Positions 1 through 46,347 of a stretch of 46,347 nt of DNA are shown piece by piece. Origin of the DNA: Glaciecola sp. HTCC2999. GTDB taxonomy: Bacteria; Pseudomonadota; Gammaproteobacteria; Enterobacterales; Alteromonadaceae. The first letter of the stretch is position 1; the number at the start of each line of letters is the position of its first letter. Under the pieces are notes generated by a model. That model was not told the DNA's origin. It was given only the letters and a program-made list of their open reading frames with translations, and did no database searches. The translations under genes and the position numbers were made by a program. Location of the stretch: assembly GCA_949498985.1 (NCBI GenBank), contig CATECQ010000032.1, forward strand, positions 1 through 46,347, given 5' to 3'.

Positions 1-503
1 TGATCTGCATCGATAACGAAGATAACGTCCGGTAAACCGCCCATATCTTTGATACCACCTAAGCTTGATTCAAGCTTAGTCATTTCACGTTGTAACATTA
101 ATACTTCTTTTTTGGTAAGTTTATCAAACGTACCATCTTGGCTTTGCGCTTCAAGGTCTTTAAGACGCTTGATTGATTGACGTACTGTTTTCCAGTTAGT
201 CAACATACCACCTAACCAACGTTTATTAACGTAGAATTGGTCGCACTTGATTGCTGCTTCTTTAACAGCTTCACCTGCAGCACGCTTGGTGCCAACAAAT
301 AATACTTTACCTTTTTTAGACGCAACGCTAGAAACATAGTTTAATGCGTTGTTGAATAAAGGAACGGTTTTTTCAAGATTGATGATATGAACTTTGTTAC
401 GTGCACCGAAAATGAAAGGTTTCATTTTTGGATTCCAATAACGAGTTTGGTGACCGAAGTGTACGCCAGCTTGTAGCATGTCACGCATAGAAACGTTTGC
501 CAT
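1..503 (-). CDS. rpsB: 30S ribosomal protein S2 (partial, C-terminus outside window)
   Basis: The minus strand reads from an ATG at 501-503 to the window edge without a stop, giving 167 residues that begin [18 protein letters not shown] and contain the S2 signatures ([48 protein letters not shown]). S2 is a small-subunit ribosomal protein needed for binding mRNA and S1. The start is supported by a Shine-Dalgarno AGGAAA a few bases upstream and by exact alignment with the S2 N-terminus. The C-terminal third, and tsf which normally follows in the same operon, lie outside the window. The 5' leader is long and structured and is annotated separately. Confidence 0.97.
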
Positions 504-529
504 GATATTTTTCCTCAAATTTGGGGTTA

Positions 530-620
530 GGCCTCCATACATCCCTTTGCTCGATCTGCATTAACAGTGTCAACACTGTTAAATTAGACACCCCGAGGTC
601 AGTGTCGATGTATGTGTGAT
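530..620 (-). promoter_or_regulatory. rpsB leader RNA, probable S2 autoregulatory structure
   Basis: The untranslated leader of rpsB holds two perfect helices. An 8-bp outer stem pairs 607-614 with 536-543 (CATACATC in the RNA with GATGTATG). Inside it lies a hairpin from 563-570 with 573-580 (8 bp, ACACTGTT type). A purine-rich GGAGG (about 531-535) sits at the base of the outer stem, close to the start codon. In gammaproteobacteria S2 represses rpsB-tsf translation through a conserved leader of this kind. I infer the same role; the pairings are visible directly. Confidence 0.65.
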
Positions 621-724
621 TTAATTAGATTATGAAATATTGCACTTAAATCATGCATAACATAACCGATGATATATACAATATTGAGTATGATATTTTA
701 CAATCATTTCAAATTGCGGCGCGT

Positions 725-753
725 TTTATATCATTTTACAGGCCTTATATCAA
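725..753 (-). promoter_or_regulatory. rpsB sigma70 promoter with GC-rich discriminator
   Basis: On the minus strand a -35 TTGATA (748-753) is followed after 17 bp by a -10 TATAAA (725-730) and then by the GC-rich stretch ACGCGCCGC. Such a GC-rich discriminator is typical of ribosomal and tRNA promoters under stringent control. Transcription would start near 718, giving a leader of about 215 nt before the rpsB start codon. Confidence 0.7.
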
Positions 754-852
754 GGAAAAACTGGTCATCGAGCCTGTTTTCTGTAAAATATTAACTATAA
801 TGTCATATTGGGTCTTTTAGGCTTATACAATCAATAAATTTAAGGGTGTGTA

Positions 853-1644
853 GTGGGCGCGATTATAAAAACACAAGACGAAATAATAAAAATGCGTGTT
901 GCAGGTAAATTAGCAGCAGAAGTACTTGATATGATTGGTGAACATGTCGTTAAAGGAGTGACCACAGATGAACTCAATACTATATGCCACGACTATATCG
1001 TTGATGTTCAAGGCGGTATTCCAGCCCCATTAAATTACGGCCACCCACCATTTCCAAAGTCTATTTGTACTTCAGTAAACCATGTTATCTGCCATGGAAT
1101 ACCGAGTGATAAAAAACTCAAAGATGGTGATATCGTCAATATAGATGTCACCGTCATTAAAGATGGTTATCACGGTGATTCTTCTAAAATGTTTGTCGTA
1201 GGGAAACCCTCTATACTTGCCGAACGCTTAATTAAAGTTACACAAGAATGTTTGTACAAAGGCATTGAGATTGTTAAACCAGGAACCACATTAGGCGATA
1301 TTGGTCACGTTATTCAACAACATGCAGAAGCACATAATTATTCTATTGTTCGCGAGTTCTGTGGTCATGGTATTGGTGCGACGTTCCATGAAGAACCACA
1401 AGTAGTACATTATGGCCGTCCAGGTACTGGCGAGGTATTGGAAGCCGGTATGTGTTTTACCATTGAACCCATGATCAATGCAGGCAAACGTAACAGTAAA
1501 ATTTTGCCTGACCACTGGACTGTGGTAACCAAAGATAGAAGTTTATCGGCGCAATGGGAACACACATTATTAGTTACTGAAAATGGCGTTGAGATCCTGA
1601 CCCACCGTGAAGATGAAACGATTCCTAAAATCATCGAACACTAA
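853..1644 (+). CDS. map: Type I methionine aminopeptidase
   Basis: Removes the initiator methionine from nascent proteins in the cytoplasm. The 263-residue product matches the usual length of bacterial type I MetAP, and all five metal ligands are in place: D98, D109, H172, E205 and E236. The motifs are NIDVTV, HGDSSKMF, GHGIGATFHEEP and FTIEPM. The start codon is GTG at 853. It aligns with the family N-terminus (the IIKTQDEIIKMRVAGKLAAE stretch, like E. coli IKTPEDIEKMRVAGRLAAE) and has AAGGG six bases upstream. The gene is divergent from rpsB, a common arrangement. A possible -10 TATAAT lies at 796-801 without a good -35. A terminator-like hairpin follows, so it is probably monocistronic. 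Confidence 0.96.
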   Translation: MGAIIKTQDEIIKMRVAGKLAAEVLDMIGEHVVKGVTTDELNTICHDYIVDVQGGIPAPLNYGHPPFPKSICTSVNHVICHGIPSDKKLKDGDIVNIDVTVIKDGYHGDSSKMFVVGKPSILAERLIKVTQECLYKGIEIVKPGTTLGDIGHVIQQHAEAHNYSIVREFCGHGIGATFHEEPQVVHYGRPGTGEVLEAGMCFTIEPMINAGKRNSKILPDHWTVVTKDRSLSAQWEHTLLVTENGVEILTHREDETIPKIIEH

Positions 1645-1679
1645 TTTTTGGGGTTGTTCTCAGTTATAACCTATTCCAT

Positions 1680-1719
1680 AAAAGTGCAGTGCTATGACAT
1701 AGGTAGCATTGCACCTTTT
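1680..1719 (+). terminator. Probable intrinsic terminator of map
   Basis: An AAAAGTGCA arm pairs with TGCACCTTTT, with an inner TGCTA/TAGCA extension and a short loop, followed by a T-run. The run is only four Ts, so efficiency is uncertain. It separates map from glnD. Confidence 0.5.
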
Positions 1720-1737
1720 ACCCCAAGAGTTTATGCT
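1709..1737 (+). promoter_or_regulatory. Candidate glnD promoter
   Basis: A -35 TTGCAC (1709-1714) and a -10 TATGCT (1732-1737) are separated by 17 bp, about 30 bp before the glnD start. The -35 lies in the descending arm of the preceding terminator hairpin. It is a consensus match only. Confidence 0.4.
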
Positions 1738-1769
1738 ATTAGCATATATAGTGTTTTATTTTGGTTTCC

Positions 1770-4400
1770 ATGTCTTTTTCTTCACTCATACAACAAGTTC
1801 GTGAAATCCCATCACTTAATGACGTTACTTTATTCAAAAATGCCGTTAACGATTGCTATGTTTACTTAGAAAGTGCATTTGCTACCTCACAGGTCGATGA
1901 CTTAGTTACTGGACGTGCCGAATTTGTCGATGCTTTAGTTTGTCATGCATGGCAATTAGCAGGATTGAATGAGTATAAAAAACTCAGTTTAGTCGCAGTG
2001 GGAGGTTATGGTCGAGGCCAATTACAACCACACTCAGATGTCGATTTATTGATCCTCAGTTCACGCGGCCTACCACGAGGTGCATCCGACCAAATTTCAC
2101 TGTTTTTAACGTTACTTTGGGATGCCAAGTTAGATGTAGGTTCTTCTGTTCGCAGTATTAATGAATGCGTTGAGCAAGCAAAGTTAGATATCACCATTGC
2201 TACCAATATTGTAGAAGCAAGGATCCTGACAGGATGTGATGCGACATTTGATAAAATGCTAAGTAAAGTGAATCAGGATAAGACCTGGACGAGTAAAGCA
2301 TTTTTTAGTGCTAAATATGAGGAACAGCAGCAGCGTCATAATAAATTTAATGGTACCTCATACAACCTAGAGCCTAATGTAAAAGAAAATCCTGGATGTT
2401 TGCGTGATATTCAATCCATTGGCTGGGTTGCTAAAAAACATTTCCAAGAATACGATGGTTATGAGCTTGTTGGCCATGGATATTTCACGGAATTAGAACA
2501 CCAAGAATTATTAAATTGTCGACGCCAGTTATGGCGAATACGTTTTGCCCTTCATTTAGTTGCCGGCCGAAGTGAAAACAGATTACTGTTTGATTACCAA
2601 GCTGACGTTGCACATTTGCTTGGCTTTAATGACGATGATAAAAAAGCCGTTGAACGAATGATGAAACTTTTTTTTCGTGTCGTTCGTCGTGTTACCGAGC
2701 TCAACACCATGTTATTACAACGATTCAAATTCGATGTGTTGAATTTAACGCTGTCATCTGGTCGAGTATTAAACGATGAGTTTAGTGTCAGTGAACGTAC
2801 AATATCTCCTAGAACCGAAACCGTATTTCCTACGCCTTTATCGGTGTTTAAATTCTTACATTTACTGGCTGATAACCCAGATATTGAATCACTCGATTAT
2901 GAATGTATTCGTCAACTCCGTAATGCTCGTCGTCAATTTTCCGAGCAATACTGGGTTGAATATCCAGAATGTCGCACCGCATTTATGACGTTAATGCGTC
3001 ACCCTGATTTTTTTGGTTTTGGTTGGAATGTTATGCATTTGCATGGCATTCTCCAGGCATATCTGCCTCAATGGGATAATATTGTAGGAATGATGCAATT
3101 TGATTTATTCCATGCCTATACTGTAGATGAGCATACGCATCGCTTAATCAAAAATTTGTTCCAGTACTTTGATAAGGGTAATAAAGAATTTCCGCGTTGT
3201 AGTAATATAGTACGCAATTTGGATAAGCCTGAATTATTATTCATCGCAGGTATTTTCCATGATATCGCTAAAGGCCGTGGTGGTGATCACTCTAAATTAG
3301 GCGCTGCGGATGTGTTTGCTTTTGGAGAATCACACGGGTTAACTACCGATGAAATTAATGTCATCAGTTGGTTGGTGGAGTCACATCTTTTGATGTCTGT
3401 TGTTGCTCAACGTCGCGATATTTATGATCCAGAAGTCGTCGCTGATTTTGCCAGTGCCGTGAAAAGTCATAATCATTTAAATATGCTCTATGCGTTGACC
3501 TTAGCAGATATTCGAGCGACCAACGATAGCTTATGGAATGATTGGAAATCTTCTTTACTGAAAGAATTATATTTGTTGACTCAAAAAGCGTTAGACAATG
3601 GTCTGCAATGCCAGATCACATTTAATGAACGTGCGTTACAACACCAAAAAGAAGCTATTGGCATACTTCAACCACAGTGGCAACAAAATGAAATTAATAG
3701 TGTATGGGATCGTCTAGAACAGCCTTATTTTACCCGTTTTAAACCTGTACAAATAGCATGGCATACTCAACAAATACTGCTCCATGAAGATGTAAATGGA
3801 TGGCTCATTAAAACGGCTAACCATACCACTAAAGCAGGAACTGAATTACTGATTTATGGAAAAGATCGCCCAGCCGTATTTGCTCAAATAGCTTCTGTTT
3901 TAGACAGTGCCAACTTATCTATTTTAGATGCTAATATTGCTATCACGCCAGACGGTTATGTGTTTGACAGTATCATCGTAGTCGATGAGGATAATGAAAA
4001 AATTGCATCTACTGAGCGATGCTTTAAAATAGAACAAGCAATTATCGCACAATTAAATAAAGCGACGCATGAACATCAAAACTCTCGTAAGTTATCGCGG
4101 CGTTTAAAACAACTGAATGTACCGACCAAGGTCAGGTTCTTCTCGGCCAGTGATGATGCAACATTAATTGAATTAGAGGCGCTGGATACACCCGGTTTAT
4201 TAGCGTCAATCGGCCATGTTTTTGTTGATTTTAATTTAACACTTCGCCTGGCAAAAATATCGACCATCGGTGAGCGTGCTGAAGATGTATTTATCGTAAG
4301 TGATGAAAACGATCACGCGCTTAGCCCTGAATTACAACTTGCTTTGAAAAAGCAAATTTCTTTAACTCTCGATCAACTGGAAACTGATACAGCATTATGA
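1770..4400 (+). CDS. glnD: Bifunctional PII uridylyltransferase / uridylyl-removing enzyme
   Basis: Senses glutamine and uridylylates or deuridylylates the PII proteins GlnB/GlnK, the master switch of nitrogen control. The product is 876 residues, normal for GlnD. In order it shows a nucleotidyltransferase domain with [17 protein letters not shown] (active-site Asp at about 90 and 92), a GlnD linker region, an HD domain (HTHRLIKNL and [16 protein letters not shown]) that removes UMP, and two C-terminal ACT domains ([13 protein letters not shown] and [13 protein letters not shown]) that bind glutamine. I chose ATG at 1770; an in-frame TTG at 1761 would add three residues. Neither start has a clear Shine-Dalgarno. 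The stop overlaps the dapD start by 4 bp (ATGA), indicating translational coupling. Confidence 0.96.
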
Positions 4401-5221
4401 GTGATTTACAAACCATTATAGAAAGTGCCTTTGACGCACGTGATACCATTTCTCCAAGCTCTGCGTCGGCTGAAATAAAAGCAGCGGTTAATCAAGCGAT
4501 TGACTTACTTAACAGCGGTGAAGCTCGCGTGGCTGAAAAAATTGATGGTGAGTGGGTCGTTCATCAATGGCTGAAAAAAGCAGTTCTGTTATTTTTTCGC
4601 TGTTATAACAACGACGTTATCGAAGGTGCTGAAAGTAAATTTTACGATAAAGTACCATTAAAATTCACAGACTATACCGCTGAACGCTTTGCTAAAGAAG
4701 GAATGCGTGTTGTTCCTCCAGCGGCAGTTCGTACTGGCACATTCGTCGGTAAAAATGTTGTGTTAATGCCATCTTATGTGAACATTGGTGCTTTCGTTGA
4801 TGAAGGAACTATGGTTGATACTTGGGCAACGGTTGGCTCATGCGCTCAAATTGGTAAAAATGTACATTTATCCGGTGGTGTAGGCATAGGTGGCGTGCTT
4901 GAGCCACTTCAAGCCAACCCTACTATCATTGAAGATAATTGCTTTATCGGTGCACGTTCTGAAATAGTTGAAGGTGTCGTTGTTGAAGAAGGGGCAGTCA
5001 TTTCAATGGGTGTTTATATTGGCCAAAGCACCCGTATTTATGATCGCGAAACGGGCGAAATTCATTACGGGCGAGTACCAGCAGGTTCGGTAGTCGTCTC
5101 AGGTTCATTACCTAGTAAGTGTGGTACATACAGCTTATATGCCGCAGTTATCGTTAAAAAGGTTGATGCAAAAACACGCGCAAAAGTAGGCATCAATGCA
5201 CTACTTCGTGAAGCTGAATAA
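4397..5221 (+). CDS. dapD: 2,3,4,5-tetrahydropyridine-2,6-dicarboxylate N-succinyltransferase
   Basis: Uses succinyl-CoA to succinylate tetrahydrodipicolinate in the diaminopimelate/lysine pathway, feeding peptidoglycan synthesis. At 274 residues it is the standard DapD length. An N-terminal helical domain (about 1-100) is followed by a left-handed beta-helix with hexapeptide repeats ([20 protein letters not shown] onward) and the conserved [13 protein letters not shown] and [13 protein letters not shown] segments. The start overlaps the glnD stop. The glnD-dapD order is common in gammaproteobacteria. A strong terminator follows at 5262-5306. Confidence 0.97.
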
Positions 5222-5261
5222 GCATTATTTCTGCCCCTTATCATAAATAAGGTACAGCAAT

Positions 5262-5306
5262 AAAAAATCCGAGTGTTGCAGAAAACGCATACTCGGATTT
5301 TTTTTA
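5262..5306. terminator. Bidirectional intrinsic terminator between dapD and yqcA
   Basis: The arm AAAAAATCCGAGT (5262-5274) pairs with ACTCGGATTTTTT (from 5291), with a further short TGC/GCA pairing inside the loop. There is an A-run on one side and a T-run on the other, so it serves both converging genes. Confidence 0.9.
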
Positions 5307-5325
5307 TTCTATTTTATAGAGAAAG

Positions 5326-5769
5326 TTAAAATTGAGCGTGATTATTTTCAAGCCACGCCAATACATCTGCTTCTGGTTCAAATGTTTCCATTGCATCAAT
5401 CCCTACCATATCAGCAATAGGTGAGCCCTGAAGTTCGCAAAATAATTCAAACATTTGCTTACCTGCCCCGCAATACGAATCACCATATGAACTATCACCC
5501 AGGGCAATCACCGCAAATTTTTTCTGAGTAATTAATGGAAACGTATCTTTAGCATCGGCATAAAATAATTCTAAATTAGGCGGTACATCACCTACCCCAG
5601 TGGTTGAAGTAACGACCAAAAAACTGTCATGTTCACTGAGTAAACTGATATCAGGATCCGTATATAACTCGACCTCATGACCATGATTAGTTAACAACGT
5701 TTGCGCCTCTTCTGCTGCATTTTGTGCGTTGCCATACACTGATCCTACAATAATTCCGATATTTGACAT
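5326..5769 (-). CDS. yqcA: YqcA/MioC-type flavodoxin
   Basis: A 147-residue flavodoxin-like electron carrier that binds FMN. The phosphate-binding loop GSVYGNAQNAAEEA is at residues 9-22. The flavin-contacting loops TSTTGVGDVPPN (about 54-65) and ALGDSSYGDSYCGAGK (about 91-106) follow. It lies 6 bp downstream of truC on the same strand, as in E. coli where yqcA follows truC, so the two are probably co-transcribed. Its exact redox partner is unknown. MioC is the closest alternative name; the neighbourhood favours YqcA. Confidence 0.85.
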   Translation of the reverse strand: MSNIGIIVGSVYGNAQNAAEEAQTLLTNHGHEVELYTDPDISLLSEHDSFLVVTSTTGVGDVPPNLELFYADAKDTFPLITQKKFAVIALGDSSYGDSYCGAGKQMFELFCELQGSPIADMVGIDAMETFEPEADVLAWLENNHAQF

Positions 5770-5775
5770 GTTGTA

Positions 5776-6513
5776 TTACTCACTTTGATAAGGTGCTAGT
5801 GTCGCTAAAACTTTCTCAAATTCAGGCCACAATGCTGCAGTTAATTCGATAGGATGTTGCGTCACAGGGTGACAAAAATTCATTTTAGTATTATGTAAGG
5901 CTAAATGATGAAAATTAAAGGTATTGCGCATAAATTTATTTTGTTTGCCGTCTCCATGCGTTGTATCCCCCATAATAGGATGGCGAATATGTGCAAGATG
6001 CCTTCTAAGTTGGTGCTTACGTCCAGTATGGGGATTAAGTTCAACCCAAGACAAACGTGCTTTAGGATAACGTCCAACGGCTTGGGGATAAGTAAAACGT
6101 TTAAGACAGGTCACTTCTGTTTGTGCATCTTGGGGAGCTTTATCTGGTTGAGTGTCTTTATCCGCTATTTTATCGAGCTTTTCTTTCAAAGCATAATCTA
6201 CAAATTGACTCTTGGCCCAACCACGCGTTAATGCGTGATATGTTTTATGGATTGCCTTAGCGGTAAATTGCTCAGTCATTAAACGAGCCACATCACTTGA
6301 TAACGCAAAGACTAAAACGCCAGATGTCGGTTTATCTAGACGATGTACCGTATATACATGTTGATTAATCATATCGCGAACCATTTGCATGGCAAATTGC
6401 GTTTCATGCCGGTCAATCATACTGCGATGTACTAATAAACCGTTGGGCTTGTTAATCGCGATGATGTACTCGTCTTGATAAATAATAGGTAATTGAGGTG
6501 AGACTTCGGTCAT
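5776..6513 (-). CDS. truC: tRNA pseudouridine(65) synthase TruC
   Basis: Converts U65 of certain tRNAs to pseudouridine. The 245-residue protein has the RluA-family catalytic motif HRLDKPTSG with the nucleophilic Asp at residue 60, the early motif AINKPNGLLVHRS, and LNPHTGRKHQLRRHLAHI with ARLSWVELNP in the C-terminal half. TruC is the RluA-family enzyme normally paired with YqcA, which lies just downstream. The ATG at 6511-6513 begins a normal-length TruC. The gene is divergent from the DUF3549 gene. The yqcC gene that sits beside truC in E. coli is not present here. Confidence 0.93.
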   Translation of the reverse strand: MTEVSPQLPIIYQDEYIIAINKPNGLLVHRSMIDRHETQFAMQMVRDMINQHVYTVHRLDKPTSGVLVFALSSDVARLMTEQFTAKAIHKTYHALTRGWAKSQFVDYALKEKLDKIADKDTQPDKAPQDAQTEVTCLKRFTYPQAVGRYPKARLSWVELNPHTGRKHQLRRHLAHIRHPIMGDTTHGDGKQNKFMRNTFNFHHLALHNTKMNFCHPVTQHPIELTAALWPEFEKVLATLAPYQSE

Positions 6514-6579
6514 ATCGCACTATGTCTTAAATTGGCTTTGCGGTATTATACGGACAAATACTTTACAACTCACTTGTTT

Positions 6580-7605
6580 ATGCAACCGACATCTATCAAT
6601 TCTATTATCGAGTTTCTTGACGCTTCGCAATCACAATACAAATTCATTGACATGGGTCGTGGGTTTCGTGAGCTGACTCCTGAGCATATCAATCAAATTG
6701 AATATCAACGCGTTCCAGCCCCTTATCCAAGACAGCAACATATGTGGTTAGGATGTATCTTCTGGTCTCCCAAACGTTCAACTCAATACTATATTTGGTT
6801 CATAAAATTACCCTTAGATGAACGCGGGTTACTGAACCAGGCAGCACGTAATGTCTTTTTAGAAAAAGTGATTGAAGCATTAGGTCAACAATTAGAAAAT
6901 ACAGAAAAAATGCAAGGACAACTTGGCGATAACCCTTATACATTTGTACCTAGCCAACAGCAACTCGCTGATTTTAATGCAAAAGCAAAAACATTATTAA
7001 ATAATCCGCCGTCAAACGGATTTCAAGCTGTTTCAGAATATATTCATGCACCTCACTCTCATGATTGGCAATTATTAAACGTCCAAGGCCTGGCCGATTA
7101 TGCTGCACGCTTATCAGATCCTATGTTATTTGCCACATTACAAAAACAATGGTCAAATCTAGCTCCAACATTCCAACTTAACTTGCTTAATAGTTTAGAG
7201 CATCATGCCATCAATAAACCTCTGGCGGTGATGATTAAGCAACATTTTGAAGAAGCCATCACTTTGGATAATGAGTCTCACATAATTGCTTGTCTACGAG
7301 GATTAACGCAAGCCCCTGAAGCAATCACCCAAAAAATCATTGACCCCTTACTGCGTCGAGCTTATCTATCAGCAGATTGGTTAATATTAATTGCTGCTAG
7401 ACATATGGCATTATTTAATGATGTGGATCGTGCTATCTTATTTTTAGAAAAGTGTGCATTACATGATGATGCTATTTTTCAAGGGTTGTTTGCCGATATG
7501 GTTCAGTTACCTCAATGCCGGATTGCCTTTTTACAAGCACTTTCAGCGCCGGCACTCTCCAAGTTGTGTCAACAAAAAATTCAAACTTTACAACAAGGTC
7601 ATTAA
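6580..7605 (+). CDS. DUF3549 family protein
   Basis: A protein of about 341 residues, all-helical in its second half, which I recognise as the DUF3549 family of Shewanella and relatives. Its molecular function is unknown. The conserved N-terminus reads SINSIIEFLDASQSQYKFID, followed by RVPAPYPRQQHMWLGCIFW. The open frame extends up to a TTG at 6532, but family members start at the ATG at 6580, so I chose that; no clear Shine-Dalgarno supports either. It is followed 6 bp later by a DUF3301 gene, and the two recur together near truC in related genomes, so they probably form an operon. No catalytic motif is visible. Confidence 0.75.
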   Translation: MQPTSINSIIEFLDASQSQYKFIDMGRGFRELTPEHINQIEYQRVPAPYPRQQHMWLGCIFWSPKRSTQYYIWFIKLPLDERGLLNQAARNVFLEKVIEALGQQLENTEKMQGQLGDNPYTFVPSQQQLADFNAKAKTLLNNPPSNGFQAVSEYIHAPHSHDWQLLNVQGLADYAARLSDPMLFATLQKQWSNLAPTFQLNLLNSLEHHAINKPLAVMIKQHFEEAITLDNESHIIACLRGLTQAPEAITQKIIDPLLRRAYLSADWLILIAARHMALFNDVDRAILFLEKCALHDDAIFQGLFADMVQLPQCRIAFLQALSAPALSKLCQQKIQTLQQGH

Positions 7606-7611
7606 GCACTT

Positions 7612-7926
7612 ATGGGATTAATCGATATTATGGTTTGGGTCATGATTATTGCAGCAGCCAGTCTATTTTGGCGGGTTCGAGATTATGCTGAAATAGCGCG
7701 TTTATTTGCTCAACAATATTGCAATAAACATCAACTTGTTTTTGTGAGTATTGCACGCAAACAAATACATTGGCAGGACACGACTCAATCAAGAAGATTT
7801 CAATTTGACTATATTATGGAATTTTCCACTGCTAATGATGTTTTATATGAAGGTGTGGTGAGTATCTATAAAGGAAAACTAAAAGCTATCGATGTTCCTG
7901 TCTACAAAGTACCTGACAGTATTTAA
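7612..7926 (+). CDS. DUF3301 family small membrane-anchored protein
   Basis: A 104-residue protein with one N-terminal hydrophobic helix (about residues 4-20, IDIMVWVMIIAAASLFW). A soluble beta-rich domain follows, with RRFQFDYIMEFS and LYEGVVSIYKGKLKAIDVPVYKV. This matches my recollection of DUF3301, which follows DUF3549 in Shewanella-like genomes. The function is unknown; a membrane-tethered partner of the upstream protein is a reasonable guess. The two genes are 6 bp apart. The terminator at 7966-7996 closes the unit and is shared with the small RNA on the other strand. Confidence 0.7.
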   Translation: MGLIDIMVWVMIIAAASLFWRVRDYAEIARLFAQQYCNKHQLVFVSIARKQIHWQDTTQSRRFQFDYIMEFSTANDVLYEGVVSIYKGKLKAIDVPVYKVPDSI

Positions 7927-7965
7927 TTAATTGTCCATGACGCAATTTAATTAATGCTGGAAATA

Positions 7966-7996
7966 AAAAAAGCAGTACAAGATGTACTGCCTTTTT
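7966..7996. terminator. Shared terminator: end of csrB-like RNA and of the DUF3301 unit
   Basis: A perfect 8-bp stem GCAGTACA/TGTACTGC (7972-7979 with 7983-7990) has a 3-nt loop. On the minus strand it is followed by TTTTTTTATTT, making it a strong terminator for the small RNA. On the plus strand CTTTTTCT follows, adequate for the DUF3549-DUF3301 unit. Confidence 0.9.
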
Positions 7997-8215
7997 CTAA
8001 TATTTTGAGCTTCCCTCTCAACAATCCTTTGTTATATTTTATCCCTATCAACTTCCGTATTTGCAACATCCCTATTTGCTCCAATTATTCCTTAATTGGC
8101 CGCAACTCCTTGCGCTATTCCCTCTCCTTTAGCACTGATATTAACTATATCAATTATTTGCCCTATGTCATTTCCATAGACACATTTATCGTCCTGATAA
8201 GGCGTACTCCATTAA
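7966..8215 (-). ncRNA. csrB: CsrB/RsmZ-type small RNA sequestering CsrA
   Basis: This gene-free stretch encodes on the minus strand an RNA of about 250 nt with about 13 GGA motifs. Many lie in perfect hairpin loops: TTATC-AGGAC-GATAA (8186-8200), CGCAA-GGAG-TTGCG (8101-8114), CCAATTA-AGGAA-TAATTGG (8081-8099), AACAA-AGGA-TTGTT (8020-8033) and TTGAG-AGGGAAG-CTCAA (8005-8021). A GCTA/TAGC stem (8114-8133) presents two GGAs. The RNA ends in a strong terminator. CsrB RNAs titrate the translational regulator CsrA through exactly such GGA loops. In E. coli csrB lies beside syd and yqcC in the same truC region, so synteny agrees. A GacA/UvrY box lies upstream. The 5' end near 8215 is inferred from a promoter match. 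Every reading frame here is scrambled or lacks homology. Confidence 0.88.
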
Positions 8216-8220
8216 CTTGA

Positions 8221-8250
8221 TATTAAGACTACGTTATTTTGAGTCAGTAA
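8221..8250 (-). promoter_or_regulatory. Candidate promoter of the csrB-like RNA
   Basis: On the minus strand TTACTG (8245-8250) and TTAATA (8221-8226) are separated by 18 bp, just upstream of the first GGA motif. The match is modest, as expected of an activator-dependent promoter. Confidence 0.45.
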
Positions 8251-8388
8251 CAACGACAACAATCTTACAATTAGATTAAACTTTAATGACAGTAACTTAT
8301 TTATTGAATAAATAATAAATAAATACAATAGCTTACAGAGGATTTTGAAATTAATAACGTTTGGAGTGACGGTAATAGATGACAGGCA

Positions 8389-8406
8389 AGTAAGATATCT
8401 CTTACA
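8389..8406 (-). promoter_or_regulatory. GacA/UvrY (VarA) binding box upstream of csrB
   Basis: The minus strand reads TGTAAGAGATATCTTACT, an 18-bp palindrome matching the GacA consensus TGTAAG-N6-CTTACA at 11 of the 12 fixed positions. It is centred about 185 bp upstream of the proposed RNA start, similar to the far-upstream UvrY site of E. coli csrB. Two further TGTAAG half-sites lie between box and promoter (8332-8337 and 8264-8269). Confidence 0.8.
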
Positions 8407-8433
8407 TTACCTGTCGCTAATTTGGCGTTGTTG

Positions 8434-9075
8434 TTATTTAGATTTGTACAATATTCGACCGTTTATATGCGGCGTGGAAACGTTTTCAATGAGATTAAAA
8501 CCACCATCGTCAAAAAATGATAAACATTTATCCAATGTGGCAAACACTGCGACGCCATTTGAATTTTCGTCTTCATCAATCACTTCATTGATTGCAGCTA
8601 ACAGGATATGACCAATACCTTGATCTTGTAATGCCGGTTGAACACCAATGAATGAAATCATATGACAATTTTTTTCAGGCAACTTCGTCCTTACAATTTT
8701 TTCTTTTTCTAAAAATTGTTTAGTACCTAAATAACCCGCCGTTAAAAGCATCTTTAAACGCCAATGCCAATAACGGCTATGCCCAAATTCTGGTTCGGGG
8801 TTTATCAAACAAGTAGTGGCAACTAGAGAGCCTTCTTTAAAGACACCAATAATGGGTTGTTTAGCTTCCCAAAATGTATTGAGTTCTTCTCGAATTGCAC
8901 CGCGCAATCGGACTTCATATCCCTCTTCTTCCTGGTCAAATATTTGACAGAATAAAGGATCATCATAATATGCATTATAGAGTATTGATGCCGCAACTTT
9001 GAGATCAGACGCCGATAAGTATCTGACTTCAAAGTCAAGTTCTTCCTTAATATTATCTACGGTAGTTGCTTGCAT
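8434..9075 (-). CDS. GNAT-family N-acetyltransferase
   Basis: A 213-residue protein with a GNAT fold. The acetyl-CoA-binding motif A is ISFIGVQPALQDQGIGHILL (about residues 141-160), with the V-x(4)-Q-x-x-G-I-G pattern. A C-terminal strand and loop (GVAVFATLDKCLSFFDDGGF) complete the core. The substrate cannot be told from the sequence. The N-terminal half (EVRYLSASDLKVAASILYNAYYDDPLF) is typical of small-molecule acetyltransferases. The ATG at 9073-9075 has GAGG a few bases upstream. The gene ends 28 bp before the GacA box, and its transcript would run toward the csrB-like RNA. I see no terminator between them. Confidence 0.85.
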   Translation of the reverse strand: MQATTVDNIKEELDFEVRYLSASDLKVAASILYNAYYDDPLFCQIFDQEEEGYEVRLRGAIREELNTFWEAKQPIIGVFKEGSLVATTCLINPEPEFGHSRYWHWRLKMLLTAGYLGTKQFLEKEKIVRTKLPEKNCHMISFIGVQPALQDQGIGHILLAAINEVIDEDENSNGVAVFATLDKCLSFFDDGGFNLIENVSTPHINGRILYKSK

Positions 9076-9179
9076 GATATGCCTCGCTCATTATTAACAA
9101 ACCATTTACAAATAGTGTAAACGATTAATGATAAATAGTAAGCAAAAAACTGTTAAATCTTGTTAATCGTCATTATTTT

Positions 9180-9560
9180 TTAGAGTGATTGTACGAAATT
9201 ATCTCCCCACCCAATAAGTTCACTATTGAAAAATACTAGAGGGGTACATTCATTTTTAGTTGTCACGCCATCACCGTCTTTTCTATGAGTTCGGTAATAC
9301 AAAATTTGATATGTATTATCCCCTCGTGTGATTAATTCATTAAAATCTGCCACTCCCATCTTATTAGTCACATCTAAATATTGGTGACCTAATTGCATTG
9401 CTTGTATGTGAGCACGATTATTTTTTTCTCTGACTTCCCAGCTGCTATGATTAGTATCACGTTGGAATTCGTCATCACCAATGGCGATGACACATCCACT
9501 TAAAGAGATCATTAATAAGGAAGCAAGTGATATTACTCGGATTTTTTGGAAAGTTTGCAT
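9180..9560 (-). CDS. DUF3192 family lipoprotein
   Basis: A 126-residue exported lipoprotein. Residues 1-22 form a signal peptide ending in the lipobox LSGC, so Cys23 would be lipidated and the protein anchored in the envelope. The mature part has the conserved NRAHIQAMQLGHQYLDV and TYQILYYRTHRKDGDGVTTKNECTPLVF segments, which I associate with DUF3192 in Shewanella and Vibrio. That small domain resembles the SmpA/BamE fold, but no role is established. AAGGAAC lies upstream of the ATG at 9558-9560. It appears monocistronic. Confidence 0.8.
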   Translation of the reverse strand: MQTFQKIRVISLASLLMISLSGCVIAIGDDEFQRDTNHSSWEVREKNNRAHIQAMQLGHQYLDVTNKMGVADFNELITRGDNTYQILYYRTHRKDGDGVTTKNECTPLVFFNSELIGWGDNFVQSL

Positions 9561-9717
9561 GTTGTAGTTCCTTTTTGTATTTTTATTATCATTACACAGA
9601 GTCTGTCCGTTATAATGAAAATGATTGAATAGTATTAATCAATCAAACCCTGTGCCAACATATAACCAATTGATAAATATAGATTTTATATTCACCCTCA
9701 ATATAACACTGGTCAAT

Positions 9718-9739
9718 ATAACCAAAATATAACCAAAAT
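9718..9739. repeat. Two tandem copies of ATAACCAAAAT
   Basis: An 11-bp unit occurs twice with no gap (9718-9728 and 9729-9739), directly before the start of the small coiled-coil gene. A related ATAACCAAT lies near 9662. It could be an operator, or chance in AT-rich sequence. Confidence 0.6.
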
Positions 9740-9747
9740 CACTAAGA

Positions 9748-10092
9748 ATGAATAAAATGGATAACTCAACAAAACAACGATTACTGACAATTTGTGCTGA
9801 ATTAGATGCAAAAAGCCTCCCTATTTCTGTCGGCTTAGTCAAAGCTAAAGCGAAACAGGCTATTCCGTTACCTAATATCGTCAACGTCATAAATGCATTC
9901 AAAGGGGGGGAACGAGCAGATACAATTGATACGTTACTACCACAGCAAACGGCTGAGCATTCAAAAGAAGACGTTAAGCCTATAACAATAGATGACTTAG
10001 CACGCCAAATAGCGATACAACAGACAGAAATCGATAGTTTACGAGTACAAGTATCAAAATTAACACAGGCTTTCAAAAAAATGAGTCAATGA
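9748..10092 (+). CDS. Unrecognised small protein, helical N-terminus and C-terminal coiled coil
   Basis: I do not recognise this 114-residue protein. Residues about 8-52 (KQRLLTICAELDAKSLPISV, then AKAKQAIPLPNIVNVINAFK) look like a small helical DNA-binding-type module, loosely reminiscent of KfrA N-termini. A polar linker follows. Residues about 78-112 (TIDDLARQIAIQQTEIDSLR, then VQVSKLTQAFKKM) have a heptad pattern suggesting a coiled coil. Start options are ATG 9748 and ATG 9757; neither has a strong Shine-Dalgarno. Its 3' end overlaps the end of syd on the opposite strand by 33 bp, so no terminator can fit between them. Regulation of its own promoter through the upstream repeats is speculation. 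Confidence 0.65.
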   Translation: MNKMDNSTKQRLLTICAELDAKSLPISVGLVKAKAKQAIPLPNIVNVINAFKGGERADTIDTLLPQQTAEHSKEDVKPITIDDLARQIAIQQTEIDSLRVQVSKLTQAFKKMSQ

Positions 10093-10578
10093 GGGGGAGA
10101 TTACCTCAGTAGGTTCCTTACCGACCGGCTCGAGCATGACTTCTCCGGTACTCATCAATACCGAAATTAGATAATTATCATTTTCGGGTAACCCTATAAA
10201 TAATGTGTCGGCTTGTTTCAAGCGCCGTTTCATTAATACGTGCCCAATCAAGTTTTCTTGTAAACGCTCAAAATCTTCTTCATTCCATGCTTGAAGTAAC
10301 GTAATTTTTCCTTGGTTGATCGTCACTTCTAAATGCTCAGCATAAAAAGCAGCATAAAATTCAAGCAAAGGTGCTGATAGGTCTAGGTCTAATGCTCGAC
10401 CAAATTCAGACATATCATCGACCGGTCGAGCAATCGGTGTCCAGGTAACCTCTTGACCTTCAGTAAGTGCCTCAATAGATTCATTGATGCATGGAGAGGG
10501 CCAAAGAGGGTCAAACTGTGTGGTTAACTTGACAGATTCAGTATACCTTGCCATAAATTTTTGCCATTCAGATTGCAT
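10060..10578 (-). CDS. syd: SecY-interacting protein Syd
   Basis: A cytoplasmic, membrane-associated protein that binds SecY and in E. coli helps proofread defective translocons. The 172-residue product keeps the family landmarks PSPCINES, the LLQAWNEEDFERLQENLIGH stretch and LMKRRLKQADTLFIG. I chose ATG at 10576-10578, with AAGAGG about 11 nt upstream. An in-frame GTG at 10588-10590 would add four residues but has no spaced Shine-Dalgarno. The last 33 bp are shared with the converging coiled-coil gene. Syd lies divergent to queF, as in E. coli, and on the far side of the region is the csrB-like RNA, again as in E. coli. Confidence 0.93.
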   Translation of the reverse strand: MQSEWQKFMARYTESVKLTTQFDPLWPSPCINESIEALTEGQEVTWTPIARPVDDMSEFGRALDLDLSAPLLEFYAAFYAEHLEVTINQGKITLLQAWNEEDFERLQENLIGHVLMKRRLKQADTLFIGLPENDNYLISVLMSTGEVMLEPVGKEPTEVISPSLTHFFESLC

Positions 10579-10643
10579 AAAGACAGACACCTCTTAGAAG
10601 AATTGGGTAAAATAGTGAGATTATTCATTACTGTATTTCATGT

Positions 10644-11486
10644 ATGTCTCAAGATTATCATAATAACCCACAATTAGCCGGTCTCGCATTAGGTAAATCA
10701 GTCACTTATTCTGACCATTATGACGTCAGTTTATTACAGCCAGTACCCAGAGCTTTAAACCGTAATATGATTGGTTTGACTAATGAACTACCATTTTCAG
10801 GGAATGATATTTGGAACGGATATGAATTATCATGGTTAAATGCTAAGGGCATGCCTCAAGTCGCCATTTTACGCTGTACCGTTGCCTATGACAGTATCAA
10901 TATCATTGAATCTAAATCGTTTAAACTGTACCTAAATAGTTTTAATAATTCGCGCTTTGATTCAATAGAGAGAGTAAAATCCGTCTTAACCACTGATTTA
11001 AGTCAATGTGCACAAGGCACTGTTACTGTCGATATTATTCCAAATTGTGAATTTAACCATCAGCAATTACATATCCCTAAAGGGACATTACTTGATACAT
11101 TGGATTTATCATTTGATGAATATGTGGTTTCACCCAATTTACTTCAAGCTAATGATCGTGAGATCGTTCAAGAATTTTTATACTCTAACCTACTCAAATC
11201 CAATTGCTTGATCACGAATCAACCAGACTGGGCGAGTGTTTTCATCAAATATACAGGTCCCAGAATTGATCATGAATCGCTGTTGCGTTATCTCATTTCG
11301 TTTCGACAACATAATGAATTTCATGAACAGTGTGTCGAGCGAATATTTTGTGACCTTATGCACAATTGCCGTTGCGAACAGTTAACAGTATTAGCTAGAT
11401 ATACTCGTCGTGGTGGATTAGATATCAATCCATTTAGAAGTAATTTTGAATCTCCTTATCCTGATTGGCGTTTAATACGTCAATAA
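10644..11486 (+). CDS. queF: NADPH-dependent 7-cyano-7-deazaguanine reductase (long form)
   Basis: Reduces preQ0 to preQ1 in queuosine biosynthesis. At 280 residues it is the two-domain (YqcD-type) QueF. The substrate-binding motif ESKSFKLYLNSFNNSRF is at 89-105. The catalytic Cys is C188 in LLKSNCLITNQPDWASV. The C-terminal half has the H-x-x-C-V-E-R-I-F pattern (EFHEQCVERIFCDL) and YTRRGGLDINPFRS. The ATG at 10644 matches the family start. It is divergently transcribed from syd, with only 65 bp between the two start codons. A weak 5-bp hairpin with a T-run follows at 11511-11531. Confidence 0.96.
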   Translation: MSQDYHNNPQLAGLALGKSVTYSDHYDVSLLQPVPRALNRNMIGLTNELPFSGNDIWNGYELSWLNAKGMPQVAILRCTVAYDSINIIESKSFKLYLNSFNNSRFDSIERVKSVLTTDLSQCAQGTVTVDIIPNCEFNHQQLHIPKGTLLDTLDLSFDEYVVSPNLLQANDREIVQEFLYSNLLKSNCLITNQPDWASVFIKYTGPRIDHESLLRYLISFRQHNEFHEQCVERIFCDLMHNCRCEQLTVLARYTRRGGLDINPFRSNFESPYPDWRLIRQ

Positions 11487-11592
11487 ATATAATCAAGCGA
11501 TATAACCGGTATTCATTTGCTGAATTTTTTATATCTATAATTACCTAGTGAATTAGGTGCTATTCAGCTAAAATATTGGGGTTATTTTATCG

Positions 11593-11620
11593 TTGAAAAA
11601 TTGTATTGATACGGTAAATA
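11593..11620 (+). promoter_or_regulatory. Candidate promoter of the isocitrate dehydrogenase gene
   Basis: TTGAAA (11593-11598) and TAAATA (11615-11620), spaced 16 bp, lie 25 bp before the start codon. The region is AT-rich, so this is a weak call. Confidence 0.35.
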
Positions 11621-11645
11621 TTTATTTTAATTAAAGGATTTTTAA

Positions 11646-12653
11646 ATGACTCAACAACGTATTACTGTCATCCGTGGTGATGGTATCGGTCCAGACATTA
11701 TCGATTCGGCCACTCAAATACTAGACAAAGTAGGTTGTAACTTTGCTTATGACTATGCGGATGCTGGTCTAATGGCACTTGAAAATCACGGTGAACTTTT
11801 ACCAGAAGACACCTTATCACTTATCAAGAAAAATGGTGTCGCGTTAAAGGGGCCTTTAACGACTCCAGTAGGTGAAGGATTTACTTCAATCAATGTGAGC
11901 TTACGTAAACAATTTCAACTATACGCGAATGTTAGACCCGTTTTATCATTTAACGGTACTAAAGCACGTTATGAAAATATAGATATCATTACCGTTCGTG
12001 AAAATACCCAAGGTATGTATTCTGGCCTTGGGCAAATTGTCTCCGACGATGGTGAAGAAGCGGAAGCTAAAAGTAAAATCACACGTGAAGGCGCAGAAAA
12101 AATTGTCGTATTTGCCTATGAGTTAGCTCGCCGTGAAGGACGAAAAAAAGTAACTGCTGTGCACAAAGCGAATATTCTTAAGTCAACCTCAGGTTTATTC
12201 TTAAAAGTCGCACGAGAAGTTGGCGAACGTTATCCTGATATCGAATCAGCTGAAATGATTGTTGATAATGCTTGTATGCAATTAGTGATGAACCCACATC
12301 AATTTGATGTCATGGTGACCACTAATTTATTTGGTGATATTTTATCGGATCTATGTGCCGGCCTAGTCGGTGGCTTAGGTATGGCGCCAGGTGCAAATAT
12401 TGGTGGTGATTGTGCAATATTTGAAGCTGTACATGGTTCAGCACCTGATATTGCAGGCATGAATTTGGCTAATCCTACTTCGGTGATATTGGCTTCTATC
12501 CAAATGCTTGAGTACCTTGAAATGGGTGACAAAGCAGAGAAGATTCGTGCAGCACTTAAAGATGTCATTGAATCAGGCGACCGCACAACGAAAGACCTTG
12601 GTGGTGTTCATGGTACTACCGATTTCACTGAAGCAATGTTAGAACGTCTATAA
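11646..12653 (+). CDS. NAD-dependent isocitrate dehydrogenase (IDH3-like)
   Basis: Oxidative decarboxylation of isocitrate to 2-oxoglutarate in the TCA cycle. The 335-residue protein belongs to the beta-decarboxylating dehydrogenases: IRGDGIGPDI near the N-terminus, RENTQGMYSGLG (118-129), and the metal-binding DNACMQLVMNP and NLFGDILSDL. The segment [13 protein letters not shown] carries D268-I269 where NADP enzymes such as E. coli Icd have Lys-Tyr. From known specificity determinants this predicts NAD use. LeuB at 35845 is a paralogue but has [10 protein letters not shown] and a longer N-terminus, so confusion is unlikely. AAAGGA precedes the ATG by a short spacer. A strong terminator follows. 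Confidence 0.92.
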   Translation: MTQQRITVIRGDGIGPDIIDSATQILDKVGCNFAYDYADAGLMALENHGELLPEDTLSLIKKNGVALKGPLTTPVGEGFTSINVSLRKQFQLYANVRPVLSFNGTKARYENIDIITVRENTQGMYSGLGQIVSDDGEEAEAKSKITREGAEKIVVFAYELARREGRKKVTAVHKANILKSTSGLFLKVAREVGERYPDIESAEMIVDNACMQLVMNPHQFDVMVTTNLFGDILSDLCAGLVGGLGMAPGANIGGDCAIFEAVHGSAPDIAGMNLANPTSVILASIQMLEYLEMGDKAEKIRAALKDVIESGDRTTKDLGGVHGTTDFTEAMLERL

Positions 12654-12678
12654 AACCATTCATCTAATGAATACGATT

Positions 12679-12720
12679 AAGCCAATGATTCTATAATAGA
12701 ACATTGGCTTTTTTATTTTT
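12679..12720 (+). terminator. Intrinsic terminator after isocitrate dehydrogenase
   Basis: AAGCCAATG (12679-12687) pairs with CATTGGCTT (12702-12710), with an inner TTCTA/TAGAA helix, followed by a long T-rich tail. Confidence 0.9.
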
Positions 12721-12860
12721 TAGACATTTCCAAGACTGAACATTGGACGAGTTTTATAGGGTATTTGTAAAACCTATACCACCGCTTTAAATAGCATAAT
12801 TATACTCTTAGTATGTGAAGCAATGAAGCTGAGCATAATTTATTTACTAGGAGTTACATC

Positions 12861-13217
12861 ATGAATTTACATCACTTTTTAACACACTTACTTTATGTCG
12901 CAGCTTTTATTGCATCGCTTGCGCTGTCCATATCTTTTTCGGCTACCACACAGGCTGGTGAAATGATGCAAAATGGCCAAGAATTAGAAAGCCAATTAAT
13001 GTTAAAAGCTCATCCAACCCAATATGATTTAAATTTAGCAACCGTTAAAGAACTTGCTTCGATTAAAGGTATAGGGCTAAAAAAAGCACAAGCCATAGTC
13101 ACCTACAGAGAAGCAAATGGAGATTTTGAAAACCTCGAACAAATAAAAAATGTTAAAGGCCTTGGGAATAAACTTCTACAAAAATTAACACCTTTTTTAG
13201 TCGTTAATTCTCAGTAG
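12861..13217 (+). CDS. ComEA-family helix-hairpin-helix protein, exported
   Basis: A 118-residue protein with an N-terminal signal peptide (hydrophobic residues about 9-27, cleavage probably near TTQAGE) and a C-terminal pair of helix-hairpin-helix motifs. The domain reads YDLNLATVKELASIKGIG, then KKAQAIVTYREANGDFENLE, then QIKNVKGLGNKLLQKL. ComEA-type proteins bind double-stranded DNA without sequence specificity in the periplasm and help pull it in during natural transformation. Short stand-alone versions are widespread in gammaproteobacteria, so competence cannot be inferred from this gene alone. The TAGGAG Shine-Dalgarno is well placed before the ATG. It is flanked by terminators and probably monocistronic. 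Confidence 0.88.
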   Translation: MNLHHFLTHLLYVAAFIASLALSISFSATTQAGEMMQNGQELESQLMLKAHPTQYDLNLATVKELASIKGIGLKKAQAIVTYREANGDFENLEQIKNVKGLGNKLLQKLTPFLVVNSQ

Positions 13218-13235
13218 AAGCAAATACCATAAAAA

Positions 13236-13278
13236 TAAAAAAGCCCTCAACAGCGTTATTTCTGTCAAGGGCTTTAAT
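13236..13278. terminator. Terminator between the ComEA-like gene and galU
   Basis: AAAGCCCT and AGGGCTTT arms enclose a second ACAG/CTGT helix. On the minus strand the stem is followed by TTTTTTATTTTTA, so it is a strong galU terminator. The plus-strand T-run is short. Confidence 0.85.
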
Positions 13279-13306
13279 TTCATCATTGGGTATTAAGGAT
13301 CCTTTA

Positions 13307-14200
13307 TTAACCTTTAATATCCTTAATATATTGTTGAAATGCTTCACCTAATTCAGGATGTCTTAACGCAAACTCAACATTGGCTTTCATGTAGCCAAGT
13401 TTAGAACCACAATCATGACTTTTGCCTTTCATGTAATATGCGTCTACTTGTTCAATATTCATTAATGAAGCGATGGCATCTGTTAATTGAATTTCACCTC
13501 CAGCACCCGGCGGAGTAATTGCAAGCAGATCCCAAATTTTCTCAGATAATACGTATCGACCGACGACAGCTAAATTAGAAGGCGCTTCATCTTGTTCTGG
13601 CTTTTCTACCATGGCATGAATTTTAGCAGACTCACCTGAGCCTATTTTGGCGCCATCTAAATCTACCACACCAAATTTACTGACATCTTTTTCAGGAACC
13701 TCTTCCACTAATACTTGAGATACTCTAGAGGTATTAAATCTCGAGACCATATCAGCTAAGTTATCTTTTTTAAGGTTACTAGCGGCATCATCCATAATTA
13801 CGTCAGGTAAGACAACTGCAAAAGGCGCATCACCCACAACCGGATGAGCACACATAATCGCGTGCCCTAAACCATTAGCCACCCCTTGTCGCACCTGAAT
13901 GATCGTCACGCCTTTTGGCACAATGGATTGAACTTCTTCTAATAATTGGCGTTTAACACGCTTTTCAAGCGTTGATTCGAGCTCGTATGAAGTATCAAAA
14001 TGGTTTTCTATACTGTTTTTAGATGCGTGTGTCACTAACACAATTTCTTTGATACCTGCAGCCACACATTCATTAACCACGTATTGAATGAGAGGCTTAT
14101 CTACCACAGGTAACATTTCTTTGGGAATCGCTTTAGTGGCAGGCAGCATTCTGGTACCTAATCCTGCAACAGGTATAACTGCCTTTGTAACTTGGCTCAT
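13307..14200 (-). CDS. galU: UTP-glucose-1-phosphate uridylyltransferase
   Basis: Makes UDP-glucose from UTP and glucose-1-phosphate, supplying surface polysaccharide synthesis and GalE. The 297-residue protein shows the nucleotidyltransferase signature [20 protein letters not shown] (residues 8-27) followed by [28 protein letters not shown] is the metal-binding strand, [10 protein letters not shown] lies further on, and [17 protein letters not shown] is near the C-terminus. AAGGAT lies upstream of the ATG at 14198-14200. It is transcribed alone, toward a strong terminator. galE, which acts on its product, lies about 2.4 kb away on the other strand. Confidence 0.96.
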
Positions 14201-14524
14201 AAATTTTATCCTTAATTAATAATCTATCACCGATGTCATAATGTAAACATTCTACTTATGTCAGGTTCATATAAATTACGTCCATTATATATTGCTTATT
14301 CAAAGTAGTGACTAACGCATCGGGACATAATGTTCTGCATGTTTCATGCCTATTATTCAGCTAATGACGTACAAGATAACTCTAATACCCATTAATCACT
14401 TAAAAAAAGTTTATCACTTTCCTAGATAAATCACCATTAAGGTATTCGATACGAAGAGAAATATTTGAGTATAAGGCAATCACAATAGATTTAATTTGTG
14501 ACCTAATGATAGGGGCTAAGACAT

Positions 14525-14553
14525 TTGTACTATGCACTTTCATGGGGTAACAT
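14525..14553 (+). promoter_or_regulatory. Candidate promoter of the peptide transporter gene
   Basis: TTGTAC (14525-14530) and TAACAT (14548-14553) are spaced 17 bp, within the 411-bp gap between galU and the transporter gene. Apart from this and the galU upstream region I see no other feature in 14201-14611: no convincing ORF, and no CRP-like palindrome with both halves. Confidence 0.35.
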
Positions 14554-14611
14554 GTTTCGCTCTAAAAAGACCTTTTATTCATAAAAATAACATATAGTCT
14601 TAGGAATAATA

Positions 14612-16129
14612 ATGACAACAAATACAAACGACACTGGCTTTTTCGGCCATCCTCGCGGATTGAAAACCCTCTTTATGACGGAAATGTGGGAACGCATGAG
14701 TTATTACGGCATGCGTGCATTGTTAGTGCTTTATATGACACTCTCACTTCAAGAAGGCGGGTTAGGCATTACAGTTGCATCTGCAGGTGCTATCTATGGA
14801 CTCTACACGGGTGCAGTTTATTTTATGGGATTACCTGGTGGATGGTTAGCCGATCGCTTAATTGGTGGACAGAAAGCGGTTTGGTATGGCGGGATCATCA
14901 TCATGATTGGCCATATCATTCTAGCTATCCCTGCCACTTCCACCTTTTATATTGGTTTAATATTTGTTGTTTTAGGTACCGGATTACTCAAACCTAATAT
15001 TGGTGCTATTGTTGGCCAACTATATGCCCCAGAAGACCAGCGCCGTGATAGTGGTTATACCCTCTATTATATGGGGATTAACATTGGTGCCGTTATCGGG
15101 TATACCGTATGCGGTTATCTGCAAGTCAATATGGGCTATCACTGGGCCTTCGGTGCTGCAGCAATCGGTATGGCAATTGGACTCGTACAATATAAAATGA
15201 CGTTAAGTAATTTAGGCGAAGTTGCAGCCGCTCCGACGCAACCACTTACGGCTGCGGGACAAAAAATGTCTTGGAACGTCATCGTCGCATTTTTGATTGT
15301 TGTCGCGGTGATGACATTTGCTATCTACAACGGCTTTATTACTTTTGACCCGGTACCAGTGGCAAAAGCCGTTGCTTTAATATTCTGCTTAATCTTTTTA
15401 GGGTACTTTGGCGCAATTTATTTTAAAGGTAACTTGAATCAAAATGAGAAAAAAGGCATGTGGGCTTTGTTTCTTATCTGTATTGCATCAGCATGTTTTT
15501 GGGCTGGATTTGAGCAAGCAGGCTCGTCACTGAATTTATTTGGTCGAGATTATACTGATAGAATAATCGGTACATTTGAGATCCCTACAGCTTGGTTCCA
15601 ATCAGCTAACTCTTTCTTCATTGTTATCTTATCTCCGTTCTTTGCGGCGCTGTGGATAAATTTAGCAAAAAAAATGATCACGCCAAGCTACTCGGTTAAA
15701 TGCGCATTAGGTCTGATTATAATGGCGACTGGCTTTATTGTTATGTTTTTCGCTGCACAATATGCTGCATCGGGTCTGAAGGTTGCACCTTATTGGTTAA
15801 TCGCGACGTATTTTTTGCATACTGTTGGTGAATTATGTTTAAGTCCTGTAGCTCTAAGTGCAGTATCAAAATTATCACCACGTCGTTTTGCTGGCCAAAT
15901 GATGGGAGTTTTCGTTCTAACCTATTCCATTGGTAATGTTATTGCTGGCTTACTTGCGGGTAATTTTGACCCAGAAAACTTAGATCAAATGCCAAATCTT
16001 TATTTACAGATTAGCTTGTTTGGCATCTCAGTCGGTATTATTTTAGTTTTATTAAGCTTTAAAACGAAGTACTGGGAAAAATCAGCTGAATCAGCTGCGC
16101 AAGAAGCTGAGCAATCTGCAAAAGCGTAA
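14612..16129 (+). CDS. POT/PTR-family proton-dependent oligopeptide transporter
   Basis: A 505-residue inner-membrane protein that imports di- and tripeptides with protons. The family signature E-x-x-E-R-x-x-Y-Y-G appears as EMWERMSYYGMRALLVLYMT (residues about 26-45). The second signature is the segment VLGTGLLKPNIGAIVGQLY with the following DSGYTLYYMGINIGA. A conserved Glu lies in FLHTVGELCLSPVALS. About 12-14 hydrophobic segments are visible. The TAGGAATAATAATG start is clear. The specific substrate range cannot be read, so DtpA/DtpB naming is not assigned. A terminator follows at 16151-16188. Confidence 0.92.
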   Translation: MTTNTNDTGFFGHPRGLKTLFMTEMWERMSYYGMRALLVLYMTLSLQEGGLGITVASAGAIYGLYTGAVYFMGLPGGWLADRLIGGQKAVWYGGIIIMIGHIILAIPATSTFYIGLIFVVLGTGLLKPNIGAIVGQLYAPEDQRRDSGYTLYYMGINIGAVIGYTVCGYLQVNMGYHWAFGAAAIGMAIGLVQYKMTLSNLGEVAAAPTQPLTAAGQKMSWNVIVAFLIVVAVMTFAIYNGFITFDPVPVAKAVALIFCLIFLGYFGAIYFKGNLNQNEKKGMWALFLICIASACFWAGFEQAGSSLNLFGRDYTDRIIGTFEIPTAWFQSANSFFIVILSPFFAALWINLAKKMITPSYSVKCALGLIIMATGFIVMFFAAQYAASGLKVAPYWLIATYFLHTVGELCLSPVALSAVSKLSPRRFAGQMMGVFVLTYSIGNVIAGLLAGNFDPENLDQMPNLYLQISLFGISVGIILVLLSFKTKYWEKSAESAAQEAEQSAKA

Positions 16130-16150
16130 CTTTCTCGCTAGATAGAATAC

Positions 16151-16188
16151 AACCGACACGCTGACTCAGTTAGCTGTCGGTTTTTTAT
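16151..16188 (+). terminator. Intrinsic terminator of the peptide transporter gene
   Basis: AACCGACA pairs with TGTCGGTT, with an inner GCT/AGC pairing, followed by a run of Ts. Confidence 0.9.
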
Positions 16189-16310
16189 TATTTAGGTATT
16201 AATCCTGCCATCATTTATGTACAAATTGAATGTCTGACTAGGCAAGATTAGGGTTCTTCTGTATCATCAAATTTATTGTAAACTCTTTTGTTCTATGGCC
16301 AATTGTCTCT

Positions 16311-16610
16311 ATGAAACTTTATTTTTCAACTAAGCAAATTCCTGAATTACAAGATGTTCCACTGACGGAGAGGATCCAGTTACTTGAAACAGCCACGACA
16401 AAATTAACGATTCCTGAAAAAACGCTATTAAACATTTTAAAGTTGTGTGTCATAGCGCCATTTTTCATATTATTACTCAGGGTCGTCAATGATTGGACAT
16501 CATTATTATGGGCAGGCTTGATTTTATTACTTTATCCTTTGCTCGTCAGGCCGATACAATTTTCAATAAGCGCAAAATATTTGTTGCCACCCGAAAAACC
16601 TAACGATTAA
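16311..16610 (+). CDS. Small two-helix membrane protein, DUF6170-like
   Basis: A 99-residue protein. The first 40 residues are soluble (KLYFSTKQIPELQDVPLTER). Two closely spaced hydrophobic helices follow (about 43-58, LKLCVIAPFFILLLRV, and about 66-80, LLWAGLILLLYPLLV). A short cytosolic tail contains LPPEKPND. I associate the F-S-T-x-Q-I-P-E-L opening with DUF6170 proteins of Shewanella and relatives; this is recall, not a search. Function is unknown. It ends 11 bp before galE and is probably co-transcribed with it. No obvious promoter was found in 16189-16310. Confidence 0.65.
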   Translation: MKLYFSTKQIPELQDVPLTERIQLLETATTKLTIPEKTLLNILKLCVIAPFFILLLRVVNDWTSLLWAGLILLLYPLLVRPIQFSISAKYLLPPEKPND

Positions 16611-16621
16611 GGAAAATCCTA

Positions 16622-17641
16622 ATGTCTACTATATTAGTTACTGGCGGAGCTGGTTATATTGGTTCACACACCGTTCTTCAATTATTAATGCAACATGATG
16701 AGGTTATCGTACTGGATAATTTTTGTAACTCATCAGCGGTATCTCTTGAACGAGTTGAAAAACTAGTACAGAAAAATGTCACCGTTATTCAAGGCGATAT
16801 TCGTGATAAGTCCATTCTACGAGATGTCTTTAACCAATATAATATTGATGCCGTTATCCACTTTGCAGGACTAAAAGCGGTCGGCGAGTCAGTAGAGCTA
16901 CCACTTAAATATTATGAAAATAATGTCTACGGCTCAGTTCAACTATGTTCAGTAATGAATGAATTTGGGATTAAAAACATTGTCTTTTCGTCATCGGCAA
17001 CTGTCTATGGTGACCCTGTTGAATTACCGTTAAGAGAGTCGATGCCTACGGGAATGCCTACCAATCCTTATGGCCAGTCTAAACTCATGGTAGAGCATGT
17101 CCTTCGCGATTTATACCAATCTGATAATGAATGGAATATTGCAATACTTCGTTATTTTAATCCAGTGGGCGCTCATAAATCTGGACAAATCGGTGAAGAT
17201 CCTAATGGGATCCCAAATAACTTAATGCCGTTTATTAGCCAAACAGCAACGGGTAAACGTGAGTCATTAGCGGTGTTTGGGGATGATTATGACACTCATG
17301 ATGGCACTGGGGTACGTGACTATATTCATGTGGTTGATTTAGCTGAAGGGCATCTTAAGGCCCTGGACGCACTAACTCAAAAGCCAGGGGTACTTACCGT
17401 CAATTTAGGGACAGGGGTCGGATATAGTGTGTTGGATATGGTGAAAGCTTTTGAAAATGCAAGTCATGTTACTGTACCGTTTCATATTGCTCCACGCAGA
17501 GCTGGCGATGTGGCAGCCTGTTATGCAGACCCTAGTCATGCTAAGGCGGTATTAGGCTGGGAAGCTAAACTTGATCTACAAGCTATGTGTGACGATACCT
17601 GGCGCTGGCAATCAAATAACCCGGATGGTTATGCTTCATAA
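16622..17641 (+). CDS. galE: UDP-glucose 4-epimerase
   Basis: Interconverts UDP-glucose and UDP-galactose. A 339-residue extended short-chain dehydrogenase. The NAD-binding TGGAGYIGSHTV is at residues 7-18, DNFCNSS and GDIRD follow, and the catalytic triad is S125 (SSSATVYG), Y150 and K154 (NPYGQSKLMVEHV). It also contains LRYFNPVGAH and GTGVRDYIHVVDLAEGH. AAGGAA lies before the ATG. It lies 11 bp after the small membrane-protein gene. galU nearby provides UDP-glucose, which suggests a role in surface polysaccharide precursors rather than a Leloir operon, since no galK/galT is present. Confidence 0.96.
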   Translation: MSTILVTGGAGYIGSHTVLQLLMQHDEVIVLDNFCNSSAVSLERVEKLVQKNVTVIQGDIRDKSILRDVFNQYNIDAVIHFAGLKAVGESVELPLKYYENNVYGSVQLCSVMNEFGIKNIVFSSSATVYGDPVELPLRESMPTGMPTNPYGQSKLMVEHVLRDLYQSDNEWNIAILRYFNPVGAHKSGQIGEDPNGIPNNLMPFISQTATGKRESLAVFGDDYDTHDGTGVRDYIHVVDLAEGHLKALDALTQKPGVLTVNLGTGVGYSVLDMVKAFENASHVTVPFHIAPRRAGDVAACYADPSHAKAVLGWEAKLDLQAMCDDTWRWQSNNPDGYAS

Positions 17642-17705
17642 TCCAATATCCAGTATATCCACTATGGTGCATAAACAATTTCATCATAGTGGATTACCCT
17701 TAGAG

Positions 17706-18500
17706 TTATAAGTCGTCTAGTAACCCTTCAAACTCTTCGAAATCTTCCATTTCTTCAGCTTGGGCTTCAAGTGTTTTCTCAATTTTTCCGTCATTGACTT
17801 TAAACTCTAAGCGTTGGAAATACGCTGTCTTTACAAATGAATAAGGATCCAATGAACTATTCAAAGTGCTATCTTGTGAGAGTAACTGAGCACGTGCTTC
17901 TAACACACCGATCACTGCGGTAAAAATCGTGAAGTTACTCGCTAACACATTCATAGGAAAGACCATGTTATCCACCACATCACCTGTGGTAGAACGAATA
18001 TCGGTAGGTCCTCTTGCAGGTACCATTAAGTAAGGGCCTGTATCGAGACCCCAAACACCCAGTACTTCACCAAATGATTCTTCTTTCTCGTGCAAGTCCA
18101 TTGCGGTTGCAACGTCAAATACCCCTAAAACACCCACGGTAGTATTCACTAAAAATCTTGCTAAACTCACCATCGATCCATCAACTTTACCTTGCAGCAT
18201 ATTGTTAAGGAAATTAGCAGGTTCACCTAAATTATTAGAAAAATTCACTAAACCACTTCTTACTGGTTGCGGTGCAACAGCAACGTACCCTTGAGTGACC
18301 GGTTTTAGCATATACTTATCAAGGATATCGTAGTTAATATCCCACATTGTGCGGTTGACACCTTCAAAGGGATCTTTGGGGTCCTTGTATTTCGGAGTTG
18401 TGTGCTTATCCGCTAAAGCTTGTTCTACTCGCTCGGATTGATGACTCGCACAACCAGTAGTTAATACCGCGATACAAAATAGAATAATGATATGCTTCAC
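17706..18500 (-). CDS. mlaA: MlaA outer-membrane lipoprotein (phospholipid retrograde transport)
   Basis: The outer-membrane component of the Mla pathway that removes phospholipids from the outer leaflet. A signal peptide ends in the lipobox LTTGC (Cys17). The mature domain has the MlaA signatures DPFEGVNRTMWDINYDILDK, GLVNFSNNLGEPANFLNNML, FLVNTTVGVLGVFDVA, and SFGEVLGVWGLDTGPYLMVP followed by ARGPTDIR. The 264-residue length includes an acidic tail (EEMEDFEEFEGLLDDL). Its ATG overlaps the ccmI stop by 4 bp, so it is the last gene of the ccm operon. The rest of the Mla system (mlaFEDCB) is not in the window. Confidence 0.94.
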   Translation of the reverse strand: MKHIIILFCIAVLTTGCASHQSERVEQALADKHTTPKYKDPKDPFEGVNRTMWDINYDILDKYMLKPVTQGYVAVAPQPVRSGLVNFSNNLGEPANFLNNMLQGKVDGSMVSLARFLVNTTVGVLGVFDVATAMDLHEKEESFGEVLGVWGLDTGPYLMVPARGPTDIRSTTGDVVDNMVFPMNVLASNFTIFTAVIGVLEARAQLLSQDSTLNSSLDPYSFVKTAYFQRLEFKVNDGKIEKTLEAQAEEMEDFEEFEGLLDDL

Positions 18501-19747
18501 TTAATTTCCTTATTAAGGATGACTTCTACAGGGATGATTGCATTAGCAACCTTGGTAAGTTGTGTCGTCCCCTCTAGTTCTCCAGGACTACTTTGCACGT
18601 TCTCGTCGAATGATAGTCGTGCAGTCACTAACATCTCATCAATATTATTGATTGAATAAGATGCCATCATGGCATCATCCGATGTCAAAGTAACCGTCAT
18701 GGGAAGATTTCTTAAATCTAATTTCCGAACGGCTGCTGGTAAAGGATTATCCGATGCAGCATCTTTTATAAACACGAACAAAAACGATGGTTGTAAACGG
18801 TTATGCTGAGCTAATCGACGTTGAATATCCTCAGAAGCATCCACTGTAATACTCAACCCAGTATTTAGTTTAGGCTTGCCTTTAAGTTCATCAATTCTTG
18901 CTTGAATTTGCACTATTGCAGGATTATTAGAGGGTAGTAGCGATTTGATTTGAGCAAAATACTTTTCAGATATCGCTACATCGCCTAACTGACCTGCCGT
19001 CATAGCTAACATCAATGCAGCTTGATTATTATCTGGTTCTAAATTTAATAAGCGTATTAAGATGTTTTTCGCCTCACGTAAATAATCGATTTGGTTGGGT
19101 GACATCAATGCTTGAGCATAACTGGCTAATGTTTCGGTATCATTCGGTTTAATTAAAAGCGATTTTTCAAACGCTTGATAAGATTGTTCAAACTGACCTA
19201 ATGAACTATAAAGACGGCCTAAAAGCATCCAACCAGTCGCATCCTCCTCATTGTTTTGAATACGAGAACGTATCGCTAGCGTAAATGCTTGCACATCCTT
19301 CATGGTAGCGTCTTGGGAGGGGTCGATAATAATTTTCTGAGTTAATGCTTGCATGTTCTGTTGTGAATCGAATAAGTGCACCACATCATCCACGTGACTC
19401 ACGTGCCAATAGATCACCGAGACACTGACTAGTAATAACCCTAGAATACTATAGCCGATGGTTTTTGTTTGAATAGAACTTTCATGCGCCGTTGACCAAT
19501 CAATATCTTGAGTTTCGTCGATTAAGGTGAGCTTAAGTTCTTTCTTTGCCTGTTGACGATGTTTATCTGAAATCACACCTTGCGCATACTCCTCATCTAA
19601 TTCAAATAAGCGCTGTTTGATTAAACGCGTATTGGACAGTGTGTAAGCTTGCTCATGAGTTTGCTGTTTATTTTTTATTAATGGGTAAAAGATAAAGCCA
19701 GCAGTGAGGAAGACTAATATCAAAGCAATAATATAAAATGTAATCAC
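18497..19747 (-). CDS. ccmI: Cytochrome c maturation protein CcmI (TPR)
   Basis: Holds apocytochrome c for the CcmF/CcmH heme-ligation complex. The 416-residue protein has a first membrane helix at about 2-24 (ITFYIIALILVFLTAGFIFY) and a cytoplasmic loop with coiled-coil character. A second helix lies at about 95-112 (TIGYSILGLLLVSVSVIYW). The periplasmic part has TPR-like repeats, such as GWMLLGRLYSSLGQFEQSYQ. The C-terminal beta domain resembles the longer CcmI type. It overlaps ccmH upstream and mlaA downstream by 4 bp each. Confidence 0.9.
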   Translation of the reverse strand: MITFYIIALILVFLTAGFIFYPLIKNKQQTHEQAYTLSNTRLIKQRLFELDEEYAQGVISDKHRQQAKKELKLTLIDETQDIDWSTAHESSIQTKTIGYSILGLLLVSVSVIYWHVSHVDDVVHLFDSQQNMQALTQKIIIDPSQDATMKDVQAFTLAIRSRIQNNEEDATGWMLLGRLYSSLGQFEQSYQAFEKSLLIKPNDTETLASYAQALMSPNQIDYLREAKNILIRLLNLEPDNNQAALMLAMTAGQLGDVAISEKYFAQIKSLLPSNNPAIVQIQARIDELKGKPKLNTGLSITVDASEDIQRRLAQHNRLQPSFLFVFIKDAASDNPLPAAVRKLDLRNLPMTVTLTSDDAMMASYSINNIDEMLVTARLSFDENVQSSPGELEGTTQLTKVANAIIPVEVILNKEIK

Positions 19748-20214
19748 TTCTCTTTCTCCAACATAGCTTCTGCTTTGGCGATAAGCGCTTCTTGGTCTGA
19801 GGTACGCGCTTGACCTGATTCACTCACATCGATGTCAACCGGTTGACGTCTGATTAAGATCCATCCACCTATAAATAAGACGGTAAAAGGTAAAACCCAC
19901 AACCAAATAGTAGTATTCGTTACAGGGGGTTGATAATGAACAAAATCGCCATAGCGTTGTTTCATAAAATCGATAACGTCGTCATGGCCATTCCCTTCAG
20001 TAATTAACTGATACACTTTGCGGCGCATATCATGAGCAATCATCGCATCTGAATCTGCAATATTTTGGTTTTGACACATAGGACAACGAAGTTCTGACGT
20101 TAAGCGTTTAAAATCAGCACGTTGTTGCTCCGTTTGAAATGCATAGTTTTCTTGGGTTGCCATCACACCAGTACTGAGTAGTAATGCGAGCACACATGCG
20201 ACCACTACTTTCAT
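19744..20214 (-). CDS. ccmH: Cytochrome c maturation protein CcmH
   Basis: A membrane-anchored thiol oxidoreductase that keeps the CXXCH cysteines of apocytochrome c reduced for heme attachment. The 156-residue protein has a signal peptide (about 1-19) and the invariant LRCPMCQNQ (Cys44 and Cys47). A three-helix domain (HDMRRKVYQLITEGNGHDDV, IDFMKQRYGDFVHYQPP) precedes a C-terminal membrane helix (about 103-122, WLWVLPFTVLFIGGWILI). This is the short CcmH; the CcmI part of the E. coli fusion is a separate gene just downstream. It overlaps ccmG and ccmI by 4 bp each. Confidence 0.95.
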   Translation of the reverse strand: MKVVVACVLALLLSTGVMATQENYAFQTEQQRADFKRLTSELRCPMCQNQNIADSDAMIAHDMRRKVYQLITEGNGHDDVIDFMKQRYGDFVHYQPPVTNTTIWLWVLPFTVLFIGGWILIRRQPVDIDVSESGQARTSDQEALIAKAEAMLEKEK

Positions 20215-20792
20215 TGGCCAACTCCTTGTGCGATAAGGGTATTATATAGGGGGGCAAATTTTGCTTCCCAAACACGCGGATTAATATCGCCAATATGATG
20301 TACACGAATAACACCTTGTTGATCGATTAATAACGTTTCAGGCGCACCAGTAACGCCCAGATCTAATGAAGTATCTCGATACACATCAAAAATATTAAAT
20401 GCAAAGGGATTACCTAATTGATTCGTCGTCTCAATAACTTCTTGCTGCACACGCGCAAGAGTTTTGGTGCCAAAATCAGGGTCAAGATCTTGGTCATAGT
20501 ATAGACCTACGAATCTCACACCTTGTTGACTCAATTCGGTTAAGTAGGGCAATTCGACTGCACAGGTCACACACCACACGCCCCAAATGTTCAACAACGT
20601 CACCTGACCGGTAAATACGTCATTAGTATGAATAATACTGGGATCCATCAAATCAGGTAAACTAAATATTGGCATGGGTTGGGCGAGTACTTGAGAGTCA
20701 CGCTCTCGTGGATCAGAAAATAACCCTTGATATAAAAAGAATACTAACGCCACAAAGACAACTAACGGGACCAAAAAGCGATTACTGATCAT
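20211..20792 (-). CDS. dsbE: Thiol:disulfide interchange protein DsbE/CcmG
   Basis: A membrane-tethered periplasmic thioredoxin that passes electrons from DsbD to apocytochrome c or CcmH. The 193-residue protein has an N-terminal anchor helix (about 6-22). The thioredoxin active site is LNIWGVWCVTCAVELP with Cys74 and Cys77. The cis-proline loop is GVTGAPETLLID, and the acidic GxYYDQD region is also present. The W-C-V-T-C active site rather than W-C-P-x-C is usual for CcmG. It overlaps ccmF upstream and ccmH downstream by 4 bp. Confidence 0.94.
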   Translation of the reverse strand: MISNRFLVPLVVFVALVFFLYQGLFSDPRERDSQVLAQPMPIFSLPDLMDPSIIHTNDVFTGQVTLLNIWGVWCVTCAVELPYLTELSQQGVRFVGLYYDQDLDPDFGTKTLARVQQEVIETTNQLGNPFAFNIFDVYRDTSLDLGVTGAPETLLIDQQGVIRVHHIGDINPRVWEAKFAPLYNTLIAQGVGQ

Positions 20793-22759
20793 GCTGCTTG
20801 CACTCCAAAGCGTGCTAATTTTTTCATCCGGTAGCGTTTATCCAGCATTGAACAAATGCCACCAATAGCCATTATGCCAGCACCTAACCAGATCCATATT
20901 ACAAATGGTTTGTAATATACGCGCACCGCCCATGCCCCCTTATCTAAAGGTTCCCCTAAGGCAATAAATAGATCTCTGATCAATGTGGTATGGATACCCG
21001 CTTCTGTCATCGTCATTCCCGAGACCGGATAAAAACGTTTTTCTGGCTCTAAATGTACGACGAAGTCACCGTCTAAATACACATCAAAAATACCACGATC
21101 AGCGCTGTAATTTGCCCCTTGAACCGTGCTTACATTACTAAACTTGATATCGTAGCCTGCGATTTTCACTTCATCGCCGTAATTCATGCGAACATCTCGT
21201 TCGAGCTCAAAATTACTGACTAACGTCATTCCTATTAATGAAACGGCAAAGCCGACGTGGCCTAAAATCATGCCCCAATGGCTGGGTGTTAATTTAGCTA
21301 ATTTAGTTGCCCAACCGTATTGTGAGGGCATCGCATTGACTCGTTGTAACACTTCTTGGATAGTCGATACTAGGATCCAAAATGCACATATCATCCCCAA
21401 CGTAGCAACGTAATCAGCGGTTGTTTCAAAGCTATTAACCACTAATAATGCTGCGCTAATACCAATACCTAGGGCAACTATAATTTGATTCCGTAATGCC
21501 CCGATAGGTTGTTGCTTCCACCGACTCAAAGGACCTATAGTCATAAACATCACAAACGGCACAATTAACCAGGTGAACATTTGATTGAAAAAGGGGGCAC
21601 CGATAGAAATACTGCCCATACCTAACTCTTTATGGACCAAAGGGAATAACGTACCTAATAGCACCACGACCGTCGCAGCACACAACAAAATATTATTCCC
21701 CATCAGCATCACTTCACGTGAAGCGAGTGAATAAAATGAACGCGTTTTTAATTGTGGAGCACGGATAGCATACAACAGTAATGAACCGCCAATCACGATA
21801 ACCAACAATGCTAGGATAAATAGTCCTCTGGATGGATCTGAAGCAAACGAATGCACCGAAACAAGTATTCCTGAACGGACTAAAAATGTACCGAGTAAGC
21901 TTAAAGAGAATGCTGCGATGGCTAACAACACGGTCCAAGACTTAAACACTTTACGTTTTTCGGTTACCGCTAAGCTGTGCATTAAAGCAGTACCTACTAA
22001 CCAAGGCATAAATGACGCATTTTCAACAGGATCCCAGAACCACCAGCCACCCCAACCTAGTTCGTAATATGCCCACCAGCTACCCAATGCAATTCCAACC
22101 GTTAAGAAGCCCCATGCAGCGATAGTCCATGGACGTGACCAACGAGCCCAAGTTGAGTCTAATTGTCCTGAAATTAAGGCAGCAACAGCAAACGCAAACG
22201 CGACTGAAAAGCCAACATACCCCATATATAACATGGGTGGATGTATGATCATGCCAAAATCTTGCAACAGCGGATTCAAATCCGCACCATCAACCGGGTA
22301 AAATGGTAAAAGGCTATCAAAAGGATTGGAGGTGAGCAGCATGAATAAGTAAAAACCTATCGACACCATACCTAAAACAGATAGCACACGAGCCACCATC
22401 ACTTCAGGGATACCCTTACTAAATAAAGCGACTGCCACTGTCCAAACAGAAAATATTAATACCCATAATAAGAACGAACCTTCATGTCCACCCCATACAG
22501 CAGTGATTTTGTAATACCAAGGTAAAAGACTGTTTGAATGGTTAGCGACGTATTCGACGGAGAAATCATCGGCCAAGAACCGATTTGTCAGACACAAATA
22601 AGCAATCGCCGTTAATACGAATAATCCAATCGCCAAGGGCTTAGCTGATGAAATCATCAATTGATTGTTGGTATGTGCTCCCCACATGGGATAAATAGCT
22701 AATAAACTGGCTAATAATAACGCCAGTACAACTGCAATATTTCCGATTTCAGCAATCAT
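20789..22759 (-). CDS. ccmF: Heme lyase subunit CcmF
   Basis: A multi-spanning inner-membrane protein that with CcmH and CcmI attaches heme to apocytochrome c. The 656-residue length is standard. The heme-handling WWD motif GWGGWWFWDPVENASFMPWL is at residues 235-254. Conserved histidines lie in VWGGHEGSFLLW and MIIHPPMLYMGY. About 14-15 hydrophobic segments run along the protein, with a large periplasmic domain before the last helix (ELERDVRMNYGDEVKIAGYD). The ATG at 22757-22759 follows ccmE after a 24-bp gap, the largest in the operon. Confidence 0.96.
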   Translation of the reverse strand: MIAEIGNIAVVLALLLASLLAIYPMWGAHTNNQLMISSAKPLAIGLFVLTAIAYLCLTNRFLADDFSVEYVANHSNSLLPWYYKITAVWGGHEGSFLLWVLIFSVWTVAVALFSKGIPEVMVARVLSVLGMVSIGFYLFMLLTSNPFDSLLPFYPVDGADLNPLLQDFGMIIHPPMLYMGYVGFSVAFAFAVAALISGQLDSTWARWSRPWTIAAWGFLTVGIALGSWWAYYELGWGGWWFWDPVENASFMPWLVGTALMHSLAVTEKRKVFKSWTVLLAIAAFSLSLLGTFLVRSGILVSVHSFASDPSRGLFILALLVIVIGGSLLLYAIRAPQLKTRSFYSLASREVMLMGNNILLCAATVVVLLGTLFPLVHKELGMGSISIGAPFFNQMFTWLIVPFVMFMTIGPLSRWKQQPIGALRNQIIVALGIGISAALLVVNSFETTADYVATLGMICAFWILVSTIQEVLQRVNAMPSQYGWATKLAKLTPSHWGMILGHVGFAVSLIGMTLVSNFELERDVRMNYGDEVKIAGYDIKFSNVSTVQGANYSADRGIFDVYLDGDFVVHLEPEKRFYPVSGMTMTEAGIHTTLIRDLFIALGEPLDKGAWAVRVYYKPFVIWIWLGAGIMAIGGICSMLDKRYRMKKLARFGVQAA

Positions 22760-22783
22760 GTTGTCTATATATACTCTAAATAA

Positions 22784-23272
22784 TTAGTAACTAGGTGCAG
22801 AATTGAGACCTGCCTCTGATGGTTTAACATGTTGGATGCCTTTGAGCTGTTCCGCTAGTTCAGGAGGCATATATTCTTCATCATGCTTTGCTAAGACTTC
22901 TTCGGCCACAATCAAATTATTTGCCTGAAGTACGCCAGTGGCTACTATACCTTGTCCTTCACGGAATAAATCGGGCAATATTCCTGTATAAGATACTGTG
23001 ACTTTGGGTCCAGTATCCATTAACTCAAATTCGACTGCCAAAGTATCTTGATTTCTTTCTACAGAGCCTTCTACAACTAAACCACCAATACGAAGACGTT
23101 GACCAATCATTGGTTTTACGCCAGTCTCACCTTTTCCCTGAATTATCTCTGTAGGAGTATAAAATAAATCAATATTATCATTTAACGCGAATAGCATGAG
23201 TGAGACAGCACTTATTACCATACCGCCAATGACGCTTACTGTGATCAATCGTTGCTTGCGACGTGGATTCAT
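22784..23272 (-). CDS. ccmE: Periplasmic heme chaperone CcmE
   Basis: Receives heme from CcmC and carries it to CcmF as a covalent adduct. The 162-residue protein has an N-terminal membrane anchor (about 10-30) and an OB-fold domain. The heme-binding motif [12 protein letters not shown] has the covalent-attachment His130 and the axial-ligand Tyr134, the classic H-x(3)-Y type. [10 protein letters not shown] and [19 protein letters not shown] are typical. It starts exactly at the last base of ccmD. Confidence 0.96.
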
Positions 23273-23478
23273 TAAAGTGATTGCTCCTGTGCTTTAACTT
23301 TAGCGATTCGTTGCTTACGGGCAGCTTGTGCCTTGACCGTTTGAATGAGTATCCGTCTATCATGTTGGATATACATCACAAATACGGCTATGGCTAAAAC
23401 AGATATACCATACGATAGCCAGACAAAGAAACCATACCCACCCATATCTAAAAATGCTGCTAACGAATCAAATTGCAT
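23272..23478 (-). CDS. ccmD: Heme exporter accessory protein CcmD
   Basis: A 68-residue small membrane protein required for release of holo-CcmE from the CcmABC complex. It has one transmembrane helix (about 13-35, [20 protein letters not shown]), preceded by the typical F-L-x-M-G-G-Y and followed by a basic tail ([19 protein letters not shown]). Position between ccmC and ccmE, with 1-bp overlaps at both ends, makes the call secure despite weak sequence conservation. Confidence 0.92.
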
Positions 23479-24242
23479 TAGTTGGCTTCCTTATTCACAT
23501 TCATTTCTTTGGTTGTTAATAATTCAGTGACCCACGGTCTATTAATTTCGCGACGAAGTATCTGATTTTTCAAATTCATTAAGGTTAAGGTGCCGATAAG
23601 GCCAATAAAGCCCGCTATCGAAATTAATAATGGCCACAACATTGAGCTCGCAATAGAAGGCTGGCCAAACTTAGTGATAGTCGCACCTTGATGTAACGTA
23701 TTCCACCATTCAACCGAAAAATGAATAATGGGAATATTGATCACCCCCACCAGGGCCATAATAGCCGCAGATTTACCCGCTTGAGTTTTATCACTAAACG
23801 CGGCATACAATGCCATTATGCCTAAATAAAGGAAAAATAATATGAGTTGTGAGGTTAAACGTGCATCCCATATCCACCAGGTTCCCCACATAGGTTTACC
23901 CCAAGCGGCTCCTGTAAATAATGATATAAAAGTCAAAATAGCGCCAACAGGAGCAATTGCCATCATACTCATGTAAGCGGTTTTCCATTGCCACACCAAC
24001 CCAACAAATCCAGCAGCTGCCATAGCGACATATGTACTCATGGATAAAATAGCAGAAGGTACATGAATATAAATAATTCTAAATGAATCACCTTGTTGAT
24101 AATCACTCGGAGCAAATAATAATCCCCAAATAATTCCCACAACTAGGCCAACTATTGCAGTGACAAGAAAATAAGGCAACAAGGTGTTGCACAGAGCATA
24201 AGCCCGTTCAGTTTTAGCGTAAGGATGTAACCAAGTAAACAT
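23478..24242 (-). CDS. ccmC: Heme transporter/handling protein CcmC
   Basis: Presents heme to CcmE in the inner membrane. The 254-residue protein has six hydrophobic helices and the WWD motif WGTWWIWDARLTSQLILF (about 119-136). Flanking axial histidines are in RIIYIHVPSAILSM (His60) and PIIHFSVEWWNTLHQG. It abuts ccmB and ccmD with 1-bp overlaps. Confidence 0.96.
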   Translation of the reverse strand: MFTWLHPYAKTERAYALCNTLLPYFLVTAIVGLVVGIIWGLLFAPSDYQQGDSFRIIYIHVPSAILSMSTYVAMAAAGFVGLVWQWKTAYMSMMAIAPVGAILTFISLFTGAAWGKPMWGTWWIWDARLTSQLILFFLYLGIMALYAAFSDKTQAGKSAAIMALVGVINIPIIHFSVEWWNTLHQGATITKFGQPSIASSMLWPLLISIAGFIGLIGTLTLMNLKNQILRREINRPWVTELLTTKEMNVNKEAN

Positions 24243-24916
24243 TAATGATGACTCACTCTAATAGCATAACTCATTGCAAACGGTGTGATGGCGATGGCAA
24301 AACATAGCATGGCACCGATAATAGCAAGTTGCGGTAAATAATTTAATCCCATTGCCGCGCTATCCACTGCGGATGTTGCAAAAATCAGTAAAGGAATAAA
24401 TACAGGAATTAATAAAAGGGATAGTAATACACCACCACGCTGTAACCCGACGGTTAACGCGACTGCGATAGCTCCAACCAACGATAGTAAAGGAGTGCCT
24501 AACGCTAAAGTAAATATTAAAGCCCAGTACATAGGTGGCGTTAAATTTAAAAATAATGCTAATAATGGCGATATCAGTAACAGTGGAAGAAATGCTCCAC
24601 ACCAATGCACAAATACTTTTATGAACATGCCCCAAGCCAATGAAATATTTGATAATTGCAGTTGTTCTAAACTACCATCATTAAAATCATCGCGAAATAA
24701 TTTATCCATTCCTAAAAGCGCTGACAATATCGCAGCAACCCAAATCACGCCAGGACCGATTTTTTGTAATGTTTCAGGACCTGGTCCAATCCCTAATGGA
24801 AATAACGTTATCACCATGACAAAAAATAATAAGGGTTGAAGTAATTCATTTTTTTGACGAAATGCCAGTACTAAATCGCGTCTCATAATACTGAATAATG
24901 GGCTAGTGCGGCTCAT
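24242..24916 (-). CDS. ccmB: Heme ABC exporter membrane subunit CcmB
   Basis: The permease subunit of the CcmAB ATPase that releases holo-CcmE from CcmC. The 224-residue protein has about six membrane helices. The family N-terminus is RRDLVLAFRQKNELLQPLLF, followed by LFRDDFNDGSLEQLQLS and GTPLLSLVGAIAVALTVGL. Its start overlaps the ccmA stop by 4 bp. Confidence 0.95.
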   Translation of the reverse strand: MSRTSPLFSIMRRDLVLAFRQKNELLQPLLFFVMVITLFPLGIGPGPETLQKIGPGVIWVAAILSALLGMDKLFRDDFNDGSLEQLQLSNISLAWGMFIKVFVHWCGAFLPLLLISPLLALFLNLTPPMYWALIFTLALGTPLLSLVGAIAVALTVGLQRGGVLLSLLLIPVFIPLLIFATSAVDSAAMGLNYLPQLAIIGAMLCFAIAITPFAMSYAIRVSHH

Positions 24917-25602
24917 AAACGATACTCTAATGTGATATTTTTCACAGGTAATCGACTTTGCAATGACTGGTGTGAAGTCATCAGTACAGCACCACCACCC
25001 TCAACAAATTCATCAATTAAATTTTGAATGAAAGACACACCTTGGGTATCTAATGACGTATAAGGTTCATCTAATATCCAAATGTTAGCAGGTAACAATT
25101 GCGTTCGTGCTAAAGAAACACGCCTTTGCTGTCCTGCAGATAATTCACCACTAGGCACATCTTCTAAACCCACTAAATTAAACCGTGCTAACAACGCATA
25201 CAGCTCATCAGTACTGATAGAAACACCATGCATATTAGCCCAGAATTGGAGATTCTCAACGCTAGATAAATGCCGATTTAGGCCTAATTTGTGACCTAAA
25301 TAGATTAATGGGTAATTATCTAGAGAACTATTTGTCAAAGATACAGAACCTGTGTCAGGTGTTGATAATCCGACCAAAATACGAATCAAGCTGGTTTTAC
25401 CAGCCCCGTTTGTGCCTTGCAAATGAATAAGCTCACCACTGGCAACGGTCAATGAGATATCCTCAAACAAGATACGATCTTGTTTCTGACAGGATATCCC
25501 TTGAGCAGATAGCAACACCCGATTATTTTGGGGCAGAGTATTGATATCGATAGTTGCCTGATTAGCTGGTAATTCCTCAGCTAAATGCGTCTCGCTATTC
25601 AC
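24913..25602 (-). CDS. ccmA: Heme ABC exporter ATP-binding subunit CcmA
   Basis: The ATPase of the CcmABCDE heme-handling complex. Walker A GTNGAGKT is at residues 63-70, the signature LSAGQQRRVSLARTQL follows, and Walker B IWILDEPYTSLD and the switch His in MTSHQ are present. The frame opens with GTG at 25600-25602, preceded by a GGAA-type Shine-Dalgarno. This gives about 28 residues more than typical CcmA proteins, which start near VLLSAQGISC, so a downstream GTG in that region is a possible alternative. It is the first gene of the ten-gene ccm-mlaA operon. Confidence 0.92.
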   Translation of the reverse strand: MNSETHLAEELPANQATIDINTLPQNNRVLLSAQGISCQKQDRILFEDISLTVASGELIHLQGTNGAGKTSLIRILVGLSTPDTGSVSLTNSSLDNYPLIYLGHKLGLNRHLSSVENLQFWANMHGVSISTDELYALLARFNLVGLEDVPSGELSAGQQRRVSLARTQLLPANIWILDEPYTSLDTQGVSFIQNLIDEFVEGGGAVLMTSHQSLQSRLPVKNITLEYRL

Positions 25603-25631
25603 GTATAAATTCCGTTCTTTAAAACAGCGAT

Positions 25632-25640
25632 ATCATACCA
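25632..25640 (-). promoter_or_regulatory. Candidate extended -10 promoter of the ccm operon
   Basis: The minus strand reads TGGTATGAT, an extended -10 (TGN plus TATGAT at 25632-25637), about 30 bp upstream of the ccmA GTG. No good -35 is visible, which is acceptable for this promoter class. Confidence 0.4.
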
Positions 25641-25744
25641 TAATCAACCGCTTATACAGTATTATTTAATCCACATTTGGTAGGAGAAATCCCGTTAATG
25701 TCATTTATTGATCCCGTTTATTTATCCTATTTATTAGTGCTAAA

Positions 25745-25777
25745 ACGAAAAAAGGCCATCCTAGTGATGACCTTTTG
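25745..25777 (-). terminator. recA terminator
   Basis: On the minus strand AAGGTCATC pairs with GATGGCCTT (one G-U), with a 5-nt loop, followed by TTTTTTCG. It lies about 27 bp after the recA stop and separates recA from the ccm operon. Confidence 0.88.
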
Positions 25778-25803
25778 ATATCCGATATGTTGTTTACAAC
25801 ATC

Positions 25804-26838
25804 TTATGTATTTTCAATTTCTTCTTCAGTCTTTGAAGCAGGCTTTGCCTTACACAATAACTCTGCACGAATGCGTGCTTCAATATCATTTGCTTTTTCT
25901 GGATGTTCTTTTAAAAACTTCACAACATTAGCTTTACCTTGCCCAATACGCTCACCGTTGTAGCTGTACCAAGCACCCGCTTTTTCGACTAGTTTTTGTT
26001 TTACACCCAAATCAATAAGTTCAGCCTCTTTAGATATTCCTTTACCATACATGATTTGGAATTCAGCTTGTTTGAAAGGCGGTGCTACTTTATTTTTGAC
26101 TACTTTTACACGCGTTTCATTACCGACAATTTCGTCACCATCTTTAATCGCACCTATACGACGGATATCTAAACGGACTGATGAATAAAACTTAAGGGCA
26201 TTACCACCTGTGGTCGTCTCGGGATTGCCAAACATGACCCCAATTTTCATTCGAATTTGGTTAATAAATATAACCAAGGTATTTGAACGTTTTATATTAG
26301 CGGTCAATTTACGAAGCGCTTGAGACATTAGGCGAGCTTGCAAGCCCATGTGACTATCACCCATGTCACCCTCGATTTCAGCTTTTGGTGTTAAAGCGGC
26401 GACTGAATCGACGATCACTACATCCACGGCTCCAGATCGAACCAACATGTCACAAATTTCTAATGCTTGCTCACCCGTATCAGGTTGAGAAACTAATAAC
26501 TCATCGATATTGACGCCTAACGCTTCGGCGTAAACAGGATCAAGTGCATGTTCTGCATCAACGAAAGCACATGTTTTTCCAACTTTTTGCGCTTCAGCGA
26601 TAACTTGTAAAGTTAACGTCGTTTTACCCGAAGATTCTGGACCGTAGATTTCAACCACTCGACCGCATGGCAAACCACCTATACCAAGGGCGATATCAAT
26701 GGTAAGTGAACCTGTTGATATCGATTCAACATCCATTGCTTGATTATCACCAAGACGCATGATGGCACCTTTACCAAATTGCTTCTCAATCTGACCAAGT
26801 GCTGCGGATAATGCCTGTGTTTTATTGTCTTCTGCCAT
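25804..26838 (-). CDS. recA: Recombinase RecA
   Basis: Strand-exchange ATPase and LexA co-protease, central to recombination and the SOS response. The 344-residue protein has Walker [10 protein letters not shown] (66-74), the Q/loop region [20 protein letters not shown], and [20 protein letters not shown] (Walker B and L1/L2 loops). [16 protein letters not shown] and the C-terminal acidic tail ([10 protein letters not shown]) also fit. GAGG lies before the ATG. recX, which often follows recA, is absent: the next gene is ccmA on the same strand after a terminator. Its promoter contains a LexA box. Confidence 0.98.
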
Positions 26839-26886
26839 GTGCGCCTCAATATAAAATGTGAGTTAGGATATGATTTTATGTGTTAG

Positions 26887-26916
26887 ATTATAATACTGTA
26901 TAATTATACAGTGCAA
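26887..26916 (-). promoter_or_regulatory. recA sigma70 promoter
   Basis: On the minus strand -35 TTGCAC (26911-26916), an 18-bp spacer and a consensus -10 TATAAT (26887-26892). The spacer and part of the -35 are occupied by the LexA box. The start site would be near 26880, about 42 bp before the coding region. Confidence 0.8.
26894..26913. promoter_or_regulatory. LexA (SOS) operator of recA
   Basis: TACTGTATAATTATACAGTG contains the CTGT-N8-ACAG core (26896-26911) with an AT-rich palindromic centre, almost identical to the E. coli recA operator. Bound LexA would block the -35 and spacer. Confidence 0.93.
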
Positions 26917-27007
26917 CAAAAAATTATTATTTTTTCAAATCATGTCTACCAAGTGTGATAAATATATACATCTTTATTACGTGTGTCTGCTGAGCTTTTG
27001 ATCAGAT

Positions 27008-27508
27008 TTAATTTCGAATGGGCAATAATTCCACAATCTGTTCTATGGCATATTCAATTGCTTGTAATCGCACCGCTTCACGATCACCAACAAAGTACAT
27101 TTTTCGGGTATGAGAAATACCATTCAGCACAAATCCAAACCAGACTGTTCCCACGGGTTTTTCTGCACTACCACCATCTGGTCCAGCTATTCCACTGATA
27201 CTAATACCGATATTAGCGCCTACCTGATGCACCACCCCATGTGCCATTTCTGCAACTGTTTGCTCCGACACAGCACCATATTGTTTTAGTGTGGTATCCG
27301 TAACACCGACCATGATTTGTTTAGCTTCATTGGAATAAGTCACTACGCTGTGTTTAAACCAAATAGATGAGCCCGGAAGTGATGTAAACGCATAAGCAAG
27401 TCCGCCACCGGTGCACGATTCTGCACAAGATATGGTCAGATTATGCATCGTTAAGTATGTTGCTAATTGCGCCAACGCCGTTTGTGTATTTTCTTTTAGA
27501 TAGCGCAT
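27008..27508 (-). CDS. pncC: Nicotinamide-nucleotide amidohydrolase PncC (CinA C-terminal domain)
   Basis: Deamidates NMN to nicotinate mononucleotide, recycling pyridine nucleotides. The 166-residue stand-alone CinA-C domain shows SCAESCTGGGLAYAFTSLPG (27-46), VVTYSNEAKQIMVGV, GAVSEQTVAEMAHG and ISGIAGPDGGSAEKPVGTVW. It lies upstream of recA on the same strand (170 bp), a conserved pairing in gammaproteobacteria, and is divergent from mutS with only 35 bp between start codons. I see no terminator between pncC and the recA promoter. Confidence 0.94.
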   Translation of the reverse strand: MRYLKENTQTALAQLATYLTMHNLTISCAESCTGGGLAYAFTSLPGSSIWFKHSVVTYSNEAKQIMVGVTDTTLKQYGAVSEQTVAEMAHGVVHQVGANIGISISGIAGPDGGSAEKPVGTVWFGFVLNGISHTRKMYFVGDREAVRLQAIEYAIEQIVELLPIRN

Positions 27509-27543
27509 GAATTTATTGGTATGCTATATGTATGGATTTATGA

Positions 27544-30156
27544 ATGAAGTATAAAAACAAATTGAGCTCAGCACAAACCCAACATACTCCAATGATGCAA
27601 CAATATTTACGCATCAAGGCCCAACATCCGAATGAATTATTGTTCTATCGAATGGGTGATTTTTATGAATTATTTTTTGATGATGCAAAACGTGCTGCTC
27701 AGCTCATTGATATTACCTTAACAGCTCGTGGTAAGGCAGGTGGAGAACCTATCCCAATGGCGGGTGTGCCTTATCATGCGGTTGAAGGCTATCTTGCCAG
27801 ACTCGTTCAGATGGGCGAATCGGTTGCTATTTGTGAACAAGTCGGCGATCCTGCGACTAGCAAAGGCCCTGTCGCGCGGGAAGTCAAACAAGTACTGACC
27901 CCGGGTACCGTCACAGATGAGGCGTTATTACAGGATGTTCAAGATACATTAATTGTTGCCATCACTAGTCGTCCTTCAAACAAATCAACCACTCAAGTTC
28001 ACTATGGCTTGGCAGCATTAGCACTGAGCACTGGCCAGTTTGTCATCACTCAACCTATCAGTGAAGAAGCCTTATTAGCTGATTTGCAACGCTTTAATCC
28101 TGCAGAGCTATTATATAACGAGGCTTTGGTTGCACCGCAGGTACTTGCCTCTTATTCAAAATCAGTCAGACGCCCACAATGGGAATTTGATACTGAGACA
28201 GCGGTGAATCACCTCAACATGCAATTTGGTACAAAAGAGCTCAACGGCTTTGGCGTAGCAGATGCTACTTTGGCGTTAGGAGCTGCGGGTTGTTTATTGC
28301 AATATGTCAAAGATACCCAAAAACGCGCCCTACCCCACATTAAACGGATAAGCCTTCAGGCCCATAGTGACACAGTTCAGATGGATTTTGCGACACGCAA
28401 AAATTTAGAGCTCACGCATAATTTATCAGGGGGAATTGAGCACACTGTTTTTGATGTTCTTAATGATACGCAAACCGCTATGGGCGCTCGCTTATTACAG
28501 CAATGGATCCATCGTCCAATTACTCAGCATAATTTGCTCGAACAACGCTACAACGTCATTGATAGTTTGATTGAGCATGATGTCGATGCGCCAGCGCAAG
28601 TATTGAAAAAAATTGGCGATGTACAACGTATTTTAGCTCGCTTAGCATTACGTTCTGCCCGACCAAGAGACTTTGCTCGTTTACGCGATACTTTAAACCT
28701 GTTACCTGAACTGCAAGCTATATTAGCACAACACAATGAGCCTAAACTCCAAGCCCTAGCGAACACCATTTCAACATTTCCAGAATCTGCGGATTTATTG
28801 ACACGAGCGATTATCGACAATCCTCCCGTCGTGATCCGAGATGGAGGTGTCATTGCACCTGAATATAATACACAACTCGATGAACTAAGAGCCTTATCAC
28901 AAGGGGCAACCGATTTTTTAACGGTTTTAGAAGAACGGGAAAAAGAAGCCACCGGCATCAGTACCCTAAAAGTCGGTTATAACCGTGTGCATGGATTTTT
29001 CATTGAGGTATCAAAAGGTCAAGCCCATCTAGTGCCTGGGCATTATATTCGTCGGCAAACACTGAAAAACAATGAACGTTATATCATTGAAGAACTCAAA
29101 GCACATGAAGAAAAGGTATTAAATTCTCAAAGCCAAGCACTGGCTTTAGAGAAACAATGCTATGAAGCATTATTTGATGAATTACTGCCTCATTTGGACG
29201 CCTTGACAATGAGTGCAAATGCTTTGGCTGAATTGGATGTACTCGTTTGTTTTGCCAGTCAATCAGTTGCACTGAATTTATACCGTCCTGAATTAACTTC
29301 TACATCAGGGATCCAATACCAAGACGGTCGCCACATTGTGGTAGAACAGGTATCAAAACAACCATTCATTGCCAACCCTCTGCAATTAGATGAGCACCAA
29401 AAAATGCTCATGATAACCGGTCCCAACATGGGCGGTAAATCAACTTATATGCGTCAGACAGCATTGATCGTATTGTTGGCTTATATTGGTTGCTATGTGC
29501 CAGCCCAACAATGCCAAATTGGTCCTATTGACCGGATATTCACCCGTATTGGGGCATCTGATGATTTAGCTTCAGGACGCTCTACTTTCATGGTTGAGAT
29601 GACAGAAACAGCGAATATTCTACATAATGCCAGTGAACACAGTCTGGTATTGATGGATGAAATTGGACGAGGAACGAGTACTTATGATGGATTGTCATTG
29701 GCATGGGCGTGTGCTGAATATATTAATAATACTATTAATGCATTTACTCTATTTGCGACGCATTATTTTGAACTAACGCAACTTGCTGACAGCGCTAAAG
29801 GGATGTTCAATGTTCACCTTAACGCTATTGAACATAATGACTCCATTAAATTTATGCATAATGTTCAACAAGGTGCAGCCAACAAAAGTTATGGATTACA
29901 AGTCGCTCAACTTGCCGGTGTACCAGATCATGTTATTCAAGCTGCACAACAAAAACTCAACGAACTAGAAAACTCATTAACCAAACCACAGGCTAACAAT
30001 AACGAGTCAATCTCGACAAATCAGATAGAACCTGTGCAACTCGCTTTGGATAATTCACATCAAGCACTCCTCGATACCATAGATCAAATAAGTGCTGATG
30101 AGCTCTCACCCAAGCAAGCTTTAGATTTAATTTATGTACTTAAATCCTTGCGTTAA
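27544..30156 (+). CDS. mutS: DNA mismatch repair protein MutS
   Basis: Recognises mismatches and starts methyl-directed repair with MutL. The 870-residue protein has the mismatch-reading F-Y-E motif at 40-42 ([13 protein letters not shown]) and a connector domain with core/clamp helices. In the ATPase domain are Walker [16 protein letters not shown] (about 623-637), [20 protein letters not shown], Walker [17 protein letters not shown] and FATHYFELT. The C-terminal tail ends [11 protein letters not shown], the tetramerisation/beta-binding region. Start is ATG at 27544; a nearby ATG at 27540 is out of frame. The gene is divergent from pncC. Confidence 0.97.
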
Positions 30157-30171
30157 AAGCACAACTTCAGA

Positions 30172-30200
30172 TTGTTATTAGTTGAATATTTGCGTATAAT
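30172..30200 (+). promoter_or_regulatory. pyrG(-eno) sigma70 promoter
   Basis: TTGTTA (30172-30177) is followed after 17 bp by a consensus TATAAT (30195-30200). A small AAGAGT/ACTCTT hairpin (30216-30233) lies in the leader, without a T-run that would make it a terminator. The leader would be about 63 nt. Confidence 0.7.
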
Positions 30201-30266
30201 CGCCTTCCATCCAATAAGAGTGAATCAACTCTTTACACACGTTCATTTTTAGACGCCTTTAGGTAA

Positions 30267-31901
<1,635 letters not shown>

Positions 31902-31914
31902 AAGGAAAATTTAA

Positions 31915-33210
<1,296 letters not shown>

Positions 33211-33241
33211 GCCTTAAGATATTTATTGGTCAATATACATT

Positions 33242-33284
33242 AAGCCAGTCTTTGAGACATTGTTCTTGTGACTGGCTTTTTTTA
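33242..33284 (+). terminator. Intrinsic terminator after eno
   Basis: AAGCCAGTC (33242-33250) pairs with GACTGGCTT (33270-33278), followed by a run of seven Ts. Confidence 0.92.
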
Positions 33285-33342
33285 TGGTATTTCATGCAAA
33301 AATCAGTAGTATTACATTCCTTAATTCATTGAAGCAGAAACT

Positions 33343-33984
33343 ATGGTCGAACAAAGCGACATTTTTTTTCAAGATCCTGATTCAGCAGCGTTTGCTGAAC
33401 TGTGTAACGCTTTGTACCAAAGAGAATGTTTATTTCTAGCCGAACATGGTCCTAATCAAAATGGATTACTGAAACGAAAACTGAAACATCTACATATTCA
33501 TGTCACACAGTCAGCTGAACAATTACTCAATAATACCTCACCACTGACTGTCGATCGTCACAACGCCAGTTATCAAGCCAAACAAAGTCCAAAGTCTCCT
33601 TGTACTAAGCAAACGCCTGACGTTATAAACAAGTATTACGCTCAACATCAAACCATTGGCGCTATATGTACAGTCAGTGTCAATGAATTGGGTATGACTC
33701 ATTTAGAAATTGATTCACTTGATCGCATCGATACTGAAAAAGCGCTGATCCATGTCAATAAATTCGGCTGGTTTAATACCTCGGGACAACCCACCGATCA
33801 TCAAGGTCATATACTCAATCATGACGGTTTACGACATATCAAATTACTGAAACCGACCAAAGCTAACATGACAGCTGCATGCTGTGGCCACAGGTGGTCA
33901 CATTCTGGAAAAATATTACCCCGGGTTTTAACAATGCGTGAACTGCGCTTATCCTTCAATATTAAATGGAAAGGACTACGATAA
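33343..33984 (+). CDS. Unrecognised 213-residue protein
   Basis: I cannot assign this to a family. The N-terminus (EQSDIFFQDPDSAAFAELCN) is acidic and helical. A polar, probably disordered middle (about 63-95, rich in Ser/Gln/Lys) separates it from a more conserved-looking C-terminal domain. That domain has VSVNELGMTHLEIDSLDRID, VNKFGWF and KANMTAACCGHRW, then PRVLTMRELRLSFNIKWKGL. The Cys-Cys-Gly-His cluster is striking. There is no signal peptide and no membrane helix. Codon use looks like its neighbours. It sits alone between the eno terminator and the leu control region. A weak GAAG lies before the ATG. It is probably a real gene, given its length and the absence of any competing frame. 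Confidence 0.7.
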   Translation: MVEQSDIFFQDPDSAAFAELCNALYQRECLFLAEHGPNQNGLLKRKLKHLHIHVTQSAEQLLNNTSPLTVDRHNASYQAKQSPKSPCTKQTPDVINKYYAQHQTIGAICTVSVNELGMTHLEIDSLDRIDTEKALIHVNKFGWFNTSGQPTDHQGHILNHDGLRHIKLLKPTKANMTAACCGHRWSHSGKILPRVLTMRELRLSFNIKWKGLR

Positions 33985-34110
33985 GTCAATTATTAGGATG
34001 AAAATTCTAATTAAATATAAATAATATAAAATATCTACCTAGTACATGTGACCCACCTTACGTTTTTAGTATAAAAATCCTATTTAAATCCCATTTCATA
34101 CAACTTTTCC

Positions 34111-34139
34111 TTGACCCTTTGCTGACTTAAACGTACGAT
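34111..34139 (+). promoter_or_regulatory. leu operon promoter
   Basis: TTGACC (34111-34116), a 17-bp spacer and TACGAT (34134-34139) make a good sigma70 match. Transcription would then start at about 34146, right at the first ATG of the leader peptide. Either that peptide is leaderless, or it starts at its second ATG, or a weaker upstream promoter (GTGACC, 16 bp, TATAAA at 34070-34075) is used. Confidence 0.6.
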
Positions 34140-34145
34140 AACACT

Positions 34146-34202
34146 ATGAAAATGACATTTAGCACATATTTATTATCTGACCGCCTATTACTGGTAGCAT
34201 GA
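34146..34202 (+). CDS. leuL: leu operon leader peptide (attenuation)
   Basis: An 18-codon open frame reads MKMTFSTYLLSDRLLLVA and stops at 34200-34202. Five of the 18 codons are leucine (TTA TTA, then CTA TTA CTG), followed by Val. It lies just upstream of mutually exclusive RNA hairpins and about 90 bp before leuA, the standard layout of leucine attenuation in enteric bacteria and vibrios. Ribosome stalling at the Leu codons when charged tRNA-Leu is scarce would leave the segment right after the stop codon free. There is no evident Shine-Dalgarno, and initiation may be at 34146 or at 34152. The short size means only context supports it. Confidence 0.8.
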   Translation: MKMTFSTYLLSDRLLLVA

Positions 34203-34203
34203 C

Positions 34204-34260
34204 TACACGGGTGAGTAATAATTTAGAATAAATTAACCCGTGTAACCCACGGGTTTTTTT
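34204..34260 (+). promoter_or_regulatory. leu attenuator: antiterminator and terminator hairpins
   Basis: Three segments are visible. A, TACACGGGT (34204-34212), starts one base after the leader-peptide stop. B, ACCCGTGTA (34236-34244), pairs perfectly with A over 9 bp. B also takes part in the terminator: AACCCGTG (34235-34242) pairs with C, CACGGGTT (34248-34255), followed by a run of Ts to 34260. A ribosome that finishes the peptide would cover A, so B-C forms and transcription stops. A ribosome stalled at the earlier Leu codons would leave A free to hold B, and transcription would continue into leuABCD. Confidence 0.85.
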
Positions 34261-34290
34261 ATATATGGCGTACACAAAGAGGAGTAACAC

Positions 34291-35844
34291 ATGACGAACC
34301 ATGTGAAAATTTTCGATACGACTTTAAGAGATGGTGAGCAAGCTTTACCCGCTAGCTTAACTGTCAAAGAAAAGCTGCAAATCGCATTAGCTTTAGAAAA
34401 ACTCGGTGTTGATATTATTGAGGCTGGGTTCCCAGTTTCCTCACCCGGTGATTTTGAATCCGTTCAAACTATCGCGCGCGAAATAAAAAATGCGACCGTG
34501 TGCGGTTTATCACGTGCCTTAGAAAAAGATATCGATGCATGTGGTCAAGCACTCGGTGTGGCTGAGCAGTTTCGTATTCACACCTTTATCGCCACTTCGG
34601 ATATTCACGTATCCACCAAATTACGTAAATCACAAGATGACATTGTTGAAATGGCAGTCGCCGCGGTGAAACACGCACGTAAATATACAGATGATGTTGA
34701 ATTTTCGTGTGAAGATGCCGGTCGCACACACATTGATTATTTATGTCGCATGGTTGAAGCTGCGATTACCGCTGGTGCTAAAACCGTCAATATCCCTGAT
34801 ACAGTAGGCTATACTACACCGACGGAATTTGGTGGCATTATTGGCCAACTATTTAATCGAGTCCCTAATATTGACCAAGCCATCATCTCAGTCCATTGTC
34901 ACAATGATTTAGGTTTAGCGGTAGCCAATTCTCTAGCCGCAGTGGAGCAAGGTGCACGCCAAGTCGAATGTACCATCAATGGAATCGGTGAGCGGGCAGG
35001 TAATTGTTCTCTTGAAGAAATTGCGATGATATTGCAAACCCGTAGTGAACGTTATGGCTTACAAACAGGTATTCGTAGTCCAGAGATTTCACGCACATCA
35101 AAACTGGTGAGTCAGTTATGCAGTATGCCAGTCCAAGCAAACAAAGCCATTGTGGGTGCTAACGCTTTTGCTCATTCGTCGGGTATTCACCAAGATGGTG
35201 TCCTGAAAGGACAAAATACCTATGAGATCATGACTCCTGAATCAGTGGGTCTTAATAAAAATCAATTAAACTTAACCTCACGTTCTGGACGTCATGTCAT
35301 TAAACATCGATTGAATGAATTAGGGTATAATGAATCTGATTATGATTTAGACGAAGTGTATGCCTCTTTCCTACGTCTAGCAGATAAAAAAGGCCAAGTA
35401 TTTGATTACGATTTAGAAGCGCTATTGTTTTTTAATCAACAAAAACATGAACATGCCTATTATTCGTTAGAATATTTACAAGCCAGTTCAGGCAAAGAAA
35501 TCATTCCTAGTGCCACAGTCTCATTGAACATAGGTGAAGAAACCGTTACACATAGTGCCACAGGCAATGGTCCTGTTGATGCTGCGTATAACGCTATTAT
35601 GCAGATCATTGATGAAGATGAAATTAACATTGTTGATTTTAAACTCGGTTCAAAAGGTGAAGGTGCAAATGCACTAGCACAAGTCAGTATTGTTGCTAAA
35701 TATAAAGAACGCCGTTTCCACGGGATAGGACTTGCGACAGATATTGTAGAGTCAGGGGTTAAAGCACTGATATTCGTTTTAAATAATATGCATCTTGCTG
35801 ATCAAATTGATGAGCAAAAACAACACATTTCCACAGGAGTATAA
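34291..35844 (+). CDS. leuA: 2-isopropylmalate synthase
   Basis: The first committed step of leucine synthesis: acetyl-CoA plus 2-oxoisovalerate gives 2-isopropylmalate. The 517-residue protein has the catalytic barrel with [12 protein letters not shown] (9-20), the metal-binding [20 protein letters not shown] and [13 protein letters not shown]. It also has [17 protein letters not shown] and the C-terminal LeuA regulatory domain (about 390-505) that binds leucine for feedback inhibition. AGAGGAG precedes the ATG. The stop codon directly abuts the leuB start. Expression is probably controlled by the attenuator upstream. Confidence 0.97.
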
Positions 35845-36939
<1,095 letters not shown>

Positions 36940-36950
36940 GGAACTCCCTA

Positions 36951-38357
36951 ATGGCTAAAACTCTTTATGATAAAATCTGGGATGCGCACATCGTATCTCA
37001 AGTAGGGGCTGATACTCTACTCTATATAGACCGTCATTTAATTCACGAAGTGACTACTCCTCAAGCATTTGCTGGCTTGAATGATAAAGGTCGTAAGGTT
37101 CGCTGCCCAGAAAAAACAGTTGCGACGATGGACCATTCGATTTCTACTCGTTCTTTAGCGCTTGACGCATGTGGACCAGCAAACCAGTTACAGCTGCAAA
37201 CTTTACTACAAAATTGTGAAGATCACGGCATTACTCTTTACCCTGTGGGTCACCAAAAACAAGGTATCATTCATGTTATGGCTCCCGAATTAGGGGCGAT
37301 ATTACCAGGGCATACTGTTGTTTGTGGCGATTCACATACTGCTACTCATGGGGCATTTGGTGCCTTGGCATTTGGGATCGGTACATCTGAAGTTGAGCAT
37401 GTATTTGCGACCCAAACATTACGTCAATCTAAGGCGAAAAACCTCAAAGTAGAAGTCGCCGGTAAACTGCCCATTGGCGTGACTGCAAAGGATATTATTT
37501 TAGCGATCATCGGTGAGCTAGGTCATGCTGGTGCAACCGGCTATGTCATTGAATATTGTGGAGAAGCCATTAGCGCCTTATCGATGGAAGAGCGCATGAC
37601 AATTTGTAACATGTCTATTGAAGGTGGTGCTAAGGCAGGTCTTGTCGCACCGGATAGTACGACTTTTGATTATATTAAAGGGCGAGAAAAAGCGCCCCAA
37701 GGCAGTGATTGGGATAAGGCCGTTGAGTATTGGTCAACGCTATATTCAGATGACGACGCTCAATTTGACCGCGTCATCACCTTGCAAGCAGCCCATATAA
37801 AACCGCAAGTTACTTGGGGTACTAATCCAGGTCAAGTAATCGGTGTCGACGATGCCATTCCTGCTCCGACTGATTTCACAGATCCTGTGACTAAAGAGTC
37901 AGCCTCAAAAGCACTTAAATATATGGCTTTAGAACCCGGTCAACGACTCAGTGATGTGGCTATTTCTCATGTATTTATAGGTTCATGTACAAACTCTCGC
38001 ATCGAAGATTTGCGCGCCGCTGCCAGTGTGGCTAAACGAGGTAAGGTCGTCGACAATGTTACCGCAATAGTCGTACCCGGTTCAGCGGCAGTGAAGAAAC
38101 AAGCTGAAGTGGAAGGTTTAGATAAAATATTCGAAGATGCTGGGTTTGAATGGCGCTTACCCGGTTGTTCAATGTGCTTAGGCATGAATGATGACCTTCT
38201 CAGGGAAGGCGATCGCTGTGCTTCCACCTCAAATCGAAACTTTGAAGGTCGCCAAGGTCGTGGTGCTCGCACCCATTTAGTCTCTCCTGCGATGGCTGCA
38301 GCAGCAGCGATTAATGGCAAGTTTACCGATGTCCGTCAATATGAGGAACAAGTATGA
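36951..38357 (+). CDS. leuC: 3-isopropylmalate dehydratase large subunit
   Basis: With LeuD isomerises 2- to 3-isopropylmalate. The 468-residue aconitase-type protein has [20 protein letters not shown] with MDHSISTR. The 4Fe-4S ligands are in [16 protein letters not shown] and [12 protein letters not shown], and [19 protein letters not shown] lies near the C-terminus. AAGGAA lies before the ATG. It overlaps leuD by 4 bp (ATGA), consistent with equimolar production of the two subunits. Confidence 0.97.
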
Positions 38358-38953
38358 CCCCTATTACTGTACATACAGGCACCATTGTGCCACTGGATAT
38401 TGCGAATATCGACACCGACCAGATTATACCAAAACAGTTCTTAACGGGTGTAACCCGCAAAGGCTATGGCAAACATTTGTTTCATGATTGGCGTTATTTA
38501 GATGAACACGAGCAAGTTTTAAATCCAGAGTTCAATCTAAATAAACCCGAGTATCAAGGGGCGAGTATACTCATTACCCGCGAGAATTTTGGCTGTGGTT
38601 CTTCACGTGAACATGCGCCATGGGCATTGATGGATTTTGGCCTGCAAGTCATTATTGCGCCAAGTTTTGCTGATATATTTTATGGTAATGCAATTAATAA
38701 CAGCATGCTCCCGATCCGTTTAACGGATACTCAAATGGATACCTTGTTCGCTGAGTTAGCGCAAAATGCAACATTAGAATTAACGGTAGATTTAAGTTCA
38801 CAAACGGTAACATGTGCAGGGCACGAATTTAATTTTATCATTGCAGAGCATCAAAAACATAACCTTATAAAAGGGTTAGATGCGATTGGCCAAACTCTCG
38901 AACATGCCGATGCGATTGCTCAGCATGAACAGCGCTTAGCGAGTTGGTTTTAA
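38354..38953 (+). CDS. leuD: 3-isopropylmalate dehydratase small subunit
   Basis: Swivelling small subunit of isopropylmalate isomerase. The 199-residue protein shows [16 protein letters not shown], the substrate-binding [18 protein letters not shown], and [20 protein letters not shown]. It is translationally coupled to leuC and is the last gene of leuABCD. A long inverted repeat without a T-run follows at 38973-39028. Confidence 0.97.
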
Positions 38954-38972
38954 AGAAGTAAAAGTACTCTCA

Positions 38973-39028
38973 TCTTCATCATATTGACTCAATGCGTTCT
39001 TTAGCAAAGCCTGTCAATATGATGAAGA
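38973..39028. repeat. Perfect 16-bp inverted repeat between leuD and hemW
   Basis: TCTTCATCATATTGAC (38973-38988) is exactly repeated in inverse as GTCAATATGATGAAGA (39013-39028), with a 24-nt loop. It sits between the converging leuD and hemW genes. Neither side is followed by a T-run, so it is not a classic intrinsic terminator. It may still act as a terminator or as a 3'-end stabilising stem for both transcripts. Confidence 0.8.
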
Positions 39029-39039
39029 GATTAAGCGGC

Positions 39040-40188
39040 CTAAGCGATTAGCTGCTCTAATAAGGTATTGAGATAGCGTCTTCCCAAACTAGTAACTTGC
39101 CAGTCTTGAGCCGTTATAATGAGCGTCCCTTTGTCTTGTGCTTGTTCCATTAACGCTAATGTATTGGCAGGTAACTTCATCCCCGTAAGCATTTCATATT
39201 CATCTACCCCACAGGCTTCAACTAACCTGAGACGGTTCATAAAAAATTCAAATGGATAGTCATCGGTATCGACTAGCCATTGTTTAAATACATAACTTTG
39301 GCCAATTTGCATATAACCTTTGGGGTGTTTGATTTTTTCCGCTCGTTGTATGCCTGTCGCGGTTGTAATTTTACTGTGTGCACCACAGCCAATACCTAGA
39401 TAATCACCAAAACGCCAGTAATTTAAATTATGCTGACATTGGTAACCTGATTGTGCATAACCAGAAATTTCATATTGTTCAAAACCGGCTTGGGCAAGCA
39501 ATTCTTCCCCCTGTTCTTGAATATCCCATAACGTATCATCATCTGGAAGTTGAGGGGGCTTAGAATGAAATGATGTATTCGGCTCGATGGTGAGTTGATA
39601 CCATGAAATATGTTTGGGCTGATGCTCAATCGCTTGACGTAAATCATCTAAACCGTTAACCACTGTTTGTTCAGGTAACCCATGCATGATGTCGATATTA
39701 AAGCTACACAGTCCAGCTTCATGTGCTTGTTTGATTGCCATATGAGCTTGGTGATCGTCATGGATGCGCCCAAGTGAATGCAGTTGTTTTGGATGAAAAC
39801 TTTGTACACCTATGGATAAGCGATTCACGCCACCGGCAACAAATCCGGCGAATTTACCCGCTTCCACCGTACCAGGATTCGCTTCTAAGGTGATTTCTGC
39901 ATCAGACGTTAACGGAATAATGCGTTTGACGCCGTTAAGTAACGTCTCTAACGCTTCTGCAGATAATAAACTAGGCGTTCCGCCACCAATAAATATAGTG
40001 CGAATTGAACGACCTTGGGCAAGGTGAACATCAGCACGTAAATCATCCAGTAAATGGGCAACGTATTCTTTTTCCGGTATTCCACCTTTTAAAGTGTGCG
40101 AGTTAAAATCACAATAAGGACATTTTTGTACGCACCATGGAATGTGTATATATAACGAAAGCGGTATGGCAGAAACGTTATCAACCAA
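39040..40188 (-). CDS. hemW: Radical SAM heme chaperone HemW
   Basis: A heme-binding radical SAM protein related to HemN, now regarded as a heme chaperone rather than a coproporphyrinogen oxidase. The 382-residue protein has the cluster motif C-x3-C-x2-C as Cys19, Cys23 and Cys26 (IPWCVQKCPYCDFNS), GGGTPSLLSA, LEANPGTVEAG and RLSIGVQSFHPKQLHSLGR. The start is TTG at 40186-40188, supported by GGAG at 40196-40199 with a 7-nt spacer, and aligns with the family N-terminus. It overlaps the rdgB end by 8 bp. Confidence 0.94.
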   Translation of the reverse strand: MVDNVSAIPLSLYIHIPWCVQKCPYCDFNSHTLKGGIPEKEYVAHLLDDLRADVHLAQGRSIRTIFIGGGTPSLLSAEALETLLNGVKRIIPLTSDAEITLEANPGTVEAGKFAGFVAGGVNRLSIGVQSFHPKQLHSLGRIHDDHQAHMAIKQAHEAGLCSFNIDIMHGLPEQTVVNGLDDLRQAIEHQPKHISWYQLTIEPNTSFHSKPPQLPDDDTLWDIQEQGEELLAQAGFEQYEISGYAQSGYQCQHNLNYWRFGDYLGIGCGAHSKITTATGIQRAEKIKHPKGYMQIGQSYVFKQWLVDTDDYPFEFFMNRLRLVEACGVDEYEMLTGMKLPANTLALMEQAQDKGTLIITAQDWQVTSLGRRYLNTLLEQLIA

Positions 40189-40795
40189 TTAAAGACTCCA
40201 TCTCAGCAACAAGTAGCTCAAGCGCTTTAGCTCGATGGCTAACGGTGGACTTTTCGGATTTTTGACATTGGGCAGCGTGTTTGTTTAAGGTCGAGCAATA
40301 AAATACAGGGTCATAACCAAACCCCTGCTCCCCCGCTCGTTGAGTCGCAATCTCTCCGTGCCAGCGCCCTTGACAAATAATCGGAGTCGGATCATCGGCA
40401 TGGCGCATAAAAACCAAGACGCAAATAAAGTAAGCATCACGTTTATCTTCAGGGGTAGCTTTTAATGCATTGAGTAATTTATCAATATTCCCTTCATCTG
40501 TTGCATCATCGGCACCCAGGGCTGATTCACTATAACGAGATGAATAAATACCTGGCGCACCGCCTAATGCAGCAACGACTAAACCCGAATCATCCGACAA
40601 TGCGGGTAACCCCGTCACTTTTGCCGCATGGCGGGCTTTGATAATCGCATTTTCGACAAAAGTGGTCCCTGTTTCAGGCACGTCTTCAACGCCTAAACTG
40701 CCTTGCGGTACAATACTAATATCGTAGCGCTCAAATAAATGCGCAAATTCATTGAGCTTACCTTGATTTCCGCTAGCAAGAACAATTTTATCCAT
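40181..40795 (-). CDS. rdgB: dITP/XTP pyrophosphatase RdgB (HAM1 family)
   Basis: Hydrolyses non-canonical purine NTPs to keep them out of DNA and RNA. From ATG 40793-40795 the product is 204 residues, the normal size. It begins DKIVLASGNQGKLNEFAHLF and contains TFVENAIIKARHAAKVTGLP, ALSDDSGLVVAALGGAPGIYSSRYS, GEQGFGYDPVFY and SHRAKAL. The frame is open upstream to 40876, but that extension (basic, inside srmB) is not part of the family. The start overlaps the srmB stop by 8 bp, so srmB-rdgB-hemW are probably one transcript. Confidence 0.94.
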   Translation of the reverse strand: MDKIVLASGNQGKLNEFAHLFERYDISIVPQGSLGVEDVPETGTTFVENAIIKARHAAKVTGLPALSDDSGLVVAALGGAPGIYSSRYSESALGADDATDEGNIDKLLNALKATPEDKRDAYFICVLVFMRHADDPTPIICQGRWHGEIATQRAGEQGFGYDPVFYCSTLNKHAAQCQKSEKSTVSHRAKALELLVAEMESLIG

Positions 40796-42056
40796 TATCT
40801 TGTTTCCGAGAGGTGATGTTTTTGCCACGGCCTTTTTTCTTAGGTCCAGAAGATTTTTTTCCACCTTTTTTAGCATTCTTCTTTAACGTACTTTTCTTTG
40901 GTTTTTTGATGGTAGGCGCCTTATGTTTAGGCCTAAGTTCATCAATAACTCGTGGTTTAATCACTTCTTTAATGTATCGAGCTATGCGCCCTAACATAGC
41001 AAAATCATGAGCCTCTACGATGGAAATAGCGGTGCCTTTCGCTCCCGCTCTTCCAGTTCGTCCAATTCGATGTAAATATACATCGCTGGTGCGTGGCATA
41101 TCAAAATTAATGACATGGCTAATATCATCTACATCAATACCTCGAGCAGCTACATCGGTCGCAAGTAAGATCTTAACTTCACCGCTTTTAAAGCGAGCCA
41201 TAGCTTGGTTACGTTTATCTTGAGGCATCTCACCTTGTAACCAACACACCTCAATATCATCACTGGCTAATCGATCTTTAAGTTGCTGTAGTCGCTCTCG
41301 GGTTTTAACAAAAACAATAGCTGAATCTACTTGTGTTTTGAGGATATGTGTCAATAATTGATATTTATGCGAGGCGTCGTCTGCCAAATGATACCACTGA
41401 TGAATTTTCGCTTTTTCTTTACGTGAAGGATCCACGGTAATGGATTCAGGATTCACCAACAAATCCTTAGAAAACTGAGCGATTCCTGGACCTTCTAATG
41501 TCGCTGAAAATAACATTGACTGCTTACGCCAGCGTGCTTCACTCGCAATTTGATTAACAATACTACGAAAACCCATGTCGAGCATCCGATCGGCTTCATC
41601 CAAAATCATCACTTCAATATCGCGACAATCGAAAGATTCTTTTTCAATATGCTCAAATAAACGACCTGGCGTCGCCACTAATATATCTAAGTTTTTAGCT
41701 AAAGTATCTCGGTCTGTACCATAGTTGATCCCCCCGGTGATGACGCCACACACAATATTGGTGTGTTGTGTAATTTCCAGAGCATGCTCATAAGTCTGAA
41801 TCGCCAACTCTCGGGTCGGTGACAAAATCAAAATACGAGTCGCACCATGATACTCACGAGGAAAATCGAGCAAAAATTGCGCAGCAGGTAATAAAAACGC
41901 TGCCGTTTTACCGGTTCCAGTCGGCGCAGAGGCAAGGATATCACGACCTTCCATCGCTTTTGGGATCACTGAGGATTGAATACTAGTAGGTGCTGAGAAG
42001 CCCATATCACCTAACGCATTACATAAATCGGCATGTAGTTCTAACTGTTCAAACAT
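40788..42056 (-). CDS. srmB: ATP-dependent RNA helicase SrmB
   Basis: DEAD-box helicase that assists early assembly of the 50S subunit. The 422-residue protein has the Q motif (GFSAPTSIQSSVIPKA), motif I APTGTGKTAA, SPTRELA, DEAD in VMILDEADRMLDMGF, SAT, and the RecA2 motifs ATDVAARGIDVDDISHV and HRIGRTGRAG. It resembles E. coli SrmB closely, including RWRKQSMLFSATLEG, KIHQWYHLADD and the PRVIDELRPKHKAP stretch. The tail (about 385-422) is strongly basic (KKPKKSTLKKNAKKGGKKSS), typical for RNA binding. The ATG is at 42054-42056. Confidence 0.93.
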   Translation of the reverse strand: MFEQLELHADLCNALGDMGFSAPTSIQSSVIPKAMEGRDILASAPTGTGKTAAFLLPAAQFLLDFPREYHGATRILILSPTRELAIQTYEHALEITQHTNIVCGVITGGINYGTDRDTLAKNLDILVATPGRLFEHIEKESFDCRDIEVMILDEADRMLDMGFRSIVNQIASEARWRKQSMLFSATLEGPGIAQFSKDLLVNPESITVDPSRKEKAKIHQWYHLADDASHKYQLLTHILKTQVDSAIVFVKTRERLQQLKDRLASDDIEVCWLQGEMPQDKRNQAMARFKSGEVKILLATDVAARGIDVDDISHVINFDMPRTSDVYLHRIGRTGRAGAKGTAISIVEAHDFAMLGRIARYIKEVIKPRVIDELRPKHKAPTIKKPKKSTLKKNAKKGGKKSSGPKKKGRGKNITSRKQDNG

Positions 42057-42097
42057 AACATCTTCAACTGAATAATATACCGGTTTAGTTTACCACA

Positions 42098-43234
42098 TCA
42101 GCGATTAAGTAGAGTGGTAATTTGTGCAAGCTGGGCGAGTTGCAATTGCGTTTTAATCTCTGCGCCTTGGTACCCTTGGCTGATAATGTCTTGAACATTA
42201 ACGGATGTCATTGCTTGTACAACTTCATCCAGAAATTTATGGTTTGGCGTGATTTGACTCGCCTGCTCATAACAACGAAGCACTAACATGATTAAAGAAA
42301 GCCGTTTAGGTCGCCTTTGAATATCACACTGGTTGAGTAATTCTAATAATTGCTCAGCGGTGAGTGTCTCAAGACTTAACAGTGAATCAATATGGCGATG
42401 CGTTAGCGCGATACAATCCTGTACTAATGTTGGGAGAGGCATCCGCTTTGCCCATCGCATAACATCATCTGGAGCACTCTTTATCGTGATAAGCGTCGTT
42501 GCAATTGCTAAGTACTCTTCCATATTAATCGTTGCTTTATCGCGTAAGCTCTGGGCATAGACAAACGCTGGAGCTAAGGTATTAATTGCTGTAATACTTT
42601 GTGATAAGTCATGGAACCAAGGTATTAATGAGCTGGTCTGTGTGAGCACTAAAAAATAAGTCTGCGGTGAAGATTCGCTTAATGCTAAGGCTGTTTCTTG
42701 CCAAACCCGTGGAGCGGATAAAGCACCCAGCTCTCCTGAATTGCCAATTTGCTTCATTAAACGCATCGTATCAGGCGCAATGGTAAAACCATCAGCATGA
42801 TAACGTGCCATGAAGCGGGCTATGCGTAGTACGCGTAAAGGATCCTCAACAAATGCAGGAGATACATGTCTAAAGATTCGTTGTATTAAGTCTTTCTGGC
42901 CATTGAATGGGTCAATGATATGACCCTCATCATCCATTGCCATTGCATTAATAGTTAAATCACGACGCGATAAATCCTCTTCCAGGGTCACAGTATCATT
43001 AGTATCAAAACTGAATCCACCATACCCCTCGCCCACTTTCCGCTCGACTCTCGCTAGTGCGTATTCGTCTTGAGTATCAGGGTGTAAAAATACCGGAAAA
43101 TCTTTACCTACAGGCTTATATCCCAAATTGGTCATCTGTTCAGGGCTAGCCCCGACCACCACGTAGTCCCTATCTTTTACATGACGCTTTAATAATGTAT
43201 CTCTTACGGCGCCACCGACCAAATACGTTTGCAT
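42098..43234 (-). CDS. cca: CCA-adding tRNA nucleotidyltransferase
   Basis: Adds or repairs the 3' CCA of tRNAs. The family N-terminus [20 protein letters not shown] leads to the catalytic D-R-D (Asp21, Asp23). [37 protein letters not shown] and [16 protein letters not shown] follow. At 378 residues it is shorter than E. coli Cca (412). The region after the head and neck is diverged, and I see no intact C-terminal HD phosphohydrolase motif, so it may lack the phosphatase activity. An in-frame ATG at 43247-43249 would add five residues (MKELN); I prefer the ATG at 43232-43234 by homology. It lies 41 bp upstream of srmB. Confidence 0.92.
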
Positions 43235-43396
43235 ATTGAGTTCTTTCATTCAATGATGTTGGATGCCTATTATGCCCTTGCCTAAGAAGAATATTCAATA
43301 ATTGACTGATTTTATTTACCTAGGCTTTGACTTATGGTGCAAAGCGCTTTAGCTTATAGGCAACAATAATAAAAGGCAAAAAGTGAACAAGTATCT

Positions 43397-44326
43397 ATGT
43401 ACTTATCTTATTTTGGTTTATCTGATAATCCGTTTTCAATTGCGCCTAATCCAGCCTACTTATATATGAGTGCAAGGCATAAAGAAGCACTTGCACATTT
43501 AAACTTTGGCTTACGAGAAAGCGGCGGTTTTGTGATGCTTACTGGTGAGGTAGGTACGGGAAAAACGACCGTTTCACGTAAACTACTCCAACAACTGCCA
43601 GATCATACTCAAGTTGCAATGATCCTCAATCCCACGCTATCTGCATTAGAGCTATTAGCAACCGTGTGTGATGAGTTATCTATTTCATATGAACATCAAC
43701 GCAGTAGTTTAAAATATTTCACCGACTTAATTTTAGGTCACTTGGCTCATAATCATGAAAAACAGATCAATACCGTATTGATCATTGATGAAGCCCAGCA
43801 TTTGTTACCTGAAGTCCTTGAACAGCTCAGATTACTCACGAATCTAGAAACTAACCGCGAGAAACTCTTAAAAGTCGTCTTAATCGGACAACCCGAATTA
43901 CAAGCTCTCCTTAAGCGCAACGAACTGCGTCAATTAGCTCAGCGCATCACGGCTCGATACCATTTATTACCGCTAAACGCAGATGAGGTTAAACATTATA
44001 TTGCACACCGACTCTCGGTTGCTGATGGAGATATCAGTGTATTTGCCCCTGCGACTATCAAGGCGGTCTTCCAAATCTCAGCAGGTATTCCTCGCGTCAT
44101 TAATTTGTTGTGTGACAGAGCACTAACACTCAGTTTCACTAAACAAACTGCAGTCGTACCAAAATATTTATTTGTGGCAGCCGCCAATCAAATTTTAGGT
44201 GAAGATGTCGTTGCACAACGGATCCAATTACCCCATAAATGGCTGCTCATTGCGACCTTATTTGTTTCTACCGCAATCGGTTTTATAGTGAGTAATGCTA
44301 TGAATGGAGGTAGCTATGGTGGCTAA
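43397..44326 (+). CDS. gspA: GspA/ExeA-type AAA ATPase
   Basis: ATPase that with GspB remodels peptidoglycan to help assemble the type II secretin. The 309-residue protein begins YFGLSDNPFSIAPNPAYLYM and has Walker A GEVGTGKT (50-57), Walker B TVLIIDEAQHLL (Asp131-Glu132), and RLLTNLETNREKLLKVVLIG with Q-P-E-L. A C-terminal membrane helix lies at about 282-300 (WLLIATLFVSTAIGFIVSN). ExeA of Aeromonas carries an extra periplasmic peptidoglycan-binding domain; this protein ends right after the helix, so it is a short form. MshM-type ATPases are similar, but pairing with gspB (11-bp overlap) favours GspA. No other gsp genes are in the window. Confidence 0.85.
   Translation: MYLSYFGLSDNPFSIAPNPAYLYMSARHKEALAHLNFGLRESGGFVMLTGEVGTGKTTVSRKLLQQLPDHTQVAMILNPTLSALELLATVCDELSISYEHQRSSLKYFTDLILGHLAHNHEKQINTVLIIDEAQHLLPEVLEQLRLLTNLETNREKLLKVVLIGQPELQALLKRNELRQLAQRITARYHLLPLNADEVKHYIAHRLSVADGDISVFAPATIKAVFQISAGIPRVINLLCDRALTLSFTKQTAVVPKYLFVAAANQILGEDVVAQRIQLPHKWLLIATLFVSTAIGFIVSNAMNGGSYGG
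44306..44310 (+). promoter_or_regulatory. Shine-Dalgarno that fixes the gspB start
   Basis: GGAGG lies 5 bases before ATG 44316 and inside any product started at ATG 44304, so it points to 44316. Confidence 0.8.
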
Positions 44327-45392
44327 TAACCCAATATCTATTGATGAGCTGCAACCGGGCATGATGATTGTCAAAATCGAAGAGCAAAATGGTCCGGTCA
44401 AACTGCGTAAATCAGGCATAGTGAAAAGTGAAGACATGGTTAAAGGTCTCAAAGAAATGGGGGTGCTGACACTGATTATTGATTGGGAAAATTCACTGGA
44501 ACTGGATGACACTCCAACATTAACGACGCCAACGAATACAGTAGTCCAAACCAACACACGACAGTTGTTTAATGTTCAAGAACAGTCCTATAACAATGCA
44601 ATATCAGACCAATTTAATCGCAGTTTATTTCTGCCCAGCTTACAAGCTCTACCATCACAATTTTCGGTTTGGAGTCGTTATGCGGTTCAATATATTGGAG
44701 TAAGTGTTATCGGTTTAGGCATCGGTTTTGGGCTTGAGCAACTTTGGAATCAACATTTAGATGATACCAATACAGCCAATACTGTAATTACCACGCCTCC
44801 CCCTAGCAGTACTGAGCCTCTGACACCGATAAAAACGCCTGATGCGGAGAAATCCACTATGGCGAAAGCAAGCCTTGAACCAACTGACATGGCGACGGAT
44901 ATTGAAGAGAATAACGGCCCAACTGATATGGATGATGTGGATGATGTGGATGATATAGATAATAGCACATTGGTTACTCAGCGTGCAGATGATAATATTA
45001 GCACCTCCCCTATTATCGCAGCCAAAGTCAATGAAGCGCTCGCCCAACTTGGCGGTTTAGAAACGCTGACTCAAACTATTGCAGATGATGCAAAGTCAGG
45101 GTCCGTATCTAGAAGACCTGAGGAGCGTGAAACAACAGTCGAGGTCGTTGATAATATTCCTCGCATTTCCGAATTACCAGAAAGAATTCTAGTCCAGTTA
45201 CCTGCAATGGTGTTTTCAGCTCATATGTACAGCTCAGATGATCAAGAACGCTGGGTCAGAGTCAATAACCGTAGGTTACAAGAAGGAGATAGCATTGATA
45301 AAAATGTATCAATCGTCAAAATTGAGCCGCAATTTGTTGTACTGTCATTTAGTGATACGCAATTTAAGATGAACGCATTGACTGATTGGTAG
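44316..45392 (+). CDS. gspB: GspB-like type II secretion assembly protein with extra N-terminal domain
   Basis: Partner of GspA in secretin assembly. The 358-residue protein has three parts. Residues about 7-62 (ISIDELQPGMMIVKIEEQNG onward to VLTLIIDWENSLELDD) resemble the DUF3391 domain found at the start of HD-GYP proteins. A membrane helix lies at about 124-143 (AVQYIGVSVIGLGIGFGLEQ), then a long acidic Pro/Thr-rich linker including DMDDVDDVDDIDN (204-216). The C-terminal T2SSB-type domain (about 283-358) has ISELPERILVQLPAMVFSAH, ERWVRVNNRRLQEGDSI and VVLSFSDTQFKM. GGAGG fixes the start. It overlaps gspA by 11 bp. The N-terminal domain call is from recall. Confidence 0.82.
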   Translation: MVANNPISIDELQPGMMIVKIEEQNGPVKLRKSGIVKSEDMVKGLKEMGVLTLIIDWENSLELDDTPTLTTPTNTVVQTNTRQLFNVQEQSYNNAISDQFNRSLFLPSLQALPSQFSVWSRYAVQYIGVSVIGLGIGFGLEQLWNQHLDDTNTANTVITTPPPSSTEPLTPIKTPDAEKSTMAKASLEPTDMATDIEENNGPTDMDDVDDVDDIDNSTLVTQRADDNISTSPIIAAKVNEALAQLGGLETLTQTIADDAKSGSVSRRPEERETTVEVVDNIPRISELPERILVQLPAMVFSAHMYSSDDQERWVRVNNRRLQEGDSIDKNVSIVKIEPQFVVLSFSDTQFKMNALTDW

Positions 45393-45431
45393 CCTGGATT
45401 GAATTTATTTTTATTGTTAAGCAAAGTTAGG

Positions 45432-45460
45432 ATGACATTTGCAAAAAAACTGCTTATACT
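45432..45460 (+). promoter_or_regulatory. tRNA promoter with GC-rich discriminator
   Basis: ATGACA (45432-45437) and TATACT (45455-45460) are spaced 17 bp, followed by GCGCACCGCG. This is a near-consensus stable-RNA promoter of the stringently controlled type. Start near 45467, 30 nt before the mature tRNA. Confidence 0.8.
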
Positions 45461-45496
45461 GCGCACCGCGTTGTTTTGATGCATCTCCTAAAATAC

Positions 45497-45573
45497 GGCC
45501 CGATAGCTCAGTTGGTTAGAGCATCCGACTCATAATCGGCAGGTCCCCTGTTCAAGTCAGGGTCGGGCCACCA
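45497..45573 (+). tRNA. tRNA with CAT anticodon, probably tRNA-Ile2 (lysidine type)
   Basis: A full cloverleaf can be drawn. The acceptor stem GGCCCGA/TCGGGCC is perfect. The D arm is GCTC-AGTTGGTTA-GAGC, the anticodon loop is CTCATAA, and the T arm is CCCTG-TTCAAGT-CAGGG. CCA is encoded. The anticodon is CAT, so the choice is elongator Met or the minor Ile tRNA whose C34 is changed to lysidine by TilS. The GGCCC acceptor, the GTTCAAGTC T-arm and the ACTCATAATCG stem-loop resemble E. coli ileX/ileY rather than metT. The initiator is excluded because the 1-72 pair is formed and there is no GGG/CCC anticodon stem. Pair 27-43 is a T-C mismatch. Confidence 0.85.
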
Positions 45574-45675
45574 TTTCTCCTAGCTTTATTCCATCAAACT
45601 TCCCACTTCCCAAAGTCATTCTCTATATAGATTATACAAAGATCTTTATAATGGAACCAAAAGCTTATCGCACCA

Positions 45676-46347
45676 TTAATCGTGAGAAAACATCACCTGC
45701 ACACCTTGCTTAGTGTTATGTATCTGCACATTAAACTGATGAAAATCAGCAATTAATTTTGCCAAATAAAGCCCTAAACCTAAGTGCGGCTCTTTATCAT
45801 CACTCTCTTCACTTCTTATCGATACCATTGAATTGAACAATTCATCTTGCATTTGCTCAGCGATAACGGGTCCAACATTAGATATACTAAGCTGCCCTTT
45901 TACATCTAATGCAATATCAATCGACGTGCCTGGGTATGCGAAATCTACAGCATTAGCCATAATTTTATCGAGCATCTGTGCCATTAGCTCAGGTGAGCCT
46001 TTCACTTTATAATGCTCCGGCGTAATAGCTAAATCTACAGTTAAGTGTTCTGGAACTACATAGCCATCGACATAGCTATTTAACAAGGGCACTAGGTCGA
46101 AGTACTGCTTATCACTTTTTTCAATCACATGCTCTAAGCGAGTTGCTTCACTCATACTATTGAGTATATGACTTAATCGCACTAAGCCTTCTTGAGCACG
46201 GGTAACAAATACTTGAGCCTGTTCACTGTTTTTATCTTGGATGAGCTCTAAGTTCTCTAGCGAGGATTTCACCACGGCAACAGGGGTTCTTAGCTCATGG
46301 GATAAACGCGATGCCATTTTTTCTAAATACTGATTGTACTGTCCTAA
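45676..46347 (-). CDS. Sensor histidine kinase, C-terminal part (5' end outside window)
   Basis: The frame is open to the right edge of the window, adding at least ten residues (LGQYNQYLEK) before the internal ATG at 46315-46317, so the true start lies outside. It has a HisKA domain with the phosphoacceptor H-box SRLSHELRTPVAVVKSSLEN and a HATPase_c domain. The N-box is LDKIMANAVDFAYPG and the G2 box is LGLGLYLAKLI. The G1 position reads SISNVGPVIAEQ instead of D-x-G-x-G, a variant seen in several kinases. The H-box surroundings remind me of kinases of the proteobacterial dedicated sortase system, but this is a weak impression. Its response regulator would be outside the window. Confidence 0.88.
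   Translation of the reverse strand, partial: LGQYNQYLEKMASRLSHELRTPVAVVKSSLENLELIQDKNSEQAQVFVTRAQEGLVRLSHILNSMSEATRLEHVIEKSDKQYFDLVPLLNSYVDGYVVPEHLTVDLAITPEHYKVKGSPELMAQMLDKIMANAVDFAYPGTSIDIALDVKGQLSISNVGPVIAEQMQDELFNSMVSIRSEESDDKEPHLGLGLYLAKLIADFHQFNVQIHNTKQGVQVMFSHD

What the first reader, a model, noticed from the sequence alone, without database searches (positions are those of the whole stretch)
7966..8215. Unannotated CsrB-type small RNA on the minus strand
What looks like an empty 500-bp gap reads on the minus strand as an RNA with about 13 GGA motifs in about 250 nt. At least five sit in the loops of perfect 5-7 bp hairpins, and the RNA ends in a strong terminator. CsrB/RsmZ RNAs are defined by this design, not by sequence identity, so ordinary searches often miss them. 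Location next to the syd region matches E. coli csrB. It would be the central antagonist of CsrA in this organism.
Basis: partly seen in the sequence, partly recalled or inferred. Interest (0 to 1): 0.85.

Follow-up and report, generated by a model that had tools for sequence, protein, structure and literature searches.

The report
CsrB-type sponge RNA, marine Glaciecola
The gap holds a small RNA gene, missed by standard RNA-family searches, that most likely soaks up the regulator protein CsrA as its relatives do in E. coli and other bacteria; it is a well-supported new member of a known kind rather than something new.

Summary
The minus strand of 8213..7965 carries 13 GGA in about 250 nt, the densest stretch of the window (next 8; 3 of 5000 dinucleotide shuffles reach 13). 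Five GGA lie in loops of perfect 5-7 bp hairpins (2 of 1000 shuffles); a terminator closes the RNA. A GacA/UvrY-type box lies at 8406..8389, about 193 bp before the inferred start; in 18 of 38 relatives' loci a box starts 184-190 bp before a conserved 5' end. The RNA is present in 9 of 10 genomes of its genus; the tenth is cut by a contig end. It lies at the same place in 33 of 56 family genomes (own included), controls 1, 0, 0. Stems covary while GGAs stay. Neighbours match E. coli csrB in order and orientation. CsrA and UvrY genes are present. Rfam misses it at curated thresholds. Transcription and CsrA binding are untested. Verdict: very probably a csrB orthologue, one copy found, shortest of seven measured in its genus; an ordinary kind.

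The parts
7965..8213 (-). CsrB-type small RNA, about 249 nt, 13 GGA motifs; 5' end inferred
8389..8406 (-). GacA/UvrY-binding-box-like palindrome TGTAAGAGATATCTTACT, one mismatch to TGTAAGN6CTTACA
   Evidence: spacing compared with relatives; consensus as quoted in PMC3171408
8220..8225 (-). likely -10 element TAATAT, aligned by eye with TAATAT of four same-genus relatives (G001, G004, G005, G006)
   Evidence: inference from comparison, no start-site mapping; the generic promoter scan did not list it
7965..7996 (-). Rho-independent terminator; the same hairpin has a T-rich tail on the + strand and may also end the DUF3301 transcript
   Evidence: sequence
8186..8200 (-). 5 bp hairpin TTATC-AGGAC-GATAA with GGA (8194) in the loop
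8101..8114 (-). 5 bp hairpin CGCAA-GGAG-TTGCG with GGA (8109) in the loop; 70% of cells paired across 8 sequences
8081..8099 (-). 7 bp hairpin CCAATTA-AGGAA-TAATTGG with GGA (8091) in the loop; 2 pairs with changes on both sides, 100% of cells paired
8020..8033 (-). 5 bp hairpin AACAA-AGGA-TTGTT with GGA (8027) in the loop; shares two bases with the next hairpin
8005..8021 (-). 4-5 bp hairpin TTGAG-AGGGAAG-CTCAA with GGA (8014) in the loop
5326..5769 (-). yqcA-like flavodoxin gene (context)
   Evidence: name by position from E. coli
5776..6513 (-). truC-like pseudouridine synthase gene (context)
   Evidence: name by position from E. coli
7612..7926 (+). DUF3301 gene, used as the anchor for the synteny search
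8434..9075 (-). GNAT-like gene directly upstream; sub-cut-off Pfam matches only
   Evidence: still linked to the RNA in G017 where the locus has moved
10060..10590 (-). syd gene (context)
10644..11486 (+). queF gene (context)

Best explanation
This is the csrB gene of a marine Glaciecola-like bacterium. Inferred chain: a BarA/GacS-type kinase phosphorylates UvrY/GacA; UvrY binds the box at 8406..8389 and switches on a promoter with -10 at 8225..8220; an untranslated RNA of about 249 nt is made and ends at 7965; its exposed GGA motifs bind CsrA dimers and take them off mRNAs, relieving CsrA control. Shown here: sequence, box, spacing, conservation, covariation, synteny, and presence of CsrA and UvrY genes. 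Inferred: transcription, UvrY binding, CsrA binding and the downstream effect.
For: GGA density and loop placement above chance. Box with one mismatch; of the 5 such sites in the genome it is the only one with a GGA-dense stretch nearby (13, others at most 8). In 18 of 38 relatives' loci a box starts 184-190 bp before the GTC..GGA 5' end. Alignment of 8 genus members: 8 of the 10 GGAs of the 3' half are invariant columns (counted by hand); 12 of 34 pairs have changes on both sides (1 of 500 shuffles reach 12; slid controls 0-8), 85% of cells paired against 36-49% in slid controls. Covariance model R1 (built in part from this RNA) finds one strong match in the own genome (E 7.5e-50), next 11.5 bits, E 0.66; it also matches family members not used to build it, such as L024 (135 bits), L028 (130), L014 (113), and in another family of the order (G027) a stretch about 400 bp downstream of syd, 25.4 bits, E 2.5e-5. 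33 of 56 family genomes (own included) have 11 or more GGA per 250 nt antisense and downstream of DUF3301; controls 1, 0, 0 of 56; 32 of the 33 have a box with up to two mismatches upstream. Rfam RF00018 or RF00195 sub-threshold matches in 12 of 18 syntenic loci, best 63.6 bits, E 1e-14. Order yqcA-truC-...-csrB-...-syd-queF as in E. coli. Across the order, 13 of 48 syd loci have a same-strand GGA-dense stretch within about 5 kb downstream, 0 of 48 antisense; of the 6 of these 13 given to Rfam, 2, in two other families, pass the CsrB cut-off. CsrA 88.9 bits, UvrY 318.6 bits, both over cut-off, in the own genome.
Against: No Rfam match at curated cut-offs; own-sequence best is PrrB_RsmZ 21.3 bits against 44; RF00018 gives nothing at this locus even at E 10. 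R1 hits E. coli csrB only at 9.3 bits, E 0.42, so sequence homology to E. coli csrB is not shown directly, and 2 of 31 other loci given to it (L085, L094) have no match at E 1. 23 of 56 family genomes lack the RNA by this test at this place; in one (G017) it lies elsewhere, the others were not resolved. 35 of 48 syd loci across the order lack it nearby. The box motif is not specific by itself: 5 sites in the genome, and 5 for the reversed control pattern. The promoter scan found no excess of promoters and not this -10. BarA could not be assigned to one kinase. No transcript data.
Confidence: 0.94

Rival explanations
1. A decaying csrB: the RNA was a full CsrB but this lineage is losing it, so it is weakly functional.
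For: Shortest of seven measured in the genus: 249 nt and 13 GGA against 298-364 nt and 18-24 GGA in six relatives (non-overlapping count); it is about 90 nt shorter than its nearest relative G007, in several gaps of the 5' and middle part; the GTCACA-type 5' start of relatives is not recognisable.
Against: The 3' half, the box, the -10-like element and the terminator are kept; several stem positions that differ from relatives still pair. 13 GGA is close to E. coli CsrC, given as 14 in PMC11882849 (passage).
Confidence: 0.05
2. A short protein gene on the + strand (7954..8220, 88 aa ORF), with the GGA pattern an antisense by-product.
For: An ATG ORF of 88 aa spans the region on the + strand.
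Against: No Pfam match at E 0.01; all three + frames of the G007 counterpart contain stops; its best tblastn match there is 54 residues at E 3.5e-5, as expected from aligned conserved DNA, and the matches in the other seven loci searched have E 0.15 or worse. RNA stems covary while GGAs stay, which is RNA rather than codon constraint.
Confidence: 0.005
3. A chance GGA-rich, A-rich intergenic stretch.
For: Purine-rich composition raises the expected GGA count to 6-7; 11 GGA per 250 nt is reached once inside a coding stretch of the own genome (L136), and 13 once in a family control.
Against: Shuffle tests, conservation, box spacing and synteny.
Confidence: 0.005

Closest known systems
E. coli CsrB (Rfam RF00018)
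   Same: Many GGA motifs in loops (recalled), same strand and order between truC and syd-queF.
   Different: 369 nt in the MG1655 annotation against about 249 nt here; no sequence match by Rfam; here DUF3549 and DUF3301 lie between truC and the RNA, and GNAT-like and DUF3192 genes between the RNA and syd.
Shewanella oneidensis CsrB1/CsrB2 (PMC3171408, passages read)
   Same: UvrY/GacA box TGTAAGN6CTTACA upstream; AGGA/ARGGA motifs; expression shown to depend on UvrY.
   Different: Two copies of about 420 nt at one locus, separated by a transposase gene; here one copy found.
Alteromonas macleodii Aln1a-c (PMC5864184, passages read)
   Same: CsrB-like RNAs with A(N)GGA motifs, highly expressed, from a marine gamma-proteobacterium; that it belongs to the same broad group as the window is recalled.
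   Different: Three RNAs from one 404-bp intergenic region with three start sites; whether that region is the syd locus was not tested.
Pseudoalteromonas fuliginea Pf1, Pf2, Pf3 (PMC9927453, PMC11882849, passages read)
   Same: GGA-rich RNAs; Pf1 has a putative GacA box; CsrA binding by EMSA reported for Pf2 and Pf3, glycogen effect in E. coli for all three.
   Different: Three RNAs in one genome; authors found no Pf1 or Pf2 sequence matches outside the genus.
RsmZ/PrrB (Rfam RF00166)
   Same: Best sub-threshold Rfam match of the window RNA, 3' half, 21.3 bits, E 0.008.
   Different: Half the gathering score; the model has 133 positions; position in the genome points to CsrB.

Membership tests
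CsrB/CsrC/Rsm-type CsrA-sequestering RNA (functional family) | Many GGA motifs, beyond chance, mostly in hairpin loops or single strands | tested here: met
CsrB/CsrC/Rsm-type CsrA-sequestering RNA (functional family) | Free-standing non-coding gene with Rho-independent terminator | tested here: met
   by sequence:
CsrB/CsrC/Rsm-type CsrA-sequestering RNA (functional family) | GacA/UvrY box upstream of the promoter | tested here: met
CsrB/CsrC/Rsm-type CsrA-sequestering RNA (functional family) | CsrA in the same genome | tested here: met
   88.9 bits, over cut-off 27
CsrB/CsrC/Rsm-type CsrA-sequestering RNA (functional family) | UvrY/GacA regulator in the same genome | tested here: met
   318.6 bits, over cut-off 280
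CsrB/CsrC/Rsm-type CsrA-sequestering RNA (functional family) | BarA/GacS kinase in the same genome | tested here: inconclusive
   best match 36% over residues 279-779 of E. coli BarA, others to kinase or receiver parts; none assignable as BarA
CsrB/CsrC/Rsm-type CsrA-sequestering RNA (functional family) | Transcribed as a stable RNA | not testable with these tools
   no expression data on hand
CsrB/CsrC/Rsm-type CsrA-sequestering RNA (functional family) | Binds and antagonises CsrA | not testable with these tools
   needs EMSA or co-purification
E. coli csrB orthologue by position | Same strand between yqcA-truC and syd-queF | tested here: met
Rfam RF00018 CsrB as a sequence family | Score at or above gathering cut-off 71 bits | tested here: not met
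   also not met by any of 18 syntenic relatives. So it is not filed as an RF00018 member; the functional filing does not rest on it
Rfam RF00166 PrrB_RsmZ | Score at or above gathering cut-off 44 bits | tested here: not met
   21.3 bits

The most novel reading that the evidence does not exclude
csrB near syd is an ancient locus shared by E. coli and the Alteromonas-Glaciecola group, whose RNA has drifted beyond Rfam's reach while keeping place, box spacing and GGA/stem design; along this lineage the number of CsrA sites is evolutionarily tunable, from 13 GGA here to 39 in a species of the same genus that tandemly repeats a 75-nt unit, so reports of 'de novo' Csr RNAs in related marine genera may be drifted orthologues.
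Probability: 0.5. Interest if true: 0.45.

Novelty: new member of a known kind. Interest (0 to 1): 0.33.

Why it matters
CsrA-sponge RNAs set the switch between growth modes, motility and biofilm in many gamma-proteobacteria (recalled, and as stated in the papers seen), yet the curated Rfam thresholds miss this one and all 18 syntenic relatives scanned. The conserved address (between DUF3301 or truC and GNAT or syd), the box spacing and the new alignment give a practical way to annotate csrB in marine genomes, and the spread in GGA number within one genus is a natural series for asking how many CsrA sites a sponge needs.

Tried and rejected
Second copies in the own genome: none convincing (RF00018 search; R1 search; flanks of the other four GacA-box sites). 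Weak R1 hits away from the locus in six genomes (G002, G004, G006, G007, G009, G011) were fetched and show no GGA-dense stretch (at most 8 per 250 nt), so I treat them as chance. The other weak R1 hits were not looked at. Around the own-genome hit at C7:1213 (L136) 11 GGA per 250 nt occur, but inside an ORF on the other strand and away from the hit.

Losses: 23 of 56 family genomes fail the DUF3301-anchored test. Only G017 was traced: its RNA sits with a GNAT-like and a DUF3192-like gene on another contig. I did not look for the RNA elsewhere in the rest, beyond the 40 genomes. G003 (same genus) is cut by a contig end inside DUF3301 and had no R1 match. In one search genomes already positive were mostly scored with 1.5 kb flanks and the others with up to 4 kb, so control lengths differ. 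One of 57 genomes (G069) gave no DUF3301 match in that script and was left out.

A joint structure from RNAalifold put GGAs at the start of the block into a long closing stem with the terminator tail; I did not adopt it and counted local hairpins named from the window sequence instead, which by itself favours them over the slid controls. Hairpins 1 and 3 of that count are only 70-72% paired because some inner pairs occur only in the window and its nearest relative.

Literature: searches for Glaciecola with CsrB found 0 papers; csrB with syd in five-term form 0 and two-term form 5, seen as a listing only, none on marine relatives by title; csrB with genomic location, Vibrio and Shewanella 0; CsrB with Alteromonas 4. 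The library holds open-licence papers only.

Full report
What is there. The minus strand of 8213..7965 holds 13 GGA motifs, the highest 250-nt count on either strand of the window (next 8), and beyond shuffles (10 of 5000 mononucleotide, 3 of 5000 dinucleotide). Five of 13 GGAs lie wholly in loops of perfect Watson-Crick hairpins of 5 bp or more (2 of 1000 shuffles that hold the GGAs in place), nine at 4 bp or more (0 of 1000), one at 6 bp or more (199 of 1000). With G-U allowed the counts are 11, 9 and 5 at 4, 5 and 6 bp (63, 11 and 32 of 1000). The fold is more stable than all 200 shuffles (z -3.7). At two GGAs (8082, 8044) both G are paired in the ensemble. A hairpin followed by seven T ends the RNA at 7965; on the + strand the same hairpin has a T-rich tail and may end the DUF3301 transcript (inference).

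Upstream signals. At 8406..8389 lies TGTAAGAGATATCTTACT, one mismatch from the GacA/UvrY box TGTAAGN6CTTACA (consensus as quoted in PMC3171408, passages read). Five sites with at most one mismatch exist in the held genome, but the reversed control pattern also gives five, so the motif alone is not specific. Only the window site has a GGA-dense stretch within 1.5 kb (13, others at most 8). In 38 loci of relatives examined, 18 have both a recognisable GTC..GGA 5' end and a box 184-190 bp before it; in the other 20 one of the two was not recognised by the pattern or the distance differed. In the window the start is inferred from an aligned TAATAT (-10) at 8225..8220, which puts the box 193 bp upstream. 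The generic promoter scan shows no excess of promoters (6 found, 7.5 expected) and does not list this -10.

Relatives. Nearest named relatives are Glaciecola sp. HTCC2999 (87% identity in the neighbouring GNAT-like protein) and an uncultured Glaciecola (73%), the only two loci found. The contig length of the HTCC2999 record equals that of G007:C8. A DNA search of 40 genomes found the 3' part of the RNA in G001, G005, G006, G007 and G009. The short G027 matches in that search fall in query positions 126-169, the AT-rich stretch upstream of the RNA, and are not counted. With DUF3301 as anchor and a covariance model, 9 of 10 genomes of the genus carry the RNA at this place; the tenth, G003, is cut at a contig end.

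RNA-level constraint. In an alignment of the 3' half from eight genus members, 8 of the 10 GGAs are invariant columns; of the other two, one is lost in G001 and one is shifted by a base in the window (counted by hand). For five named helices (34 pairs), 85.2% of cells are paired (slid controls 36-49%), 12 pairs have changes on both sides (shuffle mean 6.3, 1 of 500 reach 12; slid controls 0-8), covariation score 0.305 (0 of 500 shuffles). Further pair types, 25, is not unusual (87 of 500). Eight of the 12 pairs are in the terminator, two in the 7-bp GGA hairpin, one each in two others. The helices were named from the window sequence, which favours them over the slid controls.

Family and order. 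Of 59 family genomes, 57 have DUF3301. In 56 assessable ones, own included, 33 have at least 11 GGA per 250 nt antisense and downstream; the other strand gives 1, and the two strands upstream give 0 and 0; 32 of 33 have a box with up to two mismatches upstream. Rfam in permissive mode gives CsrB (11) or RsmY (1) matches in 12 of 18 syntenic loci (best 63.6 bits), none reaching the gathering score. Across the order, 49 of 79 genomes have Syd. Of the 48 other than the own genome, 13 have a same-strand GGA-dense stretch within about 5 kb downstream of syd, 0 on the other strand; 10 of 13 have a box; 8 of 18 families are represented. A few of these sit near the threshold (11, 12, 13) and may be chance, and the box counted in G027 is a T-rich two-mismatch site. 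Of 19 syd loci given to Rfam, six of them GGA-dense, 2 pass the CsrB cut-off. In E. coli K-12 the order is yqcA, truC, yqcC, csrB, syd (all minus), queF (plus). In the window it is flavodoxin and truC-like (minus), DUF3549 and DUF3301 (plus), the RNA, GNAT-like and DUF3192 (minus), a small plus ORF, syd (minus), queF (plus). The RNA therefore has the same flanking landmarks and orientation, with other genes between on both sides.

Partners and copy number. CsrA and UvrY/GacA genes are present above curated cut-offs. BarA is not assignable: the best kinase match covers residues 279-779 at 36%, and another gene matches the C-terminal part. The covariance model R1 finds one convincing copy in the held genome, which is 83.5% complete. 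R1 reaches E. coli csrB only at 9.3 bits, E 0.42.

Size variation. The window RNA is the shortest of seven measured in its genus: 249 nt, 13 GGA, against 298-364 nt and 18-24 GGA in six relatives. Compared with G007 it is about 90 nt shorter, in several gaps of the 5' and middle part. At the other end, G002 has 39 GGA, partly through 3.3 tandem copies of a 75-nt unit; L024 (another genus), with 49 GGA in its cluster, has no tandem repeat at that threshold.

Mechanism and verdict. Most likely phosphorylated UvrY activates this promoter and the RNA titrates CsrA. UvrY-dependent expression was reported for Shewanella CsrB1/2 (PMC3171408, passages), and CsrA binding or glycogen effects for Pseudoalteromonas Pf RNAs (PMC11882849 and PMC9927453, passages). 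Alteromonas Aln1a-c were reported as CsrB analogues from dRNA-seq (PMC5864184, passages). I did not test where those RNAs lie relative to syd. Expression, binding and physiological role of the window RNA are inferred. It is a new member of a known kind; its main interest is the drifted sequence with conserved address and the spread in binding-site number.

Noticed in passing
window 526-636, minus: Rfam t44 RNA (68.9 bits, cut-off 44) beside a methionyl aminopeptidase gene at 853-1644 on the other strand; t44 is recalled as an rpsB leader.
   Followed up: no
L012 952-1196 (genome G002): A species of the same genus has 3.3 tandem copies (90% matches) of a 75-nt GGA-containing unit inside its csrB, giving 39 GGA in the RNA region.
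   Followed up: partly
L134 (genome G017): The csrB-like RNA (18 GGA per 250 nt, box present) is not beside DUF3301 but beside a GNAT-like and a DUF3192-like gene, so RNA and GNAT seem to move together.
   Followed up: partly
window 8434-9075, minus: The GNAT-like gene, with only sub-cut-off Pfam matches, is a frequent neighbour of this RNA in family genomes; its role is unknown.
   Followed up: no
L070 (genome G058), 1894-2046 and 3801-3920, plus: Two R1 matches (28.2 and 38.5 bits) about 1.9 kb apart suggest two csrB-like RNAs at the locus; both lie in or next to GGA-rich stretches.
   Followed up: no
window 9748-10092, plus: Small ORF between DUF3192 and syd, overlapping the 3' end of syd, with only a weak SlyX match (19.8 bits, cut-off 30).
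   Followed up: no
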